Made by a program: the position numbers and the translations under genes. Of a DNA stretch of 64,000 nt, positions 1 through 64,000 are shown one piece after another. The notes beneath the pieces are model-generated. The model made no database searches. It was given only the letters and a program-made list of their open reading frames with translations, and had not been told where the DNA came from. The first letter of the stretch is position 1. Each line of letters starts with the position of its first letter. Location of the stretch: contig JAFGDS010000142.1 of assembly GCA_016931995.1 (NCBI GenBank), positions 1 through 64,000 on the forward strand, written 5' to 3'. Origin of the DNA: Pirellulales bacterium. GTDB taxonomy: Bacteria; Planctomycetota; Planctomycetia; Pirellulales; Thermoguttaceae.

Positions 1-3000
1 AGGAGAACGTGCCGTCGGCGTTGATCGTGACCGACACGCCCAAGGCGCTGGTGATGGTCTCGGCCACGGCCGCAAGCGCGTCGGCCGCGTCGGGATCGGT
101 GTCGTTGGCCAGCAGGCTTCGTCCGGCGTCGACCGGCAGCGAGTCGTCCTCGGTAATGATGTACGCGTCGTCCCCGGCTTCGGGGGCGTCGTTCGCGCCG
201 GTGATCGTAATGGTCACGGTGGCCACGTCGGAGCCGCCGTGGCCGTCGATCAGCGTGTAGCTGAACGTGTCCTGGACGCTCTGGTCGTCGGCCAGGTAGT
301 TGAACGTCGCGCCGGGATCGTAGACGAACGTGCCGTCCGCGTGGATCGTGACCGATACGCCCAAGGCGCTGGTGATCGTCTCGGCCGTGGCCGAGAGCGT
401 ATCGCCGGCGTCGGGATCGGTGTCGTTGGCCAGCAGGTTCCGCCCGGCGTCGACCGGCAGCGCGTCGTCCTCGCCGATGGCGTAGGCGTCGTCCCCGGCC
501 TCGGGGGCGTCGTTGACCGGACTGTAGTCGATGGTGACGTGCGCCGTGGCGCTCTTGGGCACGCCCTCGCCGTCCAGGCCGTCGTCGGTCACGGTGAAGC
601 TGAAGCTGGCCAGGCCGTTGAAGCCGTCCGTCGGGGTGAACTGGGCCGTGTAACCGCCCAGGAGCACGACCGTGCCGCCGACCGCGTCGGCCACGGTGAA
701 CGCGAGATCCTCGACGGCCGTCTCCTCGTCGCTGACCAGCGTGCGGAGGTCCACGGTCACCACGGTGTCTTCCTCGGCGGACGTCGCGTAGTCGGTGGCC
801 ACCGGCGCGTCGTTGACCGCGACCACCGTCACGGTGAGGAGCATCTCCTTCGTCGTTGCCGCCGAGGTCCCGTCGCCCGTATCCGTAACGTTGATCCGGA
901 AGTACGCCAACTGGCCAGTCGAGACGGTCGGCGTGAAGCGGACCGTGTGTCCGTCGGACAGGAGTTCGGCCGTGCCGTTGACGGCGCTGCCGGCGACGAT
1001 TTCAAAAACGAGATCGGCGTCGTCCGTCTCCAGGTCGTCGACGCGAGTCCACAGATCCACGTCGATGTACGAATCCTCTTCCACCTCGATGATCGTGGAA
1101 TCGGACAGCGTCGGCGCGTCGTTGACCGGGTTGACCGTGATGGTGACGTCCTTGTCGACGGACTCGCCGAACGAATCGGTCGCGCGGAGGGTGATCGTGG
1201 CCGTGCCGTGCTGGTTGGCGGCCAAGGCTAGACGGAGCTGGCCATTGATGATCTGGGGATTAAGGCTGACGTCGTTCAGCGTCGCCGTGAGCAGGTCGGG
1301 ATTCGTGTTGCTGTCGGCGACGATCGAGAGGGTGAGCGTGTCGCCCGCGGCCAGGTTCGCGTCGGCGAACAGGCCGGTGAGATCGTGGTACGTCGGGCTT
1401 TCGTCCTCGTCGACGTCCGGCGCGACGTCGACGCCCTGCGTGGGGGCGTTGTTCTGCTTGATCGTGCGGGTGAAGCTCGCCGTGTTGCCGGCCAAGTTCA
1501 TCGCCGTGACCGTGACGGCATTGTCGCCGAAGGTGAGCGGCACGCCAGTGAAGGAGAACGCGCCCGTGGCGTCGGCCGTGGTCTCGGCGCCGGTGTTTTC
1601 CAGGATGACCCGCAAACCCGCCGTGGCGACGCCCTCGACTGTAACCAACGTGTAGGACGTGATGTCGTCGCCCAGCGCGCCGGTGTCGGAGGCCTCGGCC
1701 AACTGGAGCGTCGGCGCGGCCGGCAGCGTGGTTGAGATGGTAATGGTCAGCGGGTCGGAGGCGGCGCTGGTGTTGCCGGCCAGGTCGGTCGCCGTGGCGG
1801 TGATGGCATGATCGCCATCGGCCAACGCGGGCGCGGTGATCGACACCGGGCTGGCGGCGATGCCCTCGCCGATCCACGTCCCGTTGGCGTAGAATTGCAC
1901 CAACGCCTGGCTCTCGGCGTCGGCCGAGAGGGTGGGCGTGTTGTCGGCGGTGACGTTGTCGTCGTCGAAGTACCCCAGGTCGCTCGCGGCCGCGAGATCC
2001 ACGCTCGCCGGCGCGTTCGGCGCGATCGTGTCCAGCGTGAAGGTCACGTTCACCTGGCTCGGGGCGACGTTGCCGATTTCATCCTGGGCGATCAGGTGCA
2101 GCACGCGCTGACCGGTGTTGGCCAAGGACCCGCCGGCGATCTGCTCGAGCCTCGCCAGGCTCAGCGTGAAGTTGCCCGAGGCATCCACGTCCGCCAGGAC
2201 GTCGACGTAGGACGATTCCGGCGTATTGTCGAAACCGGCGCGGAGCCAGGCGACGGCGTTGTCGTCGTGGACGCTGCCGATGATGGCCAGTTGGTTCGTA
2301 ATGCCGTCGTCCGGGCTGCGGCCGGTGTCTTGCGCCAGGCTAGCCAGAAGCCGCGGCGCCTCCATGTCGGCCACTAGCGAGACGACAACGGCGGCATTGC
2401 CGTGGTTCTCGTCGATCCGGCCCAGGTCGAGGTTGTCGATGTCGCCGTCCAGATCGGAGTCGCACGCCGGGCGGTAAAGGCTCGGCCCGGCCAGGTCGAT
2501 GCCCTGCATCTTGTAGAACTGGGCGGTCATGGCGTTCCAGCCGCCTTGCTGCTGGATCATCGCCGCGGTGGCCCAGAGCAGGTCGTAGTCGCTCACGCGG
2601 CCGTCGGCCCCCAGGTCGCCGGGCATGAAGACATCGAGGTGGTATGTACCGACCGAGGCGCCTTCGCCTCGCACGATCACGTTGTACGTGCCGGGCCCGA
2701 GTTCGGCGAGCAGAAGGCTGTCGTTGCCGCCGTTGGCGTCGGCCTTGCTGAGCACCGGGGCGATGGTGTGCCCGCTGATCGTCTCGATCCGCATGGCGTC
2801 GGGATCGAGATTTCCGCCGGTCGCCTGCATCCGGAAGCCGAGGATGGAAGTGCCGCCCGTTACGGTGAGCCGAACTTGACTGCCGGCGCCGGCAACAGCG
2901 AGGAAGCTGTCAACATGGGCAATCTCGCTCAGGGCGCCGACGGCGAGGAGCTGTCGGGCTTCGAGTAGTTCAAATCGAGCGGATTTGGATTGCCAAGAGG

Positions 3001-3064
3001 AGCGCGTGCGACGGCTAGAGGCGCGATTCTTGCCCTGCCCAAGAAATTGACCGAGTCTTCTCAT
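1..3064 (-). CDS. Giant secreted Ig/cadherin/VCBS-repeat exoprotein (3' end outside window)
   Basis: An open minus-strand frame of about 1,021 codons runs off the left edge. The ATG at 3064 gives a basic N-terminus followed by FELLEARQLLAV, which matches the LEPR-like N-terminal motif of large planctomycete exported proteins. Next comes a beta-rich segment and a dockerin-like stretch (GDLGADGRVSDYDLL and DSDLDGDIDNLDLG). Bacterial Ig-like repeats (DLAGNTS) follow, then cadherin/VCBS-type repeats marked by VNDAPEAGDDAY and LLANDTDPDAGDTL. A role in the cell surface or matrix is inferred. The C-terminus, and therefore any anchor, is not visible. All plus-strand frames here are antisense shadows. 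Family assignment is firm, exact function unknown. Confidence 0.85.
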   Translation of the reverse strand, partial: MRRLGQFLGQGKNRASSRRTRSSWQSKSARFELLEARQLLAVGALSEIAHVDSFLAVAGAGSQVRLTVTGGTSILGFRMQATGGNLDPDAMRIETISGHTIAPVLSKADANGGNDSLLLAELGPGTYNVIVRGEGASVGTYHLDVFMPGDLGADGRVSDYDLLWATAAMIQQQGGWNAMTAQFYKMQGIDLAGPSLYRPACDSDLDGDIDNLDLGRIDENHGNAAVVVSLVADMEAPRLLASLAQDTGRSPDDGITNQLAIIGSVHDDNAVAWLRAGFDNTPESSYVDVLADVDASGNFTLSLARLEQIAGGSLANTGQRVLHLIAQDEIGNVAPSQVNVTFTLDTIAPNAPASVDLAAASDLGYFDDDNVTADNTPTLSADAESQALVQFYANGTWIGEGIAASPVSITAPALADGDHAITATATDLAGNTSAASDPLTITISTTLPAAPTLQLAEASDTGALGDDITSYTLVTVEGVATAGLRVILENTGAETTADATGAFSFTGVPLTFGDNAVTVTAMNLAGNTASFTRTIKQNNAPTQGVDVAPDVDEDESPTYHDLTGLFADANLAAGDTLTLSIVADSNTNPDLLTATLNDVSLNPQIINGQLRLALAANQHGTATITLRATDSFGESVDKDVTITVNPVNDAPTLSDSTIIEVEEDSYIDVDLWTRVDDLETDDADLVFEIVAGSAVNGTAELLSDGHTVRFTPTVSTGQLAYFRINVTDTGDGTSAATTKEMLLTVTVVAVNDAPVATDYATSAEEDTVVTVDLRTLVSDEETAVEDLAFTVADAVGGTVVLLGGYTAQFTPTDGFNGLASFSFTVTDDGLDGEGVPKSATAHVTIDYSPVNDAPEAGDDAYAIGEDDALPVDAGRNLLANDTDPDAGDTLSATAETITSALGVSVTIHADGTFVYDPGATFNYLADDQSVQDTFSYTLIDGHGGSDVATVTITITGANDAPEAGDDAYIITEDDSLPVDAGRSLLANDTDPDAADALAAVAETITSALGVSVTINADGTFS

Positions 3065-3523
3065 GTTCCCATCACCATGGCGAGAGAAATTGCCCAGAAA
3101 GAGTCTCAAGTCTTGATTCTCCTCAGGCTTATGGAGAATGTCAAGAATTTTGGCTACGTGAGCTGGGCAATCTACAACCCACTTGCGGGGGCCCACGTCA
3201 GGGTGGTGCCGTTGCGGCCGTTGGGTTGACCGGCTGACGTGATGTTCTTGTCTTCCAACACCTTGCGTCAGGGCGGCCGCGGCTGGAGGAAGTCCCCGCG
3301 ATCCCGCCGCGCGACGTTCCCCTCGGTATCACCGGTATCCCTGGCCTCTTTCGATACAGACCTCGCCTTTTGCCCATTTCATCCGGTTGGCGACAAGGGC
3401 GCCAGTCGATTCCGTACATTTGGATCAACCCGCAGAGCGAGAATATCCGAAACAATCGATACAGCTTTCAGTGGTGGATGCCCCCAATGACCCTGACGGG
3501 GTATCTCAGGAGGGACACGAACG
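3065..3523. other. Divergent intergenic region, no gene seen
   Basis: This gap separates the giant exoprotein (minus) from the beta-barrel gene (plus). The short frames here have no recognisable protein and no consistent codon bias. The only clear signal is the AGGAGGG ribosome-binding site at 3508-3514, nine bases before the ATG at 3524. No convincing -35/-10 pair was found. Confidence 0.5.
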
Positions 3524-4975
3524 ATGGTTGCTCGGATGTTGCGGCACGCGGTTTTGTTTGCCGGCATGCTCGCCTTGCCTTTTGACGCGTGGGCCCAGAC
3601 TCCGGCCCCCGACGCGCCGCCCAGCCTTCGGCCGGTCGTTCCGGCGGAGGAGGACGTGGTCGCCGAGGGACCCGAAAAGGACGTGGCGGCCGGCAAGTCC
3701 TCCACTCTGTTGGAGGACGAGGACGCCTGGTCGGGCGAGACGCTCGACGGCTGTTGCGAGGCGGGATGTGACGCGGGCTGCCTGAGCGCAGGTTGCGACT
3801 ACGACCTATGGACCAGCCCCGACGTCTACCGTCGAGGGCAGTTCTTCGTCCAGGGGTGGCTCGCCCAGGGGTTCACCTGGAACACGGACGATCCCCAAAG
3901 CCGGTTCAACAGCTACTTGACGTTCAACGACCGGGCGAACGAATACCAGATGAACCAGCTCTACTTGAGCATGGGCCGGCGCGTGAACACCCAGACGTGC
4001 AACTGGGACTGGGGCGGACGCGCCGATTTCCTCTACGGCACGGACTACTTCTTCACGATGGCCACCGGCCTCGAGACCCGCCGCGACGGCTCGCCCCGAT
4101 GGAACAGCGAGAACGGTCCGCGCAACGGCGGCCACGCGGCTCTTTATGGGTTGGCCATGCCGCAGCTTTACGCCGAGGTCTACGCGCCGTGGGGCTACGG
4201 CACGACCTTCAAATTCGGCCATTTCTACACCATCCTCGGCTACGAATCGGTCATGGCCCCGGAGAACTTCTTTTACTCCCACTCCTACGTGAAGCAGTAC
4301 GGCGAACCCTTCACCCACACGGGCATGTTGGGCAGCTACAACTGGACGCCGCAAATGACCCTCCACGCCGGCTTCACCCGCGGATGGAACACCTGGGAAG
4401 ACGAGAACAACGAGCTGGGCTTCCTAGGCGGAGCGTCCTGGACCAGTTGCGACGGACGGGCGGGCGTGAGCTTCGCCCTGCATAGCGGCAAGGAGGATCT
4501 ACCGGGCGAGAACAACCGGACGTCCTACACCCTGCTCTACCGCCGGAAGCTCTCCGACCGGCTCACCTACGTCTTCCAACACGACTACGGCATCGAAAAC
4601 GACGCCGCGCTGAAGCGCAGCGGGCAGGGTTTCGTGTACACCGACGCCCGCTGGTACGGCATCAATCAATACCTGCTCTACGCGATGACCTGCAATACCT
4701 CGCTCGGTTTTCGCTTCGAGTGGTTCCGCGACGAGGAGAACGCCCGGCTCTTGGGCGGCGCGCTCCATCCGTTCCTTCAGGGCGGCAACGCCTGCGCGGC
4801 CACCGTGGGGCTCAACTGGCGCCCGACCACCCGCGTGACCGTCCGGCCGGAGTTGCGCTGGGACTGGTCGGACGTCGAGGGCGTCGGCGTGGCCAGCGGA
4901 ACACGCGGTCTCTACGACGATTTCCAGAAGAAGAACCGGTTCACCGCCGCGGTGGACGCGATCTTCGTGTTCTGA
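3524..4975 (+). CDS. BBP2-type outer-membrane beta-barrel protein
   Basis: The 483-residue product starts with a typical signal peptide (MVARMLRHAVLFAGMLALPF, cleavage probably after AWA). A Pro/Ala-rich acidic linker and a cluster of cysteines (CCEAGCDAGC) follow. The rest is rich in aromatic, alternating beta-strand segments and ends in a terminal Phe (AIFVF), as outer-membrane barrels do. The pattern FFVQGWLAQGFTWN, then FGHFYTILGYE, fits the BBP2 (PF07642-like) family common in Planctomycetota. It probably sits in the outer membrane as a channel or porin; the substrate is unknown. The start is supported by AGGAGGG at 3508-3514. It is a stand-alone gene, followed by repeat DNA. Confidence 0.8.
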   Translation: MVARMLRHAVLFAGMLALPFDAWAQTPAPDAPPSLRPVVPAEEDVVAEGPEKDVAAGKSSTLLEDEDAWSGETLDGCCEAGCDAGCLSAGCDYDLWTSPDVYRRGQFFVQGWLAQGFTWNTDDPQSRFNSYLTFNDRANEYQMNQLYLSMGRRVNTQTCNWDWGGRADFLYGTDYFFTMATGLETRRDGSPRWNSENGPRNGGHAALYGLAMPQLYAEVYAPWGYGTTFKFGHFYTILGYESVMAPENFFYSHSYVKQYGEPFTHTGMLGSYNWTPQMTLHAGFTRGWNTWEDENNELGFLGGASWTSCDGRAGVSFALHSGKEDLPGENNRTSYTLLYRRKLSDRLTYVFQHDYGIENDAALKRSGQGFVYTDARWYGINQYLLYAMTCNTSLGFRFEWFRDEENARLLGGALHPFLQGGNACAATVGLNWRPTTRVTVRPELRWDWSDVEGVGVASGTRGLYDDFQKKNRFTAAVDAIFVF

Positions 4976-5008
4976 CAATCGCGGCTCGCCGTCCGGAATG
5001 GCCCTTGT

Positions 5009-5086
5009 GTCATCCCGAGCGCAGCGAAGGATCTCCGATGCGATTCTCGCGACCTCAACGAGATCCTTCGCTGCGCTCAGGATGAC
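5009..5086. repeat. Palindromic intergenic repeat, CATCC-GAGCG-GAAGGATC family
   Basis: Two inverted arms of about 26 bases: the left begins GTCATCCCGAGCGCAGCGAA at 5009 and the right ends GCTGCGCTCAGGATGAC at 5086. They enclose a loop of about 24 bases. The same family recurs near 13582, 40830, 50385, 57970 and 60010-60140. It can fold into a long hairpin and lies just after the beta-barrel gene. Confidence 0.8.
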
Positions 5087-5112
5087 GTGGCGTCCGGATG
5101 ACGTGACGTTGA

Positions 5113-5178
5113 GTGCCACTGGCTCTGCCAGTGCGCCATGAGATACTGCGATTCACGCACTGGCAGAGCCAGTGGCAC
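5113..5178. repeat. Palindromic repeat, GTGCCACTGGC family
   Basis: Inverted arms GTGCCACTGGCTCTGCCAGT (left) and ACTGGCAGAGCCAGTGGCAC (right) are separated by about 25 bases. Each arm is itself nearly palindromic. Related copies lie between tad genes at 16521-16745 and inside the nested repeat at 18250-18311. Confidence 0.8.
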
Positions 5179-5197
5179 ACGTTGCGGTCTTCGTCTT

Positions 5198-8100
5198 CTA
5201 CAGATCTAACCCCGCAAGAATCTCGCGCACCAGGTCTCGGTAGGGAAACGCGGCGTAGTGGACGAGTTGCTGTCGTTCGAGCCTCAGTCGGGCGGCGGCC
5301 ATTTCGTCCGGCGCGGCGCGAAGCCGGGCCTCGAAGCCATCCCATACGCGGCGCGTCTCCCCGCGGCCTTCGTCGTACACCGCCTGGACGGCCGATCCCA
5401 CGCCGCGGACCGTCTCGTCGAGCCGGGCCAGCGTCGCGGCGGGTGGCTGCTTGTTCGGCGCGGCGGCCACGCCGGCAAACTCCCGCAGCCTGCCCACCCA
5501 ACGCGCGACGCGCAACACCTCGGGCCCAAACGCCTCCTCCGGTCGCTTGGGTTGGGGAATCCGTAGGACAAGATCGACCAAATCCTGAACGGCCGGCTGG
5601 TAGGTGGGCCGCGGCTTGACAAACCGCAGCCAGGCCGTTCCCTCCAGCGGAATAAGAAGGTCCGGATGTTCGACGCGAAGCTTCTCCCACGTCTTCTGGG
5701 CCTCCTCGGGCTGATCGGACCGCATGAGGATCATGGCCCAAAGCAGGTCCGGCTCGACCTCCTTGCCGGCCAATTCCACGGCCTTCTGGTGGTCGGCCGC
5801 GGCGGCTTCCACGTTGATGCGGCTCTGCTCGACGTGCGTGGCAAGCTGACGGATCGCCTTCTTGGCCTCCTCCGACAGTCGCGGCGGTCGATCGTCGGGC
5901 AACATCAAGAAGGGCGTCTGCGCGGCGCCGACGGCCGCGCCCGCCTCGCGCATGCTCCCCTGCAGGAAGGCGAACAGCTCCGTCGGCTCGAGCCGATTGT
6001 CGCGGTTCGCGTCCGCCTTGCCGGCGAAACCCTCGGCCAGACGCGCGGCGAAAAGACCGTGTACCTTGTCCGGGGCTGGAAGGCTCGGCTCTCCCGGCGA
6101 CGAGCCGGCCACGGCCGTGACGGTCCGCAGAGGGCCGCGGTTGGGCGGCGCCGCAAGCGACTGGAGCATCTCGGCCCCGCTCGGCTGAGCACTGGCGTCG
6201 GTCGCCTGGATGGACCCGAAATCGAGCACCAGGAGCTTCTGCTTGGCGGGGCACGCCTCGAACCGATCGACCAGCCCTTGTAGGGTCACGCCCGTGGCGG
6301 ACGCGCGTGCGGGATCAAAACCCTTCGCCGCCAGATAGACCTGGCCATCGACGTCGCGCAGCGCCCGGCCCGTCGCGTATACAATCACCCGACTCTCCGC
6401 GCCCGCGCGAGCCAGAAACGCCGCGGCGCCCTCGTCCAGCCGCGCGCGGTCGGCGTCGGCGAGGACCAGGATCTGATCCTCGGGCACCTGGTATCGCTGC
6501 ACGAGTTTCTCCCGCAAAAGCCGGACGTCCGCGTCGGCGCGGACGTCGGCGTCCGCCTCGCCGCCGTCCGCGGTGATCAACAGGGCGAACCGCGCGGAAT
6601 CGGCCGCCCGCGAAGCGGCAATGGTCAGCGCCTCGGGCTCGGCCGCGTCCGGCTGGTCGTGCGTGATCTCGACGGTGTCGCCCGACCGCAGGTCCCCAAG
6701 CGTCGCGACCTGCCCGCCAAAGTTGATCAACGTCTTCGGGCCGATGCGATACACGGCCGGCTGCCCGGCGTCCTCCATGCGGACCTCGATCCGGTTCCGG
6801 TCGTAGTCGATTCGCGTCACCGCGCCCTTATGCCCGATCACGCGGTAGGCGTCCACGCTCGCAACGCGGTCGTCGTGGGCAACCTTCACGCGGTCGCCGG
6901 GGCGAAGATCGGCCGGCGCGAGGACCTTCTGATCCAGCACGGGCCGGTCGTTCAGCGTGACTTTGCACGTATCGGCCAGGGGCCACGTCACGATCGGCGC
7001 GTCGGCCGCGTCGCCGAGGGCAACCGTCAGGACGCCCCGGCCCGCGTCCAGCCCACGGAAAATACCCTCGGTGGTTACCACCCGCAACACGCTCAGCTCC
7101 GTTGCTCGACGAATCGTGTCGGCGGCCTCGTGCCGGACCACGATCCGGTCGCCGGGGGCCAGATCGGCGAGCGTCACGGGCCGGCCTTCGCTGCCGGGTT
7201 GACCGTTGAAGAGAATCGGCAGGTCTTCCGGCACGGAGATCTTGAGCGTCTTGCTGGTGGCGCCCTCGGGCGCGAGTTCGAGCAGGCGTTGTTTCAGGTC
7301 GAGCGAGGCGATGGTTCCTCGGCCCGTCTCGGGACGCGTCGCGCGCAGCTCGGTGATGAGCCGGCCCGACTCGTTGCGGTACACCCGCGCCGCGATCCGA
7401 TCGCCCGGCCGCAGATCGGTGGGAAGCGCGGGACGATCGTTCAGCGTCGTGCGGGTTTCGCCCTGGAAGGCGATGGTCTTGGGCGATCCGTCGGGCAGAT
7501 CGATTTCGAAGTCCCGGCCCACTTGGTAGGGGCGGCGCAGGACGCCTTCGACCGGGGCGGATAGACCCGTGCCCGTCGGCCCCGCCGGCGGCAACAACAA
7601 TACCACCGAGACCGCCAGCGAACAGACGGCGGCCGCCGCCAGACCGATCCGGCGGAGACGCTTCTTGCGCGCGGCCGCGGCCCGGGCGGCTTGCTCGGCG
7701 GGGTCCGCCTCGTCCGCCGCGCGGTCCAGCCGCGCGGGTCCCGCCTCCAGGTCGCGCAGGGCCTCGGCGGCCGCGCGGTAACGCTGCCGCGGGTCCTTGA
7801 TCGACAGCCGGCCGATCACCTGGGCGAGATCCTCCGGCACGCCCTGGAGCACCCGGGGGATGTCGGGCAGCTTCCGGTCGGGCGCGCTGTGCCACATCAT
7901 CCAGGCGACCTGCTCGTTGCGTCCGTACGACGCCAAGCCGGGAAACAACTCGTTGAACCGCGCCCCGCACATCAACTCGTAGGCGGAAAAGCCCAGCGAG
8001 TAGAGATCGCTGGCTGGGCCGACCGGGCCGAAATCGGGTGACATCAGCTCCGGGGCCATGTACTTGGTCGTGCCTTTGAGCAGGCTGCCCTCCGCGCTGC

Positions 8101-8554
8101 TGGCTCGCCGGGCGAGGCCGAAATCGCCCAGCTTCACGCGGCTTTGCATGTCCACGAGCATGTTGCTCGGCTTCACGTCGCCGTGGATCACGCCGTGGCC
8201 GTGCAGGAATTCCAGCGCGCCGAGGCTGCATTGGAGCACCATCCGCAACAGGTCCAGATCGAGCGGCTTGCTCTGCGGGCTGCGTCGCAGGCTGCCCCGC
8301 ATCAGCTCGAGAATGAGCCAGCCCTTGGGCCGGACCAGGTCGTAGACCGTGACGATGTTCGGGTGTTGGAGCGAGGCGAGCAGTTGCGCCTCGCCCCAGT
8401 AGCGTTCGAGCTGGGCCGGATCGCTCAGGTATTGCTCGTGGATCTGCTTGATCGCCACCTCGCGTCCGAGTTCCCGATCCCGCCCCCGAAAGACGGTCGC
8501 GAACTCGCCCGCGGCGATCTGGTCGATGATTTCGTATCGAGAAGGCTTTTCCAT
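5198..8554 (-). CDS. Membrane Ser/Thr protein kinase with repeat modules and a caspase-like ectodomain lacking catalytic residues
   Basis: The protein has 1,118 residues. Residues 6-265 form a Hanks-type kinase: VAIK with Lys36, the catalytic loop HGDVKPSN (Asp126), DFG at 144-146 and APE at 167-169. The usual HRD is HGD, so this is not an RD-type kinase. After an Ala/Arg/Lys-rich linker, one membrane helix lies at about 303-322. Residues 332-648 contain four related modules, each closing with DLRPGDRI-like text. Residues 653-840 resemble a C14 caspase fold, but the usual His-Gly site reads YATGR (726-730) and the usual D-x-C site reads LDFGS (777-781). An EF-hand-like stretch (DANRDNRLEPTE, 848-859) follows. 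It starts 3 bases after the zinc-ribbon gene ends and is the last gene of the Tad locus. Signalling to the pilus machinery is inferred. Confidence 0.88.
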   Translation of the reverse strand: MEKPSRYEIIDQIAAGEFATVFRGRDRELGREVAIKQIHEQYLSDPAQLERYWGEAQLLASLQHPNIVTVYDLVRPKGWLILELMRGSLRRSPQSKPLDLDLLRMVLQCSLGALEFLHGHGVIHGDVKPSNMLVDMQSRVKLGDFGLARRASSAEGSLLKGTTKYMAPELMSPDFGPVGPASDLYSLGFSAYELMCGARFNELFPGLASYGRNEQVAWMMWHSAPDRKLPDIPRVLQGVPEDLAQVIGRLSIKDPRQRYRAAAEALRDLEAGPARLDRAADEADPAEQAARAAAARKKRLRRIGLAAAAVCSLAVSVVLLLPPAGPTGTGLSAPVEGVLRRPYQVGRDFEIDLPDGSPKTIAFQGETRTTLNDRPALPTDLRPGDRIAARVYRNESGRLITELRATRPETGRGTIASLDLKQRLLELAPEGATSKTLKISVPEDLPILFNGQPGSEGRPVTLADLAPGDRIVVRHEAADTIRRATELSVLRVVTTEGIFRGLDAGRGVLTVALGDAADAPIVTWPLADTCKVTLNDRPVLDQKVLAPADLRPGDRVKVAHDDRVASVDAYRVIGHKGAVTRIDYDRNRIEVRMEDAGQPAVYRIGPKTLINFGGQVATLGDLRSGDTVEITHDQPDAAEPEALTIAASRAADSARFALLITADGGEADADVRADADVRLLREKLVQRYQVPEDQILVLADADRARLDEGAAAFLARAGAESRVIVYATGRALRDVDGQVYLAAKGFDPARASATGVTLQGLVDRFEACPAKQKLLVLDFGSIQATDASAQPSGAEMLQSLAAPPNRGPLRTVTAVAGSSPGEPSLPAPDKVHGLFAARLAEGFAGKADANRDNRLEPTELFAFLQGSMREAGAAVGAAQTPFLMLPDDRPPRLSEEAKKAIRQLATHVEQSRINVEAAAADHQKAVELAGKEVEPDLLWAMILMRSDQPEEAQKTWEKLRVEHPDLLIPLEGTAWLRFVKPRPTYQPAVQDLVDLVLRIPQPKRPEEAFGPEVLRVARWVGRLREFAGVAAAPNKQPPAATLARLDETVRGVGSAVQAVYDEGRGETRRVWDGFEARLRAAPDEMAAARLRLERQQLVHYAAFPYRDLVREILAGLDL

Positions 8555-8557
8555 GCG

Positions 8558-9322
8558 CTATTCTCGCAGTATGTCCGCGATGAGCCGCTCCAGCTCCTCG
8601 TCGTTGGCGGTCAATTGGGCGCCGGGCACGGGGCGCTCGGCGCGCAGCGCGTCGAGCACGCGGAGGTAGAGACGCCGCTCCGCCACGCGGTCGCCCCGCG
8701 AGGCGGCCCGCTGGGCCTCGCGAAGCCACTCCTGATAGGGCTGGAGCTTGCCGTCGGGCGAGAAGAAGAACTTTTGGCGGATTTCCTCGCGGGCTTGCTC
8801 CTTAAGCTGCCCCGTGTCGCCGCCGGGAACGTCCCACGTCACCAACAGAATCGACGCCAACACGCTGCCGATCAACAGAAGCACCAGCGTCATCGGGTGC
8901 ATCGACGACTGCTTCGCTTGGCGGTCCGGGCCCTTGTCGGTTTCGCGAAGCTGTAGCTCGGGCATCTTGCCGTCCGCGGCCAGCTCGATGGTCGGCGCCG
9001 CCGCGTCCGACGCGATCAGCCGCGCGGTCTTCCGCGCGGCCGCGTCTCGCGCCGGCGGCGGAGCCGCGGGTTTGCCGGGCGGGGCGTCGGGCGGCGCAGG
9101 CTTCGGCGGCAGGGGTTTGGTGGTCGACGGGGGCGGCGTCGCCCGCGTGGCCGCGGGTGGCGGCGCCGCGGCGCCCGGCCGCGCTGGCGCGGGCTCGGCC
9201 GGCGCCGACTCCGGCACCCAGAACCGGCCCTGGCACTCCGGGCAGTTCACGTAGCTGCCCGCCTTGCGATTGGGCACCGCCAGCGCCTTGCGGCATCGAG
9301 GACATTCCACCTTGATCGACAT
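8558..9322 (-). CDS. Zinc-ribbon single-pass membrane protein
   Basis: 254 residues. The N-terminus has a two-knuckle zinc ribbon (CPRCRKALAVP, then CPECQGRFWVP), as in MJ0042-type fingers. About 100 residues of Pro/Ala-rich low-complexity linker follow, then one membrane helix (MTLVLLLIGSVLASILLV, around residues 143-160) and a charged helical tail rich in Arg and Glu. The architecture suggests a cytosolic sensor or scaffold anchored in the membrane. It lies directly upstream of the kinase (3-base gap) and downstream of tadC, so it is probably co-transcribed with both. The function is not known. A partner or substrate of the kinase is a reasonable inference. Confidence 0.75.
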   Translation of the reverse strand: MSIKVECPRCRKALAVPNRKAGSYVNCPECQGRFWVPESAPAEPAPARPGAAAPPPAATRATPPPSTTKPLPPKPAPPDAPPGKPAAPPPARDAAARKTARLIASDAAAPTIELAADGKMPELQLRETDKGPDRQAKQSSMHPMTLVLLLIGSVLASILLVTWDVPGGDTGQLKEQAREEIRQKFFFSPDGKLQPYQEWLREAQRAASRGDRVAERRLYLRVLDALRAERPVPGAQLTANDEELERLIADILRE

Positions 9323-9346
9323 CGTCCGCCCGTTCGTCTCAAACCT

Positions 9347-9416
9347 GTGGGAGGCGACTCCCGTCGCCGATCCCCTCTCGGCCAGTCTTCAATCGGCGAC
9401 AGGAGTCGCCTCCTAC
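9347..9416. repeat. Inverted repeat overlapping the tadC stop codon
   Basis: Arms GGAGGCGACTCCCGTCGCCG and CGGCGACAGGAGTCGCCTCC flank a loop of about 25 bases. The repeat separates tadC from the zinc-ribbon gene. The TAG stop of tadC (9413-9415) lies inside the right arm. It could act as a hairpin that attenuates or processes the operon transcript. Confidence 0.75.
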
Positions 9417-10372
9417 AACGACATTCCAAACGCCAAGTAATTCAACAAAAACGGTCCTAGGATAATGAGCACCGTGGACAACATCACCAACACGCCCGGC
9501 AGGAGCATGTTTACGCCGGCCTCGCCCGCGGCCGTTTCGGCCCGTTGGGTCCGCTTGATCCGCAAAACGTCGGACTGGGTGCGGAAGATGTTGGCCAGGG
9601 GCGTGCCGAGCTGTTCGCCCTGGAGGATCGAGCCGATGATGCTGGTGATCTCGTCGTCGGAGAGCCGGTCGCGCATCGCCCCGAACGCCTCGGCCCGGGT
9701 CTTGCCCAGGTTCATGTCGGCCATCACGCGGCCAAACTCCTCGCCCACCGGATGGTCGCGGAACTCCTCGACCGCCTGCCGCAGGGCCGCGAGAAACGTG
9801 CTGCCGGCCTCCATCAAGAGCGTGAGCAGGTCGAGCAGGAAGGGCATCCGCCGCTTGATCTCGCGCAGGCGATGCCGGGCGCGGGTGGCCAGACGATGGC
9901 GCAGCAGCCAGACGGTCAACAGGACGGCCACGCCGGCCAAGAGGACGCCCATCGCCCCCATCCAGCCCATCAGGAAGTACACGTACACCGGGGCCAGCGC
10001 CGTCGCGATCAACTCCGCCCGGGCGAGATACTCCTCGGCCAGCCAGAACCGGGGCAAGCCCGCCGCCTGGATCTCCCGCTGCATCTCGGCCAAACCGCCG
10101 CCGAACAACGCCCGATTCAGCCGGGCGAGGATCTGGATCGCCGGCTGGAAGATGCGATAAAGCGGGTCGATCCGCCGCAGTTCGTTCACGCGGCTGACGT
10201 CGTAGCGCCACTGGTCGCCCTGCCGCAGATCGTCGCTTCGGAGCATCCGCCAGACCATCCAGCCGACCGCGCCGGCCGCCAGCCCGGCCAGCAGGCTCGC
10301 CGCCACGGGCAGAAAACCGGTTGTCGTGTCTGCCGCGGAGAGGATCATGGAATCACTGCTGATTGTTAACAA
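9413..10372 (-). CDS. tadC: TadC-like type II/IV secretion F-domain membrane protein
   Basis: 319 residues with two F-domain halves typical of the Tad platform proteins. Membrane helices lie near the N-terminus (LPVAASLLAGLAAGAVGWMV), in the middle (YVYFLMGWMGAMGVLLAGVA) and at the C-terminus (MLLPGVLVMLSTVLIILGPF). The cytosolic T2SSF domain includes LLEAGSTFLAALRQAVEEF and GEQLGTPLANIFRTQSDVLR. It pairs with TadB to form the inner-membrane platform worked by the CpaF ATPase. It sits next to tadB with a repeat between. Its stop codon lies in a repeat arm. Confidence 0.9.
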   Translation of the reverse strand: MLTISSDSMILSAADTTTGFLPVAASLLAGLAAGAVGWMVWRMLRSDDLRQGDQWRYDVSRVNELRRIDPLYRIFQPAIQILARLNRALFGGGLAEMQREIQAAGLPRFWLAEEYLARAELIATALAPVYVYFLMGWMGAMGVLLAGVAVLLTVWLLRHRLATRARHRLREIKRRMPFLLDLLTLLMEAGSTFLAALRQAVEEFRDHPVGEEFGRVMADMNLGKTRAEAFGAMRDRLSDDEITSIIGSILQGEQLGTPLANIFRTQSDVLRIKRTQRAETAAGEAGVNMLLPGVLVMLSTVLIILGPFLLNYLAFGMSL

Positions 10373-10373
10373 A

Positions 10374-10526
10374 GGGAAGGAACCGCGGATGAACGCGGAT
10401 GGACGCGGATGATTGGTTGGTTGCGAAGCCGCAAGCGGCTAGTGAAGTCGGAAGTCGGACGTGATTTCAATCCCCCAGCCCCCAACCCCGAGTCCCTCCA
10501 TCCGCGTTCATCCGCGGTTCCTTTCC
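10374..10526. repeat. Composite inverted repeat, copy A, downstream of tadB
   Basis: Outer arms are GGAACCGCGGATGAACGCGG near 10379 and its approximate complement ending GCGGTTCC near 10521. The interior carries GAAGTCGGAAGTCGGACGTG and ATTTCAATCCCCCAG. The same interior occurs in reverse orientation at 11417-11620, on the other side of tadB. Confidence 0.8.
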
Positions 10527-10537
10527 CCTTCTTGTGT

Positions 10538-11389
10538 CTATATGTCCGGATTGAGGATCACCCTTGCCCAGAAGTACGCGATGACGTTGAGTACCAACGA
10601 CGCGGCCAGGAGGAACTGGCCGATGGTCGTGGTGAACAACCGCTGGACGTTGTCGGGATCGACGAAGCAGTAGGCGATCAGGATGAAGACCGGGGCCAAG
10701 GCCATGTAGATCGCCGATTTGCGGGCTTGGGCGGTCTCGGCCTTGATCTTGCGGTCCAGCCGCTGGAGTTCCAGGACGGACTGGGCGATCCGTTCGACTG
10801 TTTCGTTCAGGCGGCCGCCGCTTTCGTGGCTGGCCAAAAGCGCCGCCGCGAACAGGGCGAAATTCTCGCTGCGAAGCCGGCCGTTGGCCTCGTTGAGCGT
10901 CCGCGCCAGCGGCTTGCCCAGCTTGTACTCCGCCACAATCTGATGGAACTCGGCGTTGATCGGCCTAGGGCATTGCGCGGCGAGGATCTCCAGCGACTGC
11001 GCGAGCGACAGCCCGGCGCGCACCGCGTTGGCCAGCGCCACCATGGCGTCGGCCAACTGATCCTCGATTTTTTGCCGATGCCGTTCGGCCATCCGCCGCA
11101 GCAGATACCACGGCCCGCACGCGAGAAACACGGCCGCCAACGCGGCGAACACGATCGTTCCAAAACCCAGCCACAGGCCCAGGAACGCGACGGCAATGGC
11201 CACGAGCCACGCGATCAACCATTGCCGGAGGTTATTGACCGTGACGCGCAACCGGCGGAGCTTGTCGGCCACGTCGCGCCCGATCCAATCCAGCCCCTCG
11301 GCAAAGTACCCGCCGCCGCAATACGCGGCCCCGGCGACCGCCGAGCCCATCAAAAGGCACGACAACCAGTTTTCCGGATCAGAGGGCAT
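10538..11389 (-). CDS. tadB: TadB-like type II/IV secretion F-domain membrane protein
   Basis: 283 residues. The N-terminal and central hydrophobic segments (LIAWLVAIAVAFLGLWLGFG, IVFAALAAVFLACGPWYLL) are followed by the cytosolic T2SSF domain (MVALANAVRAGLSLAQSLEI, then SGGRLNETVERIAQSVLELQ). Two further C-terminal helices complete it (IYMALAPVFILIAYCFVD and FLLAASLVLNVIAYFWA). It forms the inner-membrane platform of the Tad pilus with TadC. The gene is isolated from both neighbours by two inverted copies of one composite repeat. The alternative of a generic type II secretion F protein is less likely given the Tad context. Confidence 0.9.
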   Translation of the reverse strand: MPSDPENWLSCLLMGSAVAGAAYCGGGYFAEGLDWIGRDVADKLRRLRVTVNNLRQWLIAWLVAIAVAFLGLWLGFGTIVFAALAAVFLACGPWYLLRRMAERHRQKIEDQLADAMVALANAVRAGLSLAQSLEILAAQCPRPINAEFHQIVAEYKLGKPLARTLNEANGRLRSENFALFAAALLASHESGGRLNETVERIAQSVLELQRLDRKIKAETAQARKSAIYMALAPVFILIAYCFVDPDNVQRLFTTTIGQFLLAASLVLNVIAYFWARVILNPDI

Positions 11390-11416
11390 GGTTGGTCAAA
11401 CGCGGTGTCGGGAAAC

Positions 11417-11620
11417 GGAATGGAGGGAACCGCAGATGAACGCCGAGGGACGCAGATGATAGGGGTTCGGGGTTCGGGGCTGGGGACCAGGGGCTAGGGA
11501 CTGGGGACTGGGACTGGGGGATTGAAATCACGTCCGACTTCCGACCTCGGCGGCCGCTTGCGGCTTCGCACCGCCTCATCCATCCGCGTTTATCCGCGTT
11601 CATCTGTGGTTTCTTTCTGT
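11417..11620. repeat. Composite inverted repeat, copy B, upstream of tadB
   Basis: Arms begin GGAACCGCAGATGAACGC near 11427 and end with TTATCCGCGTTCATCTGTGG near 11610. The centre holds a run of GGGACTGGGGACT units and GGGGGATTGAAATCACGTCC, which is the reverse complement of the interior of copy A (10374-10526). With copy A it brackets tadB. Confidence 0.8.
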
Positions 11621-11633
11621 CATTTCGTTCCAA

Positions 11634-13550
11634 TCAACCTTTCTTCTCCGCCGGTTCAACGGCGTCTTCCCGCCCGTAAAGGAATTGAAGCTCCAGTAGC
11701 CCCTTTTCGACCAGGGCGTCGACGAAGCTGGGCAGGTAACCGGTCGGCTGGAGGGACTGGCCGTTGCGGTAGTTGAAAATGTCGTGGATCACGATCCGCT
11801 TGGTGTCGGGATCGACGCGGACGATCTCGGAGACCTGCGTGACCGCGCGGCGACCGCCCGGCAGCCGACTGACGTGGACGATCAGGTCCAAGGCCGAGGA
11901 GAGCTGGCGGTGGATCGAGATCACGGGCAGATCGGCCGCCATGAGGATGAGCACTTCAAGCCTTTCGATCACCTCGGCGGCGCTGTTGGCGTGCACGGTG
12001 GTCATCGAGCCGTCGTGGCCGGTGTTCATTGCCTGAACCATGTCCAGGGCTTCCGGCCCGCGGCACTCGCCGACGATCACCCGGTCGGGCCGCATCCGCA
12101 GGGCGTTTCGCACGAGGTCGCGGATCGTGTATTCGCCCGTGCCCTCGACGTTGGGCGGCTTGGTTTCAAGCGTGACCACGTGCTCCTGGTGCAACCGCAG
12201 CTCGGTGGTGTCCTCGATCGTGACGATCCGTTCCTTGAACGGGATGAAGCTCGACAGGACGTTGAGCATGGTCGTCTTGCCGGTGCCCGTGCCGCCGCTG
12301 ACCAGGACGTTTCGCCGGTCGATCACGCACGCGCGAAGGAAACTGGCGGCCGCCTTGGTGATGCTGCCCATCTCCACGAGGTCGTCCATCCGCAGCCGCT
12401 GGGTGGGAAACTTGCGGATGGTCAGGCACGGTCCCTTCACGGCCAAGGGTGGAATGACCGCGTTGACGCGGGAGCCGTCCGGCAGCCGCGCGTCGACCAA
12501 AGGCTGGCTCTTGTCGAGCCGCCGGCCCACCTGGGCGACGATCCGTTCGATGATCGCCTCGGTCACCTTGTCGGAGATGAACCGCCGGCCGCTCTTCTCG
12601 ATCAGGCCGCTCCGCTCGACGTAGATCTGGTCGCTGGCCACGACCATGATCTCCGTCACCGTCGGCGCCCGCAGCAAGTCCTGCAACGGGCCGAAGCCGA
12701 AGATCGTGTCCTTGAGGTCCTTCTTGAGCGTCCGCAGGATGAGATACTTGCGGAGCTCCTGGTGCAGGTGCGGCCGAACGAGGTGGAAGATGCCGGCGAA
12801 GGCCGTCTCAACCTCCCGCACCTGCTGGCTCACGTCGCGGCAGTCGGCCAGATGGAGCCGCTCGCGGACGAATTGCAGGAGGTCGTGCAGTTCGGCCTCG
12901 CGCTCGGGCACGAGCGTGGCCGGCACGTCAAACTCGTTCGCGGCCAGCGCGGCCAGGTCGAACATCATGTCGCCGCCGGTCTCCATGATGAGCTGGTTGA
13001 CCAGATGGTCGCGCAAGACCAGCCCCGTGATTTCCTCCAGGATCGCCTCGTTCTCCGGCCCGAAGACGGCCAACTCGCGGCAGACGTCCTCGACGTTGTT
13101 TTCCAGGAGCAAGATGCTGTCGGTATCGCCCACCTGGTTGGGCTCGAACTCGTACAGGTCGAGCCGTTCGAGCAGCTTGCGGTGGATCCGCAACTCGAGG
13201 TCGGCCATGATCGAGCGGAGATGGGCTTCGAGTTCCGCCCGCGTGATGACGGCGGCCTTTTCCAACTCGAAGGTGAGCGTGAAGGGCCAAACGCGGATCT
13301 TCGCCCCAGGCTCGAACGCGGCGGTCTGCCCGCCGAGCACCTCGACCTCGCCCACCACGCAACCGTTCAGCCCGACGTTCTCCAGGACGAACCGCCCGTC
13401 GTCGCGCCGGACCACGGCGTGGCGGCGCGAGACCAGCGGACTGCGCAGCACGATCGTGTTGGCCGGGTCGCGCCCGATCGTGACCTCGGACTCGTCCACC
13501 TCGACGACCGACCGCCGACTCTCGTTAATCCGATTGAACCAGACCTTCAT
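11634..13550 (-). CDS. cpaF: FHA-domain fused CpaF/TadA-type pilus ATPase
   Basis: 638 residues. Residues 1-98 are an FHA phosphothreonine-binding domain with the expected Gly-Arg (26-27), SRRH (41-44) and a closing GLNG. Residues 100-290 are helical. Residues 290-600 form the CpaF secretion ATPase: LVDARLPDGSRVNAVIPP, Walker A GGTGTGKTT (419-427), Walker B-like RVIVGECRG (490-498) and the His box MTTVHANS (516-523). It hydrolyses ATP to drive Flp pilin assembly through TadB/TadC. Ordinary CpaF lacks the FHA part. The conserved FHA residues suggest it binds a phosphorylated partner, with the kinase encoded at 5198-8554 as an obvious candidate (inference). Confidence 0.92.
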   Translation of the reverse strand: MKVWFNRINESRRSVVEVDESEVTIGRDPANTIVLRSPLVSRRHAVVRRDDGRFVLENVGLNGCVVGEVEVLGGQTAAFEPGAKIRVWPFTLTFELEKAAVITRAELEAHLRSIMADLELRIHRKLLERLDLYEFEPNQVGDTDSILLLENNVEDVCRELAVFGPENEAILEEITGLVLRDHLVNQLIMETGGDMMFDLAALAANEFDVPATLVPEREAELHDLLQFVRERLHLADCRDVSQQVREVETAFAGIFHLVRPHLHQELRKYLILRTLKKDLKDTIFGFGPLQDLLRAPTVTEIMVVASDQIYVERSGLIEKSGRRFISDKVTEAIIERIVAQVGRRLDKSQPLVDARLPDGSRVNAVIPPLAVKGPCLTIRKFPTQRLRMDDLVEMGSITKAAASFLRACVIDRRNVLVSGGTGTGKTTMLNVLSSFIPFKERIVTIEDTTELRLHQEHVVTLETKPPNVEGTGEYTIRDLVRNALRMRPDRVIVGECRGPEALDMVQAMNTGHDGSMTTVHANSAAEVIERLEVLILMAADLPVISIHRQLSSALDLIVHVSRLPGGRRAVTQVSEIVRVDPDTKRIVIHDIFNYRNGQSLQPTGYLPSFVDALVEKGLLELQFLYGREDAVEPAEKKG

Positions 13551-13581
13551 AACGCCGCTTCAGTAGGTGGCATGCTTCTCG

Positions 13582-13658
13582 CGTCATCCTGAGCGCGGCG
13601 AGGGATCTCGTTGTTGACATCGCACGAGTCGAGATGCCTCGCTTCGCTCGGCATGACG
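13582..13658. repeat. Palindromic repeat, CATCC-GAGCG family, degenerate copy
   Basis: The left arm contains CGTCATCCTGAGCGCGGCGA and the right arm GCTTCGCTCGGCATGACG. It is related to 5009-5086 with several mismatches between arms. It lies between cpaB and the FHA-cpaF gene. Confidence 0.7.
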
Positions 13659-13700
13659 TGAATGATGGGGCTCCAATAAGGGACTATCCATGCCAAACCG

Positions 13701-14423
13701 CTACTCCCGTGGGTGCAACATGACGCCCAGACCTCGGTTCGTCCTGTCGATGGCCTTCAAGAGCCGTTGGGCCTTCTCCTCGAACCGACCGCCCACGAGG
13801 CGGACGCGGATCGTCAGGACGTTCTGCTGCGCCGTGGGCGCGGTGGCCGCCTTGGCCACGTCGTCGGAGCTGAGCCGGTTACCCAGCGCCAACACGACGA
13901 ACGGACCAATCGTCTCGTCTCGACCGGCGGCGGGCGCGGGCGCCCCCGCCGGCGTCGGTCCACCGCCGGAACCCAACAGAAACGACACGCGATCGCCCGG
14001 CTGAACCAGCGACGGCACAAACGCCCGCATGTCCACCGGAACAAAAATCGCCACTTCCTCCTCGTTGCCGCCGGGCTGGGGCTTCTTGAGTTCAAGCTCG
14101 GTCGGCGGCGTCCGCAGGTCGTCCTCCAAGAGCAACGATCCGCCCACGAGCGTCCTCGCCACGGCCTTGCCCAGGACGGTCTGAATGTCGGACCACTTGA
14201 CGGCGAATGTGTCCAGGCTGCCGGCGTTGCCCGCGGGGATGGGTACCCGGACGAGCTTCTCCTCGGCGAGTCGTTCGCCCCGCAGGACGGTCTGGCCCGG
14301 TCTGACGCCGATGTAGTCGATCGTCGCCAGCCGGCTCGACGCGCTGTGGAGATACGCCCAATTCACCAGCGCGGCGGCCACGCCCAGGCCCAGCGCGATA
14401 ATCAGTCCTTGAAGGTTCTTCAT
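13701..14423 (-). CDS. cpaB: CpaB/RcpC-type Flp pilus assembly protein
   Basis: 240 residues. An N-terminal membrane helix (LIIALGLGVAAALVNWAYLH) is followed by a SAF-like domain (VRPGQTVLRGERLAEEKL) and a conserved RcpC segment (VDMRAFVPSLVQPGDRVSFL). A Gly/Pro/Ala-rich insert (residues about 152-168) interrupts the domain, and the C-terminus is charged. CpaB/RcpC is a periplasmic part of the Tad apparatus. It is often paired with the CpaC/RcpA secretin, but no secretin gene is seen next to it here. It starts 6 bases after the preceding gene ends, so the two are probably co-translated. Confidence 0.85.
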   Translation of the reverse strand: MKNLQGLIIALGLGVAAALVNWAYLHSASSRLATIDYIGVRPGQTVLRGERLAEEKLVRVPIPAGNAGSLDTFAVKWSDIQTVLGKAVARTLVGGSLLLEDDLRTPPTELELKKPQPGGNEEEVAIFVPVDMRAFVPSLVQPGDRVSFLLGSGGGPTPAGAPAPAAGRDETIGPFVVLALGNRLSSDDVAKAATAPTAQQNVLTIRVRLVGGRFEEKAQRLLKAIDRTNRGLGVMLHPRE

Positions 14424-14429
14424 GTCTGG

Positions 14430-15398
14430 TTACTCGTTTCGAGGCGACTGGCCCGTTTCATTGGCGGCGGGAGTCAAGACGACCAGCCCCCGCATACGAC
14501 CGGAGTCGTCGCCAAGCAGTTGCACGTCCCACCGCAGCCCCGGCGTTCCGGCGGCGGGACCAAACCGGGCGGCCAATCCGCCGGGCGCGTCGCGCCATCC
14601 TCCGACGTTCTCGTATCCTTGCCCCGCGGCCCAGGCGTCGTAGAACGCCTGCCAGACGGGCGGCTTGGCCTCGCCGCGGAAGGCGACCATGCCTGCCCCA
14701 CCCGCCGACCGCAGTGCCAAGATCACCCGACCCCCGGGGGGAATCGGGATGTTTTCACCACCGCCGACCGTGGAACCGCCTGACACAAAAATATACAGTG
14801 TCCAATCTATCTCCGAGAAGGGAATCATTGTCCCCCAACAAACCACCCGATCATGGGGTGCTCGATCCGCGTCGGCGCTGCCGTTGGGCTGGTTTCGTCG
14901 CACGGCGACGACCAGGGGTACGGCCGAGGTCTCGACGAAAACCCGCCACTGGTTGCCCTCCCGGTCCGTGGGCTCCTCATCCCGAAGCGATTCGAGCAGG
15001 GCGGCTTCTCCGGGTGGCATGTCACCCCCTGGCATTGGCGAATCGTGCCCGAACTCCCGGACAGCCCGTCGCAGCGCGGCAATGGCCTCGTCGCGGCTGC
15101 CCCGGAGCGACTGTCGCACGAGCGACCACGGCTGGTCGCCAAACTGGATCTGGTGCGTGGCCGCCGGATCGTCCCCATCGTCCGCGTGTCGCGCCGCCGC
15201 AACCGGCGGGGCATCCTCGGCCCACCATCGCAACACCTGCCGCCCGAAGCCGATTCCGGCCACGAGAATGATTGCGCTGACAATGCTGCGCGACGTCCAC
15301 GCCCAGACGCGCCCCGCCGGCGACGTGCGGCGACGTCCCCGGGACGATTCGTCGCCCGGCGAGGTGGACGCTTGCGATGGTTCGGCCGGCTCATTCAC
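14430..15398 (-). CDS. Single-pass membrane protein of the Tad locus, unknown function
   Basis: A cytosolic Ser/Arg-rich N-terminus, one membrane helix (IVSAIILVAGIGF) and a large exported part follow each other. The exported part has mixed alpha/beta character (LVRQSLRGSRDEAIAALRRA, GGGENIPIPPGGRVILALRS) and no motif I recognise. The frame stays open to an ATG at 15500, but that extension (MKGLSPFSCQRKWDRPS) is translated repeat DNA at 15452-15497. I therefore prefer the GTG at 15398, though no good Shine-Dalgarno sequence supports either. The gene sits between the TadE-like gene and cpaB. A structural or minor-pilin-handling role is only a guess. Confidence 0.65.
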   Translation of the reverse strand: MNEPAEPSQASTSPGDESSRGRRRTSPAGRVWAWTSRSIVSAIILVAGIGFGRQVLRWWAEDAPPVAAARHADDGDDPAATHQIQFGDQPWSLVRQSLRGSRDEAIAALRRAVREFGHDSPMPGGDMPPGEAALLESLRDEEPTDREGNQWRVFVETSAVPLVVAVRRNQPNGSADADRAPHDRVVCWGTMIPFSEIDWTLYIFVSGGSTVGGGENIPIPPGGRVILALRSAGGAGMVAFRGEAKPPVWQAFYDAWAAGQGYENVGGWRDAPGGLAARFGPAAGTPGLRWDVQLLGDDSGRMRGLVVLTPAANETGQSPRNE

Positions 15399-15451
15399 GG
15401 CGGGATTGCATGGAGTTTTTTGGTGAGGGAGTCTCGGTTCCCGCGTCGAAG

Positions 15452-15497
15452 AGGGACGGTCCCATTTTCGCTGACACGAAAATGGGGACAGTCCCTT
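15452..15497. repeat. Short palindrome, GGGACAGTCCC/ATTTTCG family
   Basis: GGGACGGTCCCATTTTCGCT and the complementary GAAAATGGGGACAGTCCC form a hairpin. The same family lies inside the alpha-oxoamine synthase gene (38280-38386) and near 19745. It overlaps the doubtful upstream start of the 14430-15398 gene. Confidence 0.8.
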
Positions 15498-15507
15498 CAC
15501 CGCGGGC

Positions 15508-16515
15508 TCAGTTTAGCGTCTGCTGGAACTGCTGGAGGACGTCGATTTTTTGCTGCAACTGGTCGATCTCCGCCCGCAGGGCGGCCACTTCCGCCGGCGA
15601 GGGCGGCGGCTCGGCCTGGATCTGTCGGGCGAGCTCCTCCTGCACCGCCTCGTAGAGCCGGATGAAGGCCCGAGTCATCCCGTAGGCCAAGCCGTGGATC
15701 CGCCGCTCGGGGTTGCCTTGAATGCGATCCACGACGTCTTCCACCCGCGAGCGAACAAACGCGGGATCCGTCGAGCAGCCATCGCGGCAGCTTCCCCCGC
15801 AGGGCAGATGCAAAACCGGATGAAAATCGGGCGCCCCGTGGTACGGAAAAGTCGCCGAGCCGGCAAACCGCCGCGAGTACGCGATGAACTCATCGTCGCG
15901 GTCCAGCGGGAAGAGATCGGGGCGGAACGGCGCGTAGACGATCGACGCAGCCGCGACCAGGCACGCTTCCTGAAACGCCGGATCGGCCTGGGCCAGCTTG
16001 TAGATCACGGGCATCCGCCGCATGAACGTCGTCCAAATGCCCATCTCGCGGTGCTGCCACTCGCGATCGAGCAGTTCTTCGGTGGCATGCATCTGGTATG
16101 CCCCCAGCCGCGCGAGCATGGGGAATTGGCGCACCAGCGCGGCCGAGCCGTGCCGCCCGCCCCGCGTGGCGTCGAGCACGTCGTCGCGGACCACCGTACC
16201 CAGCGGCAGCGGTCCGCGGACCACCGGCTGCGCGAGCGCCGAGTCGTCGATCGCCAGCGGCGACATACCCCCGCCGTTCATCGTGGCTTCGCTCGGCCAC
16301 CAGCATCCGGGCCGCGTCGCGCCGCTGCGGGGATGGCGCCCGGCCCAGGCGGAATGCCGCGCCACCGACCAGTCGCGAACCCTCCACGCGGCGACCGCGC
16401 CGACGTTGATCATCAACGCCATCACGAAAAGCAGCACCGGCAGGCACAGCACCATCTCGAGCGTCGCGAGGCCGCGGTGACGGCACTTGCCCCGAAGGGG
16501 CTTCGTAACTCCCAT
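15508..16515 (-). CDS. TadE-like pseudopilin with large C-terminal domain
   Basis: 335 residues from the ATG at 16515. The N-terminus GKCRHRG-LATLEMVLCLPVLL is a class of pseudopilin leader: a basic stretch, Gly at -1 and Glu at +5 before the hydrophobic helix. The TadE helix continues as VMALMINVGAVAAW. The rest is a soluble domain with a Cys cluster (PCGGSCRDGCS) and a C-terminal heptad region (LRAEIDQLQQKIDVLQQFQQ) that should form a coiled coil. A much longer upstream frame exists, but it reads through palindromic repeats and antisense of the next gene, so it is rejected. The protein is probably processed by the locus prepilin peptidase and acts in pilus initiation. Confidence 0.78.
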   Translation of the reverse strand: MGVTKPLRGKCRHRGLATLEMVLCLPVLLFVMALMINVGAVAAWRVRDWSVARHSAWAGRHPRSGATRPGCWWPSEATMNGGGMSPLAIDDSALAQPVVRGPLPLGTVVRDDVLDATRGGRHGSAALVRQFPMLARLGAYQMHATEELLDREWQHREMGIWTTFMRRMPVIYKLAQADPAFQEACLVAAASIVYAPFRPDLFPLDRDDEFIAYSRRFAGSATFPYHGAPDFHPVLHLPCGGSCRDGCSTDPAFVRSRVEDVVDRIQGNPERRIHGLAYGMTRAFIRLYEAVQEELARQIQAEPPPSPAEVAALRAEIDQLQQKIDVLQQFQQTLN

Positions 16516-16520
16516 CGCCG

Positions 16521-16745
16521 AGTGCCACTGGCTATGCCAGTGCCGAGCGGAGAGTGAAACTGGGGAGGAATGGCGGACGACAACCTCCGTGTTGGACCGA
16601 TCGCGCACTGGCGGAGCCAGTGGCACTCGGGCTACAATTCTCGGCTCGACGGGAGCCTCGCCCTCCCGGCGCCAATGGCCGATGACACGCGCAGCACTGG
16701 CAGAGCCAGTGGCACTCGGGCTGGCAGAGCCAGTGGCGCTCGGGC
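16521..16745. repeat. Cluster of GTGCCACTGGC palindromes between TadE- and TadG-like genes
   Basis: At least four arms of the GTGCCACTGGC family lie in about 225 bases: near 16521 (AGTGCCACTGGCTATGCCAG), 16606 (CACTGGCGGAGCCAGTGGCA), 16694 (CACTGGCAGAGCCAGTGGCA) and 16720 (GGCAGAGCCAGTGGCGC). The last two are almost tandem. There is no gene in this gap. Confidence 0.8.
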
Positions 16746-16775
16746 GGGTCGTCGCGTTTGCTGTTGCGTGCATCA

Positions 16776-18410
16776 TCAATGCGGACTGATTCGTTGGATG
16801 TCTTCGACGGTCATCCCGCCCAGGCTCGGCGGGCGATGGGCCGCGTCGGGCGGGGTTTGAAGGATGGCCGGCAGCGTGACCAGCGTGGCGGGCACGAGCT
16901 GCGCGGTCCAATTCTGGTTGAGCAGGTTCCATTGCTCCGAGATGCCCGGTCCCCAGGCAATGATCCAGTGGCCCGGCTCGGTCGGTTCCTCGTCGCCTGG
17001 GTCCGAGCCGTCTTCCGGCGGCGGCATGGGGATTTCGTGCCCGCCCATGTCGCCAAACGGCGGCGCCGCGGGCTCGGCCCAGTGCCACACGAGCCGCCGC
17101 GCGGGAATGAACAAGCGCGCCTGGGCGTAGGCCACGGCGTCGCCGTCGATCGGATCGCGGAACAACCCCGGCAGAATCTCGGGCGTCTTGGGCCAATATA
17201 CCACCGCCACGAACGAAAACGCCTCGTCCAGATGGGCGTTGCCGTCGTGCACCTCGGCCTGCTCCGTGCGGATGACGTGCGGTAGGTTCGTCGTGGGGTA
17301 CTCCACCTCGAGCAGATGCTCCAACTGCGCGCAGGTGAAGTGGCGCCACAGCCGGCCGAACTGGCCCATCTTCGCCTCGCGATCGAAGAAGAGCAGCGCG
17401 CGGTAGTTCCACTCGTCCAGGTGGCGTCGGCTCTGGTCTCGGCGCTCATCCCGCGCGCGGTCGAAAAATTGAGCCTGGTTGGCGACGTAGTCCATCACCG
17501 GGTCAATGACCGGCAGCGTCCGGGCCAAGGCGTCGCTTTCGTTTCCCACGGGCACGGCGGCGCCGCGCCACAGGACGCCGAGCATCGGCCCGCGGCTGGG
17601 GGCGGGACCCGTGTGCCGCGCGGCCACCTCGGCCGTGGCCGCCTGAGCCATGTCGGGAATCGCCGCCACGAGCGTCCGCTGGAACTCGGGAATCATTCGC
17701 TGCTGGAGGATCTCCTCCATCACCGGCAGGACCAGCTCGCTGGTGGCCGCGGCCCAGTCGCTCCAACGGCGCGCCAGTTCGGCCTCGCGGGGCGCTTTGG
17801 CCGCAATGGCCGGGCCGAGCCGCTGGAACTTCTCGATCGGGGCCCCCGCGAACTTCGGCGCCTCCGCCGCCCAAGCGTCGAGGATCTCCGGCACGTAGGC
17901 CCCGGCGTTGCGGTCGCGGGCCTCGCGCATGAAGGCCGTCATGGCGAACACGTCGAACAGAAGGTGGTTGGTGAAGGCCAGGCCGTTCATTCCCCGGGCG
18001 ACCATCACGCCGCCGCTTTGGGCCGCGGCATCGGCGGCGTTCTGCATGCGGATCTTGTCGTCCACGTGCCTGCCCGCGTTCATCACCATGCCCAGCAGCA
18101 TGGCCAGGAACAACACCGCGAAGACCGACAGGATGCTGATCGTGCCCCGCTGGTCGGCGTGAAGGCGTCGTGTACTCGCAAGAGCGTGAAGGCAGGTTCT
18201 TGAGAATCCTATCCCCTCTCCCTTTGGGAGAGGGTTGGGGTGAGGGTGTGTGCCACTGGCTCCGCCAGTGCGGAACCTACATTCCCCGAGCACTGGCGGA
18301 GCCAGTGGCACACGCGGCGTCGACGTACCCTCACCCCCGACCCCTCTCCCAAAGGGAGAGGGGAGAAGCTCGGTCGCGTTCGATTTGTCCTCAGTACGCG
18401 GTATGCACAT
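16776..18410 (-). CDS. TadG-like pilus-associated protein; N-terminus formed by repeat DNA
   Basis: The recognisable part begins LHADQRG-TISILSVFAVLFL, a leader and membrane helix of the TadG/TadE type. It continues NAGRHVDDKIRMQNAADAAAQ, which is typical of the TadG N-terminal region. A long, partly helical exported domain follows. No ATG, GTG or TTG lies in frame between this leader and the nested repeat at 18213-18364. The only in-frame ATG is at 18410 and overlaps the stop of the upstream gene by 20 bases. The first 71 or so residues (text such as NPLPKGEG) would then be repeat-encoded. Either the start was displaced by repeat insertion, or the gene relies on a GTG inside the repeat. Confidence 0.75.
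   Translation of the reverse strand: MCIPRTEDKSNATELLPSPFGRGVGGEGTSTPRVPLAPPVLGECRFRTGGASGTHPHPNPLPKGEGIGFSRTCLHALASTRRLHADQRGTISILSVFAVLFLAMLLGMVMNAGRHVDDKIRMQNAADAAAQSGGVMVARGMNGLAFTNHLLFDVFAMTAFMREARDRNAGAYVPEILDAWAAEAPKFAGAPIEKFQRLGPAIAAKAPREAELARRWSDWAAATSELVLPVMEEILQQRMIPEFQRTLVAAIPDMAQAATAEVAARHTGPAPSRGPMLGVLWRGAAVPVGNESDALARTLPVIDPVMDYVANQAQFFDRARDERRDQSRRHLDEWNYRALLFFDREAKMGQFGRLWRHFTCAQLEHLLEVEYPTTNLPHVIRTEQAEVHDGNAHLDEAFSFVAVVYWPKTPEILPGLFRDPIDGDAVAYAQARLFIPARRLVWHWAEPAAPPFGDMGGHEIPMPPPEDGSDPGDEEPTEPGHWIIAWGPGISEQWNLLNQNWTAQLVPATLVTLPAILQTPPDAAHRPPSLGGMTVEDIQRISPH
18213..18364. repeat. Nested palindromic repeat: GTGCCACTGGC element inside a CCCTCTCCC element
   Basis: Outer arms CCCCTCTCCCTTTGGGAGAG and CTCCCAAAGGGAGAGGGG enclose TTGGGGTGAGGGTG/TACCCTCACCCC. 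They also enclose a complete inner palindrome at 18250-18311 (GTGCCACTGGCTCCGCCAGT ... ACTGGCGGAGCCAGTGGCAC). It lies at the junction of the two TadE/TadG-like genes and is in frame with the downstream one. Confidence 0.85.
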
Positions 18411-19386
18411 ACGGAATCACCGATCGCTGGCCTTCGTTGCCCAAGGTGATCGAGGCGGATAGGGGATAGGTGTGGACGTCGCCGAGTTGCCGGATGGTCG
18501 CGGCCACGCGGTCGGCTTGGCCGTCGGGCCGCGAGACAACTGAAGCAAGAAACCGGCCCGGGCCGGGCAGCAGGGCCATCTCGTGGCGGACCGTGATGGT
18601 GATCTCGTCCTGCCAGTCCATCTCGGTCGGCAGGAAGTAGGGCGTGCCCGGCGGATGCCATTGATAGAACGTCGACGGCGGCGGCCAGTGCGGCGCGTCG
18701 GAGTTGCGGTGGTAGAACGTCATCCGCACGTCGGTCGCCCGCCGGGCGTAGGTCAGCTTGTTGGCCATGCGCCGCGGGATGCTGTCGATGCCCGCCGACC
18801 CGGGGGCCATCGCGCGGTACGCCCAGCTCATCGTTCCCGCTATCTGTGTTTCACCGCCAACGAGCCCCAGGCCCAGGTCCCGCGAGGGACACGCCGGCGC
18901 CAGCGCCATCAAGGCCGCCGCGCGGATCTTCTCCAGCTTGGGGCTCTCGCCGGAAACGAGAAACGTGAGTCCGCCCTCGGTCGGCTCGTTTGGGTCGGGC
19001 GGGATCTGCCTGGCCGGATCGGTCTCGGGATCGAGCACGTGCGCGCCGGGATCGAGGCCGATGCAGTTCTCCGGCTCCCAATCCAATCGGGCGGGAATCC
19101 ATACGATCGCCGTCCGCGCCGCCGCGAACGCCGCGTAGTGGACCATCACCGTCCCGATCATCACCTGGCTGACCTGGACGATGAACAGGAGAATCATCAC
19201 GAAGAAGGGCAGCACCAGCACGAAGCTCAGGCTCTGCGCGCCGCCCCGCTGGTCGGCGTGCAACCGCGCGAGCCTGGCCCAGCGCGGCCGTCGGTCCACC
19301 AGCCGGGCCAACACGAGCAGGCATACCACGAGCACGACCAACAAGCCGGCCCACGGCAAACAGGCTGTCATCACTGCCCGACCCAT
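18391..19386 (-). CDS. TadE-like pilus protein
   Basis: 331 residues. An N-terminal helix (LLVVLVVCLLVLARLV) comes first, then the leader-like ARLHADQRGG-AQSLSFVLVL with a second helix (PFFVMILLFIVQVSQVMIGT). TadE-type text follows (VHYAAFAAARTAIVWIP). The rest is an exported domain. The same HADQRG motif precedes the membrane helix of the TadG-like protein and of the 68-residue pilin, which suggests one processing signal. The extra N-terminal helix is unusual for TadE. The stop overlaps the ATG at 18410 of the following gene. Confidence 0.78.
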   Translation of the reverse strand: MGRAVMTACLPWAGLLVVLVVCLLVLARLVDRRPRWARLARLHADQRGGAQSLSFVLVLPFFVMILLFIVQVSQVMIGTVMVHYAAFAAARTAIVWIPARLDWEPENCIGLDPGAHVLDPETDPARQIPPDPNEPTEGGLTFLVSGESPKLEKIRAAALMALAPACPSRDLGLGLVGGETQIAGTMSWAYRAMAPGSAGIDSIPRRMANKLTYARRATDVRMTFYHRNSDAPHWPPPSTFYQWHPPGTPYFLPTEMDWQDEITITVRHEMALLPGPGRFLASVVSRPDGQADRVAATIRQLGDVHTYPLSASITLGNEGQRSVIPYVHTAY

Positions 19387-19970
19387 CGAAACGTCCTCTC
19401 ACAACACCTCTCCCCACTCCCGCTCGGCAGAAGAGGATAGCAGTTCATCAAGAACACGGTTCATCCGACTCGAGAATCCGCGGGGGCTCTGCCCCATACG
19501 AATCAAGTTAAGCGGTTCCTAAATGACTTGGAGGAAGTGGGACATCCGCAGATTACGCAGATTGACACGGATTCACACAAAGCGTGCCCAAGTCCGCGAG
19601 AATCTGCGATATCTGCGGATGACAGCCAGTCTTTACAAAGGTCTCACAGGTCGCCAATTCCTTAACTTGATTCCTATGGGGCTCTGCCCCCGGACCCCCG
19701 GGATTTTGGAAGGCATGGCTCGGGTGTCCAATGGTTGCGTCCAAGGGGACAGTCCCCATTGGACACCGGAGCCATGCCTAAAAAAATCCTGCGGCGAAGC
19801 CGCACTTGCCTCACGACTTGTGGCTGGGTGCCATGCCCACGCTTGTCGTGGGCATGTCTCGGGAACAAACATGCTTGCTGTCTCGCTGCGCTCGCTTAGC
19901 AAGCATGGCACCCATAATGTCCCATCTTTGTGACGCGTCCTGTTAGATCGCCTTTCATTCCGACCGATTC
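19387..19970. repeat. Repeat-rich spacer within the Tad locus
   Basis: No gene is seen in this 584-base gap. It holds a CCGCAGAT/ATCTGCGG inverted pair (about 19543-19622), a palindrome TGTCCAATGG...CCATTGGACA around GGGACAGTCCCC (19719-19767) and a compound palindrome at 19826-19913. The compound one contains GCCCACGCTTGTCGTGGGCA and ends CATGGCACCC. The spacer separates the prepilin peptidase from the TadE-like gene. Confidence 0.75.
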
Positions 19971-20537
19971 TCACGCTCCAATCAACCCGAACCGGACAAT
20001 GACCACCGCGGCCAACGCGCTGGGGGCAAGGTAGAGAGGCGTTTGGAGTTGGGCTCGCTCGTCCGGGGTCAAGGGGCTCCAGCGGCCCAGGCTCGCGGTG
20101 TAGACCACCTGGTGGATCGCCCGGACGAAAAGCCGCCACGGTCCGACGCGCCAGACCAGCACGATCAGCGCCGCGCACGCGCCGAGGACGAAGGTCCAGA
20201 GCATGGCCTCGATCCCCTTTTCCGGCCCGAGGAACGCCCCGAGCATCGCCATGAGCTTCACGTCGCCGCCGGCCACGCCCAAGAGCACGAAGCAGACGAC
20301 GAGCACGAACCCACACACCGCCCAGCCGGCCAGGCTGGGTCCCAGCCCGATCCACCCGAGCCAAGCCAACCGCGCCGCGTCCACTTCCGCCCAACGGACC
20401 AAAGCCGACCCGAGCGCGTTGAGCCCCAGCGAGATCGCCATGCCGGGGTAGGTTGTCTTGTTGAGAATCTCGTGCCTGCGGAGGTCCGTGACCGTGGCAA
20501 CGCCCACCAGCGCCAGCAGCAGGATTGTCGCAACCAT
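19971..20537 (-). CDS. cpaA: Prepilin peptidase, A24 family (TadV/CpaA type)
   Basis: 188 residues, mostly hydrophobic. The two catalytic aspartates of the A24 family are visible: one in VATVTDLRRHEILNK after the first helix, the other in AGGDVKLMAMLGAFLGP. The short form, without an N-methyltransferase domain, fits TadV/CpaA enzymes. It would cleave leaders of the two pilins encoded just upstream and of the TadE/TadG-like proteins, at the Gly of the HADQRG or RRGG motifs. The gene follows the 68-residue pilin gene with a 17-base gap. Confidence 0.88.
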   Translation of the reverse strand: MVATILLLALVGVATVTDLRRHEILNKTTYPGMAISLGLNALGSALVRWAEVDAARLAWLGWIGLGPSLAGWAVCGFVLVVCFVLLGVAGGDVKLMAMLGAFLGPEKGIEAMLWTFVLGACAALIVLVWRVGPWRLFVRAIHQVVYTASLGRWSPLTPDERAQLQTPLYLAPSALAAVVIVRFGLIGA

Positions 20538-20554
20538 GGAGGCGCCGGCTACGG

Positions 20555-20761
20555 CTATTGGATCATTTCCTGCTGTCCCGATTCCAGGTCGGTCATGCCG
20601 CGATCGAACAGGGCCTTCACCCGGGGCCAGCCGTACTTAACCAGGAAGATCAAGACGGGAATGGCGATCACGCCGATGATCAGCACCGTCTCCAGGCTGA
20701 CCGCCCCGCGCTGGTCCGCGTGGATCTTCCCCAGCAGCTTGACGAGCGACGGCTTTTTCAT
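20555..20761 (-). CDS. Flp-type pilin, 68 residues
   Basis: From the ATG at 20761 the product reads MKKPSLVKLLGKIHADQRG followed by AVSLETVLIIGVIAIPVLIF. Cleavage after the Gly leaves Glu at position +5, the hallmark of Flp pilins, followed by a single hydrophobic helix and a short charged tail. It is likely the major or a minor subunit of the Tad pilus. The frame extends 15 codons upstream to 20806, but the shorter start has the typical basic leader. It lies between the other small pilin and the prepilin peptidase. Confidence 0.82.
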   Translation of the reverse strand: MKKPSLVKLLGKIHADQRGAVSLETVLIIGVIAIPVLIFLVKYGWPRVKALFDRGMTDLESGQQEMIQ

Positions 20762-20842
20762 GACTGAAACTCCTCGCGAGATTCCGGAAGGGGACCATTC
20801 CGGCATCGCCTTTCGGCGGCCGGGACGGTCCCCGCGGATGGC

Positions 20843-21001
20843 TCACATAAACGGCCACGAGACCATCACGGCGATCATCTCGTGGGCGAATCTCAAGATT
20901 CGTGGCCCCACATGCATAATAAACGCGACCATGGGCAGCACCACCCCCAGGACGAGCACGTAGTCGAGCGTGGCCACCCCCCCGCGTCGGTATGCCGCCA
21001 T
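20843..21001 (-). CDS. Very short Flp-like pilin, 52 residues
   Basis: From the ATG at 21001 the product is MAAYRRGG followed by VATLDYVLVLGVVLPMVAFI and a short tail ending SWPFM. A strong ribosome-binding site (GGAGGAGGGG) lies immediately upstream. The leader is only about eight residues, and position +5 is Asp rather than Glu. The size and hydrophobic helix fit a Flp-family subunit. It starts 19 bases after the stop of the upstream ATPase gene, so it is in the same operon. Confidence 0.75.
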   Translation of the reverse strand: MAAYRRGGVATLDYVLVLGVVLPMVAFIMHVGPRILRFAHEMIAVMVSWPFM

Positions 21002-21020
21002 GGTCCCCTCCTCCCCTAAC

Positions 21021-22133
21021 TCACTTCGACCAAAGGGCCCCCGAGTATTGCACCCGATCCTCCAGGGCCTGTTCGTAGGGTTCGTGGGCGAACGTGGGCA
21101 GCGTGCCCGTCGGGGCCAACTCGGCAATCAACCGCCCGTCTGCCTGTTTGCCCGCCAGACGCAAGGCGAACAAATCCTTAGTTATATAATGGCCATTGCT
21201 GTCCAGCCCGCAGGCTTCGGTAATCCGCGTGATCTTCCTCGATCCATCTTCGCTAAATCGCGCGATTTGCACAATCAAATGGATCGCCGAGGCCACCTGC
21301 GCCCGGGCGACGTGGATGGGGATCTCCACGTCGGACATGAGCGACAGGGTTTCCAGCCGCACGAGGGCGTCGTGGGGCGTGTTGGCGTGGATGGTCGAGA
21401 GGCTCCCCGCGTGGCCGCTGATCATCGACTGCACCAGGTCCAGGGCCTCGCCCGATCGGACCTCGCCGACAATGATCCGGTCGGGCCGCATCCGCAGCGA
21501 GTTGACGAACAACTGCCGCACGGTAAGGATGCCCCGGCCCGTGGCGTCGCCGTGCTGGGCCTCCAGATACAGGCAATGCTCCTGGATGAGCCGCAATTCC
21601 GAGGTGTCCTCGATCACGACGATCCGCTCGACCTCGGGGATCGCGCGGGTCATTGCCCCCAAGAGGCACGTCTTGCCCGAGCCGGTGCCGCCCGAAATGA
21701 GGATGTTCTTGTGCAGCCGGACGCAGATCTCCAAAAACTCCTGGGCGACCGGCGACAGGGTGCCGAAGCCGACCATGTCCTCCAGAGTGAGCGTCTGCCG
21801 GGCGAACTTGCGGATGGTCAGACAGGTGCCGCCGCGGGCGCTGGGAGGGATGATGGCGTGGACGCGGGAGCCGTCGGGCAGCCGGGCGTCCAGCACGGGC
21901 TTCTCCTCGTGGATCTCCCGGCCCACCCACTGCGCGATGTTGTGCACGGCGGTCCGTAGGGCGTCCTCGCTGGCGAAACGGCGATCGGTGCGCTCGAGCT
22001 TGCCGTGCCGCTCGATGTAGACGTCGTCGTGGCCGTTGACCATGATCTCGGTGACCGAATCGTCGGCCAAGAGCGGCCCGATCGGCTCGAGAAAGAAGGC
22101 CAGGCTGGCCTCGAAAATGGCTTGGCGCGACAT
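21021..22133 (-). CDS. cpaF: CpaF/TadA-type pilus ATPase (no FHA domain)
   Basis: 370 residues, first gene of the Tad locus. CpaF features are clear: VTEIMVNGHDDVYIE, LDARLPDGSRVHAIIPPSAR, Walker A GGTGSGKT (148-155), ELRLIQEHCLYLEAQ, Walker B-like RIIVGEVRSGEALDLVQ and STIHANTPHDALVRLE. It lacks the N-terminal FHA and long helical domain of the ATPase at 11634-13550. Two CpaF paralogues in one locus is unusual. One may power assembly and the other retraction or regulation (inference). A GGGAGG ribosome-binding site precedes the ATG at 22133. Confidence 0.93.
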   Translation of the reverse strand: MSRQAIFEASLAFFLEPIGPLLADDSVTEIMVNGHDDVYIERHGKLERTDRRFASEDALRTAVHNIAQWVGREIHEEKPVLDARLPDGSRVHAIIPPSARGGTCLTIRKFARQTLTLEDMVGFGTLSPVAQEFLEICVRLHKNILISGGTGSGKTCLLGAMTRAIPEVERIVVIEDTSELRLIQEHCLYLEAQHGDATGRGILTVRQLFVNSLRMRPDRIIVGEVRSGEALDLVQSMISGHAGSLSTIHANTPHDALVRLETLSLMSDVEIPIHVARAQVASAIHLIVQIARFSEDGSRKITRITEACGLDSNGHYITKDLFALRLAGKQADGRLIAELAPTGTLPTFAHEPYEQALEDRVQYSGALWSK

Positions 22134-22682
22134 ACGCCCTCCCGCGGGCAGGTGGACTACAATCGCCCAACGTCTTGTCGGATAAGCGTTTCCAACTCTA
22201 TCATCGTCCGGACAGGGCGGAAGTCAAGGGATTGGGGGGAGGGGCGGTCGAGGCCGTCGCGATTGTGCGGATCCGTCCGCTTGTGCCGGCTTACTGGGGA
22301 TAGGACCCCTATAATGCTACACTGCCGTGGGGCTGAAAAAGGTCGCGCCGGGCGGCAGGTCAGAAGAGACACCGTTCCCTGCGTCTCCGCGCCTCCGCGC
22401 GAGGAACATTAAACGAACCTCGCGCGGAGACGCCAAGACGCGGAGAGAGAAAGGTAAAACACCGGAACTCCTTTGATGCCAACGAGATCCTTGGCTTCGC
22501 TCAGCCGTGACGCGCGGTCGAAGCGAGGATTGGGGCATAGGCGATCCCCTCACCCCCGACCCCTCTCCCGCCGCATGGGAGAGGGGCGAGAGATACCTCC
22601 CCTTCCTGCGGAACTTCCGGCCGGGGTAGATCGTCTACTCGGTAACTAGGTGACAAAATCCTTTTCGTGGGAGACCATAGCG
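22134..22682. repeat. Intergenic region with two palindromic repeats before the macroglobulin gene
   Basis: No gene is seen. It contains an inverted repeat around 22382-22446 (TCTCCGCGCCTCCGCGCGAG with CTCGCGCGGAGACGCC). It also contains a copy of the CCCTCTCCC family around 22546-22592 (CCCTCACCCCCGACCCCTCT). A TATAAT hexamer is at 22309-22314, but no well-spaced -35 element was found. Confidence 0.6.
22200..22227 (-). promoter_or_regulatory. Possible sigma-70 promoter of the Tad locus
   Basis: On the minus strand TTGACT (22227-22222) is followed after 16 bases by GATGAT (22205-22200), about 67 bases before the ATG of the cpaF gene. The -10 match is weak. Confidence 0.35.
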
Positions 22683-25600
22683 ATGAGACTTTCACGCCTG
22701 TTGGGTTTGGCGGCCGTGACGCTGGGCATGGTGGGCGGAGGAGCAAGGAGCATGACCGAACAGGCTTCGCCCGGCGCGGCCCGCCGCGAGACGTGCCGCA
22801 AGGCGTACGAAAATCGCAACTACAAGGACGCCTTCGAGGGCTATCGCCGCCTGGCGCTCGATCCGGCGGACGACCCGGCCCAGGTCGAACACGACCTGGA
22901 CATGGCCGTGGCGTGCCTCATGCAGCTCAACCGCGTGCCGGAGATCGACGCCCTGCGCGAGACGGTCGTCAAGGTTCACGAGAAGAACTGGCGGCTGCTT
23001 TGGGCGGCGGCGCGGAGCTACGTCCAGTTGCCCCACCATGGGTTCATGATTGCCGGGAAGTTCGAACGGGGCGACCACCGTGGCGGGGGCGCGGTGTACA
23101 ACGCCACGCAGCGCGACCGCGTCCGGGCATTGCAGCTCATGCGACAGGCCATGCCCTTGGCCTTGGAGGATCCGGACCGGACGGCGGCGGGCTCCTTCCT
23201 TCTGAGCTTCGCCGGGATACTCCTCGAAGGGCGCGGCTACGACGCGGCCTGGCAACTTCAAACGCTCACCGATATCGACACCCTTCCCGACCACGAGCCG
23301 GGCTGGGGCGGCTACCAGGACCCGCCGGCCGGCGCGCCGGTCGGCCCGGACGACCAACCGATCTACCACGGCGTTCCCAAGAGCTTCGCCGACGCGGCCA
23401 ATGACGGCGAGCGTTGGCGGTGGTGTCTGGCGCAGGCGATGGAAGTGGACGCCAAGCGGCGCGACGTGGTGCGGCTCCAATTCGCCGACTTCCTCCGCGG
23501 TCAGTTCGACGTGCAGACGATTGCCCAATACGGCGGGTTCTTCGGCCGGGCGGGCGACGACGCTGCGGATACCGGCACGTATGCCCTGCACACGTTGGGC
23601 GAGGACGAGACGATCGCCCGGCTGGCCATTGGCCTCAAACGGTTCAAGCTGCCCGAGGAATTCAACTTCATCAAGATCTATCAGGATCTCGCCGCGGACC
23701 GAAAGGCCCAGGGCGGGGTCGGTCTGACGGCGATGGAGCGGCTGGTCGAGCTGTTCGAGAACCGCCGGCAATACCCCCGGGCGGCCGAGTATTGCCAGAA
23801 GGTCGTGGCGGCCTACCGCGAGGCGGTGAACGACGACGCGGCGAACGGTTGGCAAGCGCGGCTCGATCAGATCGTGGGCAATTGGGGCCAATTCGAGACG
23901 GTGTTGACCCAGCCCGCCGGCGGCCGGGGCGCGGCGGTCGATTTTGTCTTCCGCAACGGCCGCAAGGCGACATTCACCGCGCGCGAGATCCGCGTCGAGA
24001 AGCTGCTGGACGACGTGAAGGCGTATCTCAAGTCGCGGCCCGCCCAGCTCGACCACGCGAAGATCAACCTCGAAAACATCGGCTACCGCCTGGTTTGCGA
24101 GAATCAGAGCCAATACGTCGGCCGGCAGGTGGCCGCGTGGGAGATGGATCTCGAGCCGCGCGAGAAGCACTTCGACAAGCGCGTCACGGTGACCACGCCC
24201 TTGTCGAAGGCCGGCGCGTACTTGCTCACGGCCAAGATGGCCGACGGCAACACGAGCAGCATCGTCGTCTGGCTCGACGACACGGCGATCGTGAAGAAGC
24301 AGCTTAGCCAGCGGACGCTCTACTTCGTGGCCGACGCCACGACGGGCAAGCCGCTGGCCCGGGCGAACGTCGAGTTCCTCGGCTATCGCCAGCGGAACGT
24401 CGCCGGCCAGCCGCGCTGGGAAATCGACGTCCTGCAGTTCGCCGTGCACGCCGACGCCCAGGGCCAGGTCATGCCGGAGGAGAGGGACCAGCCCAACGGC
24501 TTCTTCTGGCTCGCGACCGCGCGGACCGGCGAGGGCCGTTTCGGATTCCTCGGCTTCGACCACGTCTGGCACAACCGCCTGCGCGAACTCGATTACCGCG
24601 CGGTGAAGGTCTTCACGATCACGGACCGGCCCGTCTATCGGCCCAAGCAGAAGGTCCAATACAAGTTCTGGGTGGGCCAGGCGCAATACGACATGCCGGA
24701 CAAATCCGCCTTTGCCGGCCAGGAGTTCAACCTCGACATCTTCAATCCCAAGGGCGAGAAGATCGTCGAGAAGACGTACACGGCCGACCAGTACGGCGGC
24801 ATGGCCGACGAACTGGAGCTGCCCGAGGACGCCGCGCTGGGCGTCTACCGCTTCGCGGTCAAGACCGGTTCGCGGCCGTTGGGCGGCGGGACGTTCCGCG
24901 TCGAGGAGTACAAGAAGCCCGAGTTCGAGGTCTCGGTCGATGCCCCGAGCGAGCCGGTGATGCTTGGCGAGAAGATCGCGGCCACGGTCAGGGCCAAGTA
25001 CTACTTCGGTTCGCCGGTCACCCAAGGCACGGTGAAGTACAAGGTCACGCGCGCCAGCCACGTCGAGCGGTGGTATCCGATCCGGCCGTGGGACTGGCTC
25101 TACGGGCCGGGCTACTGGTGGTTCGCGCCGGACTACGCGTGGTATCCGGGCTGGTGGAAGTGGGGTTGCCCTCGGCCCATGCCCATGTGGTGGCACGGGC
25201 CCTCCATGCCGCCCGAGGTGGTGGCCCAGCGCGAAGTGCCCCTCGGCGAGGACGGTACCGTCAAGATCGACATCGACACAACCCTGGCCAAGGAGATCCA
25301 TCCGGACCAGGACCACGGCTACACGATCACCGCCGAGGTGGTGGACCAATCGCGCCGCACGATCGTCGGCACGGGCAGCGTGCTGGTGGCCCGCGCGCCG
25401 TTCAAGGTCCATGCCTGGGTCGATCGCGGCTACTATCGCGTCGGCGAGACGATCCGCGCGAGCTTCCTGGCCCAAACGCTCGACCACAAGCCGGTTGCCG
25501 GCCAGGGCGGGCTCACGCTGTTGAAAATCACCTACGCCGACGGCAAGCCGGTCGAAACGCCCGTCCAAACGTGGGATCTGCCCACGAACGACCAAGGCCG

Positions 25601-28600
25601 CGCCGAACTCCGGATCAAGGCCTCGCAGGCCGGCCAGTACCGCTTGGCGTACAAGGTGGTCGACGCGAAGGAGCACGAGATCGAGGGCGGATACCTGTTC
25701 ACGATCCGCGGCGAGGGGTTCGACGGGTCGGACTTCCGGTTCAACCACGTCGAGCTGGTGCCCGACCGGCCCGAGTACAAACCCGGCGAGTCGGTCCAGC
25801 TTCAGGTGAATACCGATCGGGCGGGCTCGACGGTGCTTCTGTTCCTGCGGCCGACCAACGGCGTCTACCTGCCGCCGAAAGTGGTCCATCTGGACGGCAA
25901 GAGCACCGTGGTGGACGTGGCCGTGGCGCAAAAGGATATGCCCAACTTCTTCGTCGAGGCCCTCACGGTGGCCGACGGCCGGGTGCACACCGACGTCCGC
26001 GAGATTGTCGTTCCGCCCGAGAAGCGCGTGCTCAACGTCGAGGTCACCCCGTCGAGCGAGACCTACAAGCCGGGCGCGAAGGCCAAGGTGAACGTCCGCC
26101 TGACCGATTTCTCCGGCCAGCCGTTCGTCGGTTCGACGGTGATCGCCATCTACGACAAATCGGTCGAGTACATTTCCGGCGGGTCGAACGTGCCGGAAAT
26201 CAAGGCGTTCTTCTGGAAGTGGCGCCGGCAGCACCACGAGCGGACCGAAACCAATCTGACCAGACAATTTTTCATCGTCGTTGCGCCGAACACCGCGACG
26301 ATGACCGCCTTGGGGATGTTCGGGGGCACGGTGGCCGACGAGCTGAGCGACGCCGCCGGCGGACACATGGTCCAAAGCGCGCGGAATCGATTCGGCATGC
26401 GTCAAACACTCGACGGCCCCGGCGGCGGCATGGGCATGGCCGGCGCGTACGGCGAAGGCATGGCCCGGGGCAGGGTGGCCAAGGCCGCTCCAATGCCAGC
26501 CATGGCGCTGGCCGCGGGCGCGCCGGCCGAAACCGCTGCCGCGATGCCCGGAGCGACGGACTCGGCCGCCCCGCCGCCCGGCGAGCCCGGCGGCGAGATG
26601 GTCGAGCCAACGTTGCGGACGCAGTTCGCCGACACGGCCCTGTGGGTTGCCCAATTGACAACCCAGTCCGACGGCACTGCCGAGGTCGAACTCGACATGC
26701 CCGAGAATTTGACCACGTGGCGGATCAAGGTCTGGGGTATGGGGGCGGGTACCCGGGTGGGCGAAGGCCAGGCGGACGTCATCACCCGCAAGGATCTCAT
26801 CCTCCGGATGCAGGCCCCGCGATTCTTCGTCCAGACCGACGAGGTGGTGCTCTCGGCCAACGTCCATAACTATCTGAAGACGAAGAAGGACGTCCGCGTG
26901 GCGTTGGAACTCGACGGCAAGTGTCTGGTGGTTGACGATTCCCTTGGCCCGAGGGAGCGCACGGTCGCGATCGAGCCCAACGGCGAGGCCCGGATCGACT
27001 GGCGGGTGAACGTCAACGACGAGGGCGAGGCGGTCGTCCGCATGAAGGCCCTCACGGACGAGGAGTCGGACGCGATGGAAATGCGCTTCCCGTGCCACGT
27101 CCACGGGATGCTCAAGACCGAGTCCTACTCTGGCGCGATCCGCCCGGACGACGCGAGCGGCAAGTTCACCGTCAACGTGCCCAAGGACCGCCGGCCGGAT
27201 GAGACGCGGCTGGAGATCCGCTACTCGCCCACGCTGGCCGGGGCAATGGTCGACGCCCTGCCCTATCTGGTCGAGTATCCCTACGGCTGCACGGAGCAGA
27301 CGCTCAACCGGTTCCTGCCCACCGTCATCACGCAGCGGATCCTGATCGAGAAGGGGATCGACCTGGAGGACGTCCGCACGAAGCGGACGAACCTGAACGC
27401 CCAAGAGATCGGCGACGATAGCCAGCGGGCGGAAGGCTGGAAGCGGTATGATCGCAATCCCATCTTCGATCGCGCCGAGGTGGACCGCATGGTCAAGGAC
27501 GGCGTGAAGCGATTGACCGAGATGCAGGTCTCCGACGGCGGCTGGGGGTGGTTCTCCGGCTGGGGCGAGCGTTCGTACCCGCACACGACGGCCTACGTGG
27601 TGCACGGCCTGCAGATTGCCCAGCGGAACGACGTGGCGCTGGTGCCCGGCGTGCTCGAACGCGGCGTCGCCTGGCTCACCCACTATCAGGACGAGCAGGT
27701 CCAGAGGCTCGAAAACGCCAAGTTCGATCCGAAGAAGAAGCCGTGGAAGGACCACGCGGACAATCTGGACGCGTTCGTCCACATGGTGTTGGTCGACGCG
27801 GGCGTTGAGAACGCCGAGATGCTCGAATTTCTCTACCGCGACCGCACGCATCTTTCCGTCTACGGCCTGGCGATGTACGGCATGGCGTTGGAGAAGCAGG
27901 GCGAGCGAGACAAGCTGGCCATGGTGCTACGGAACATCGGCCAGTACGTGGTCGAGGACGACGAGAACCAGACGGCTTGGCTCAATCTGCCCGCCGACCG
28001 TTGGTGGTGGTGCTGGCACGAGAACGAATTCGAAGCCCAGGCGTACTACTTGAAGCTCCTGGCTCGGACGGATCCAAAAGGTCCGCTCGCGCCGCAGCTG
28101 GTGAAGTACCTCTTGAACAACCGCAAGCACGCGACGTACTGGGACTCGACGCGGGACACGGCCTTGTGCGTCGAGGCGATGGCCGATTTCCTCCGCGCCA
28201 GCGGCGAGGACAAGCCGGAAATGACCATCCAGGTGTGGATCGACGGCCAGCTCGAAAAGGCGGTCGAGATCACCCCGGCGAACCTCTTCAGCTTCGACAA
28301 CGCCGTGGTGGTCGAAGGGGCCAAGCTCGCCGACGGACCGCACGCGATCGAGATCAAGCGCGCGGGCCGCGGACCGGTGTACTACAACGCGTACATGACC
28401 AACTTCACGCTCGAGGACTTCATCGCCCGGGCGGGCCTGGAGATCAAGGTCGATCGGAAATACTACCGCCTCCGCCCGGTCGAGGCCACGGTGAAGGCTT
28501 CCGGCTCGCGCGGGCAGGCCGTGGATCAGAAGATCGAGAAGTACGAGCGCGAGGAGCTGCCCAACCTGGCCGCCGTCACCAGCGGTGACCTCGTCGAGAT

Positions 28601-28946
28601 CGAACTCGTCCTGGAAAGCAAGAACGACTACGAGTACCTGGTGTTCGAGGACATGAAGCCGGCGGGGTTCGAGCCGGTGGACGTCCGCAGCGGCTACAAC
28701 GGCAACGCGCTGGGCGCGTACATGGAGTTCCGCGACAACCGCGTGGTGTTCTTCGTCCGCGCTCTGGCTCGGGGACGACACGGCGTGGCCTACCGCATGA
28801 GGGCGGAGATTCCCGGCCGCTTTAGCGCGCTGCCGACCCGGGCGTCGGCCATGTACGCCCCCGAGCTGAAGGCCAACTCGGACGAGATCAAGCTCCACGT
28901 GGAGGACAAGGCGCCGACGGCGGCTGCGCCTACGGAAGAAGGTTAA
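22683..28946 (+). CDS. Bacterial alpha-2-macroglobulin with intact thioester motif
   Basis: About 2,087 residues from the ATG at 22683, which gives a signal peptide ([20 protein letters not shown]). An N-terminal helical TPR-like region of roughly 400 residues is followed by macroglobulin beta domains ([40 protein letters not shown]). Then come the A2M core ([20 protein letters not shown]) and the thioester PYGCTEQ with Cys at about 1536. The TED helices ([11 protein letters not shown]) and a receptor-binding-like C-terminus follow. Two inserts stand out: a Trp/Tyr-rich loop at about 796-840 and a Gly/Ala/Met-rich stretch at about 1238-1306, possibly the bait region. It should trap proteases or defend the cell surface. 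No pbpC neighbour is present, unlike the enterobacterial pairing. Confidence 0.92.
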   Translation: [2087 protein letters not shown]

Positions 28947-28949
28947 TCC

Positions 28950-28986
28950 ACGCCCTCTCTCCCACCGGGAGAGGGCAGGGTGAGGG
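28950..28986. repeat. CCCTCTCCC hairpin after the macroglobulin gene
   Basis: GCCCTCTCTCCCACC and GGGAGAGGGC pair into a hairpin 3-4 bases after the stop codon and continue into GGGTGAGGGC. It belongs to the same family as the outer arms at 18213-18364. There is no T-run, so termination is uncertain. Confidence 0.6.
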
Positions 28987-29161
28987 CAGTCGCCGAAACA
29001 AGTCGGTGGCACGCAAGTCTTGGAGTGCGGCGACTTGTCGCCGCTTTTGCGCCGACTGCGACCGGGATAGAATGTCCGGTTCCGGCAAGGTAGAATTACC
29101 TGCCCAGATGACGATTTTGGGGTAGGCTTTCCTTGTTCTCCTAAGCCCTCGCGAGAAGCCG

Positions 29162-29680
29162 ATGTCTGAATCCAACCCGCCCGTGGTGGGCATTTTGATG
29201 GGCAGCGACAGCGACTGGCCGAAGATCCAGGCCGCGGCGGCCGCACTGGAGGAATTCGGCGTGTCGTTCGAGGTGAACGTCATGAGCGCCCATCGGACGC
29301 CGGAGGTCGTGGCTCGGTACGCGACGACGGCCGTCTCCCGCGGGCTGAAGGTAATCATCGCGGCGGCCGGTGGCGCGGCCCACCTGGCCGGCGTGGTGGC
29401 CTCGCACACGACGCTTCCGGTGATCGGGCTGCCGGTCCCCACCGATTTTCAAGGCGGGTTAGACTCGCTCTTGTCCACCGTGCAGATGCCGGGCGACGTG
29501 CCGGTGGCCACGGTCGGCGTCGGCGCCGGCGGCGCCCGCAACGCCGGCCTCTTGGCCGTCCAGATCCTGGCCTTGGGCGACGAGCGACTACAGACGGCGC
29601 TCGTGCGATTCAAGCAGCAACTCGCCGAGAAGGTGGCCGCGAAGAACGAGAAGCTCCGCGGGTCGCTGGGGCCGTCGTAG
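29162..29680 (+). CDS. purE: N5-carboxyaminoimidazole ribonucleotide mutase (PurE)
   Basis: 172 residues. The class I PurE signatures are present: VGILMGSDSDWPKIQAAA, the SAHRTPE loop, AAGGAAHLAGVVAS and LPVIGLPVP followed by DSLLSTVQMPGDVPVATV. The enzyme converts N5-CAIR to CAIR in purine biosynthesis in the cytosol. Length and order match the family. No purK is seen beside it. The next gene runs convergently on the opposite strand. Confidence 0.95.
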   Translation: MSESNPPVVGILMGSDSDWPKIQAAAAALEEFGVSFEVNVMSAHRTPEVVARYATTAVSRGLKVIIAAAGGAAHLAGVVASHTTLPVIGLPVPTDFQGGLDSLLSTVQMPGDVPVATVGVGAGGARNAGLLAVQILALGDERLQTALVRFKQQLAEKVAAKNEKLRGSLGPS

Positions 29681-29741
29681 GATCTGGGCAATGGGGCTAC
29701 CGCTGGCCCAGCGGTGCGACCCGAGCCTCCCACCGGCAAGG

Positions 29742-31256
29742 TCATCGTAGCAGGAGCAGCGACCGCAGCGAGACCGGGATGATCCGCGGGTCGTCCACGC
29801 GGACATCGTCGTCCATCGTGACCAGGACGCCGAAGGGCGCGTTGTAATGCGCCTTGTCGAGGAAGGAGCGGATCCCCAGCGTGTGACGATGTGGATCGAT
29901 GTGTTTCCGATACTTGACCTCGAGCGGAATCCTCTTCTCGCCCACGGTCAGGACGAAATCCACCTCCGGCTCCGCCGCGCGCTCGGGGAAGTGCGCGAGG
30001 TCGAGATGAGGGATATCGGCGAGAAATGCCCCGACGACGCTTTCCGCCAGGTGTCCCGCCAGATCGGCCAGATGGGCGGCTTGATCCAGCGCCGCGGGAT
30101 CCAGGGGAACGATCTCCTCCAACCAACTTGCGCGGAGTCCTGGATCGATCAGGCACAATTTGAAGTTGCCCTTGGATCGCTTCAGACGGAGCTCGAGCGG
30201 CCGGATCAGGTGTAACAACAAGGCGCCGTCGAGGAACCGCAGGTAGTTGCGGATGCGGTTCCAGCCAACGTTGGCGCGGAGCACCTGTTTGACCTCACTG
30301 ACGAAGACCGCTTGGCCCGGCGCCTGGCCCGCGTAGCGGCATGCCAGGCGAAAAACCTCCTCCAGGAGTTCCGGATCCCTTTTGCGTCCGCGTTCGCCCA
30401 TGCGCAGATCGTGTTGGATGACCCGGCGAATGACCGTTTCGTTGATCTGGTCGGCGACCTCTGGCCAGGGGACGTCGGGTTTGGCGTGCGTCAGAGGATA
30501 GCCGCCGCGCGCCGAGAACTCGGCGAAGGATCGGTCTCGCGTATCCCGCTGCCGCGTTCCATGTTCGCTGACTTCGCGCCAGAAATCCGGTTCGATCAGT
30601 TCGCGAAGGCCATTGTCGGCGACAAGCGGTTCGAGCCGGGCGTCGAACCGCAAGCCCGCGATTTCTCGCAACAAGAGCGTTCCCAACTCGATCGTGGTCA
30701 CGCGTCCCGCCAGGCTGTCTCGGCCCGCCTCGATGCGAAGCGCGGAGCTCCCGGTGACGACCATGTGGAGCGTATGGTTATCCACGAGCGTCTTGATCTG
30801 CGGCGCCCAATCGGCGAGGTTCTGCACCTCGTCCAGGAACACGAAGGCCGGCTTCTTCGCGTGCGCCGACTCGTTGAGGGAACAACCGAGGATGCGGTTT
30901 TCAAACCATCGAACGATAGTGAGGATTGGCTCGCGCAGTCCGCGCAGACTGGGGATCTCGTCGAATTGCACGCGGAGGATTTGCCGCGGGTCGACGCCCC
31001 GCTCATCCAAGAGATGCCGGATGGCCTGCTCCTGAATGGTCGTCTTTCCCACCTGACGCGCCCCGCGAAGGACGACGGCCGGGGCAACCCCGGTGTCCAG
31101 CTTGCGCAGGAGCGACCCGAATGCCCAACGGCGAAACGAGGGCAGCACCCGGCCGGGCTTGCCAACCCACCACGGGTTGGTGTCGCGAAGGTGTTCATCG
31201 AGATCCGGGGGAATCCGAACCTTGTCAAAGATGTCGGGCGCGGCGTCCCCGCTCAT
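29742..31256 (-). CDS. AAA ATPase with C-terminal DUF4143 nuclease-like domain
   Basis: 504 residues from the ATG at 31256. Residues about 60-250 are the AAA_14 ATPase: Walker A RGARQVGKTT and Walker B AFVFLDEVQNL, then a sensor-like MVVTGSSALRIE. The C-terminal half is the DUF4143 region, with a PD-(D/E)xK-like core visible as EVDFVLTVGEKRIPLEVKYR. These proteins are common solitary accessory genes of unclear role. A longer frame upstream to 31694 runs antisense to nothing recognisable here and through the GNAT gene, so it is rejected. Function beyond ATP binding is unproven. Confidence 0.85.
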   Translation of the reverse strand: MSGDAAPDIFDKVRIPPDLDEHLRDTNPWWVGKPGRVLPSFRRWAFGSLLRKLDTGVAPAVVLRGARQVGKTTIQEQAIRHLLDERGVDPRQILRVQFDEIPSLRGLREPILTIVRWFENRILGCSLNESAHAKKPAFVFLDEVQNLADWAPQIKTLVDNHTLHMVVTGSSALRIEAGRDSLAGRVTTIELGTLLLREIAGLRFDARLEPLVADNGLRELIEPDFWREVSEHGTRQRDTRDRSFAEFSARGGYPLTHAKPDVPWPEVADQINETVIRRVIQHDLRMGERGRKRDPELLEEVFRLACRYAGQAPGQAVFVSEVKQVLRANVGWNRIRNYLRFLDGALLLHLIRPLELRLKRSKGNFKLCLIDPGLRASWLEEIVPLDPAALDQAAHLADLAGHLAESVVGAFLADIPHLDLAHFPERAAEPEVDFVLTVGEKRIPLEVKYRKHIDPHRHTLGIRSFLDKAHYNAPFGVLVTMDDDVRVDDPRIIPVSLRSLLLLR

Positions 31257-31369
31257 GGTTCGTCTCCCAAGAAAACGGCCCAGCCCCGATTGTAGTGAGC
31301 CCGCATCGGCCGGCAAGCATCCCGGCCGTATCTTGCGTGATCTTCGGTGGGCCGAACCCACCAATGGGG

Positions 31370-31882
31370 CTACTGCCTCGCCGCGGCCGGCTTCTCGAGG
31401 TAGACCAGGAGCAACTCGGGGCAGCGGGGGGTGGTCTTGAAGATCTGGTAGCCGAGCTTGGCGTAGAGGCGCAGATTCCGCTGGCTCTTGTGGCCGGTGA
31501 AGAGCTCGAACCGTTTGACCTCGGGGAAACTCGCTTCCACGGTCCGCATCAGCCGGGCGCCCAGGCCGCGGTTCTGATGGTCGGGATGGACGATGAGCCG
31601 GCAGATGTGGCACGTGCCGTTTTGGGCCGCGGCGCGGACCGACCCGACGATCCGACCGCCGGCCAGCGCCTTCAGCACCGTCATCGAGGCGCACTGCGTC
31701 CGCACGTCGTCGAGCGATTCGACCAGCGGCGGCAGGTAGCAGCCCGGATAGATGGCCGCCTCGGATTGGTAGGCGATCCGCTGCAGGGCGAGAATCTCCT
31801 CGGCGTCGGCGGCCGAAGCCGCGACGATCCGCGTTTGCGTGGTTCCGGTCGACGTTGCGCCGCCACTCAAGGGGTTCATCAT
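31370..31882 (-). CDS. GNAT-family N-acetyltransferase
   Basis: About 170 residues, starting at the tandem ATG-ATG at 31882/31879. The acetyl-CoA binding signature is clear: CRLIVHPDHQNRGLGARLMR, followed by FELFTGHKSQRNLRLYAKLG. An Ala/Thr/Ser-rich N-terminus precedes RIVAASAADAEEILALQRIA. It transfers acetyl groups to an unknown amine substrate. A longer upstream frame overlaps the sigma factor gene out of frame and is not credible. Confidence 0.85.
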   Translation of the reverse strand: MMNPLSGGATSTGTTQTRIVAASAADAEEILALQRIAYQSEAAIYPGCYLPPLVESLDDVRTQCASMTVLKALAGGRIVGSVRAAAQNGTCHICRLIVHPDHQNRGLGARLMRTVEASFPEVKRFELFTGHKSQRNLRLYAKLGYQIFKTTPRCPELLLVYLEKPAAARQ

Positions 31883-31941
31883 AACGAAGACTGTCGCCGG
31901 CCAGGAGAGGTTCGCGGAGGGGGACAAAAGCCGGGCCGGGC

Positions 31942-32523
31942 TCAGGGCGAGGCGGGATTGACGCCGGCGCGGCGCATTTTGTTGCGGGCGCGGCTCAGGA
32001 CCGGTCCGATGCTGTTTTCGGCCAACCCCACGGCGACGCTGATTTCGTAATAGCTCTTGCCTTCCAGGTGGTACATGCGGACCACTTGGGCTTCCGTCCC
32101 CTCGAGCCCGTCCAGCAACCGCTGCACCTCCTCCTCGGCGGCTAGCCGATCCTCGACGTGCCGGGCCGGACCGGGATCTGGAGTTGTCGCGGCCGTGCCC
32201 TCGCCCAGGCGAGCCATCGACTTCCTTTGGAGGATCTTTTTGACGACGATCCGCCGGGCGACCACCGTCAGATAGGTTGCCAGCGAGCATTGTCCCCGGA
32301 AGCGGCACAAGATGGCGTGGTCGTCCTTGATCAGTTGAAGGAAGACCTCGGCGCAGAGGTCGTCGCGGTCCTCGGGCGTGAGGCGCACGCTCTTCGCCTG
32401 GGCCGTGTGGTTGACCACGTGCACGACCAATCCCATGAATCGGTCGACGAAGTCTTCCCACGCCCGCGGTTTCCGCTGCAGACAGCGCTGCAAGAGACTG
32501 CGGTCGATTTCGGAGAGCGCCAC
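31942..32523 (-). CDS. ECF-like RNA polymerase sigma factor
   Basis: 193 residues. Region 2 is visible in WEDFVDRFMGLVVHVVNH and DLCAEVFLQLIKDDHAIL, then the promoter-melting stretch FRGQCSLATYLTVVARRIVV. Region 4 forms the C-terminus (EGTEAQVVRMYHLEGKSYYE, then VGLAENSIGPVLSRARNKMR). The gap between regions is short. Such sigma factors without an adjacent anti-sigma gene are frequent in Planctomycetota. No anti-sigma factor lies beside it. A sigma-70-type promoter is visible upstream at 32640-32668. Confidence 0.85.
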   Translation of the reverse strand: MALSEIDRSLLQRCLQRKPRAWEDFVDRFMGLVVHVVNHTAQAKSVRLTPEDRDDLCAEVFLQLIKDDHAILCRFRGQCSLATYLTVVARRIVVKKILQRKSMARLGEGTAATTPDPGPARHVEDRLAAEEEVQRLLDGLEGTEAQVVRMYHLEGKSYYEISVAVGLAENSIGPVLSRARNKMRRAGVNPASP

Positions 32524-32639
32524 GCTATGTTGTCCTCGCCGAGCCCAACGGGTCGCCTTCCGCCGGCTCCCTACCGCGAAAAGCCTTTTGGGCGGCGCCC
32601 CACGGAGCAGGGAAGGCGCCGGGACCCATCATCCCCCTG

Positions 32640-32668
32640 ATTGTAAATAGGAATGCCCCAAAGGGCAA
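32640..32668 (-). promoter_or_regulatory. Promoter for the ECF sigma factor gene
   Basis: On the minus strand TTGCCC (32668-32663), a 17-base spacer and TACAAT (32645-32640) match the sigma-70 consensus well. The start codon is about 117 bases downstream. Confidence 0.55.
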
Positions 32669-32701
32669 GCCGAAGGTGGCCGCGACCGGTCCTGGGGAGG
32701 G

Positions 32702-32730
32702 TTGACGCCCTGCCCTCGCGGCGCTAACAT
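32702..32730 (+). promoter_or_regulatory. Promoter for the ferredoxin gene
   Basis: TTGACG (32702-32707), a 17-base spacer and TAACAT (32725-32730). It is divergent from the sigma-factor promoter, only 34 bases away. Confidence 0.5.
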
Positions 32731-32829
32731 TCCAGAGTCGGGGGGTGGGCTACCCCGATGAGTCCAAGTGGTTATTACTTCGTGCTTTACGTCCATTGCG
32801 CCGGCGCGTTTCCCTCGGGAGGAAGGATT

Positions 32830-33108
32830 ATGCCCCACGTTGTGTGCGAGCCGTGCCGGGACTGCCGGTACACGAACTGCGTGCTGGTGTGTCCCGTGGA
32901 GTCGTTTCGCGAGGGCGAGCGGATGCTCTACATTCACCCGGACGTCTGCATCGACTGCGGGGCGTGCGTGTCGGAATGCCCGGTCGAGGCGATCTATCCG
33001 GACGACGCCGTGCCCGAGAAGTGGAGATCGTACATCGCCCTGAACGCCGAGATGGCTCCGCAATGTCCCGTCATCACGGAGAGGAAGCCGCCGTTGGGCG
33101 CGGGCTAA
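32830..33108 (+). CDS. Ferredoxin, 4Fe-4S / 7Fe type
   Basis: 92 residues from the ATG at 32830, which has an ideal ribosome-binding site (GGGAGGAAGG). The first cluster ligands are in CEPCRDCRYTNCVLVCPVE, a spaced variant, and the second in CIDCGACVSECPVEAIYP, a complete CxxCxxCxxxCP. The C-terminal tail (NAEMAPQCPVITERKPP) is typical of Azotobacter-type ferredoxins. It is a cytosolic low-potential electron carrier; the partner is unknown. An upstream ATG at 32758 in frame would add 24 residues without a good ribosome-binding site. Confidence 0.88.
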   Translation: MPHVVCEPCRDCRYTNCVLVCPVESFREGERMLYIHPDVCIDCGACVSECPVEAIYPDDAVPEKWRSYIALNAEMAPQCPVITERKPPLGAG

Positions 33109-33146
33109 CGCGTCAACCGTAGGGTGGGACGCCAATATCGAAAGCC

Positions 33147-33839
33147 CTACGCGGAACGCAGCGATTCGTCGTCCAGCGCCGAGGAGGCCAGCGAGACGTT
33201 GGCGTCGTCTTGGGCGTCCATCCGGTGCGGGCCCTCGATCCAGATCCGCCAACTCTGGTACTTCGGATTGTGGAGCTTCATCAGCATCAAGGGGCTGCGC
33301 TTTGGGCGAAAGGGCTTTCCGATGAGCTTCATGCGGGCTTCGCGCGGCGTGCGGCCGCCCTTGCGGACGTTGCATTTCAAGCACGCGCACACCATGTTTT
33401 CCCACGTGCTCATGCCGCCCAAACTGCGAGGAATCACGTGATCCAGGCTCAATTGCGCGTCCGGAAAGCGCCGGCCGCAATACTGGCAGCGGTTTCCGTC
33501 GCGGGCGAGAATCGCGTGCCGGCTCAGACGCACCGCGCGGCGCGGCATGCGGTCGTAGCGCAACAGCCGCAGCACGCGGGGCACCTGGATCTCGAAGTTG
33601 ACCGCCCTGATCCAGTCGTCGTGGGGCGATTTCGCGTCGGCGCGGATTTCGCTCCACTCGCGCCAGGCGTCGAAGGTGTAGTTGGCGAACGCGCCCTCTT
33701 CGTCGTGGATCACTTCGGCTAGCTCGCCAAGAAGCAGGCCGAACGCCCGGCGAACGCCGACGACGTGCACGGCCACGTAGAGCCGGTTGAGCACCAGCAC
33801 GCTGGCGCGCAATGCCTCGGATGTCCCCGCTGTCGCCAT
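33147..33839 (-). CDS. HNH endonuclease
   Basis: 230 residues from the ATG at 33839, preceded by AGGAG. The C-terminal part holds the HNH fold: CQYCGRRFPDAQLSLDHVIP, then RSLGGMSTWENMVCACLKCN and KGGRTPREA. Two CxxC knuckles bind zinc, and His and Asn are in the expected places. The N-terminal 110 residues are helical and specific to this planctomycete and cyanobacterial type. It is a single gene with no mobile element beside it. The role (repair, restriction or unknown) is not determined by context. Confidence 0.88.
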   Translation of the reverse strand: MATAGTSEALRASVLVLNRLYVAVHVVGVRRAFGLLLGELAEVIHDEEGAFANYTFDAWREWSEIRADAKSPHDDWIRAVNFEIQVPRVLRLLRYDRMPRRAVRLSRHAILARDGNRCQYCGRRFPDAQLSLDHVIPRSLGGMSTWENMVCACLKCNVRKGGRTPREARMKLIGKPFRPKRSPLMLMKLHNPKYQSWRIWIEGPHRMDAQDDANVSLASSALDDESLRSA

Positions 33840-34069
33840 GCCAGGAGGCTCCTCAGGGAGACGGCCGCCGGCGCCGCGGCGACCCGGGAATCGGGTGTCC
33901 GCAAACGACACCCAATAGACCGTCATTATACCCCAAGGAGCTACCCGGTGCCAGAGGGTCTCCCAGGCTGCCAAAAGGACCGCGCCGCGGTTATCCCCCC
34001 CGATCTCGCCCGCCGGTTCACAAAGGCTGTCGATTTTTTGCTGGTCGCCGCAAAATCGCCAAGGACGCC

Positions 34070-34099
34070 TTGCCACGGTCGGACGAATACCGGTAGTAT
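34070..34099 (+). promoter_or_regulatory. Possible promoter for the small zinc protein and nuclease genes
   Basis: TTGCCA (34070-34075), an 18-base spacer and TAGTAT (34094-34099). It lies about 70 bases upstream of the ATG at 34169. Confidence 0.4.
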
Positions 34100-34168
34100 G
34101 AATTTGTCTGGAGTGCCTTTTGCCCGTGGCGACGGGTGCTCGCCGTCTTCTCGAAGGGGAGTGAGTTA

Positions 34169-34477
34169 ATGATTCGTTACATTTGCGACCTGTGCCATCG
34201 CGAGCTCGATCCGGAAGAAGACCTGCGTTACGTCGTCAAGATGGAGGTGTATGCGGCATTCGACCCCATGGCGGTCGACGAGGCCAGCGACGAACGGAAT
34301 CATCTGCAAGAAATCCAGGACATCCTCGAGCAACTCGAGGACGCCGACAGCGACCAGATCGGCGCGGACGTCTACCGGCAGTTGCGCTACGACTTGTGTC
34401 CGGAGTGCCATCGCAAGTTCGTCAGCAACCCGCTGGGCCGCGAGACGGCCAAGTTGTTCAACTTCAGCAAGAACTGA
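34169..34477 (+). CDS. Small zinc-binding protein, unknown function
   Basis: 102 residues from the ATG at 34169, with AAGGGGAG as ribosome-binding site. Two pairs of cysteines (ICDLCHRELDPEED at the N-terminus, LCPECHRKF near the C-terminus) should bind one zinc ion. The acidic helical middle (HLQEIQDILEQLEDADSDQI) could be a short coiled coil. I recognise it only as a conserved planctomycete type. It precedes the membrane nuclease by 24 bases and is probably co-transcribed with it. Confidence 0.75.
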   Translation: MIRYICDLCHRELDPEEDLRYVVKMEVYAAFDPMAVDEASDERNHLQEIQDILEQLEDADSDQIGADVYRQLRYDLCPECHRKFVSNPLGRETAKLFNFSKN

Positions 34478-34501
34478 CCCGCGGCGAAGTGGCCCGGTCT
34501 C

Positions 34502-35074
34502 ATGGTTCGACGTCGCCCGACGTATCGGCGACCCACCCTTCGCGGTTGGCAAAGGGTCGCGGCGCTGGCTCTCGCCCTGGCTATCCTCGCGCTTCTGCGG
34601 TGGTGGTTCGGCCCGTTCGAGCAACCGGCGGCTCCCGAGGCGCTCGCGGAGGGCGCGTACCAGGTCGAGAAGGTCGTGGACGGCGATACGTTCGTCTTGA
34701 CCAACGGGGCCAAGATCCGCCTGATCGGCGCGGACACGCCCGAGACGGTGCACCCCGACCGTCCCGTCGAACCCTGGGGACCCGAGGCCACCGAGTTCAC
34801 GCGCCGGTTCCTCGCCGGCGGCGAGGTTCATCTCGTGTTCGACCGCGAGCGGAAGGACCGTTACGGCCGGTTCCTCGCCTATGTCTGGGTGGACGACGAG
34901 ATGCTCAACGAATCGCTCATTCGCGCCGGACTAGCCCGGGCGAGGACCGAATTCCGCTACGCCGCGGCGAGGAAAACCCTCTTCCGCCGCGCCGAGGCCG
35001 AAGCCCGCTCTGAAGGCCGGGGCATCTGGTCCGGGGCAGACCGCACGGTTGCTCCCGCTGGCGCCGGCCGGTAG
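34502..35074 (+). CDS. Membrane-anchored or secreted thermonuclease (SNase-like)
   Basis: 190 residues. A basic N-terminus and one hydrophobic helix (VAALALALAILALLRWWFG) anchor or export it. The SNase domain shows VVDGDTFVLTNGAKIRLIGA, TPETVHPD and DRYGRFLAYVWV. These contain the catalytic Arg-Glu-Arg set (Arg of IRLIG, Glu of TPET, Arg of DRYGR) and the calcium-binding Asp. It should cut DNA or RNA outside the cytosol in a calcium-dependent way. It follows the small zinc protein gene closely. Confidence 0.9.
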   Translation: MVRRRPTYRRPTLRGWQRVAALALALAILALLRWWFGPFEQPAAPEALAEGAYQVEKVVDGDTFVLTNGAKIRLIGADTPETVHPDRPVEPWGPEATEFTRRFLAGGEVHLVFDRERKDRYGRFLAYVWVDDEMLNESLIRAGLARARTEFRYAAARKTLFRRAEAEARSEGRGIWSGADRTVAPAGAGR

Positions 35075-35142
35075 AATAGGTGATTTGCAGGCGGTTGATC
35101 GAGTCCGCCTTTCTTGTATCCATCTGAACGGAAAACCCTCTC

Positions 35143-36213
35143 GTGAGCCCCAACGACATCTTGCGGATCGCCGTCATCGGCGGCGACGGCACCGGACCGG
35201 AAGTGGCCGCCGAAGGCATGAAAGTGCTCGACGCGGTCGCCAGGCTGGAAGGCATCCGGTATGAATCCAAGGACTTCGACTTCGGCGGCGACCGCTACCT
35301 GGCCACCGGCGAAATCCTGCCCAAAGGCGCCCTCGAGGAGCTGGCCACGTTTAACGCGATCCTCCTGGGCGCGGTGGGCCATCCGGACGTGCCGCCGGGC
35401 GTGCTCGAAAAAGGGCTGCTGCTCGAACTCCGCTTCAAGTTCGACCAGTACATCAATCTCCGCCCGGTGAAGCTCTTTCCCGGCGTCGAGACCCCGCTGG
35501 CCGGCAAGGGACCCGACGACATCGACTTCGTCGTCGTCCGCGAAAACACCGAGGACATGTACGCCGGGGCGGGCGGATTCCTCAAAAAAGGCACGCCCGA
35601 CGAAGTGGCCATGCAAACGGCCGTCTACACCCGCAAGGGCTGCGAACGCTGCATCCGCTGGGCCTTCGACTACACCCGCAAGAGAAACAAGAAGAAACAC
35701 CTCACCCTGGTGGCCAAGACAAACGTGCTCACCTACGGCCACGACCTGTGGTGGCGCGCGTTCCAGGACGTGGCCAAGGAGTACCCGGACGTCGCGACCG
35801 ACTACAACCACGTGGACGCCTGCTGCATGTGGATGGTCAAAAACCCCGAGTTCTACGACGTGATCGTCACGACGAACATGTTCGGCGACATCATCACCGA
35901 CCTGGCGGGCATTCTGCAGGGCGGGATGGGCGTCGCGGCCGGCGGCAACATCAACCCCGAGCCCGGCGGAACCAGCATGTTCGAGCCCATGGGCGGAAGC
36001 GCGCCCAAGTACACCGGCACGGGCAAGATCAACCCCATCGCCACCATCTCGGCCGCCGCCATGCTCCTGGAGCACGCCGGTCACGAGCGCGCCGCCGCGC
36101 GGATCGCCCGAGCCATCGAGACCGTCACCGGCACGAAAATGAAAAGCCAAGCCGCCGGCAAGATGGGCTACACCACCAGCGAAGTGGGGGATTTGGTCGT
36201 GGGGGCGCTGTAG
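35143..36213 (+). CDS. leuB: 3-isopropylmalate dehydrogenase-like enzyme
   Basis: 356 residues from the GTG at 35143. The isocitrate/isopropylmalate dehydrogenase pattern is clear: IGGDGTGPEVAAEGMKVLDA, NLRPVKLFPGV, VVRENTEDMYAG, LVAKTNVLTYG, VTTNMFGDIITDLAGILQGG and FEPMGGSAPKYTGTGKINP. It oxidises and decarboxylates 3-isopropylmalate with NAD in leucine synthesis. The paralogous tartrate/malate enzymes look similar, so substrate assignment is likely but not certain. No leuA, leuC or leuD is nearby. Confidence 0.85.
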   Translation: MSPNDILRIAVIGGDGTGPEVAAEGMKVLDAVARLEGIRYESKDFDFGGDRYLATGEILPKGALEELATFNAILLGAVGHPDVPPGVLEKGLLLELRFKFDQYINLRPVKLFPGVETPLAGKGPDDIDFVVVRENTEDMYAGAGGFLKKGTPDEVAMQTAVYTRKGCERCIRWAFDYTRKRNKKKHLTLVAKTNVLTYGHDLWWRAFQDVAKEYPDVATDYNHVDACCMWMVKNPEFYDVIVTTNMFGDIITDLAGILQGGMGVAAGGNINPEPGGTSMFEPMGGSAPKYTGTGKINPIATISAAAMLLEHAGHERAAARIARAIETVTGTKMKSQAAGKMGYTTSEVGDLVVGAL

Positions 36214-36272
36214 AAAGGGCGCCCGGCGGGAAGAGATCCATCGTGAATCCTCGGTAGCAGGAGGAACGACTC

Positions 36273-36860
36273 ATGAAGACGTGGAAGCACCCCGACCTCG
36301 GAGCATTCACCAATGATGGTGATAGCTGGATCAGAGAAGTGCGTCTGCCAGCATTCAGCGTGTTCAAATACCGTTCTGGCGGACGCAACGCGGGGAGTTC
36401 AAAAGTCGAGATTCGTTTCTGGGTTGATGAGGACGGAGAGCTACCCACGGAACGTGCAGCCGCGGTTGCCAAGAAGGTGATCGAAAACCAAGAGGTCCTC
36501 GCGCGCAGATTGAAGAAGTCTTTCTATGACGACTTGAACGGGCGGGGACCGGATTCGGGAATGGGGTGGCACGGAAACATCCAACTCGTTCGCGAGTGCT
36601 TGGAGGACGAGCGCGACGGCAAGAAGGCGCAATCGCTCGAGTCCCCCGCCGATCTGGACAATGTGCTGGGCGAGCCAGCGGTGTGGATTCACGAATCGGC
36701 CTGCCGCGAATACGACAAGCCCTGCGCGGTGCTTTGTTTCGGGGCGCGGTTCGAGATCGAGCACGGCGTTGGAATCCTCACCGATGGCACTCGGATTCTC
36801 GGGACCGGTTTTATGACGGACGTGCAACCGTTCAAACGATCTCGCATGCGATATGGATAG
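36273..36860 (+). CDS. DUF6985-like protein, unknown function
   Basis: 195 residues, with an AGGAGG ribosome-binding site. The text WKHPDLGAFTNDGDSWIREV near the start, GRGPDSGMGWHGN in the middle and FEIEHGVGILTDGTRILGTG near the end fits the DUF6985 type of protein. These occur as scattered cytosolic genes in many bacteria and resemble immunity or housekeeping proteins of unknown role. No toxin is adjacent. The next gene encodes an unrelated membrane protein. Local base composition is somewhat less GC-rich than its neighbours. Confidence 0.7.
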   Translation: MKTWKHPDLGAFTNDGDSWIREVRLPAFSVFKYRSGGRNAGSSKVEIRFWVDEDGELPTERAAAVAKKVIENQEVLARRLKKSFYDDLNGRGPDSGMGWHGNIQLVRECLEDERDGKKAQSLESPADLDNVLGEPAVWIHESACREYDKPCAVLCFGARFEIEHGVGILTDGTRILGTGFMTDVQPFKRSRMRYG

Positions 36861-36983
36861 GCGCATCGCGAAGCGGTTTGCCCGACCGCCCGTTCCGGCG
36901 CCGGGTGCCACAAGACAAGGTTAACGGCGCCCGGCAAAGCGTGAACGTCCGAGACAACCTCCGTCTCTCCAGGAGATGGCATC

Positions 36984-37577
36984 ATGGTCCCACTTGCCAT
37001 GAGTTTGCTTCTCGTCATTGCTCCCGCGCTAACCGTGATCGTTTACCTTGTTGTCTGGATGGCGATTCGTCTGGTCACGCGTCGATCAAGGTGGCATCGA
37101 GCGATTCCTATCGTGGTTCTTCTTGGATGTCTTCCCTTTTTCCCCCTTTTGTGCTCGGGCATCTTCACCGGCGTGCATCAGGCAACGCGTTGGGAGGCAA
37201 CCGACATTTCTCCAGATAAGGCAAATCGACTACTCGTTCTTTTCAAGATCCCACAGACGGCAACGAATGTGAGTTGCGTGCATGACCGTTTTGCCCCCAC
37301 TGTCGATAGCGCCGAGTTCACGATCGACGAAGTAGGTTTCCTCAATTGGGCTTCGGAAAACGGGTGGGTGCCAACCAAATTCGACTCACGGGCTGACAGC
37401 CGTGATAGCACGCCTTCTTCACGGGCCACGGGTCCTTTTGGATTAGACGAAGATGGCCGTCCCATCGTCTGCGGCTACACCATTGATACAAGCGAGAAGA
37501 GCGACCCGGATTGTGGCCTTTGGGTCCTCTACAATCTCGACACCCACCGTTGCTCCTGTTCCTATTCATTGTGGTGA
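36984..37577 (+). CDS. Two-helix membrane protein, unknown function
   Basis: 197 residues. Two N-terminal helices (LLLVIAPALTVIVYLVVWMA and IPIVVLLGCLPFFPLLCSGI) are followed by a soluble domain with several cysteines. The domain includes VDSAEFTIDEVGFLNWASEN and a C-terminal CGLWVLYNLDTHRCSCSYSL. I do not recognise the family. It lies between the DUF6985-like gene and the oxoamine synthase. This and the previous gene are less GC-rich and use more varied codons than the surroundings, which hints at transfer. Confidence 0.6.
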   Translation: MVPLAMSLLLVIAPALTVIVYLVVWMAIRLVTRRSRWHRAIPIVVLLGCLPFFPLLCSGIFTGVHQATRWEATDISPDKANRLLVLFKIPQTATNVSCVHDRFAPTVDSAEFTIDEVGFLNWASENGWVPTKFDSRADSRDSTPSSRATGPFGLDEDGRPIVCGYTIDTSEKSDPDCGLWVLYNLDTHRCSCSYSLW

Positions 37578-37587
37578 CGCGAGTTGA

Positions 37588-38850
37588 ATGCGTGCCACCA
37601 CCCTTGACACCGTTCGCCATGGGTTCACCGCCATGCCCACCATGCACAGCCCTCCCGGCCCGTTCACGGTGATTGACGGGCGGCGGTATCTTTACTTCGG
37701 CGGGACGGGCTACCTGGGCTTGCAGGGCCATCCGGAAGTGATCCGCGCGGCGTGCGAGGCGGCCGGGCAGTACGGCATCGGAAGCGCCACGTCCCGGGCA
37801 GGCTGCGGCGAGACGCCGCCGCTATTGGACGCCGAACGCCGGGCCGCCGAGTTCTTCGCCGCCGCCGACTCCTTCTACTTCATGTCGGGCTACGCCGGAA
37901 ACAGCATCCTCGTGCTGGCCCTGCGGGAGGAGTTCGACGCGGTGTTCGTCGACGACCGGGCGCACTACTGCGTGGGCGAGGCCGCGCGGCTGGCTGGGCG
38001 ACCCATCGCGACGTTCCGCCACTGCGATCCGGACGACCTCGCCCGCGTGCTCAGGGAGCAACTCCCTGCCGGCGCCAGGCCGCTGGTGCTCAGCGACGGT
38101 GTGTTCCCGTCGCACGGCGAGATTGCCCCGGCGGCCCAGTACGCGGAAGTTCTGTCCGAGTACGTCGGCTCGATCCTGGCGCTCGATGACGCGCACGCCG
38201 TGGCCGTGTTGGGGGCCAACGGGCGAGGAACGTTCGAGCACGTGGGGTTGTACGATCGCGGGGTGAACGTCGACGGGGTCCGTGACGTCAAAGAAGATGA
38301 CGTCAAAGGGGACAGTCCCATTTTCGCCGAGACGAAAATCGGGACAGTCCCCGGCGCCAAAATGGGGACAGTCCCCCCGCGGCTCCTGGCCTGCGGCACG
38401 CTCAGCAAGGCGGTGGGCGGCTACGGCGGCATCATCGCCGGGGGGCGAGAGTTTGTCCACCGCCTGAAGGCCACGTCCACGTACTTCAATGGCGCAAGCG
38501 CCGTGCCGGTGCCCATCGCGGCGGCCACCACGAGGGCCCTCGAGCTGATTCTGAAGCAGCCCGAGCTCCGCGCGCGGCTTTGGGAGAACGTGGCGGCGGT
38601 GAAGTCGGGTCTTCGGGCGTTGGGGCTCGCGGTGGACGATTCGCCCGTGCCGATCGTGGGCTTGGTGCTCGGCGACGCGGACCACATGCGGCGGATCCAC
38701 GAGGCCCTTCGTGCCCGGGAAATCTATCTGCCCTATCGCAGCGGCTACGCCGGGCTGGGCGAGGCGGGCGCGTTGCGTCTGGCCGTCTTCGCCACGCACA
38801 CCCGCGAAATGATCGACCGCCTGCTGGCGGAGTTGGCGGCCGTGCTGTGA
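37588..38850 (+). CDS. PLP-dependent alpha-oxoamine synthase (KBL/BioF-like) with in-frame repeat insertion
   Basis: 420 residues. The fold-type I signature is present: FGGTGYLGLQGHPEVIRAA, YGIGSATSRAGCGETPPLLD, LSDGVFPSHGEIAP, LALDDAHAVAVLGANGRGTF and GTLSKAVGGYGG with the PLP lysine at 274. Such enzymes condense an acyl-CoA with an amino acid (2-amino-3-ketobutyrate ligase, 8-amino-7-oxononanoate synthase and relatives). Residues about 231-264, encoded at 38278-38386, are translated palindromic repeat (GDSPIFAETKIGTVP and KMGTVP), inserted ten residues before the lysine. The frame stays open, so a protein may still form. Whether it is active cannot be told. Substrate not assigned. Confidence 0.85.
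   Translation: MRATTLDTVRHGFTAMPTMHSPPGPFTVIDGRRYLYFGGTGYLGLQGHPEVIRAACEAAGQYGIGSATSRAGCGETPPLLDAERRAAEFFAAADSFYFMSGYAGNSILVLALREEFDAVFVDDRAHYCVGEAARLAGRPIATFRHCDPDDLARVLREQLPAGARPLVLSDGVFPSHGEIAPAAQYAEVLSEYVGSILALDDAHAVAVLGANGRGTFEHVGLYDRGVNVDGVRDVKEDDVKGDSPIFAETKIGTVPGAKMGTVPPRLLACGTLSKAVGGYGGIIAGGREFVHRLKATSTYFNGASAVPVPIAAATTRALELILKQPELRARLWENVAAVKSGLRALGLAVDDSPVPIVGLVLGDADHMRRIHEALRAREIYLPYRSGYAGLGEAGALRLAVFATHTREMIDRLLAELAAVL
38278..38386. repeat. Palindromic GGGACAGTCCC repeats inside a coding gene
   Basis: Three GGGACAGTCCC cores occur in about 90 bases, with an ATTTTCG...CGAAAAT inverted pair and a partial duplication of TGACGTCAAA at the left edge. It belongs to the same family as 15452-15497. 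It is 109 bases long, roughly 36 codons, with no stop in the gene frame. Confidence 0.85.
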
Positions 38851-38877
38851 CGGCCCGCGTGTGGTGCAACTTGACCT

Positions 38878-38964
<87 letters not shown>

Positions 38965-38994
38965 CGAGTGTCGCGCAGATTCTTCGGGGGGGTA

Positions 38995-39022
38995 TTGACA
39001 TTGCATGGTGCGGCATCATAAT
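38995..39022 (+). promoter_or_regulatory. Promoter for the PEP-CTERM gene
   Basis: TTGACA (38995-39000), a 16-base spacer and CATAAT (39017-39022), about 98 bases before the ATG. The -35 is a perfect consensus. Confidence 0.6.
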
Positions 39023-39119
39023 GGCGGTCGGGTATGTTTCCGCAGGGGGTGGTGTGCGTCGGACGTTAAGCTCGGTGGCTCGCGCCTCGATGACCCTCTA
39101 ACCCCTGTGGAGATCCGCC

Positions 39120-40676
39120 ATGTTCGCCACGTCTGGCTCGCTCGCGCCCCGCGCTGGCATCACCGCGTTTCTTGCCGCTAGTGCTCTTGTCGCGTTCTCC
39201 GCGGTGGCGGCCGCGTCTCCCTCGGGCGGGCCCGTTCTGGTGGCCGACCCGTTCCTCGACGGCTACGACGGCTGGACCGACGTGTGGAACGGCGCCCTGT
39301 ATTACCCACCGGGCCCAAACTGGGGCATCCTGCTTCAGAACAACCGGCTCTCGGAATCCTCCAACGGCCGGCCTGGCGACGGCGTGAATTGGGACGGCAA
39401 GTACGCGCCCTTCGTCATGGTCAACACGTCGCTCGAGTCGCCGCCGGCGTCGTACACGCTTTCGGCGACGCTCCGCTCGTCGGACGATGACGGCTTCGGC
39501 GTCGTGTTCGGCTATCAGGACACCGACTACTACTTCCGCGTCGGCCTGCGCAACGAATCCGGCGCCAAGCAGTACGGCTTCCCGGCCGGCGTGTCCGTGC
39601 AGAAGATCGTCGACGGCGTCATCACCCAACTCGGAACCAACGACTTCACTCCCTCGACGGCCAATCTCCCGGTCGACGTGGACGTGGTCGTCGATGGAAC
39701 GCAATGGACCGTGTTCGTCGACGGCAGCGAGATGATCTCCGGCAACGATCCCGAGTTGGCGCCGGGCCATTACGGCGTGCATTCCTGGGGACAGAAGCAC
39801 GTCGTCGACAAGGGCATCCAATGGGGCACGCAACTGGACGGCATGACCATCTCGTGGCCGGGCGGGAGCCGGACGCACGACTTCGCCGGCGCTTCGCCCG
39901 TGGCGTGGCGACCCGTCACGCTGCGCAACAGTTACGGCGGCTGCGGCGTGGACGGCGAGGACCTGGGCAACTTCCGGCTCGACTTCCGCGACGGCACCAT
40001 CCGCGAGGACAGCAACGGCTACGAATGGGCCACGACGCGGGCGCCCAACGTCGATTTCCTCGGGCCGGCCGTCGTGGTGGACGCGCCGGAGAGCGCGGCC
40101 TGGACCGACTACGAAATGAAGGTCCGCCTGGCCAACGGCGACGACGACGGCATCGGCCTGCTCGTGCGCGTCGCGGACGACGACACGTTTTACCGCCTGA
40201 ACTTCTCCCGCCAGTCGATGGCGTCCTCCGCGGGCCGCGAGCACGAACGAGCCCCCCAGGGTCTGTCAATCCAGAAGTGCGTCGATGGCGTCTGGTCTGA
40301 GCTGTTACGCGACAATCAGTCTCGACCGTTGTATACGTACACGAAGAGCTACCTGCCGAGTTGGATTGCGCCGTTCGACGTGACGGTGCGCGTCGTGGGC
40401 GACACGATCCAGGTGACCGTCATCGACGATCCCGACGGCGAAGCCCGCGTGATCCAGTACGACCCGATCGTGGACGAAACCAACCCGATCCTGCACGGCA
40501 GCGTGGGGTTCACGAGTTGGGGCAACGGCGACGCGCCGGACGCGGCGATCTTCGCGCGGTTCGGCGGCGGCGGACACGCGTTTCTCGTGGCCGTGCCCGA
40601 GCCGGGCGGATGGGTGCTGGCCCTCGCGGCCCTCGCCGCGGCGAGCCTCATCCGCGCGGTGCGCCGGCGCCGTTAG
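39120..40676 (+). CDS. Secreted PEP-CTERM protein with two lectin-like jelly-roll domains
   Basis: 518 residues. A signal peptide (ITAFLAASALVAFSAVAAAS) is followed by two related beta-rich halves with parallel text: DDGFGVVFGYQDTDYYFRVG and DDGIGLLVRVADDDTFYRLN. They look like concanavalin/laminin-G-type domains, as in other planctomycete glycan-binding proteins. The C-terminus is a PEP-CTERM signal: VPEPGG, a hydrophobic helix (WVLALAALAAASL) and RAVRRRR. This predicts processing by an exosortase and surface or matrix attachment. A GGAG ribosome-binding site precedes the ATG. No exosortase gene is in the window. Confidence 0.85.
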   Translation: MFATSGSLAPRAGITAFLAASALVAFSAVAAASPSGGPVLVADPFLDGYDGWTDVWNGALYYPPGPNWGILLQNNRLSESSNGRPGDGVNWDGKYAPFVMVNTSLESPPASYTLSATLRSSDDDGFGVVFGYQDTDYYFRVGLRNESGAKQYGFPAGVSVQKIVDGVITQLGTNDFTPSTANLPVDVDVVVDGTQWTVFVDGSEMISGNDPELAPGHYGVHSWGQKHVVDKGIQWGTQLDGMTISWPGGSRTHDFAGASPVAWRPVTLRNSYGGCGVDGEDLGNFRLDFRDGTIREDSNGYEWATTRAPNVDFLGPAVVVDAPESAAWTDYEMKVRLANGDDDGIGLLVRVADDDTFYRLNFSRQSMASSAGREHERAPQGLSIQKCVDGVWSELLRDNQSRPLYTYTKSYLPSWIAPFDVTVRVVGDTIQVTVIDDPDGEARVIQYDPIVDETNPILHGSVGFTSWGNGDAPDAAIFARFGGGGHAFLVAVPEPGGWVLALAALAAASLIRAVRRRR

Positions 40677-40709
40677 ATCGCGTTGCAGAATGCACTCAGG
40701 TGTAGCAGT

Positions 40710-40868
40710 CTTGGGTGCCATGCCCACGCTTGTCGTGGGCATGTTCTTGCGGGAATCTCGCCGCATGGCCACGCAAGCGTGGACATGGCGCCCAGCGTTC
40801 CTGGCAGGGTGGGCCTTGCACTGCTGGACAAGCCAGCAGTGAGGAGATCCTTCGCTGCGCTCGGGATG
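40710..40868. repeat. Cluster of three palindromic repeat families
   Basis: It holds GGGTGCCATGCCCACGCTTG with a partner near 40790, then a half copy of the GCCACTGCTGGC family (GCACTGCTGGACAAGCCAGC). A right arm of the CATCC-GAGCG family (GATCCTTCGCTGCGCTCGGG) follows. Mixed partial copies suggest repeated insertion at one site. No gene. Confidence 0.7.
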
Positions 40869-40921
40869 ACCTATGACCTCCGTGTCTCCGTGGTGTAATC
40901 CCTTTTCGTGACGTGCTGGTG

Positions 40922-42031
40922 TTATCGCAGGATCGTTTGCGGGCGGTCGGGCGACCAGGCGGGCCGCTGCCGGCCGGCCGGAGCGGCGGGCGTCGAGCGG
41001 GGCGCGGGGACCACTCTCGTCGCGATCCGCGGCGGCGGGCTCGGCTGGCCCGACGACGAAAGGGACCGCGGCGGCGGCGCGTCGGGCAGCGCGTCGGGCA
41101 GCGCCCGCGGGGCCGTCTCGGCAAGCTGGTCGATTTCGATCGGCAGGTCTGCCTCAAGTTTCCGGCCGTCGGGCGCCGTGAGGCGGACGAACAGGTGCAG
41201 TCGGTCGTTCCGCGGCTTGCCATTTGGCCAGGGCAGGACCAGGCGGATTCCCTTGGCCGTGCCCCCTTGGCCCAAGTGGTCCGCCACGGCGTCGGCCGGG
41301 AAGTCCCATCGGGCAACGCGGCCGGATTCGCCGGGCAGGGCGGGGTCGATGAGCACCACGGATACCGGCGCGGCCGCGACCACGGGGTGCCCCTGGGCGT
41401 CGCGCGGCTGGATCAGGATCGTCATGCCCGCGGCGCTGCCCCCACCTTCCGGCACGCCGCCGACCACGTCGCCCAGCGAGATCTCCTCGATCTGGCTGGC
41501 GCTGCCGTCTTCGGCCGGGGGCGTCGGGTCCGGCTGCATGGGTTTCCAGAGGGGTGGTGGGGAATCGGGCGAATCGCCGGGAGCAGGCGCCGGCGGCCGG
41601 AGCGAATCGGTCTGCCCCGGGGGCGAGAACTCGGGCGCCGTGGGCGGCTGGAGCGTATCGCTGGGGGCGACGGGCGCGGGTGGCGCCTTGCCGGACGGCT
41701 GGCGACTTTTCCACGACTCGGGCGGGGTGGATTTGAATTCGTCCTCGGGCAGGTCAACCTTCGGCGGCTCGGGCGCGAAGGTGGGAATGCCCGACCAATC
41801 GTCCGGGCCCCGCTGCCCGTCGCGATCGACCAACCGCTTCTCGAGCGATTCCTTCTCCGCCTCGCACGACGCCAACGAGTGCTGGGCGTCGTCGAGGCAA
41901 TCCTCGAGTTGATAGATCCGATCCTCTTGCAGGCGGAGTTCCCGTTCGAGGGCGGCGATATGGGGATTGGCGCGGCATCCCGCCGCGACCAGAACCGCCA
42001 AGCCGAGAAGGCAACCATGCCATGACTTCAT
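40922..42031 (-). CDS. Lipoprotein with N-terminal coiled coil and Pro-rich linker
   Basis: 369 residues. The lipobox LAVLVAAGC predicts a lipid-modified Cys at about residue 19. A heptad-rich helix follows (IAALERELRLQEDRIYQLED and beyond), then about 150 residues of Pro-rich linker. A beta-rich domain (GMTILIQPRDAQGHPVVAAA, GIRLVLPWPNGKPRNDRLHL) and a basic Pro/Arg tail end the protein. The type is frequent in Planctomycetota and its function is unknown. It is expected in the inner or outer membrane, facing the periplasm. The next gene on the same strand side is clpP, 94 bases away. Confidence 0.75.
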   Translation of the reverse strand: MKSWHGCLLGLAVLVAAGCRANPHIAALERELRLQEDRIYQLEDCLDDAQHSLASCEAEKESLEKRLVDRDGQRGPDDWSGIPTFAPEPPKVDLPEDEFKSTPPESWKSRQPSGKAPPAPVAPSDTLQPPTAPEFSPPGQTDSLRPPAPAPGDSPDSPPPLWKPMQPDPTPPAEDGSASQIEEISLGDVVGGVPEGGGSAAGMTILIQPRDAQGHPVVAAAPVSVVLIDPALPGESGRVARWDFPADAVADHLGQGGTAKGIRLVLPWPNGKPRNDRLHLFVRLTAPDGRKLEADLPIEIDQLAETAPRALPDALPDAPPPRSLSSSGQPSPPPRIATRVVPAPRSTPAAPAGRQRPAWSPDRPQTILR

Positions 42032-42125
42032 GTCAGCCTCGTCCCTGAGGTCTGTGCAGGGAACCGTCCCCCTTGGTACCCCCCCGCTTACGTCGCATTC
42101 CGCGCCGGCCCGCGCCCGCGCGGCG

Positions 42126-42710
42126 TCACGACACGTGTTCGATGACGTGGTCGATCAGGCAATACTCGAGGGCCTCCTCGGCCGTCATGAAGCGGTCGCG
42201 GTCGGTGTCCTGCTCGATTTTCGCCAGCGGATGGCCGGTGTGTTTGATGAGAATCTGGTTGAGCCGTTCCTTGATCTTCGCGAACTCCTTGGCGTGGATC
42301 ATGATATCCTCGGCCGAGCCTTCCATGCCGGCCATGGGCTGATGGATCATGATGCGGGAATTGGGAAGCGCGTTGCGCTTGCCCTTGGCCCCCGCGGCCA
42401 GCAGCACGGCGCCCATCGACGCGCACTGCCCCAGGCAATACGTGGCGACGGGGCAATTGATGAACTGCATCGTGTCGTAGATGGCCAGCCCGGCCGTGAC
42501 GGCGCCGCCCGGCGAGTTAACGTACAGATGCACGTCGGCCTTGGCGTCCTCCGCTTGAAGGAAGAGAAGCTGGGCGACCACGGCGTTGGCCACTTCGTCG
42601 GTGATGGCCGAGCCGAGGAAGATGATCCGGTCCTTCAGGAGCCGGCTGTAGATATCCATCGCCCGCTCTTCGCGGCCGCTCTTCTCGATCACGTACGGGA
42701 TCAGAGGCAT
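42126..42710 (-). CDS. clpP: ATP-dependent Clp protease proteolytic subunit
   Basis: 194 residues. The serine-protease triad is visible: Ser in [11 protein letters not shown], His in [11 protein letters not shown] and Asp in TDRDRFM. The family text INSPGG appears as [20 protein letters not shown]. It forms the barrel chamber that degrades unfolded proteins delivered by ClpX or ClpA, in the cytosol. It is the second of two clpP genes behind the trigger factor gene, 32 bases after the first. The two paralogues may form a mixed ring. No clpX is in the window. Confidence 0.95.
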
Positions 42711-42742
42711 GGGAGGTCTCGTTGGAGTTCAAGAGGGGGCGA

Positions 42743-43426
42743 CTATTCTTCTTCTTCGTTTTCGTCCCCGCCGGCCGCTTTGTGCCGGGTGAGGATGTCG
42801 TCGACGACGCCGTAGTTTTTCGCGTCCTCGGCCGACATGTAATAGTCCCGGTCCGTGTCCTTCCGGATCCGCTCGAGCGGCTGGCCCGTGTGCTGGGCCA
42901 GGATCTGGTTGAGCACGTCGCGGGTTTGGAGAATCTCCTGGGCCTGGATTTCGATGTCCGAGACCTGTCCACCCACCTGCCCGTACGGTTGATGGATCAT
43001 CACTTTGGCGTGCGGCAGGGCGAAACGCTTCGCCTTCGAGCCGCCGGCCAAAAGCACCGCGCCGCCGCTGGCCGCGAGCCCCACGCAGTACGTCGCCACC
43101 GCGCAACTGAGAATCTGCATCGTGTCGTAGACGGCCAAGGTCGCGCTGACGCTGCCGCCGGGCGAATTGATGTAGAAGTGAATGTCCTTGCGGCGATTCT
43201 CGCTCTGCAGGTACAAAAGCTTCATCACCAGCTCGTTGGCGTTGCCGTCGTGGATCGGCCCTTGCAGGAAAATGATCCGGTTTTCCAGCAGCAGATCCCC
43301 CAACGTCAATTGGCGCTGACGCTGGTAATCGCGCAGGTTGGCCACGGGGCCGATCGAGGACAGTCGCGTGATAGAACTCATGACGCTGGGGATCGGCAAG
43401 GGGTCAAAGGGGAGCAGAAATACCAT
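42743..43426 (-). CDS. clpP: ATP-dependent Clp protease proteolytic subunit, second paralogue
   Basis: 227 residues from the ATG at 43426, which overlaps the trigger-factor stop (TAATG), a typical translational coupling. A second start at 43381 (MSSITRLS) would give 212 residues and is closer to usual ClpP length. Triad residues: Ser in GLAASGGAVLL, His in AKVMIHQPYGQ and Asp in TDRDYYM. The usual ASMGA reads ASGGA, which is common in one of two ClpP paralogues. An acidic tail (DENEEEE) ends the protein. It should pair with the ClpP encoded next. Confidence 0.93.
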   Translation of the reverse strand: MVFLLPFDPLPIPSVMSSITRLSSIGPVANLRDYQRQRQLTLGDLLLENRIIFLQGPIHDGNANELVMKLLYLQSENRRKDIHFYINSPGGSVSATLAVYDTMQILSCAVATYCVGLAASGGAVLLAGGSKAKRFALPHAKVMIHQPYGQVGGQVSDIEIQAQEILQTRDVLNQILAQHTGQPLERIRKDTDRDYYMSAEDAKNYGVVDDILTRHKAAGGDENEEEE

Positions 43427-44958
43427 TACTCATCCGCAGCCGCCTCGGCGTCGGCGTCGGTCTCGGCTTCGTGTCCCTCGGGCTTCGCCTCGGGAATGTC
43501 CGACTCGTCGTGTCCGCCGGCCGCCTGGTCCACCGTCGCGTCCTGGGCCGCTTCGAACTCGAAGGGCGTCTCGGTGAACACGGCCTCGGCCAGAATCCGC
43601 TCGATCACCTTCCGTTCGACGATCTGGTTGGACAGCGCATCCATCATGCCGCCCTTCTCGATCCGGGCACGCACCCGGCGGACGCTTTCGTCGGTTTGCT
43701 CGGCGATCAGCGCGATCTCCCGGTCGAAATCGGCCGCGTCGACCTCGATCTGCTCGGCCTCGGCGATCCGCTCGAGAATGAAGTGCTCCTTGAGCGCCCG
43801 CGCGGTCGAGGCCCGGCTGTTCTGCCGCAGCATGTTTTCGTGGGCGCGGATCTGCTCCTCGCTGAAGCCGCTGCGCTGCAACTCCAAAACCGCCCGCTGA
43901 AGCTCGCGGTGGCTCTGCCGCTTGAGCAACCCCTCGGGCAGTTCCCAATCGGCCGCCACGGTCAAGGCCGCGGTGATCTGCTCGCGCGCCCGCTGATGCT
44001 GCTCGTACTCCAACTGCCGCTGGAGATTGACGCGAACCGCGTCGCGCAGCTCCTCGACCGACTCGAACCCGCCCATCTGGTCCAGGAACTCGGGGGTGAG
44101 CTCGGGCATTTCCAACCGCTTGACCTCGAGCACGTCGAAGACGGCCGTGACCTCCTTGCCGCGCAGGGCCACGTTCGGGGCGTCGTCGGTCAGCGTGGCC
44201 TTGCCCTCGCGCGTTTCACCCGAAGCAACGCCCACCATCTGCTTGCCGAAGTCCGCGATCTTCCCATCGCGGAAACTCAACACCGGCCGGATCCGGATGA
44301 CCTCCTCCTCGGCGTGGGACAAGACCGTCTCGCCGTCCTTGAACGTCAGGTTCGCCGAGACGTAGTCGCCCATCTCGGCCGGCGCGTCGGTCGGCACGAG
44401 CCGACCGTAGCGGGCCAGAAGCGACTCCATCCGCCGGTCCACGTCCGCCTCGGTGATCTCCCGGACGGGCTTGTTGATCGAAAGACCCTTCCACTGCGGC
44501 AAGTCGAATTCCGGACGCACCTCGATGTCGAACTCGAACGTCATCTCGCCCGCGTCGGGCAGCTTCACCGCGTCCATGTCCAGGTCCGGCTCGCCAATCG
44601 GCGAGAGGTCCTCATCCTCGTTCACCTGGCTGATCGCGTCCATCAGCACGTTGGTCTTCACCCGCTCGGCGACGTCCTTGCGGAATCGGGCCTCGATCAG
44701 CCGCCGCGGCGCGTGGCCCGTCCGGAAACCCGGCACGCTGGCCGTCTTCGTCAGCTCGCTGAATTCGTTGTCGTAGTACCGCTCGATGTCCTCCCGCGGC
44801 ACGGTGACCGTGACGTGTCGCTCGCACGCGCCCCGCTTTTCGACCTCGGTCGAAAGGGTCATCTTCTCGGGCGCGTCGCCTTCGGGCTCCTCCGGGGCCG
44901 CGGTGGCGTCCGCCGTCGAAAGGAGGTTGTCCGATTCGGGAGTCTCGCTGGGAACCAT
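43426..44958 (-). CDS. tig: Trigger factor, ribosome-associated chaperone and prolyl isomerase
   Basis: 510 residues from the ATG at 44958. The ribosome-binding N-domain shows FSELTKTASVPGFRTGHAPR, a variant of the GFRxGxxP signature. The FKBP-like middle contains GDYVSANLTFKDGETVLSHA, and the helical C-domain follows (LRDAVRVNLQRQLEYEQHQR). Longer than the usual 430-460 residues because of an N-terminal acidic extension and a C-terminal acidic Ala/Glu/Asp tail. It binds nascent chains at the exit tunnel. It is the first gene of a tig-clpP-clpP operon. An upstream in-frame ATG at 45012 is less likely. Confidence 0.92.
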   Translation of the reverse strand: MVPSETPESDNLLSTADATAAPEEPEGDAPEKMTLSTEVEKRGACERHVTVTVPREDIERYYDNEFSELTKTASVPGFRTGHAPRRLIEARFRKDVAERVKTNVLMDAISQVNEDEDLSPIGEPDLDMDAVKLPDAGEMTFEFDIEVRPEFDLPQWKGLSINKPVREITEADVDRRMESLLARYGRLVPTDAPAEMGDYVSANLTFKDGETVLSHAEEEVIRIRPVLSFRDGKIADFGKQMVGVASGETREGKATLTDDAPNVALRGKEVTAVFDVLEVKRLEMPELTPEFLDQMGGFESVEELRDAVRVNLQRQLEYEQHQRAREQITAALTVAADWELPEGLLKRQSHRELQRAVLELQRSGFSEEQIRAHENMLRQNSRASTARALKEHFILERIAEAEQIEVDAADFDREIALIAEQTDESVRRVRARIEKGGMMDALSNQIVERKVIERILAEAVFTETPFEFEAAQDATVDQAAGGHDESDIPEAKPEGHEAETDADAEAAADE

Positions 44959-45084
44959 CTTGCGCCCTTCACACGGTCGTCGGTGCTCGCGGTAACGGAA
45001 ATGCCGGGGCACAGGGCCACCGGCATGAAAAACCCATCCGACCGGTACCCCTCGCGGGGAGGGTCACGGCCGACGGAATCAAAG

Positions 45085-45157
45085 AGCGGGTGATGGGATT
45101 CGAACCCACGACAACAACGTTGGCAACGTTGTGCTCTGCCAACTGAGCTACACCCGC
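45085..45157 (-). tRNA. tRNA-Gly (anticodon GCC)
   Basis: The minus strand folds as a full cloverleaf. The acceptor stem is GCGGGTG with CACCCGC, the D-arm GCTC-AGTTGGCA-GAGC, the anticodon arm CAACG-TTGCCAA-CGTTG and the T-arm GTGGG-TTCGAAT-CCCAT. The anticodon GCC reads GGC/GGT glycine codons. No CCA is encoded. It lies 127 bases before tig on the same strand. Confidence 0.97.
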
Positions 45158-45207
45158 AACCGGCCTCGCCGCCGGGCCTCCAGGCTCCGCGCGGCCAGAG
45201 TCCCGCA

Positions 45208-45235
45208 ATTATAGGGTCCAACGGGTCATGTGCAA
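45208..45235 (-). promoter_or_regulatory. Promoter for tRNA-Gly (and perhaps tig-clpP-clpP)
   Basis: On the minus strand TTGCAC (45235-45230), a 16-base spacer and TATAAT (45213-45208), a perfect -10. The tRNA starts about 50 bases downstream. Confidence 0.65.
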
Positions 45236-45629
45236 GGGCAATTGACGCCTCTGGCAGTTAACCGCCACGCCCACGATCTGTCAACGGCCCACCCGCAATG
45301 GGGTATATCTATTCCCTGCCATCCGAATGGCCATGTGGCCGCTTGCGGCGTCGCCGGCAGGGTGACCATACCCCATGTTGTGGCGGACTTTGGTTTGCTG
45401 CCCCGGCACATCCTGATTATCATCGAATGGGGGAGTTCATTGGTTCTCCCCGTTCGGGTGCCACCGCCAGCGTGCCGGGTGGCCGGTCGTCGCGCGCCGC
45501 GGCCGGTTGTCCAACAGTGCGACCAGTCCGGCGGAAAGCAGCCGTGCCGCCGGCGTCGCAATACGCACAAACGACCGGAAACGTTCGCCGAACCGCCCAA
45601 ACCGCCTCACCGCAATATCCCCCCTCGCC
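45236..45629. other. Intergenic stretch without a recognised gene
   Basis: Several short frames cross this region but none encodes a recognisable protein, and GC bias at third positions is inconsistent. A GGGGTATATCTATTCCC and a GGTGACCATACCCCATG segment form a partial inverted pair (GGGGTAT/ATACCCC, about 45300-45376). Its role is unknown. Confidence 0.45.
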
Positions 45630-46280
45630 ATGCACGTGAAACTTATTGTTATCGGAGGCAAGGCCAGCAAGGGCGAGGTCTCGCTCACGCCGCCCACCGT
45701 GCTGGGGCGAAGCCGCGACGCCGGTCTGGCGGTCGGTCATCCGATGATCAGCCGGCGGCACTGCGAGGTCATCGAACAAAACGGCCTACTTATGGTCCGC
45801 GACCTTGGTTCTCTCAACGGGACCTATGTGGGCGGGCGACGGGTGCGCGAGGCCCCTCTGCCGCCGGGCGCGCGGTTTTCGATTGGGCCGCTGACGTTTC
45901 GCGTGGATTACGAGTACGCGGGCGACCTGAATGCGTTGCCGCCGGTCGTGCCGGAGGTGGCCGACACGACGGACTTTGCCCGCCAGGCCCCGGCGAAACC
46001 CGACCCCGCCGCCGCGGCTCCGGCGTCTGCCCCGGCCGACAACGTCCCGGCCGCGCCTACCCGCCCGGCGCCCCCCGCCGCGGCTCCAGCCGAGCCGCCG
46101 GCCGACGAGGAGTTGGACGAGCTGGACTTTGAGCTGGTCGAGGACCCGGCGCCGGACGACAACTCGCCGAATCCCGGGAAGCCGACGCCGCCCAACCCGG
46201 GCCCGGCCGACGGCCCGCCCGGCGACCCGCTCGATCCCGAGGCGCAGGCGCTCGACGATTTTCTCAAGGGGATTGACTGA
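45630..46280 (+). CDS. FHA-domain protein with acidic Pro/Ala-rich tail
   Basis: 216 residues from the ATG at 45630. The FHA fold occupies the first 95 residues: VLGRSRDAGLAVGHPMISRR with Gly-Arg and SRRH, then DLGSLNGTYVGGRRVRE. The remainder is a Pro/Ala-rich linker and a short acidic helix (ADEELDELDFELVEDP). It should bind phosphothreonine peptides in the cytosol. A longer frame begins at a TTG at 45507, but the MHVKLIVIGG start is the natural FHA beginning. It overlaps or abuts the amidohydrolase gene and is likely co-translated with it. Partner kinase unknown. Confidence 0.85.
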   Translation: MHVKLIVIGGKASKGEVSLTPPTVLGRSRDAGLAVGHPMISRRHCEVIEQNGLLMVRDLGSLNGTYVGGRRVREAPLPPGARFSIGPLTFRVDYEYAGDLNALPPVVPEVADTTDFARQAPAKPDPAAAAPASAPADNVPAAPTRPAPPAAAPAEPPADEELDELDFELVEDPAPDDNSPNPGKPTPPNPGPADGPPGDPLDPEAQALDDFLKGID

Positions 46281-46281
46281 C

Positions 46282-47517
46282 TTGCCGCCCATTCGATCGC
46301 TGCGCGCACGGATTGTGCTGCCCATCGCGGGTGAACCGATCGACGGCGGGGTGGTTGGCATCCGCGGGGATCGGATCGTTTCGGTGGGCCGTCGCGCGGC
46401 GGACGGTCCGGTCGAGGATCTTGGCGACGTGGCGCTTCTGCCGGGCCTGGTCAACGCGCACGCCCATCTCGAGTTGAGCCACGTCCGCGCGCCGCTGGGC
46501 GAGCCGGGTATCGCCTTCGCCGAGTGGATCCGGCGGCTGGTCGCGGCGCATCGCCGCGGCAACATGCCCGGCGGCGAGGCGGCCGTGGCCGCCGGGCTGG
46601 CCGAGAGCTTGGCCGGCGGAGTCACGCGGCTGGGCGACATCGTGCAGCCGGATTGGACCGCGGGTCCGTACGCGAAGAGCCCCATCCGCGCGACTCTCTT
46701 TCTCGAATTGATCGCCCCGACGTTTGAGCGGATCGACGCCCAGCGCCGCGCCGCCCGCGCCCATCTCGAAGCGGCGCCGCCGCTGCCGTTCTGGCAGCCG
46801 GGCGTGAGCCCGCACGCTCCGTACAGCGTTCATCCCGCGTTGCTGGAAGACGCCGTTCGCTTGGCGGCCCGGCGCGGCGCCGGTGTCGCGATGCATCTGG
46901 CCGAATCGCGCGAGGAGCTGCATTTCCTGGCGACCGGCGAGGGGCCGTTTCGGCATTTGCTGATGGGATGGGACCAATGGGACGGCTCGCTTGGCGAGCC
47001 CGGCCGCTGCCCACGGGATTTTCTCCGCGCGCTGGCCTCGGCGCCGCGGGCGCTGGTGATCCACGGCAACTACCTCGATTCGGAGGACACGGCTTTCCTG
47101 GCCGAGCGGTCCGATCGGATGAGCGTGGTCTACTGTCCGCGCACGCACGGCCACTTCCGGCACGATCCCTATCCGCTGGAGCGGATGCTTGCCCAGGGCG
47201 TGCGCGTGGCGCTGGGGACGGACTCGCGGGCGTCGTCGCCCGACCTGAGCCTTTTGGCCGAGCTGCGCCACGCGGTCCGGCGGCATCCGCTGGTTGCCCC
47301 GCGGACACTCGTCCAGATGGCCACGCTCGCCGGCGCGGAGGCGCTGGGCGGCGTGGACCCGGCGGGCCGCATCGAGCCCGGCCGACGCGCCGATCTGGTG
47401 GCCGTGGCTCTCGACGGCCCGCCGGGGCGCGATCCGTTCGAAGCGATCGTCCACGGCGCCGGCCCCATCGCGGCCGTCTGGTGCGGCGGCGCCCGCGTGG
47501 ATATTACTCGCCCTTGA
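46282..47517 (+). CDS. Amidohydrolase / cytosine-deaminase-like hydrolase (possible aminofutalosine deaminase)
   Basis: About 411 residues, starting at TTG (46282; another TTG at 46273 overlaps the FHA stop). The metal-dependent hydrolase pattern is clear: PGLVNAHAHLELSHVRAP with HxH, HLAESREELHFL with His, VIHGNYLDSED and ALGTDSRASSPDLSLLAELR with the catalytic Asp. The closing GRIEPGRRADLVAVAL is typical of COG0402. Members deaminate purines, guanine, or aminodeoxyfutalosine of the menaquinone route. The last is plausible in Planctomycetota but not proven. The 3' end overlaps the convergent NtrC gene by 14 bases. Confidence 0.85.
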   Translation: MPPIRSLRARIVLPIAGEPIDGGVVGIRGDRIVSVGRRAADGPVEDLGDVALLPGLVNAHAHLELSHVRAPLGEPGIAFAEWIRRLVAAHRRGNMPGGEAAVAAGLAESLAGGVTRLGDIVQPDWTAGPYAKSPIRATLFLELIAPTFERIDAQRRAARAHLEAAPPLPFWQPGVSPHAPYSVHPALLEDAVRLAARRGAGVAMHLAESREELHFLATGEGPFRHLLMGWDQWDGSLGEPGRCPRDFLRALASAPRALVIHGNYLDSEDTAFLAERSDRMSVVYCPRTHGHFRHDPYPLERMLAQGVRVALGTDSRASSPDLSLLAELRHAVRRHPLVAPRTLVQMATLAGAEALGGVDPAGRIEPGRRADLVAVALDGPPGRDPFEAIVHGAGPIAAVWCGGARVDITRP

Positions 47518-48910
47518 TGCCGAAGCGGTCGAGCTTCTTGCGGAGGGTCGTGCGGTGCAGGCCGAGCCGCCGGGCGGCCGGGGCGCATTGGCCGCGGAAG
47601 TGGCGCATCGCCGTTTCGAACAGCGGGGGCTCGACGAGGCTTAGGAACGCCTCGTACAACTCCCGCGGCGCGTCGGGATTGTCGAGCTGCGTCTGGGTCC
47701 ACTGCCGAATGAGCCCCGCCAACGCATCCTGCCGTATCGCCGCCGCCGCGGCCAAGGGCGGCGCCGGCGGCGGCAGGTGCTCCAGCGTGATGAGGCCGCC
47801 CCGGGCCAACACCAGGGCATGCTCCAGGGCGTTGCGCAGCTCGCGCACGTTGCCGTACCAGGGATACCGCTGGATCTCGGCCAGGGCTTCCTCGGCGATG
47901 GCCAGACGGCCCTTGCCCGCCCGGGCGGCCAATTGGATCAAGAAGTGCTCCACGAGCGGCCGGATGTCCTCGCGACGCTCGCGCAGCGGCGGAATGACGA
48001 TCTCGAACGTCACGAGCCGGTAATAAAGATCGTGCCGGAACGCGCCCTCGGCCACCCGTTGGGCCAGGTTCTGATGCGTCGCGGAAATGATGCGAAAATC
48101 CGCCCGAACGGGCCGATCGCCCCCGACCGGCAGCACTTCGCCGTGCTCGAGGGCCCGCAGCAGCTTCACCTGGATCGAAAGCGGGATGTCGGCCACCTCA
48201 TCCAGGAAGATCGTGCCGCCGTGGGCCTGCTCCAGGAGTCCTCGGCGGGCCTGGTCCGCGCCGGTGAACGCGCCGCGGACGTGGCCGAACAACTCGCTCT
48301 CGGCAAGACTGGGGCTGAGCGAGGCGACATTGACCGGCACGAAGGGCCCCTCGGCGCGGCGGCTGTAGCGGTGTATCGCTCGCGCGGCCAGCTCCTTGCC
48401 GCTGCCGCTTTCGCCTTGCAGATGCACGCAGGCGTCGGACGCGGCCACCAGCGCGATCCGCTTGAAGACCTCTTGCATCGGCGGCGATGCGCCCACCATG
48501 GGCTCGGTTCCCTCGGCGGACCGCGGCCGCGGCGGGGTAGCCGACGTCTCGGGCGCCAGCAGCGCCCGCTCGATCGCCCGCTGGGCCACGCCCAGATCGA
48601 ACGGCTTGGTGAGGTAGTCGAACGCCCCGTTGCGCACGGCGGCGACGGCCGTGGCCAGCTCGCCGTAGGCGGTCATCACGATGATCGGCACGGGCCCAAG
48701 CTGGCGATGGAAATCGGCCATCGCATCGAGGCCGCTGCGGCCCGGCAGCCGCACGTCGAGAAAGACGACCTCCGGCGGATCGCGCCGGGCTTGTTCGAGA
48801 CCCGCCTCGGCCGACGCCGCGATCGTGGCCCGATGGCCCAACTCCTCGGCCAGCTTCCTCAGCCCCCAGCAGATGCTCTGCTCGTCATCGACGATCAATA
48901 GGTGTGCCAT
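47504..48910 (-). CDS. NtrC-type sigma-54 response regulator
   Basis: 468 residues from the ATG at 48910. The receiver domain (LLIVDDEQSICWGL, phospho-acceptor Asp in VVFLDVRLPGRSG, Lys in YLTKPFDLG) is followed by the AAA+ sigma-54 activator. Its motifs are Walker A GESGSGKELAARAIH, GAFTGA in FGHVRGAFTGADQAR, and Walker B GGTIFLDEVADIPL. The C-terminus is a Fis-type helix-turn-helix (APAARRLGLHRTTLRKKLDR). It activates sigma-54 promoters after phosphorylation. It lies 7 bases after the sensor kinase gene, so the two are an obvious pair. Confidence 0.94.
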   Translation of the reverse strand: MAHLLIVDDEQSICWGLRKLAEELGHRATIAASAEAGLEQARRDPPEVVFLDVRLPGRSGLDAMADFHRQLGPVPIIVMTAYGELATAVAAVRNGAFDYLTKPFDLGVAQRAIERALLAPETSATPPRPRSAEGTEPMVGASPPMQEVFKRIALVAASDACVHLQGESGSGKELAARAIHRYSRRAEGPFVPVNVASLSPSLAESELFGHVRGAFTGADQARRGLLEQAHGGTIFLDEVADIPLSIQVKLLRALEHGEVLPVGGDRPVRADFRIISATHQNLAQRVAEGAFRHDLYYRLVTFEIVIPPLRERREDIRPLVEHFLIQLAARAGKGRLAIAEEALAEIQRYPWYGNVRELRNALEHALVLARGGLITLEHLPPPAPPLAAAAAIRQDALAGLIRQWTQTQLDNPDAPRELYEAFLSLVEPPLFETAMRHFRGQCAPAARRLGLHRTTLRKKLDRFGIKGE

Positions 48911-48917
48911 GGCGATC

Positions 48918-50318
48918 TCATTTCGGTGGCGTGCCACCCAACGTCTCTGGCCGGAAGATTGGCAGCTCCAGCGTGAAACAGGTCATGTCCTCGCGACGCT
49001 CCCATCCGAGCGAGCCGTCGTGGTCCTCGGCGATGCGCGCGGCGACATACAGACCCAGGCCGGTGCCGTCCGGTTTGCTGGTGACGAAGGGCTCGAACAT
49101 CGACCGCTCGATGGCGTCTTCCGGCCCTGGGCCGGTATCGCGGACGGAAAGCCGCGCGCGGCCGGCCCAAGGCGGCTCCAGCACGATGACTATTCGCGGG
49201 GCCCCGCCGCCGTGGCGGCCGAGCGCTTCCACGGCGTTGAGCACGAGGTTCATCACCACGTCGCGCAGGGCCATCCGATCGCCCTCGACAATCACCGGTT
49301 CGTCGGGCGTCTGGCGCGCCAGCGCGATCCCCACGTGGCGGCACGTGGCCTCGACCAGATCGACCGCGTCGTCGATCACGTCGCCCAGCGCGACCGGCTC
49401 CCGCGCCGCCGGGCGCGGTCGACCCATCGCCAAGAAACGCTGCAAATGCGACTCCATCAACCGAAGCTGGCGCAGCGCCACCTCGGCACTCTCGGCGTCG
49501 GCCGGCGCGGTCGCGTGGCGCTGAAGAAGTTCGACGGCCATGCGGGCGCCCGTGGCGGCGTTGCGCATCTGATGGGCGATTCCCGCGCCGAGCTGCCCGA
49601 GGGTGCGCATCCGCTCGCTTTGGCGGACCTCGCGCTCGAAGTGGCTCAAGCGTTCCGTCATGCGGTTGATCGCGCCGGCCAGATCGGCGATTTCGTCGCG
49701 ACGGCGGGGCGCCGGGATGGGTTCGAAACAGCCGTCGGCGATGCGAACCGCCTGATTGCCCAGCGCCTGGATGGGGCGAACGAACCGTCCGGCCAGCCAG
49801 ATGGTGACCAGAACCACGACGAGCAGGGCCGCGCCGGCCGAGATGGCCACCGGTCCGGCCGCCTCGCGAACCGCCGCCCACCAACGATCCCGCGGCTGCA
49901 AAACGACGAGCCACCGGACCTCGGCCGTACCCGCCCTGCGGTCGACCGGCACAAGCCGGGCCCGATAGGGTCGTCCCTCGATCGCGACCACGTGGGGCGC
50001 GTCGGCGCCCGCGCCTTCATCGAGTCGCCCAACGGCCCGGCGATCGGCGTCCGCCAGCGGGATCGTGCCATGGAGAACCTCTCGCCGTGGGCCCAGGGCA
50101 ACGAACTGTCCCCCGGACAGCCCGCTCATCTGCCGCAGCACCGGCTCGCTCAGGGGGAAGCTGCCCTGCGTGAGGGTCTCCACCACGCGCCGAAGGTGCT
50201 CCGATTGCGCGCGGGCTTCGGTGGTCACCTGAAGGTAAATGATCGCCGCGCTGGCCAAGGCCATGGCCAAGGCCACCACGGACAACATCGGCCAAAGAAG
50301 CTGCACCCGGATCGACAT
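48918..50318 (-). CDS. NtrB-like sensor histidine kinase
   Basis: 466 residues from the ATG at 50318. Two membrane helices (LLWPMLSVVALAMALASAAI and ISAGAALLVVVLVTIWLA) flank a periplasmic sensor domain of about 130 residues. A HAMP region (FVRPIQALGNQAVRIADGCF) leads to the H-box LGAGIAHQMRNAATG. The catalytic domain shows the N-box NLVLNAVEALG, DTGPGPEDAIERSMFEPF and GTGLGLYVAARIAEDHDG. The phospho-acceptor is the His of AHQMRN. It should phosphorylate the sigma-54 regulator encoded just after it. The signal is unknown. Confidence 0.93.
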   Translation of the reverse strand: MSIRVQLLWPMLSVVALAMALASAAIIYLQVTTEARAQSEHLRRVVETLTQGSFPLSEPVLRQMSGLSGGQFVALGPRREVLHGTIPLADADRRAVGRLDEGAGADAPHVVAIEGRPYRARLVPVDRRAGTAEVRWLVVLQPRDRWWAAVREAAGPVAISAGAALLVVVLVTIWLAGRFVRPIQALGNQAVRIADGCFEPIPAPRRRDEIADLAGAINRMTERLSHFEREVRQSERMRTLGQLGAGIAHQMRNAATGARMAVELLQRHATAPADAESAEVALRQLRLMESHLQRFLAMGRPRPAAREPVALGDVIDDAVDLVEATCRHVGIALARQTPDEPVIVEGDRMALRDVVMNLVLNAVEALGRHGGGAPRIVIVLEPPWAGRARLSVRDTGPGPEDAIERSMFEPFVTSKPDGTGLGLYVAARIAEDHDGSLGWERREDMTCFTLELPIFRPETLGGTPPK

Positions 50319-50384
50319 ATTCGCCCTTAACTGTCGCCCCAGCGACAACTTTCACCCCAGCGACCGCGTCACGCCGCGGACGCG

Positions 50385-50460
50385 CGCGTCATCCTGAGCA
50401 CGGCGCGTCATCCTGAGCACGGCGCGTCATCCTGAGCACGGCGCGTCATCCTGAGCACGG
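50385..50460 (+). repeat. Four perfect 19-bp tandem repeats of a palindrome edge
   Basis: The unit CGCGTCATCCTGAGCACGG occurs four times without mismatch (50385, 50404, 50423, 50442). The last copy runs straight into CGAAGGATCTCG, the continuation of the CATCC-GAGCG intergenic palindrome family. It lies between the divergent sensor-kinase and mnmG genes. Confidence 0.9.
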
Positions 50461-50543
50461 CGAAGGATCTCGTTAACGTTCACGGACCGAGACGCTTCGC
50501 TCAGCGCGACCGGCCGTGCTGGGCGTTGGGACGGACTTTTGAG

Positions 50544-50549
50544 TATAAT
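50544..50549 (+). promoter_or_regulatory. Perfect -10 box upstream of mnmG
   Basis: A TATAAT hexamer lies 39 bases before the mnmG ATG. No good -35 sits at the right distance, so the promoter call is tentative. Confidence 0.35.
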
Positions 50550-50588
50550 CATTCTCGGGGCAATTTGGTACTCCATGGAACGCGGCGG

Positions 50589-52415
50589 ATGAGTGGGCCG
50601 TTGAATTTCGACGTGGTGGTGATTGGCGCGGGGCACGCGGGCGTCGAGGCCGCGATGGCGGCGGCCCGGCTCGGCGCGGCCACGGCCCTGGTCACCTCGC
50701 GCCTGGACGCCATCGCCCGAATGAGCTGCAATCCGGCCATCGGCGGCGTCGCCAAGGGTCAGATCGTCCGCGAGATCGACGCCCTGGGCGGGGCGATGGG
50801 GCTGGCCATCGACGCGACAGGCATCCAGTTCCGGATGCTCAACCGCCGCAAGGGGCCCGCCATGCACGGACCCCGCGCGCAGGCCGACAAAGACGCCTAC
50901 CACCGCGAAGTCCGCCGCCTCTGCCAGCAGCAACCGGGCCTCGTTCTCCGGGAAGAAACCGTCGACGATCTCCTCGTCGAATCCACCGCCGAGCGCCCGC
51001 GAGTTGTCGGCGTCCGGACGCAAAGCGGACACGTGTATCGCGCAAGGGCCGTGGTCCTCTGCGCCGGGACGTTTCTGCGGGGAGTGCTGCACTACGGCCC
51101 CGTCCAACAACCGGGCGGTCGCGCCGGCGAGGAAGCCGTCGAGGGGCTCGGCAGGGCGTTGGAGCGACTGGGGCTGCGGCTTGCGCGGTTCAAGACGGGC
51201 ACGCCGCCGCGGCTCGACGGCCGGTCGATCGACTACGCCCAGACGGAGCCCCAGCCCGGCGACGACCTGCCCGAGCCCTTTTCCTTCCTCCACGACCGCA
51301 TCGACCGCGACCAGCTCCTCTGCCACATCACCCACACCACGCCCGCGGCGCACGAGCTGATCCGCGCGAATCTCGCCCGGGCGCCGATGTACACGGGCCA
51401 GATCGCCTCGACGGGGCCGCGCTACTGCCCTTCGATCGAGACGAAAATCGTCCGCTTCGCCGACAAACCGCGCCATCAAATCTTCCTCGAGCCGGAAGGC
51501 CGCCGGACGCACGACGTCTACGTCAACGGCCTTGCGACCAGCCTGCCGCCGGACGTGCAAGAGGAGCTGGTCCACCGCATCCCAGGACTCGAAAGGGCGA
51601 AAATCGTCCATTACGGCTACGCGATCGAGTACGACTTCGCCCCACCGGAACAACTTTTACCCTCGCTGGAAACGAAGCGCGTCGCGGGGCTCTATCTGGC
51701 CGGGCAGGTCAACGGCACCACCGGTTACGAAGAGGCCGCCGGGCAAGGACTCTTGGCCGGGGCCAACGCGGCCCTGGCCTTGGCTGGAAAGGAACCGCTC
51801 GTGCTCGCGCGGGATCAGGCCTACCTGGGCGTGATGATCGACGACCTGGTGACCCGGGGGCTGGACGAGCCCTACCGCATGTTCACCAGCCGCGCGGAAC
51901 ACCGCCTGCGGCTCCGCCAGGACAACGCGGACCGGCGGCTCACGCCGCTGGCCTTCGCGCTGGGTTTGGCCAACCGGGCGCGATTCGACCGGGTCCAGCG
52001 GAAAGAAAACGAGGTTGCCCAAACGATTGCCTTGCTGGAGGCGACGTTCCTCGAGAGCGGTTCGCTGGCCAAGCTGTTGCGACGTCCGGAGACGACCTGG
52101 ACGGAGATGGTCGGGCACTTGCCAGACTTGGCGGACGTGCCGCATGAGGTCGCGCGGCAGGTGAGCCACGACGTGAAATACTCCGGCTATCTGGCCCGGC
52201 AGGACATGGAAATCGCGAGGACCCGCCGCTTGGCCGGCCAGCGGATCCCCGCCGATCTGGATTACGGCCAAGTGGCACACCTTCGGATGGAAGCCCAGGA
52301 GAGGCTGGCGCGTTTTCGGCCGGGCGACATGGCGCAAGCCGGCCGGATCAGCGGCGTGACGCCGGCGGACTTGGCCGTTCTCTTGGTCCATATACTTCGA
52401 CAGAGGGGTACTTGA
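50589..52415 (+). CDS. mnmG: tRNA uridine 5-carboxymethylaminomethyl modification enzyme MnmG (GidA)
   Basis: 608 residues from the ATG at 50589. The FAD-binding Rossmann motif is VVVIGAGHAGVEAAMAAARL. It is followed by the family text MSCNPAIGGVAKGQIVREID, LNRRKGPAMHGPRAQADK and VVLCAGTFLRGVLHYGP. Next come KTGTPPRLDGRSIDY, the catalytic-Cys segment RYCPSIETKIVRF and YLAGQVNGTTGYEEAAGQG. With MnmE it modifies the wobble uridine of several tRNAs. The C-terminal helical domain (DYGQVAHLRMEAQERLARFR) is complete. A longer start at 50526 has no support. mnmE is not in the window. Confidence 0.96.
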   Translation: MSGPLNFDVVVIGAGHAGVEAAMAAARLGAATALVTSRLDAIARMSCNPAIGGVAKGQIVREIDALGGAMGLAIDATGIQFRMLNRRKGPAMHGPRAQADKDAYHREVRRLCQQQPGLVLREETVDDLLVESTAERPRVVGVRTQSGHVYRARAVVLCAGTFLRGVLHYGPVQQPGGRAGEEAVEGLGRALERLGLRLARFKTGTPPRLDGRSIDYAQTEPQPGDDLPEPFSFLHDRIDRDQLLCHITHTTPAAHELIRANLARAPMYTGQIASTGPRYCPSIETKIVRFADKPRHQIFLEPEGRRTHDVYVNGLATSLPPDVQEELVHRIPGLERAKIVHYGYAIEYDFAPPEQLLPSLETKRVAGLYLAGQVNGTTGYEEAAGQGLLAGANAALALAGKEPLVLARDQAYLGVMIDDLVTRGLDEPYRMFTSRAEHRLRLRQDNADRRLTPLAFALGLANRARFDRVQRKENEVAQTIALLEATFLESGSLAKLLRRPETTWTEMVGHLPDLADVPHEVARQVSHDVKYSGYLARQDMEIARTRRLAGQRIPADLDYGQVAHLRMEAQERLARFRPGDMAQAGRISGVTPADLAVLLVHILRQRGT

Positions 52416-52909
52416 CCCGGAATCGGTCTTGCGGGGCACCATGTCCACGCTCCCGTGGACATGCGGACGCCATGCCACGGCATGTCCACGGGAGCGTGGA
52501 TAGGGCACCCAAGCCCCCGAGGCACCGCACCCTGGTCGAATTCCGCATCCGACTTGCCCGACCCAAAAGACGGGGTATCGGCCTGAAAAACGGCGATTCG
52601 CGGCGTGGCGGATTCGACGTAAAGCCTTTGAGAGAAACGGGTTGAATTTTGAATTGCCGTATTGACACCTACCGGAAGATAGCTATAATTAAGCCCTGCT
52701 GGAAGATTCGGTAAAGTCGGCAGAACCGGAGGAAATTGCCGCTTGCGGACAGTTTCGGAAACTGAACAGTTGCGGCTGTCCGCGGACTCCGGGCGAGCTT
52801 ATCGCGATGACCACACGGAGGACCAGAGACCGCCAGCGCCGCGCGACGGCCTGGAGGTTTCGCTAAGACTAGCTCATGCACGGCTAGGAGGAGGGACCGT
52901 TCACGAACC
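52416..52909. repeat. Repeat plus long leader before the HTH-REC gene
   Basis: A palindrome at 52434-52512 (CACCATGTCCACGCTCCCGT with CCACGGGAGCGTGGATAGGG) follows mnmG. The remaining sequence holds the promoter at 52662-52689 and an untranslated leader of about 215 bases. The leader has hairpin-forming motifs such as CAGTTTCGGAAACTG near 52752 and CAGTTGCGGCTG nearby. No gene. Confidence 0.65.
52662..52689 (+). promoter_or_regulatory. Strong sigma-70 promoter of the HTH-REC gene
   Basis: Perfect TTGACA (52662-52667), a 16-base spacer and perfect TATAAT (52684-52689), the best consensus promoter in the window. The coding start is about 220 bases downstream. Confidence 0.75.
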
Positions 52910-53497
52910 ATGGCGACCAAAACCGTATTCACGACTGGCGAAGCCGCGAAGATCTGCAAAGTCAGCCAGCAGACCATCATCCGCTGCTTCGATTCCGGCC
53001 AACTGAAGGGATTCCGCGTGCCGGGCAGCCGGTTCCGACGCATCCCGCGCGAGCAGCTCTTTGCGTTCATGCGCGACAACGGCATTCCCACCGATGCGCT
53101 GGAAAGCGGTAAACGGAAGGTTCTCATCGTCGACGACGACGAGGAATTGGTCGAGTTGATCTGCGACGTGCTCGATCGCGACGGACGCTTCGAGGTCCGC
53201 GTGGCCACCAATGGGTTCGAGGCCGGCATGGTCGTCAAGGAGTACCGGCCCGACCTCATCGTCCTGGACATCATGCTGCCCGACATCAACGGCAAGGAAG
53301 TCTGCCAGCGGGTCCGCAGCGACAAGTCGATGGACGACGTGCGGATCATCTGCATCTCCGGCATGGTCGAAGAGGACAAGGTCGGAGAGCTCGAGGCCGC
53401 CGGCGCCGACGACTTCATGCACAAGCCCTTCGAGGTCGAGAAGCTGGTCGAGCGGATGTGCCAGCTTCTGGACATGGAAGCCATTTCCGCCGCCTGA
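52910..53497 (+). CDS. Excisionase/MerR-like HTH fused to a receiver domain
   Basis: 195 residues, with GGAGGAGGG as ribosome-binding region. Residues 6-55 are an excisionase/MerR-type helix-turn-helix (FTTGEAAKICKVSQQTIIRC, then RRIPREQLFAFM). Residues 68-190 are a response-regulator receiver with acidic pocket VLIVDDDEEL, phospho-acceptor Asp in LIVLDIMLPDING, Ser/Thr in CISGM and Lys in FMHKPFEVEKL. The order is reversed from ordinary regulators, where the receiver comes first. It probably binds DNA under control of phosphorylation. The histidine kinase gene 149 bases downstream is a candidate partner. It has its own strong promoter. Confidence 0.9.
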   Translation: MATKTVFTTGEAAKICKVSQQTIIRCFDSGQLKGFRVPGSRFRRIPREQLFAFMRDNGIPTDALESGKRKVLIVDDDEELVELICDVLDRDGRFEVRVATNGFEAGMVVKEYRPDLIVLDIMLPDINGKEVCQRVRSDKSMDDVRIICISGMVEEDKVGELEAAGADDFMHKPFEVEKLVERMCQLLDMEAISAA

Positions 53498-53537
53498 CGT
53501 TCGGGCGTCTGTCGGGCCGTGTGATATGCAGGGCGCG

Positions 53538-53619
53538 GGGTGCCACTGCTGGCTCGCCCAGCAGTGCAACGTGGATTTTCCGGGAAAAGCGCTGCCGGAC
53601 AAGCCGGCAGTGGCACCCT
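53538..53619. repeat. Palindromic repeat, GCCACTGCTGGC family
   Basis: Arms GGGTGCCACTGCTGGCTCGC and AAGCCGGCAGTGGCACCC flank a variable centre containing GTGGATTTTCCGGGAAAAGC. It separates the HTH-REC gene from the histidine kinase gene. Confidence 0.85.
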
Positions 53620-53646
53620 CGATAGGCGTCAAAACCCTACTCTGCA

Positions 53647-55080
53647 ATGCGCGATCTGCCGCCGCTTGTTGCCGGATCGGGTCGGTGGATCCTCCCCATG
53701 GCCGATGGTTCGGCCGCGGCGCTGGCCCAATGCCTCTTGGCCGCCGATCCCGACCGCGCGTCGGGCGGTGTCGAGACGGCGCTATTGTCCGATCCGCCCC
53801 TAGTGCTCTGGACCGTCGCGAGGGCCGGCGCGGCGATTGCGCCCCGCGGCGTCCGCGAGGTTGCCCAGTGGCTCGCCCGGCACGCTCTCGAAGTCCTGCG
53901 ATTCGATGAACCGGGGGACGACGAAGCCGACGCCGACCCCGCCGTTGTTCGCGCATGCGCCGATCGAGCCGCCGCGGACGTGGAAACGGCCCTTCTGGCC
54001 GAGGCTCTCGCTCGGCGGGATGAACCCGACACGGCCGCCGAGGCGCTGCTTCTCGGGCTCCTTGGCAATCCGGCCGGCTGGCTCGCGGGCAAACCGACCA
54101 CAAACGCCGCTTCGATCGAGCGTCTCCTTCCCGCGTGGCTGGCCGAAGCCGCCGCACGACCCGCGAGCCGATACGTCGCCCGGGCGGCTGCCATGCTCGC
54201 CGGCCAAGCAGCCGACGGGATCGAAGAGCCCCTGGCCGAATGCCGCCGACGCGCCCAGGACGCGCGACGGCGCTGGAGCCAGCCCATGCCGGGCGCGGGC
54301 CGAGCGCTGGCCGCGCTGGCCGCGCGGCTGCGGCGGCTGGCCGATCTGGAACAGCGTTTCCAGGAAACCCTCGACGCCGAGAAGCTCGCGGCCATGGCCG
54401 AGTTTGCCGCGGGGGCGGGCCACGAGATCAATAATCCGTTGGCCGTGATCGCCGGTCGGGCCCAACTGTTCCTCCAGGACGAGACCGACCCGGAACGCCG
54501 CCGCGGGCTTGCCCTGATCAACGCCCAGGCGAAGCGCGTCTGGGAGATGATCGCCGACATGCGGCTTTTCGCCCGACCGCCCAAACCGAGTTTCGAGCCA
54601 ACCGACCTGGCTGCCCTGGTGGACCGGCTCGTCGAGGAGCTTTCGCCCGAAATGGCCCAACAGGCCGTTTCCCTCGCGCGCGGCGGCGCGGCCGGGCCGC
54701 TAGTGGTCGAGGCGGACCCGGTGCAGATCGTCGTGGCCCTGCGGGCAATGTGCCGCAACAGCCTCGAGGCGATCGGCCGCGACGGCCGCGTGGCCATCGA
54801 GCTGGACGAAACGCCCGGGGGCGCGGAGATCCGCGTCGTGGACGACGGGCCGGGTTTCTCCGACGAGGTCCGGCGGCACCTGTTCGACCCGTACTACTCC
54901 GCCCGGCAGGCCGGCCGCGGGCTGGGGCTGGGGCTGTCCAAGTGCTGGCGGATCGTGGTCACGAACCATCACGGCCGCGTTGACGCCCAGAGCCCGCCCG
55001 GCGGGGGCTCTTCGTTCACCGTCACCCTACCACGAACCCAGCCGCGGGCCCCCTCCCCCGCCGAAACCCCGCCGCTTTGA
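53647..55080 (+). CDS. Cytosolic sensor histidine kinase with helical N-terminal domain
   Basis: 477 residues without membrane helices. About 230 residues of Ala/Leu-rich helical N-terminus come first; parts such as ETALLSDPPLVLWTVARAGA recall HDOD-type domains, but the match is loose. A coiled-coil linker (RLRRLADLEQRFQETLDAEK) leads to the H-box FAAGAGHEINNPLAVIAGRA with the phospho-acceptor His. The catalytic part shows RAMCRNSLEAIGRDGRVAIE, VDDGPGFSDEVRRHLFDPYY and GRGLGLGLSKCWRIV. It has a Pro-rich tail. The phospho-partner is probably the HTH-REC protein encoded upstream or an unlinked regulator. Confidence 0.9.
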   Translation: MRDLPPLVAGSGRWILPMADGSAAALAQCLLAADPDRASGGVETALLSDPPLVLWTVARAGAAIAPRGVREVAQWLARHALEVLRFDEPGDDEADADPAVVRACADRAAADVETALLAEALARRDEPDTAAEALLLGLLGNPAGWLAGKPTTNAASIERLLPAWLAEAAARPASRYVARAAAMLAGQAADGIEEPLAECRRRAQDARRRWSQPMPGAGRALAALAARLRRLADLEQRFQETLDAEKLAAMAEFAAGAGHEINNPLAVIAGRAQLFLQDETDPERRRGLALINAQAKRVWEMIADMRLFARPPKPSFEPTDLAALVDRLVEELSPEMAQQAVSLARGGAAGPLVVEADPVQIVVALRAMCRNSLEAIGRDGRVAIELDETPGGAEIRVVDDGPGFSDEVRRHLFDPYYSARQAGRGLGLGLSKCWRIVVTNHHGRVDAQSPPGGGSSFTVTLPRTQPRAPSPAETPPL

Positions 55081-55170
55081 CGCGCCGCCCGCCAGACCGT
55101 ACACTGGTATCTTGGGCAAGGGGTCTCGTCTTTGGGCGTCCGCCGCTGGCCGGACGTCTCGGAGTTCACC

Positions 55171-56346
55171 ATGACACGACTTCCGCGCCTCCTCCAACCT
55201 CTCGTCGTCCTCATCGTCCTTGCCGCCACTGGCCGGGTCCTCGCCGCCGGGGCAACCCTCGACCATCGGCACACCGATCCGCGGACACTGCCGATTGCCG
55301 CAGTCGAAAAAGCAAAGCAGGAATTGCACGTCGCCTACGCCCACACGTCGCATGGAAGCCAGGTGACCGACGGCATGAAGTCGATGAACACGTTCATCAA
55401 CGCCGGTGGCCTGGGCATGAGCGTTCCAGTCGACACGTTTCGATGGACCGAAACCCCCACGCCCGGCGCGCTCGACCTGGACGACTACTTCGTCAGCGGC
55501 GACCTGGGGAATCCCGATCGAACCAGTTGGGCCGATCGCACCCGAACGTATCTGGACGGCGCGAGCCACGCCGACGTGAACGTCGTGATGTGGTCCTGGT
55601 GCGGCCAGGCGGACACGTCCGCGGAGAACATCGACCTGTACCTGAATCTGATGAACGACCTCGAGGAGGACTACCCGAACGTGACGTTCGTCTACATGAC
55701 CGGGCACGTTAACGGCTGTTCGACAACCGACAACCTGTTTCTGCGGAATCAGCAGATCCGCGATTTCTGCGCGGCCCACGGCAAGGTGCTCTACGATTTC
55801 GCCGATATCGAAAGCTGGGATCCCGACGGCAACTACTACGGCGACAAGCGGGTGCTCGACGACTGCTCGTACGACAGCGACGGCAACGGCAGCCGCGACC
55901 GCAACTGGGCCCTCGATTGGCAGGCCGGCCACGTCGAGGGCGTGGACTGGTACTCGTGCAGTTGCGCCCACAGCCAGTCGCTCAACGGCAACCGGAAGGC
56001 GTACGCGGCCTGGGCCCTTTGGGTGAAGATCGCCGCCCTGCGCAATCCCGAGCCCGGCGACGCCGACCGCGACGGGATCATCGGCGCCGCGGACGCGGCC
56101 GTTTTGGCCGCCCATTGGCTCACGGCCGACGGCGCGACCTGGGACGACGGCGATTTCACGGGCGACGGCGACGTGGACGACCTGGACCTGGCCGTGCTGG
56201 CGGCGAACTGGTCGTCCGCTCCCGCGGCCTCCGTGCCCGAGCCGTCGGCGGCGCCGCTGTTGATCGGGCTGCTCGGGACCGGTGGCCTCTTTGGAAGGCG
56301 GCGATTGGCCGCCGCCGTTTTCGGACGCGGCGTACACCAGAGATAG
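55171..56346 (+). CDS. Secreted SGNH-like protein with dockerin-type repeats and PEP-CTERM anchor
   Basis: 391 residues from the ATG at 55171. The signal peptide LLQPLVVLIVLAATGRVLAA precedes a domain with YAHTSHGSQVTDGMKSMN, NVVMWSWCGQADTS and NVTFVYMTGHVNGCSTTDN. This recalls SGNH/GDSL-like folds without a sure catalytic triad. Two dockerin-type calcium loops follow (DADRDGIIGAADAAVLAAHW and DFTGDGDVDDLDLAVLAANW). A PEP-CTERM tail ends it (VPEPSAAPLLIGLLGTGGLF, then GRRRLA). It should be exported and anchored by an exosortase. The same dockerin plus VPEP ending recurs in the partial gene at 63117. Confidence 0.85.
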   Translation: MTRLPRLLQPLVVLIVLAATGRVLAAGATLDHRHTDPRTLPIAAVEKAKQELHVAYAHTSHGSQVTDGMKSMNTFINAGGLGMSVPVDTFRWTETPTPGALDLDDYFVSGDLGNPDRTSWADRTRTYLDGASHADVNVVMWSWCGQADTSAENIDLYLNLMNDLEEDYPNVTFVYMTGHVNGCSTTDNLFLRNQQIRDFCAAHGKVLYDFADIESWDPDGNYYGDKRVLDDCSYDSDGNGSRDRNWALDWQAGHVEGVDWYSCSCAHSQSLNGNRKAYAAWALWVKIAALRNPEPGDADRDGIIGAADAAVLAAHWLTADGATWDDGDFTGDGDVDDLDLAVLAANWSSAPAASVPEPSAAPLLIGLLGTGGLFGRRRLAAAVFGRGVHQR

Positions 56347-56398
56347 CGACGGGGAAGGTCGCACACGCGATGGGAACGGCAACCCCGGGATAGGCACG

Positions 56399-56614
56399 AT
56401 GTTGATCGTGTTCATCATCTTCGTGGTTCTACTTTGCCTAGGCTTCGACGAATTGGGCGTCAAAGGCGTTGCTGTCAGCCTGCTCGCGTCCACAGCGTTG
56501 TTCGCCACGTGTTTAGCGTTCGGCTGGCACGGCAGCGTGTTCGCCACTATCATGTGTGGCGTTGACATTGTCCTCATACTTGTGATCTTCGGTGGTGACA
56601 TCACGTTGCGGTGA
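56399..56614 (+). CDS. Small two- or three-helix membrane protein
   Basis: 71 residues from the ATG at 56399. Nearly the whole product is hydrophobic: MLIVFIIFVVLLCLGF, then AVSLLASTALFATCLAFGW and CGVDIVLILVIFGGD. The frame also extends upstream into the end of the previous gene, but the short form is more natural. I do not recognise the family. It lies between the dockerin protein and the LarA-like gene, 19 bases before the latter. Base composition is less GC-rich than its neighbours. Confidence 0.55.
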   Translation: MLIVFIIFVVLLCLGFDELGVKGVAVSLLASTALFATCLAFGWHGSVFATIMCGVDIVLILVIFGGDITLR

Positions 56615-56633
56615 TGGTCACCGGGCTTCTCGC

Positions 56634-57962
56634 ATGGACGACTTCCCGCTCTTCTTTCGCCTTCGGCAGCGATTCGACGCGCCCGAGGTGGCCGACGTCG
56701 CCGGCGAGGTCGAGACCCAGTTGAGCCGGTTGAACCTCGCCGAGCGGGTCCGCCCGGGCCAGAGCGTGGCCGTCGCGGTGGGTAGCCGGGGAATCGCCGC
56801 GCTGGGCACGATCGTCCGCGCGACCGTCGCGCATCTGGCGCGGCTGGGCGGCAAGCCGTTTCTCACGCCCGCGATGGGTAGCCACGGCGGGGCCACGGCC
56901 GAGGGCCAACGCCGCGTGCTCGAGTCGCTCGGCGTGGACGAGGCGACCGCCGGATGCCCCATCCGATCGAGCATGGACGTCGTCAACCTGGGCCTCGCCT
57001 CCGAGGGCTTTCCCGTCTTCTTCGACCGCCACGCTTTCGAGGCCGACCACGTCGTGATCGTCAACCGCGTGAAACCCCATACCATGTTCAGCGGGCCCGT
57101 GGAAAGCGGATTGTTGAAGATGCTCCTGGTCGGGCTGGGTAAACACGAAGGAGCGCGCGTCTATCACAGCGCCACCCGCCGGATCGGCTTTGGCCGGGTG
57201 GTGGCCAGCGCGGCCGAAGTAATCCGGCGGAAGACGCGGCTCTTGGCCGGTCTGGCCATCGTCGAGAACGCCCGCGAGCGGACGGCCCGGATCGAGGCCC
57301 TGCTGCCCGACGAAATTGCCGCGCGCGAGCCCGCCCTTTTGGAGATGGCCCGGCGGTGGATGGCCCGGCTGCCGTTCAAAGACGTGGACGTGCTCCTGGT
57401 GGACCGGATCGGCAAGGACGTGAGCGGGACGGGCATGGACGCCAACGTGATCGGGCGGAAATCGAACGACCACGAGGCGGCCGAGGGCGAGACGCCCCGC
57501 GTGCGGCGGATCGCCGTCCGCGGACTCACGCCCGCCACCGCCGGCAACGCCCTGGGCATCGGCATGGCCGAGTTCTGCCGGTCGCGCGTGCTCGAGCAGA
57601 TGGATCGGGAGGTCACGCGGCGCAACGTGCTCGCCTCGGGCCACGTCGCCGCGGCCATGTCGCCCTTGGATTACAAAACGGACCGCCAGATGCTCGCCGC
57701 CGCGATCGAATCGCTCGGCGAGTGCGCCGATCCGTGCGCGGCGGACGCCGGAGCGATATCAGTAGGTCCCAGGATTCTCTGGATCGCCGATACGCTGGCC
57801 CTGGAGGAGTTGGAGTGTTCGGCGGCGTTTTTGGACGAAGCCCGGCGGCGAGAGGACCTGGAGGCGCTCTGTGAACCGCGGCCGCTGCCGTTCGATTCCG
57901 CCGGGAATCTGCCGGACTCGGTGTTGGGGTGGGGGGAAGGAACCGCGGATGAACGCAAATGA
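56634..57962 (+). CDS. LarA-like (DUF2088) protein; 3' end formed by repeat DNA
   Basis: 442 residues from the ATG at 56634. The N-terminal domain resembles the lactate-racemase family: PGQSVAVAVGSRGIAALGTI, TPAMGSHGGATAEGQRRVLE and VNRVKPHTMFSGPVESGLLK. LarA itself carries a nickel-pincer cofactor. Here the catalytic role is unknown, and no larB/larC genes lie nearby. The middle holds a conserved IGKDVSGTGMDANVIGR. The last residues (GEGTADERK) are encoded by GGAACCGCGGATGAACGC, a piece of the intergenic repeat also found near 10379. The original stop has thus been lost or replaced. Confidence 0.8.
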   Translation: MDDFPLFFRLRQRFDAPEVADVAGEVETQLSRLNLAERVRPGQSVAVAVGSRGIAALGTIVRATVAHLARLGGKPFLTPAMGSHGGATAEGQRRVLESLGVDEATAGCPIRSSMDVVNLGLASEGFPVFFDRHAFEADHVVIVNRVKPHTMFSGPVESGLLKMLLVGLGKHEGARVYHSATRRIGFGRVVASAAEVIRRKTRLLAGLAIVENARERTARIEALLPDEIAAREPALLEMARRWMARLPFKDVDVLLVDRIGKDVSGTGMDANVIGRKSNDHEAAEGETPRVRRIAVRGLTPATAGNALGIGMAEFCRSRVLEQMDREVTRRNVLASGHVAAAMSPLDYKTDRQMLAAAIESLGECADPCAADAGAISVGPRILWIADTLALEELECSAAFLDEARRREDLEALCEPRPLPFDSAGNLPDSVLGWGEGTADERK

Positions 57963-58293
57963 CGGAGTGCCTTCATCCCGAGCGAAGCGACCGTCATCCC
58001 GAGCGAAGCGAAGGATCTCGTCTGGAAACACGGGAGATTCTTCGCTGCGCTCAGAGCGTGTTTTGAAATTGGGCGCCACTGCTGGCTTGTCCAGCAGTGC
58101 GCGGCCAATCCCGCGGGAGAACATCGCGGATTCCGTGGGAGAAACACTGCTGGACAAGCCAGCAGTGGCACCCCCAAAACGGCCGAAACGCATTTCCAAG
58201 CACGTTCTCCGAATGACGCGAGCGGCAGCTTGCTTTTCCCGGCCGCCGACCCATAATTGAGCGACTTCGCTTTTCGCACGCGGAGAGACGCGC
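57963..58293. repeat. Cluster of palindromic repeats before the cardiolipin synthase gene
   Basis: It contains a CATCC-GAGCG family copy (57973-58050) and a GCCACTGCTGGC family copy (58068-58172). The former carries GTCATCCCGAGCGAAGCGAA, repeated once. The latter carries GCCACTGCTGGCTTGTCCAG with CTGGACAAGCCAGCAGTGGC. A pair around it (ACGTTCTCC / GAGCGTGTTTTG) makes the outer edge. No gene. Confidence 0.8.
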
Positions 58294-59727
58294 ATGCTCT
58301 CGTGGGTGTCGTGGCCGCTGTTGTACTATCTGCTGGAGTGGGTGATCCGCATCGTGATGCTGGTCGTGGTCACCCGGCGCAGGCAGCCGGCTCCCGCCAT
58401 GGCGTGGCTTCTGGTCATCTTCTTTCTGCCCGCGCTGGGGCTGGTGCTGTATCTCCTGATTGGCGAGAACCGGCTGCCGCGTCGCCGGGCGTGCCGGCAC
58501 GCGCGGTTGCTCGAGGAGCTCAAAACGGTGCGGTGGCGCTTCGAGGGCCACCCGAGCGTCATCCGGCCGCGGCTCGCGCCGGAGCAGATGCCGACGGTCA
58601 TCCTGGCCGAACGACTCGGCTACATGCCCATCCTCGGCGGCAACGGCGGGGAGATCCTCACGGAAACCGACGAGGTGATCGACCGGCTCGTGGCCGACGT
58701 CGACGCGGCCCAGCGTCACGTCCATCTGCTCTACTACATCTTCGCCGACGACGAGACGGGCCGTCGCGTGGCCGACGCCCTGGCGCGCGCGGCCCAGCGC
58801 GGGGTGACTTGCCGCGTGCTGGTCGACGCGGTCGGCTCGCGGCCGATGCTCAAACGGCTCGGACCGCGGCTGGCGGCCGAGGGCATCCAGCTTCGCGCGG
58901 CGCTGCCGGTGAATCCCTTCCGCCGGCGCATGGCCCGGCTCGACCTGCGCAACCACCGCAAGCTGGCCGTGATCGACGGCCTGGCGGCCTACGCCGGCTC
59001 GCAGAACGTCGTCGACGCCGACTACGGCCACCGCGACCTCGCCTGGCACGACATGTCCGTCCGACTCACCGGGCCGATCGTCCTGCAGCTTCAGGCCGTG
59101 TTCGTGGGCGACTGGTACTACGAAACCGGCGAAATCCTCGACAATGAAGCGGTGTTTCCCGATCCGCCGGTCACGGGTCCCATCGCCGCGCAGACGCTGC
59201 CCAGCGGCCCGGACTATCCCACCGAAAACTACCAACGGATGGTCGTCGCCGCGCTGCACGCCGCGCGGCGGCACGTCATCATCACGTCGCCCTACTTCAT
59301 CCCCGACGACGGCTTCCTCCAGGCGCTCGAGGTGGCCGTGCTGCGGGGAGTCCGCGTCGAGGTGATCCTGCCGCGGCGATGCGATCAAGTCCTCGTCGGC
59401 GCGGCCACGCGGGCGTACTACGAGGACCTGCTCGATCTGGGCGTTGAAGTTCACCTATACGAGCCGGGCCTGCTGCACGCCAAGACCATGACGATCGACG
59501 ACGCCGTGGCCTTGATCGGGTCGAGCAACTTCGACATCCGCTCGTTCTCGCTCAATTTCGAGCTCAGCCTGCTCTTCTACGGCGCCGACGTGACGCGGCA
59601 CCTCCGCCGCCGGCAGCAGGCGTACCTCGATCAATCCACCCGGCTCCGGGCCGACGTCTGGGACGACCGCGGCCGCGTCGCCCGCGTCTTCGAGGACGTC
59701 GCCAAGCTGCTCAGCCCGCTGCTGTAG
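58294..59727 (+). CDS. cls: Cardiolipin synthase, phospholipase D family
   Basis: 477 residues. Two N-terminal membrane helices (LLYYLLEWVIRIVMLVVVT and MAWLLVIFFLPALGLVLYL) are followed by two phospholipase-D repeats. The HKD motifs are NHRKLAVIDGLAAYAGSQN and LHAKTMTIDDAVALIGSSN. The enzyme joins two phosphatidylglycerols (or a related pair) into cardiolipin at the inner membrane. Length and order are normal for bacterial Cls. The surrounding intergenic DNA is repeat-rich on both sides. Confidence 0.93.
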   Translation: MLSWVSWPLLYYLLEWVIRIVMLVVVTRRRQPAPAMAWLLVIFFLPALGLVLYLLIGENRLPRRRACRHARLLEELKTVRWRFEGHPSVIRPRLAPEQMPTVILAERLGYMPILGGNGGEILTETDEVIDRLVADVDAAQRHVHLLYYIFADDETGRRVADALARAAQRGVTCRVLVDAVGSRPMLKRLGPRLAAEGIQLRAALPVNPFRRRMARLDLRNHRKLAVIDGLAAYAGSQNVVDADYGHRDLAWHDMSVRLTGPIVLQLQAVFVGDWYYETGEILDNEAVFPDPPVTGPIAAQTLPSGPDYPTENYQRMVVAALHAARRHVIITSPYFIPDDGFLQALEVAVLRGVRVEVILPRRCDQVLVGAATRAYYEDLLDLGVEVHLYEPGLLHAKTMTIDDAVALIGSSNFDIRSFSLNFELSLLFYGADVTRHLRRRQQAYLDQSTRLRADVWDDRGRVARVFEDVAKLLSPLL

Positions 59728-60332
59728 CGGAATTCACCACGGAGACGCGGAGGCACGGAGAAGGAGAAGGACGGGAAGGGAACCACGGATGAACACGGAT
59801 AAGAAGGAGGGATAAAGAAACCGCGGATGGACGTGGATGAACGCAGATGGAAGAGACATGGGGGGCTGGGGGCGGAGGATGAGGGACGGGAACGTGCGGA
59901 TGAAATCGCGGACCATCTGCCGCCGAGTCCGGATCAACTTGTCATGCTCAAACGAAGCGAAGCATCTCAACCTCCAGTAGTTCCAGGTTTTGCCGAAACC
60001 GGACACGGTCATTCTGAGCGAAGCGAAGAATCTTCCTCGCCACCGAGATCCTTCGCCGCGCTCAGGATGACTTGCGGGGGCGAATTTGGAACTACTGACC
60101 TCACAATGTCAAGGAGATCCTTCGCTGCGCTCAGGATGACAAAAAATGAACGAGACTGTCGTTTGGGAAAGCGATTTTTATCCCGTAATCCCCCAACTCC
60201 ATCCGCGTCCATCCGCGGTTCCTTCCCGTGTTTCTTTCTTTCCCTTATCCGTGTTCATCCGTGTTCATCCGTGTTTATCTGTGGTTCCTTCCCCCTCCGT
60301 GTCTCCGTGGTGAACTCGGATTCCTCGGTAAG
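59728..60332. repeat. Large repeat cluster, no gene
   Basis: This 605-base gap contains GCGGAG/CACGGAG units (59741-59775) and several copies of GGAACCACGGATGAACAC and its complement (59779-59850, 60200-60300). Two CATCC-GAGCG family palindromes lie at about 60010-60075 and 60115-60140. It ends with GTGTCTCCGTGGTGAA, the complement of the beginning, so the whole cluster is itself roughly inverted. It separates convergent genes. Confidence 0.8.
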
Positions 60333-62924
60333 TTACCGATCGAGCGCGGTAAGCTCGGCTTGCCAGAATTGGGCCGCCTCGGGTCGGCCGCCGGCGGTGA
60401 AGCGGTCGATTGCCCGGCGGTACATCTTGAGGCAGAATGGGCTGGGCCGGTCGCCGCGCTTTTTGGGGATCTTCGGCAGAAGCTGCTGGTAGAAATCGAG
60501 CAACTGCTCCGAGGCGCCGCGGACCTTCGGACAGACGGCCTCGAGCCGATCGAGCATCTTGGGCACGTATCGGCCCTCGTCCGCGAAGGCCAAAATCGTG
60601 CTCGATAGCGCCTGGATCGCCTCGGAATACCGCTGTTGGCCGGCCAACTCGTCGGCGTATTGCGCGACCGCCTCGCAGGCCAGATCGGGCCGCTTCGCCT
60701 GGACGTACAGCGCCACGAGCTGCCCGTAGAGCTGCGACCGTTTGTTGGGCACGGTTTGGAACGCGACGAGATCGTCGAAGATCTCCCACGTGAAGTCGGG
60801 AAACTTCGCGAACGTGACGAACAGGCCGTCCAGCACGTTCATCATCACCTTGGCGTAGCGCTGGGTGAAGAGACCGTCCTTGGACATCCGGGCGATGCCG
60901 CGCCAGGCGTCCTCGTTGCCCGGGCAGAGTTGGATCACCCGGCTGAGGAAGTCCAACCGCGCGTCCACGTCCATCGCGGCCTTGTCGCGGAGCATGGGGT
61001 AGGCCTTCATGAGGAGCGCGGCATGGCGTTTGTTTTGCGGGCTAAGGCCCACGGCGTGCAGACGCAGCTCGAGCTGGCGGTCCGTGATCCGCTGGTTGGT
61101 TTGGGGGTCGTGGAGCTTGCCGATGTAGTAGCGGTCGCCGCGGTAGCGGCCGTACGATTCGAGCGAGAAGTTGATTTGGGTGGGCGTCACGCCCAGCAGC
61201 TCGACCCACATCACCCACGCGTGGCTCTCGCCGCCGCGGGACTGGCCGGAGACGAACGTGGCCGGCACGCCCAGGCACTTGCCCACCCGCGAGGCAAAGT
61301 CGGCCTGGATCGCGCAAACCCCGCCGTACTGGCAGATATTCGGCAGGTCGTACGGGTGGCCGTTGAGCCGGGCGGTGGCGTCGTCCGTCTCGAGCATCAC
61401 CGTGTCGTAGGGCACGTCGTGGTAGCACTTGCCGAACATCGCCCGCTTGGAAAGATACTTCTCCAGGGCCCATTGTCGCTCGACCAGCGGCGTGCAATGG
61501 TCGACGGTGAGGGTGAGAAACTCCCAGGGCATCCACTGCGCGCGGCCCTGCATGAGGCCCTCGGTGTCCAGAAAGTACTGGAAGTTGTCCATCGCGCCCG
61601 TCCGGCCCGGCGGAAGGGTGCTCTTCGTGCGGCGTTGATGGGGCGCGTAGTCGTAGATGCCGCGGCCCTGCTGGTCCCACACCACGGCCAGCGCGATGGC
61701 CAAATCGGCGTAGGCCGGGAAGCGGTCCGGGTGTTTCTCGACCAGGTCGGAGAATAGCCCGACCGCGCCGGAGATGTTGTCGTGCTCGGGGTTGATCGCC
61801 GTGTACAACTCCTCCTGGATGGCTTTGTGCCCGGCGAACCAACGGTCCATCGCCTCGCGCCGCCCGCCCAAGCCGCGGCGGATCTCGGCTTCGTGCTCGC
61901 GGGCGAAACGCTCGGCGAAAACCTCGCGCAGCACGGGATAGCTCTTGGGCAAAAAGATGCGGTTCTTGGGCAGAAGGTCCAGAAGACGCCGATCCCCCTC
62001 GTCGTTGGGCGAAGGCGCCGGCGCGGCGGCGACCGAAGCGATCGGCTCGGGCGCCGTGGCGTTTGGTTCGTTTTCGCCCTGGCCGGTCGAGTCCAACGGC
62101 GTCGCGCTGGCCGTCGACGCCGCGTCCTTGATCCGGACGTCGAACGCCCGCCGGGCGGAAAGGCCGCCGGGCCCCGCCTCGGACACGGCCACGGTGATGC
62201 GGTACGTCTTGCCCGGGGCGGCATCGCGCGGCGTCCAGGTGAACGCGCCGGTCTTCGCGTCGATCCTTGCCCCATCCGGCGGATGGCCCGAGAGTCGGAA
62301 CGTCAACTCGCGGGCGGGATCGTCGGGGTCTTCCGCCGTTGCGGTGAAGTGGACCGGCGCGCCGGGCGCAACGGTGACCGACTCGATCGGGTCGAGCTTC
62401 GGCGGGCGATTCACCTCGGCCACGGCGATCTCGAACGTGGCCTCCGCCTGCTGGTCGCCGGCGGCCACGCCCAGGCGAACGCGGTATTGCCCCGGGCCCT
62501 GCCGTTCGTTGGGCGTCCACGAGAATTCGCCCGTCGCGACGTTCACCTTCGCGCCGGCGGGCCCTTCGATCAAACGGAACGTTCGCCCGTCGCGGCCGGC
62601 CGCTGGATCGACCAGTTGCGGCGTGAAGGTGAGCGTGGCCAGCTCGTCCATGGCGACGTCGTCGATCGGCCGCAGCGCCAGCGGCCCCGGCCGGCCCAAC
62701 GTGGAGAACGCGACGACAAGAACGATCGCTCCGGCGACCGCCAAACCGCCGACCATCAGCCACGGCGCCAACCGCGAGAAGGTTCCCCCTCGCCGTCCAG
62801 CGGCCGCGCGCGCGACGCGATCCGAGGTGTCGATCTGGACGACCGGGGAAATAACGGGCGGGCTACTGCCGGGCGAGGCGCTCGTCCGCGAGGGTCGATC
62901 CCGGTCGGAGGACGCGCCAGGCAT
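60333..62924 (-). CDS. Membrane protein with Ig-like domains and a transglutaminase-like domain
   Basis: 863 residues. A Ser/Arg-rich cytosolic N-terminus and one helix (LMVGGLAVAGAIVLVVAFST) lead to two Ig-like cadherin/He_PIG domains (FRLIEGPAGAKVNVATGEFS and FRLSGHPPDGARIDAKTGAF). After a linker comes a helical region and a transglutaminase-like core. Its probable catalytic Cys is at 537 (QYGGVCAIQADFASRVGK) and His at 568 (GGESHAWVMWVEL). The C-terminus is helical and TPR-like. It should act outside the cytosol on proteins or peptides, or as a scaffold. The third catalytic residue (Asp) is not obvious. It is preceded by a palindromic repeat. Confidence 0.8.
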   Translation of the reverse strand: MPGASSDRDRPSRTSASPGSSPPVISPVVQIDTSDRVARAAAGRRGGTFSRLAPWLMVGGLAVAGAIVLVVAFSTLGRPGPLALRPIDDVAMDELATLTFTPQLVDPAAGRDGRTFRLIEGPAGAKVNVATGEFSWTPNERQGPGQYRVRLGVAAGDQQAEATFEIAVAEVNRPPKLDPIESVTVAPGAPVHFTATAEDPDDPARELTFRLSGHPPDGARIDAKTGAFTWTPRDAAPGKTYRITVAVSEAGPGGLSARRAFDVRIKDAASTASATPLDSTGQGENEPNATAPEPIASVAAAPAPSPNDEGDRRLLDLLPKNRIFLPKSYPVLREVFAERFAREHEAEIRRGLGGRREAMDRWFAGHKAIQEELYTAINPEHDNISGAVGLFSDLVEKHPDRFPAYADLAIALAVVWDQQGRGIYDYAPHQRRTKSTLPPGRTGAMDNFQYFLDTEGLMQGRAQWMPWEFLTLTVDHCTPLVERQWALEKYLSKRAMFGKCYHDVPYDTVMLETDDATARLNGHPYDLPNICQYGGVCAIQADFASRVGKCLGVPATFVSGQSRGGESHAWVMWVELLGVTPTQINFSLESYGRYRGDRYYIGKLHDPQTNQRITDRQLELRLHAVGLSPQNKRHAALLMKAYPMLRDKAAMDVDARLDFLSRVIQLCPGNEDAWRGIARMSKDGLFTQRYAKVMMNVLDGLFVTFAKFPDFTWEIFDDLVAFQTVPNKRSQLYGQLVALYVQAKRPDLACEAVAQYADELAGQQRYSEAIQALSSTILAFADEGRYVPKMLDRLEAVCPKVRGASEQLLDFYQQLLPKIPKKRGDRPSPFCLKMYRRAIDRFTAGGRPEAAQFWQAELTALDR

Positions 62925-62981
62925 GCCAGTCTCTGCTCCTCTTGGGAAAAGCCTCCTTTTATTCTAATCCAGCCGGGCGCG

Positions 62982-63085
62982 GCGTGCCACTGCTGGCTTG
63001 TCCAGCAGTGCCGGCGAATCCTGGGGGAGAAAAGGGCGGATTCCGGGGGAGAAACGCTGCCGGACAAGCCAGCAGTGGCACACCC
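62982..63085. repeat. Palindromic repeat, GCCACTGCTGGC family
   Basis: Arms GCCACTGCTGGCTTGTCCAG and GGACAAGCCAGCAGTGGCAC flank a centre with GGGGGAGAAAAGGGCGGATT. It is the fourth clear copy of this family. Confidence 0.85.
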
Positions 63086-63116
63086 AAAGCGGCCGCAACG
63101 CATTTCCAAACACGTT

Positions 63117-64000
63117 CTAACGGCCGGCCCGGCGGCAAAGCAGGAATCCGCCGAGAATCGCGCCGGCCAGAATCGCCGCGAGCGACGGCTCGGGCACGGC
63201 CGCCGTCGGGCCGGAACCGTCCCGCCAGTTGGCCGCGAGGACGGCAAGATCCAGGTCGTCCACGTGCCCGTCGCCGTTGAAATCGCCTTGTCCCCAACCC
63301 ACCCCGGAGGTCTTCAGCCAGTTGGCCGCGACGAGCGCGGCGTCGTGTTTGTCGACGGTCCCGTCGTCGTTTGCGTCGCCGGGAACCCGCGAGATGGTCC
63401 GCGAGAACTGGCCGGACACGGCCAACAGCCCGTCGCCCCATACTCGCGCGCGGACCGTGTATCCTCCGATCACGGTGGTGAGGAAGTTGGACTCCGGCAC
63501 CGCGACGGGCAGCGTCATATTGACGTTGTACGTCGCCTGGGCGCCGGAGATGCCCGCCAGCGCCGCGGCAATCGTCCCGGTCCCGGCTCCATTGGCCGTA
63601 AGGGGATCCGCGGCCTGATCCGCGTCGAAGGGCGTCATCGCGCCGAAGATCGGCCCTTCGCCGTAGACGTGGAACACGCCCGCGTTGGTAATCACCCGGT
63701 GGTCCGCGCCGTTGAACTGCCCGGCGACCACGTGACTTGGGGGGCTGGGCGTTTGCGCCGTGGCGCCGATGCCGTCGCCTTGCGCGTGCACTTGGCCCAA
63801 GAGGTCGCCGAAATCGAGCGCGTAGTGCGCATCGCTAAGCCAAATTTGTCCCCCGGTGATCGTCAGGCCATTGACGTTGGACACGGCGTGCGTGGCCGGA
63901 TCGAAATCGAGGTCCACGTCCACCAGAAGATTGCCGGTCACCTCCATCGTCTGGAGTTGCGACACGGCGCCGAACCCGACCACCTCAACCGCAAAAGTGA
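63117..64000 (-). CDS. Secreted dockerin-type PEP-CTERM protein (5' end outside window)
   Basis: At least 294 residues; the frame is open to the right edge (TFAVEVVGFGAV before the first possible start). The visible part is beta-rich and low in charge (FDPATHAVSNVNGLTITGGQ, NAGVFHVYGEGPIFGAM). It ends with two dockerin-type loops (GDANDDGTVDKHDAALVAAN and DFNGDGHVDDLDLAVLAANW) and a PEP-CTERM anchor (VPEPSLAAILAGAILGGFLL, then CRRAGR). The tail closely matches that of the gene at 55171-56346. Export and surface anchoring are predicted. The N-terminus and function are unseen. Confidence 0.82.
   Translation of the reverse strand, partial: TFAVEVVGFGAVSQLQTMEVTGNLLVDVDLDFDPATHAVSNVNGLTITGGQIWLSDAHYALDFGDLLGQVHAQGDGIGATAQTPSPPSHVVAGQFNGADHRVITNAGVFHVYGEGPIFGAMTPFDADQAADPLTANGAGTGTIAAALAGISGAQATYNVNMTLPVAVPESNFLTTVIGGYTVRARVWGDGLLAVSGQFSRTISRVPGDANDDGTVDKHDAALVAANWLKTSGVGWGQGDFNGDGHVDDLDLAVLAANWRDGSGPTAAVPEPSLAAILAGAILGGFLLCRRAGR

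Follow-up and report, generated by a model that had tools for sequence, protein, structure and literature searches.

Where does translation of a TadG-like gene begin when a nested palindromic repeat lies between its membrane helix and the nearest upstream ATG? This question is raised by a locus in the window, the whole 64,000-nucleotide stretch of Pirellulales DNA analysed here, for which the original prediction had offered two answers: the repeat either encodes the N-terminus of the protein, or cost the gene its start upon insertion. The genes and protein segments concerned are as follows.

16776–18410, minus strand: TadG-like gene, 544 aa, from the ORF list, with start ATG at 18408–18410
18391–19386, minus strand: TadE-like gene upstream of tadG, 331 aa, overlapping the tadG start with its last 20 nt
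18408–18410, minus strand: overlap start codon ATG of tadG, probably ancestral, with position and frame shared by 22 of the 24 loci whose ATG lies at -11 to -20 relative to the end of the tadE stop
18144–18164, minus strand: LHADQRG, residues 83–89, directly before the membrane helix; the final G is invariant in 18 aligned homologues
18075–18134, minus strand: predicted signal-anchor helix, residues 93–112, from a low-confidence AlphaFold model

The encoded protein is TadG-like by its Tad domain (PF13400), which Pfam places at residues 89–134 (E 4.8e-08, 33.6 bits against a cut-off of 22.3), and PF07811 in the upstream TadE-like gene scores just under its cut-off (E 9.8e-05, 22.8 against 22.9 bits). 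Other neighbours, judged by eye, include Flp-pilin-like and secretion-ATPase-like ORFs, and a Pfam scan of the two pilin-like neighbour ORFs gave no match. The structural model of TadG is weak (mean pLDDT 57.4), and the score of about 30 in the tail is consistent with disorder without proving it. Following LHADQR the sequence reads G-TISILS and has no E at position +5, so it does not conform to GXXXXE[YF], given as the prepilin motif of TadV-processed pseudopilins (PMC10934763). Because the pseudopilin E+5 is missing, the TadG tail is probably kept rather than cleaved.

The palindrome in this tail consists of an inner repeat whose arms are enclosed by those of an outer one.

18212–18249, no strand: outer palindromic repeat, arm 1, 38 nt, 84% complementary to arm 2 by arm comparison
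18327–18364, no strand: outer palindromic repeat, arm 2, pairing with 18212–18249
18248–18271, no strand: inner palindromic repeat, arm 1, 24 nt, 100% complementary to arm 2
18290–18313, no strand: inner palindromic repeat, arm 2, pairing with 18248–18271
18212–18365, minus strand: repeat-encoded part of the tail, about residues 16–67 (LPSPFGRGVGGEG...TGGASGT...PLPKGEG), the TM frame being the only open frame of the linker
18309–18311, minus strand: in-frame GTG within the inner palindrome, a rival start from the codon scan
18291–18293, minus strand: second in-frame GTG within the inner palindrome, likewise a rival start from the codon scan

Both repeats are multicopy. Within the window the inner core has 7 matches (0.02 expected) and the outer core 3 (0.01 expected), and the predicted RNA hairpin reaches -147.1 kcal/mol, with a z of -13.3 against shuffles; these values rule out a chance palindrome. 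Rfam returned only sub-gathering miRNA matches, which we judged spurious. A search of the window's own genome with the palindrome stretch gave 89 match rows from the 40 of 603 first-look candidates that were scored, a figure that may miss copies and often counts both strands of a single place as separate rows. Composites of inner and outer repeat recur elsewhere in that genome. The codon scan agreed with the original prediction on two points. No ATG, GTG or TTG separates the repeat from the leader and helix; between residue 41 and LHADQRG, CTG, ATT and ATC are absent as well, leaving one ATA, at 18212. The sole in-frame ATG upstream of the helix is indeed ATG 18410, beyond the nested palindrome. 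The predicted size needs correction, since the added text was put at about 71 repeat residues: repeat-encoded sequence is present, while the whole tail ahead of LHADQRG measures 82 residues.

To place this start codon among relatives, we searched 119 genomes of the family (E 0.001) and 396 sampled from the order (E 1e-20), which gave TadG homologues in 39 and 46 of them respectively, and used 50 non-redundant loci that include tadE together with the N-terminal part of tadG. We left out exact duplicates, 4 distant loci lacking a usable tadE match and any locus lacking the N-terminus; the 50 are related by descent, so that the counts are not independent. An ATG at -11 to -20 from the end of the tadE stop occurs in 24 of them and is in frame and open into TadG in 22, the exceptions being L045, where the ATG looks accidental, and L058, with another overlap start at -1. 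Different overlapping starts are found in 13 other loci, all outside the window's family or from the named MAG set, and 15 of the 50 have no in-frame overlap ATG. Repeat-free relatives (L013, L014, L017, L018, L021 and L037) start at the same TATG inside tadE. ATG 18410 itself lies in non-repeat DNA within the last codons of the tadE-like gene, and the claim that the repeat provides the tadG start is thereby contradicted; a repeat-encoded tail is the best reading. In place of the proposed either/or, these sequences point to a third option, in which the ancestral overlap start would have been kept and the repeat inserted in frame behind it.

The linkers between the tadE stop and the TadG body vary widely. 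With a cut-off of our own of 90 nt or more for a long linker, the 22 in-frame loci divide into 11 with long linkers (90–241 nt) and 11 with short ones. The TM frame is open in all 11 long linkers, by selection, and the two wrong frames in 3 of 22 cases. Among long linkers lacking an in-frame overlap start it is open throughout in 4 of 11 (Fisher p 0.004 against the in-frame group, a partly circular comparison, the 22 loci having been chosen for being in frame and open). The linkers of all five relatives searched (L010, L011, L012, L022 and L025, of ten non-window long linkers) are multicopy in their own genomes, with 70, 82, 80, 80 and 48 match rows. One repeat type is common to L010, L011 and L044, and its position is identical in L010 and L011, which may represent one old insertion; an 18-nt piece is common to L010 and L022, and the remaining long linkers are mutually dissimilar. 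The clearest case is a pair from one genus, L012 and L037, with the same overlap ATG and the same MFIKRIK start and with linkers of 241 and 13 nt. Their alignment gives L012 a net insert of 228 nt (76 codons) directly after the tadE stop and makes L037 the empty site. For the window's genome the empty site is not directly seen because no same-genus relative was found among those searched. Taken together, the linkers suggest that repeats, largely unrelated to one another, have entered this overlapping pilus-gene junction more than once and in several lineages, apparently independently.

We consider it likely that tadG is translated from the ancestral ATG and that a repeat inserted in frame behind it encodes about 50 residues of cytoplasmic tail. 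Several observations nevertheless count against this reading: two in-frame GTGs could serve instead, starts do move in the TadG family, and a hairpin of -147 kcal/mol about 45 nt inside the gene could impede translation, its great stability speaking against easy translation or for a regulatory role. If the repeat supplied the start, translation would begin at GTG 18311 or GTG 18293 in the inner palindrome, leaving ATG 18410 unused. Both codons are in frame, and in a GspJ-like gene of the same genome an inner repeat holds a GTG whose distance from the prepilin site, 10 codons, is right for a leader. Yet the two GTGs of tadG belong to a hairpin arm that pairs perfectly, ATG 18410 is conserved in position, and loci combining an ATG at -11 to -20 with a linker of at least 90 nt have it in frame and open in 11 of 12 cases. 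We rejected a start within the repeat on the conserved overlap ATG and the open stretch leading from it to the GTGs, and regard it as improbable. Still harder to sustain is the other half of the original alternative, that the insertion removed the real start and left either a pseudogene or a gene read from ATC 18140 or CTG 18131, non-canonical codons close to the helix. The lack of a canonical start between repeat and helix would fit such a loss, but the overlap ATG used by repeat-free relatives is intact here, and past the tail the reading frame is uninterrupted to its end, with 64% identity to the nearest relatives; this option was rejected as very unlikely. Of the two halves, the repeat-encoded N-terminus is thus the one retained.

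A regulatory role of the hairpin, which would be kept between the tadE stop and the TadG body to set the TadE:TadG ratio with the peptide as a by-product, seems doubtful as the main explanation. REPs have been proposed to act post-transcriptionally (PMC3733652), and all 11 in-frame long linkers, most of them unrelated in sequence, fold better than shuffles that preserve base composition only (z -2.1 to -14.2, with 9 of the 11 at -6.1 or lower). Ten of 11 long linkers with no in-frame overlap start gave z values of 0.1 to -3.6 (L062 omitted). A hairpin is not required, however, as 11 of the 22 same-start loci have short linkers, 6 of which were folded and had no hairpin (z 0.9 to -1.6). Regulation and translation from the ancestral ATG can both hold.

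Under translation from the ancestral start, ATG 18410 would be read as it overlaps the tadE stop, probably via translational coupling, and a composite of two REP-like palindromic repeats would have inserted behind that stop, where the repeat begins after about 26 nt. Because the overlap puts the spot favoured by REPs inside the next gene, only frame-preserving insertions would persist. The residues that TadG would gain from the repeat fall in its cytoplasmic tail, ahead of the signal-anchor helix; the insertion is presumably tolerated because this segment is under little sequence constraint. The repeat has thus probably neither supplied nor destroyed the start, and would, once translated, have lengthened the cytoplasmic tail.

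As regards mobility, Y1/RAYT-like transposases may have moved the repeats. The genome has seven Y1_Tnp matches (L066–L072), one with an internal TGA, and these 7 loci have 16 inner-repeat arms nearby, where the window rate, a control drawn from one 64-kb window only, would predict 2.1. Inner repeats occur near four of the seven, on both sides of L066 and L071 and nearby at L068 and L070; none were found near L067, L069 and L072, and outer-repeat matches near the Y1_Tnp genes were at chance level only. The inner repeat alone has the arrangement expected in REP/RAYT systems, a repeat flanking a Y1 (HUH) transposase gene, which suggests RAYT-type mobilisation of the inner repeat.

The same repeats also enter other genes. 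A glycosyltransferase gene of the window's genome (contig C103, L132:657-2303, minus strand) carries both types in frame in its interior, with STGGASGT from the inner and SPPAPLPRAGEGR from the outer repeat between the Glyco_transf_4 and Glycos_transf_1 domains, and TGGASGT and PLPxGEG stand in the same reading frame as in TadG. The insert amounts to about 67 extra residues, whereas in every one of the 15 relatives that have both segments no more than about 33 nt separate them; of 11 fetched loci, the five aligned give a clean empty site (the other 6 were outside the filter). The start-codon ambiguity does not apply to this insert. On the window's contig, outside the window, the GspJ-like gene mentioned above (L155, C46:100400-102000) has a GTG start overlapping the previous stop and inner repeats running up to the prepilin site, and the last possible start before that site, GTG 101800, is itself repeat-encoded. 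It is preceded by a GspI-like gene with an outer-type palindrome in its leader (GspI Pfam match sub-threshold). In genome G033 the repeat family of the TadG tail also lies between the overlapping start and the prepilin site of a GspJ-like gene. A scan of the genome's repeat copies for coding potential was weak, with the correct frame recovered for 150 of 238 calibration pieces; it found 2 of 50 scored places coding-like on both sides in one frame, one with an internal stop, and 2 further places at edges. Stop-to-stop ORFs often span repeats in this G+C-rich DNA and were not taken as evidence alone; among 20 scanned with Pfam, several have the repeat only upstream of the domain, where it may be untranslated.

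Repeats also occur around a second TadE-like gene, downstream of tadG.

15508–16515, minus strand: downstream TadE-like gene, with its ATG after the repeats and therefore a short leader; PF07811 sub-threshold, E 0.0023

This gene carries RGLATLEM, and a second cluster of inner repeats occupies 16518–16743, between it and tadG. The frame is open through the cluster, but ATG 16515 follows, so the repeats are probably untranslated and the gene was discarded as a second clear instance. Separately, in two relatives the TadE-like gene after tadG contains repeat text before its helix: an outer-type repeat in frame (THPHPRPLSQRERG) with no start between in L011 (G027), and NLPSPASGR three times in L044 (G067).

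We tentatively extend these observations to the idea that overlapping pilin-type gene junctions in Pirellulales act as traps for REP-like elements, with repeat-derived leaders recurrently, and perhaps in a regulated manner, supplying new protein sequence to Tad and type II secretion pseudopilin genes; this is possible, though we would not presume it. REPs, which favour the spot just behind a stop, would land in the coding frame wherever that stop overlaps the start of the following gene, an intrusion that a cytoplasmic tail or a cleaved leader would tolerate. How selfish repeats become protein is directly testable at the tadE–tadG junction, because comparison with relatives settles the start codon and repeats, for the most part unrelated, have struck a single junction in several lineages. 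A gene caller that cut such a tail back to a later start codon would err here.

The best-known examples of in-frame palindromic repeats come from Rickettsia. The Rickettsia palindromic elements (RPEs) are described in a review as high-copy palindromic repeats that sit in frame within protein genes and are translated as peptide (PMC10969869). The TadG tail and the glycosyltransferase interior likewise each hold a multicopy palindrome within a coding gene with the frame kept, here known from sequence, whereas phylum and repeats differ from those described for RPEs. Intragenic GTAG/CGTC REPs offer a second parallel: they are reported inside genes, N-termini included, and to favour the 3′ end of the gene upstream, with the caution that many N-terminal cases may really start downstream (PMC3733652). 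The present repeat is similarly placed, inside a gene at its N-terminus and behind the 3′ end of the upstream gene. Such N-terminal cases are often doubtful, but here the stretch from repeat to helix offers no downstream start, and the start codon is fixed by comparison with relatives. The clustering of inner-repeat arms near Y1_Tnp genes resembles REP/RAYT (REPtron) systems, unlike the chance-level distribution of the outer repeat. In the literature outside subscription journals we recognised no precedent in a planctomycete, a TadG or a pseudopilin. What appears new is the repeated, apparently independent insertion at one overlapping pilus-gene junction: unlike in RPEs, mutually dissimilar repeat families seem to have entered the same junction of one gene in different lineages.

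Follow-up and report, generated by a model that had tools for sequence, protein, structure and literature searches.

Palindromic repeats inserted in frame in a PLP enzyme gene belong to a new Pirellulales family of coding palindromes

Introduction

Coding palindromes have been described in Rickettsia and Wolbachia; the first Rickettsia report comprised 19 reading frames containing them, and a Rickettsia guanylate kinase with one of these elements (RPE) is translated and active, with an altered affinity for its substrate (PMC2229807). Likewise, intragenic REPs occur in several phyla, for instance in O. terrae, a Verrucomicrobium of the PVC superphylum, and many of them encode 20–30 residues, DNA polymerase I being among the repair genes that host them; the initial annotation of the locus reported here considered such coding repeats little described beyond Rickettsia, a view that does not agree with these examples (PMC3733652). 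Here we analyse a stretch of 64,000 nucleotides from a Pirellulales bacterium (the window), which contains a gene for a PLP enzyme with a palindromic repeat in its reading frame.

Results

The forward strand of the window contains an ORF of 420 amino acids (positions 37588–38850) that matches Pfam family PF00155 (Aminotran_1_2) with an E value of 8e-31, as well as the NCBIfam bioF and Kbl models with scores under their equivalog cut-offs. In particular, it reaches 225 bits with TIGR00858, where 426 are required for BioF proper; the insert splits this match, lowering the score somewhat. The product gives a fold match with Z ~46 and, besides the fold, contains the catalytic DDAH...TLSK lysine of the alpha-oxoamine synthases. 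As judged from sequence and fold comparisons, it is an alpha-oxoamine synthase (AOS)-type, or BioF-Kbl-type, PLP acyltransferase, an assignment that stays at family level with regard to substrate specificity. The source genome also encodes other AONS-like paralogues. The PDB homologues shown align up to residue ~224 and again from residue ~264, leaving residues 224–263 unmatched. Alignment and codon positions place a conserved block, PRLLACGTLSKA (38377–38412, forward strand), where homology restarts after the insert; the AAG at 38407–38409 encodes the PLP lysine, K274, and the TLSKA part of the block is near-invariant in a 40-sequence alignment. Right after the stop codon of this gene there is a long inverted repeat of a further family (GGTGCCACTGCTGGCTTGCCCAGCAGTG...CACTGCTGGGCAAGCCAGCAGTGGCACC, 38878–38966), and a similar sequence was found near L006.

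Within this ORF, the palindrome GGGACAGTCCC occurs three times, at 38309, 38341 and 38365. With up to one mismatch, it has 14 matches in the window, compared to 1.9 expected from shuffles, none of which reached 14. The array proper spans 71 bp (38306–38376), and its codons (38305–38376) specify residues K240 to P263, that is, ~24 residues. It starts with a 49-bp palindromic dimer (38306–38354, forward strand), in which two GGGGACAGTCCC palindromes flank a TTTTCG...CGAAAA hairpin and which scores 73.1 bits (E 2.6e-15) with a covariance model, R1. This dimer is followed by a 3' extension (38355–38376, forward strand) that repeats the right half in part and contains the third palindrome, CGCCAAAATGGGGACAGTCCCC; comparable extensions exist at ~11 of 107 copies of the element. 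The predicted fold of the array region has an energy of -30.8 kcal/mol (z -5.7). Upstream of the array, the target flank is directly repeated with a 15-bp period (TGACGTCAAAGAAGA / TGACGTCAAAGGGGA, 38283–38308, forward strand), with TGACGTCAAAG at 38283 and 38298, which adds ~5 residues; a tandem-duplication scan found flank duplications at 4 of 107 element copies and at 1 of 214 control stretches. The ORF reads open through the whole array, and K274 is 11 residues past the last repeat codon. An in-frame insertion of palindromic repeats, as first proposed for this gene, is supported; nearly all orthologues lack it, and its position is in a surface loop. Its proposed extent was too generous, because the array accounts for ~24 of the ~34 residues attributed to it (38278–38386), the 15-bp duplication adds ~5 and positions 38377–38386 belong to the conserved PRLLACGTLSK block.

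Exact matches to GGGGACAGTCCCC number 44 in the whole genome, a draft of 5.43 Mb in 153 contigs, and the reversed control gave none. Model R1, built on 17 copies of the 49-bp element, places it at ~110 sites in this genome and has matches in 34 of 100 relatives, with a very uneven distribution. The element exists in a minimal form and in longer forms (84–88 bp) with an internal loop. The copy in the PLP gene differs from its nearest sibling at 1 of 49 bases; a second copy in the window (15450–15498, forward strand, 66.8 bits with R1) adjoins a minus-strand ORF at its 3' end. The literature searched had nothing on this repeat, and Rfam recognized one tRNA and nothing else in the window. Other palindromes are also present. 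An inverted pair of the second palindrome, described below for the sister genus (CCCTCTCCCTTTGGGAGAGGG at 18214 and 18342, within 18209–18410), is found in the N-terminal portion of a minus-strand ORF of 544 aa with the peptide PSPFGRGVGGEG...PHPNPLPKGEG, whose true start may be downstream. Additionally, a MITE-like palindrome, GGCTC(C/G)GGTGTCCAATGG...CCATTGGACACCGGAGCC (19717–19773), has a GGGGACAGTCCC palindrome inside, and its arm retrieves 62 genome matches with variable interiors.

As many as 38 copies of the element lie inside ORFs whose two flanks are coding-like in one and the same frame, a call based on codon usage that may be mistaken for some of the weaker copies. Several of these inserts are backed by domain searches, namely those in DNA polymerase I (PolA, separating the 5'-3' from the 3'-5' exonuclease domain), dihydrolipoamide dehydrogenase (Lpd, in frame), DinG helicase, a GT4 glycosyltransferase (in a linker), an FtsX permease, which contains two copies, and an Eco57I-type methylase. 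The in-frame copies occur on either strand and use several frames, GDSPxFAxxKxGTVP being that of ~20 of the 38. Among the copies flanked on either side by confidently coding sequence of one strand, 17 are frame-keeping and 4 frame-shifting (p ~1e-5 against 1/3). Moreover, 55 of 94 copies (59%) are open in all six frames, compared to 28% of window 49-mers and 4% of shuffled copies; since palindromic symmetry adds to this openness, selection on the element itself for open frames is offered as a suggestion. In another genome, G021, 84-bp variants are in frame in ORFs that, by eye, look like NuoD (L347) and polyphosphate kinase (L349), and the flanks of L351 resemble MurD.

The spacing between DDAH and TLSK is 72 residues in the window enzyme and 32–53 residues in 70 of the 72 measurable homologues from named genomes, whose loops are 19–40 residues shorter. 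The loop is absent from the closest homologue, which is 59–66% identical by half. The two remaining homologues, both from species of one sister genus, have spacings of 80 and 116 residues, filled by a different palindromic repeat, CCCTCTCCCnnnGGGAGAGGG, with copies inverted relative to each other; the longer loop additionally contains two tandem repeats. This second palindrome has more than 100 copies in each of the two genomes, and a close relative of the longest-loop homologue has a loop without repeats. These spacings show that the loop is variable by nature, and unrelated repeats have entered it on at least two occasions. The orthologue comparison advised in the initial annotation therefore gave no conserved loop of similar length and other sequence, the longer ones being filled with repeats, and a position beside the active site is not supported as a special feature, the insert being in a loop that chances to lie nearby in sequence.

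The DinG linker of the window genome carries the 49-bp element, as does the same linker in two species of the sister genus (G020 and G021). Between the element-bearing genes of the last two, dN is 0.010 and dS 0.05 in the part after the insert (615 codons), a ratio of 0.22, indicating that the insert-bearing gene outlived a speciation under constraint. We rejected the shared DinG insertion as a proof of age, however, because the element DNA of G000 and G021 is far more similar than the silent sites next to it, and this makes independent insertion or gene conversion possible. A different repetitive stretch, GGGGAGAGGGGAGAGGGG...GGGGCGAGTGGCGAGGG, was seen in the DinG linker of G014 (L413). These observations suggest that the DinG linker collects repeats.

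The AlphaFold2 model of the window enzyme has a mean pLDDT of 91.8 and a pTM of 0.90, with values of ~40–60 in the insert, and its poorly determined parts are the insert (231–260) and the N-terminus only; the insert is thus predicted to be a disordered surface loop, with an intact enzyme core. In the sister genus, the enzymes of G021, with an 84-aa repeat loop, and of G020, with a loop without repeats, show dN/dS values of 0.009/0.113 and 0.030/0.227 on the two sides of the insert (ratios of ~0.08 and 0.13). Values for G021 and G019, both repeat-bearing, are 0.108/0.561 and 0.155/0.656 (~0.19 and 0.24). These low ratios indicate that a repeat-filled loop at this position is compatible with continued purifying selection. 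Pairwise ratios of the window gene with insert-free orthologues are ~0.2–0.45, long-term values spanning more than the branch after the insertion; the window genome is the sole representative of its genus in the comparison, and the divergence of 1 in 49 bases from the nearest sibling leaves post-insertion selection on this copy unreadable from sequence.

Tolerance and damage had both been contemplated at the outset, and the data favour the former, given a core predicted to be intact, a loop of variable length and purifying selection on the orthologues of the sister genus that have other repeats in this loop. Folding and function of the enzyme are probably preserved. It is unlikely, in turn, that the insertion damaged or inactivated it, the ORF being then a young, not yet decayed pseudogene: although the insert ends 11 residues ahead of the PLP lysine, seems recent with its one difference from the nearest sibling, and the AONS-like paralogues might make a dead enzyme survivable, the ORF has no stop or frameshift, its coding bias is preserved on either flank, the core is predicted to be intact and larger repeat inserts occupy the same loop in constrained orthologues.

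We give very little credit to a co-opted insert, whose repeat-encoded loop would be useful, for instance, in binding or regulation. The use of the GDSPxFAxxKxGTVP frame by about half of the coding copies favours co-option, but target-site plus codon-phase bias could yield a preferred frame, the loop sequence is unrelated between lineages and the loop, modelled with low confidence, is probably disordered. Least credible of all is an error of assembly, which a short repeat dispersed in ~110 copies over a draft in many contigs might invite, because both sides form one protein in one frame and align to the same orthologues, making a chimeric join unlikely, and because there are dozens of analogous in-frame copies and a like insertion in the DinG genes of sister species.

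With respect to mobility, the element has terminal inverted repeats, as do MITEs, with arms GGGGACAGTCCC[AC]TTTTCG / CGAAAATsGGGACAGTCCCC. No transposase or other mobilising enzyme could be assigned to it in this genome or among the genes sampled from relatives, and no empty site was found at the DNA level. A RAYT/Y1 transposase was discarded as the mobiliser, since this draft genome has 7 Y1_Tnp genes, some of them near contig ends, and none has a copy within ~1.5 kb; among 30 such genes from relatives, 2 or 3 are accompanied by a palindrome of distant similarity at more than 1 kb, none of these pairs being convincing. An unpaired GTAG (GTRG) end tag, typical of GTAG REPs, occurs in 1 of 100 copies. 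The combination that defines CGTC REPs (a CGTC, or TGTC/CCTC, tag, an 8–9 bp stem, a 4–5 bp loop and a CCA tail) was not found; the stems of the element, of 6 bp, enclose one base and form part of a larger hairpin, and CGTC at the 5' end is weakly enriched, in 17 of 100 copies as against ~4 of 100 control positions, a non-defining trait. An apparent recent burst of the element in G024 was also rejected, because the identical copies are passengers of a larger MITE with terminal inverted repeats GCGGCCGTCCA / GCGGCCGTCC and TWA (TTA/TAA) duplications; at least 20 copies of it (L245–L264) have an identical GGGGACAGTCCC dimer as cargo. Likewise, most element copies in G021 lie within a larger repeat. 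Empty MITE sites were of no use to define the exact junction, as the GGCTCCGGTGTCCAATGG family has variable interiors and gave no clean empty/occupied pair. The element may have spread by means of a transposase acting in trans.

Discussion

We consider it likely that a non-autonomous, REP/MITE-like 49-bp dimer inserted recently and in frame in the PLP gene, which encodes it as a tolerated, disordered loop. The frame would have been kept by chance and, the element consensus being nearly free of stop codons, the gene encodes ~24 repeat-derived residues. These probably make up a disordered loop at the surface, which follows the DDAH-GRGT segment and precedes the strand running to the PLP lysine. 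Genome-wide, frame-keeping copies would survive and frame-shifting copies would be purged. The insertion in the window gene was probably neutral or mildly harmful, because the loop is naturally length-variable. More tentatively, certain enzyme loops in the Pirellulales might be recurrent landing sites, with stop-poor palindromes as a continuing source of new protein segments; this reading, which we find possible rather than probable, covers the GGGGACAGTCCC dimer, the CCCTCTCCCnnnGGGAGAGGG dimer and the tandem runs that would have filled the same loop independently in different genera, with the PLP enzyme and, probably, the linker of DinG as examples.

The main added value of this case lies in two proteins in which the repeat that fills the loop differs from one lineage to another. 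For one enzyme, species with a repeat-filled loop can be paired with others lacking it, which makes tolerance directly testable by selection analysis and enzymology. Our results also extend coding palindromic repeats to the Pirellulales, with ~38 candidate in-frame copies in a single genome, comparable with or above the number first reported for Rickettsia (PMC2229807). For annotation, peptides of the GDSPxFA..K.GTVP and SPLPLGEG types are to be expected to be repeat-derived, and not functional motifs.

As with the elements of Rickettsia and Wolbachia, whose encoded peptide is tolerated, we found palindromic repeats in frame in conserved genes and missing from homologues. By description, the window element differs from them in its size, 49 bp versus 105–146 bp for the first RPE, and in being GC-rich, from Pirellulales and read in several frames on both strands. 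Intragenic GTAG and CGTC REPs are likewise dimers or clusters of short palindromes encoding 20–30 residues, DNA polymerase I included, but the window family is without the GTAG tag and has CGTC in just 17 of 100 copies; published REP families also have a core stem and loop unlike those of our element, for which we found no linked transposase. It resembles MITEs in being non-autonomous, in its high copy number and in its terminal inverted repeats, and differs from them in having no demonstrated target-site duplication or cognate transposase and in riding as a passenger inside unrelated MITE-like repeats. The 49-bp element is, in all, a new Pirellulales family of the already known phenomenon of coding palindromes.
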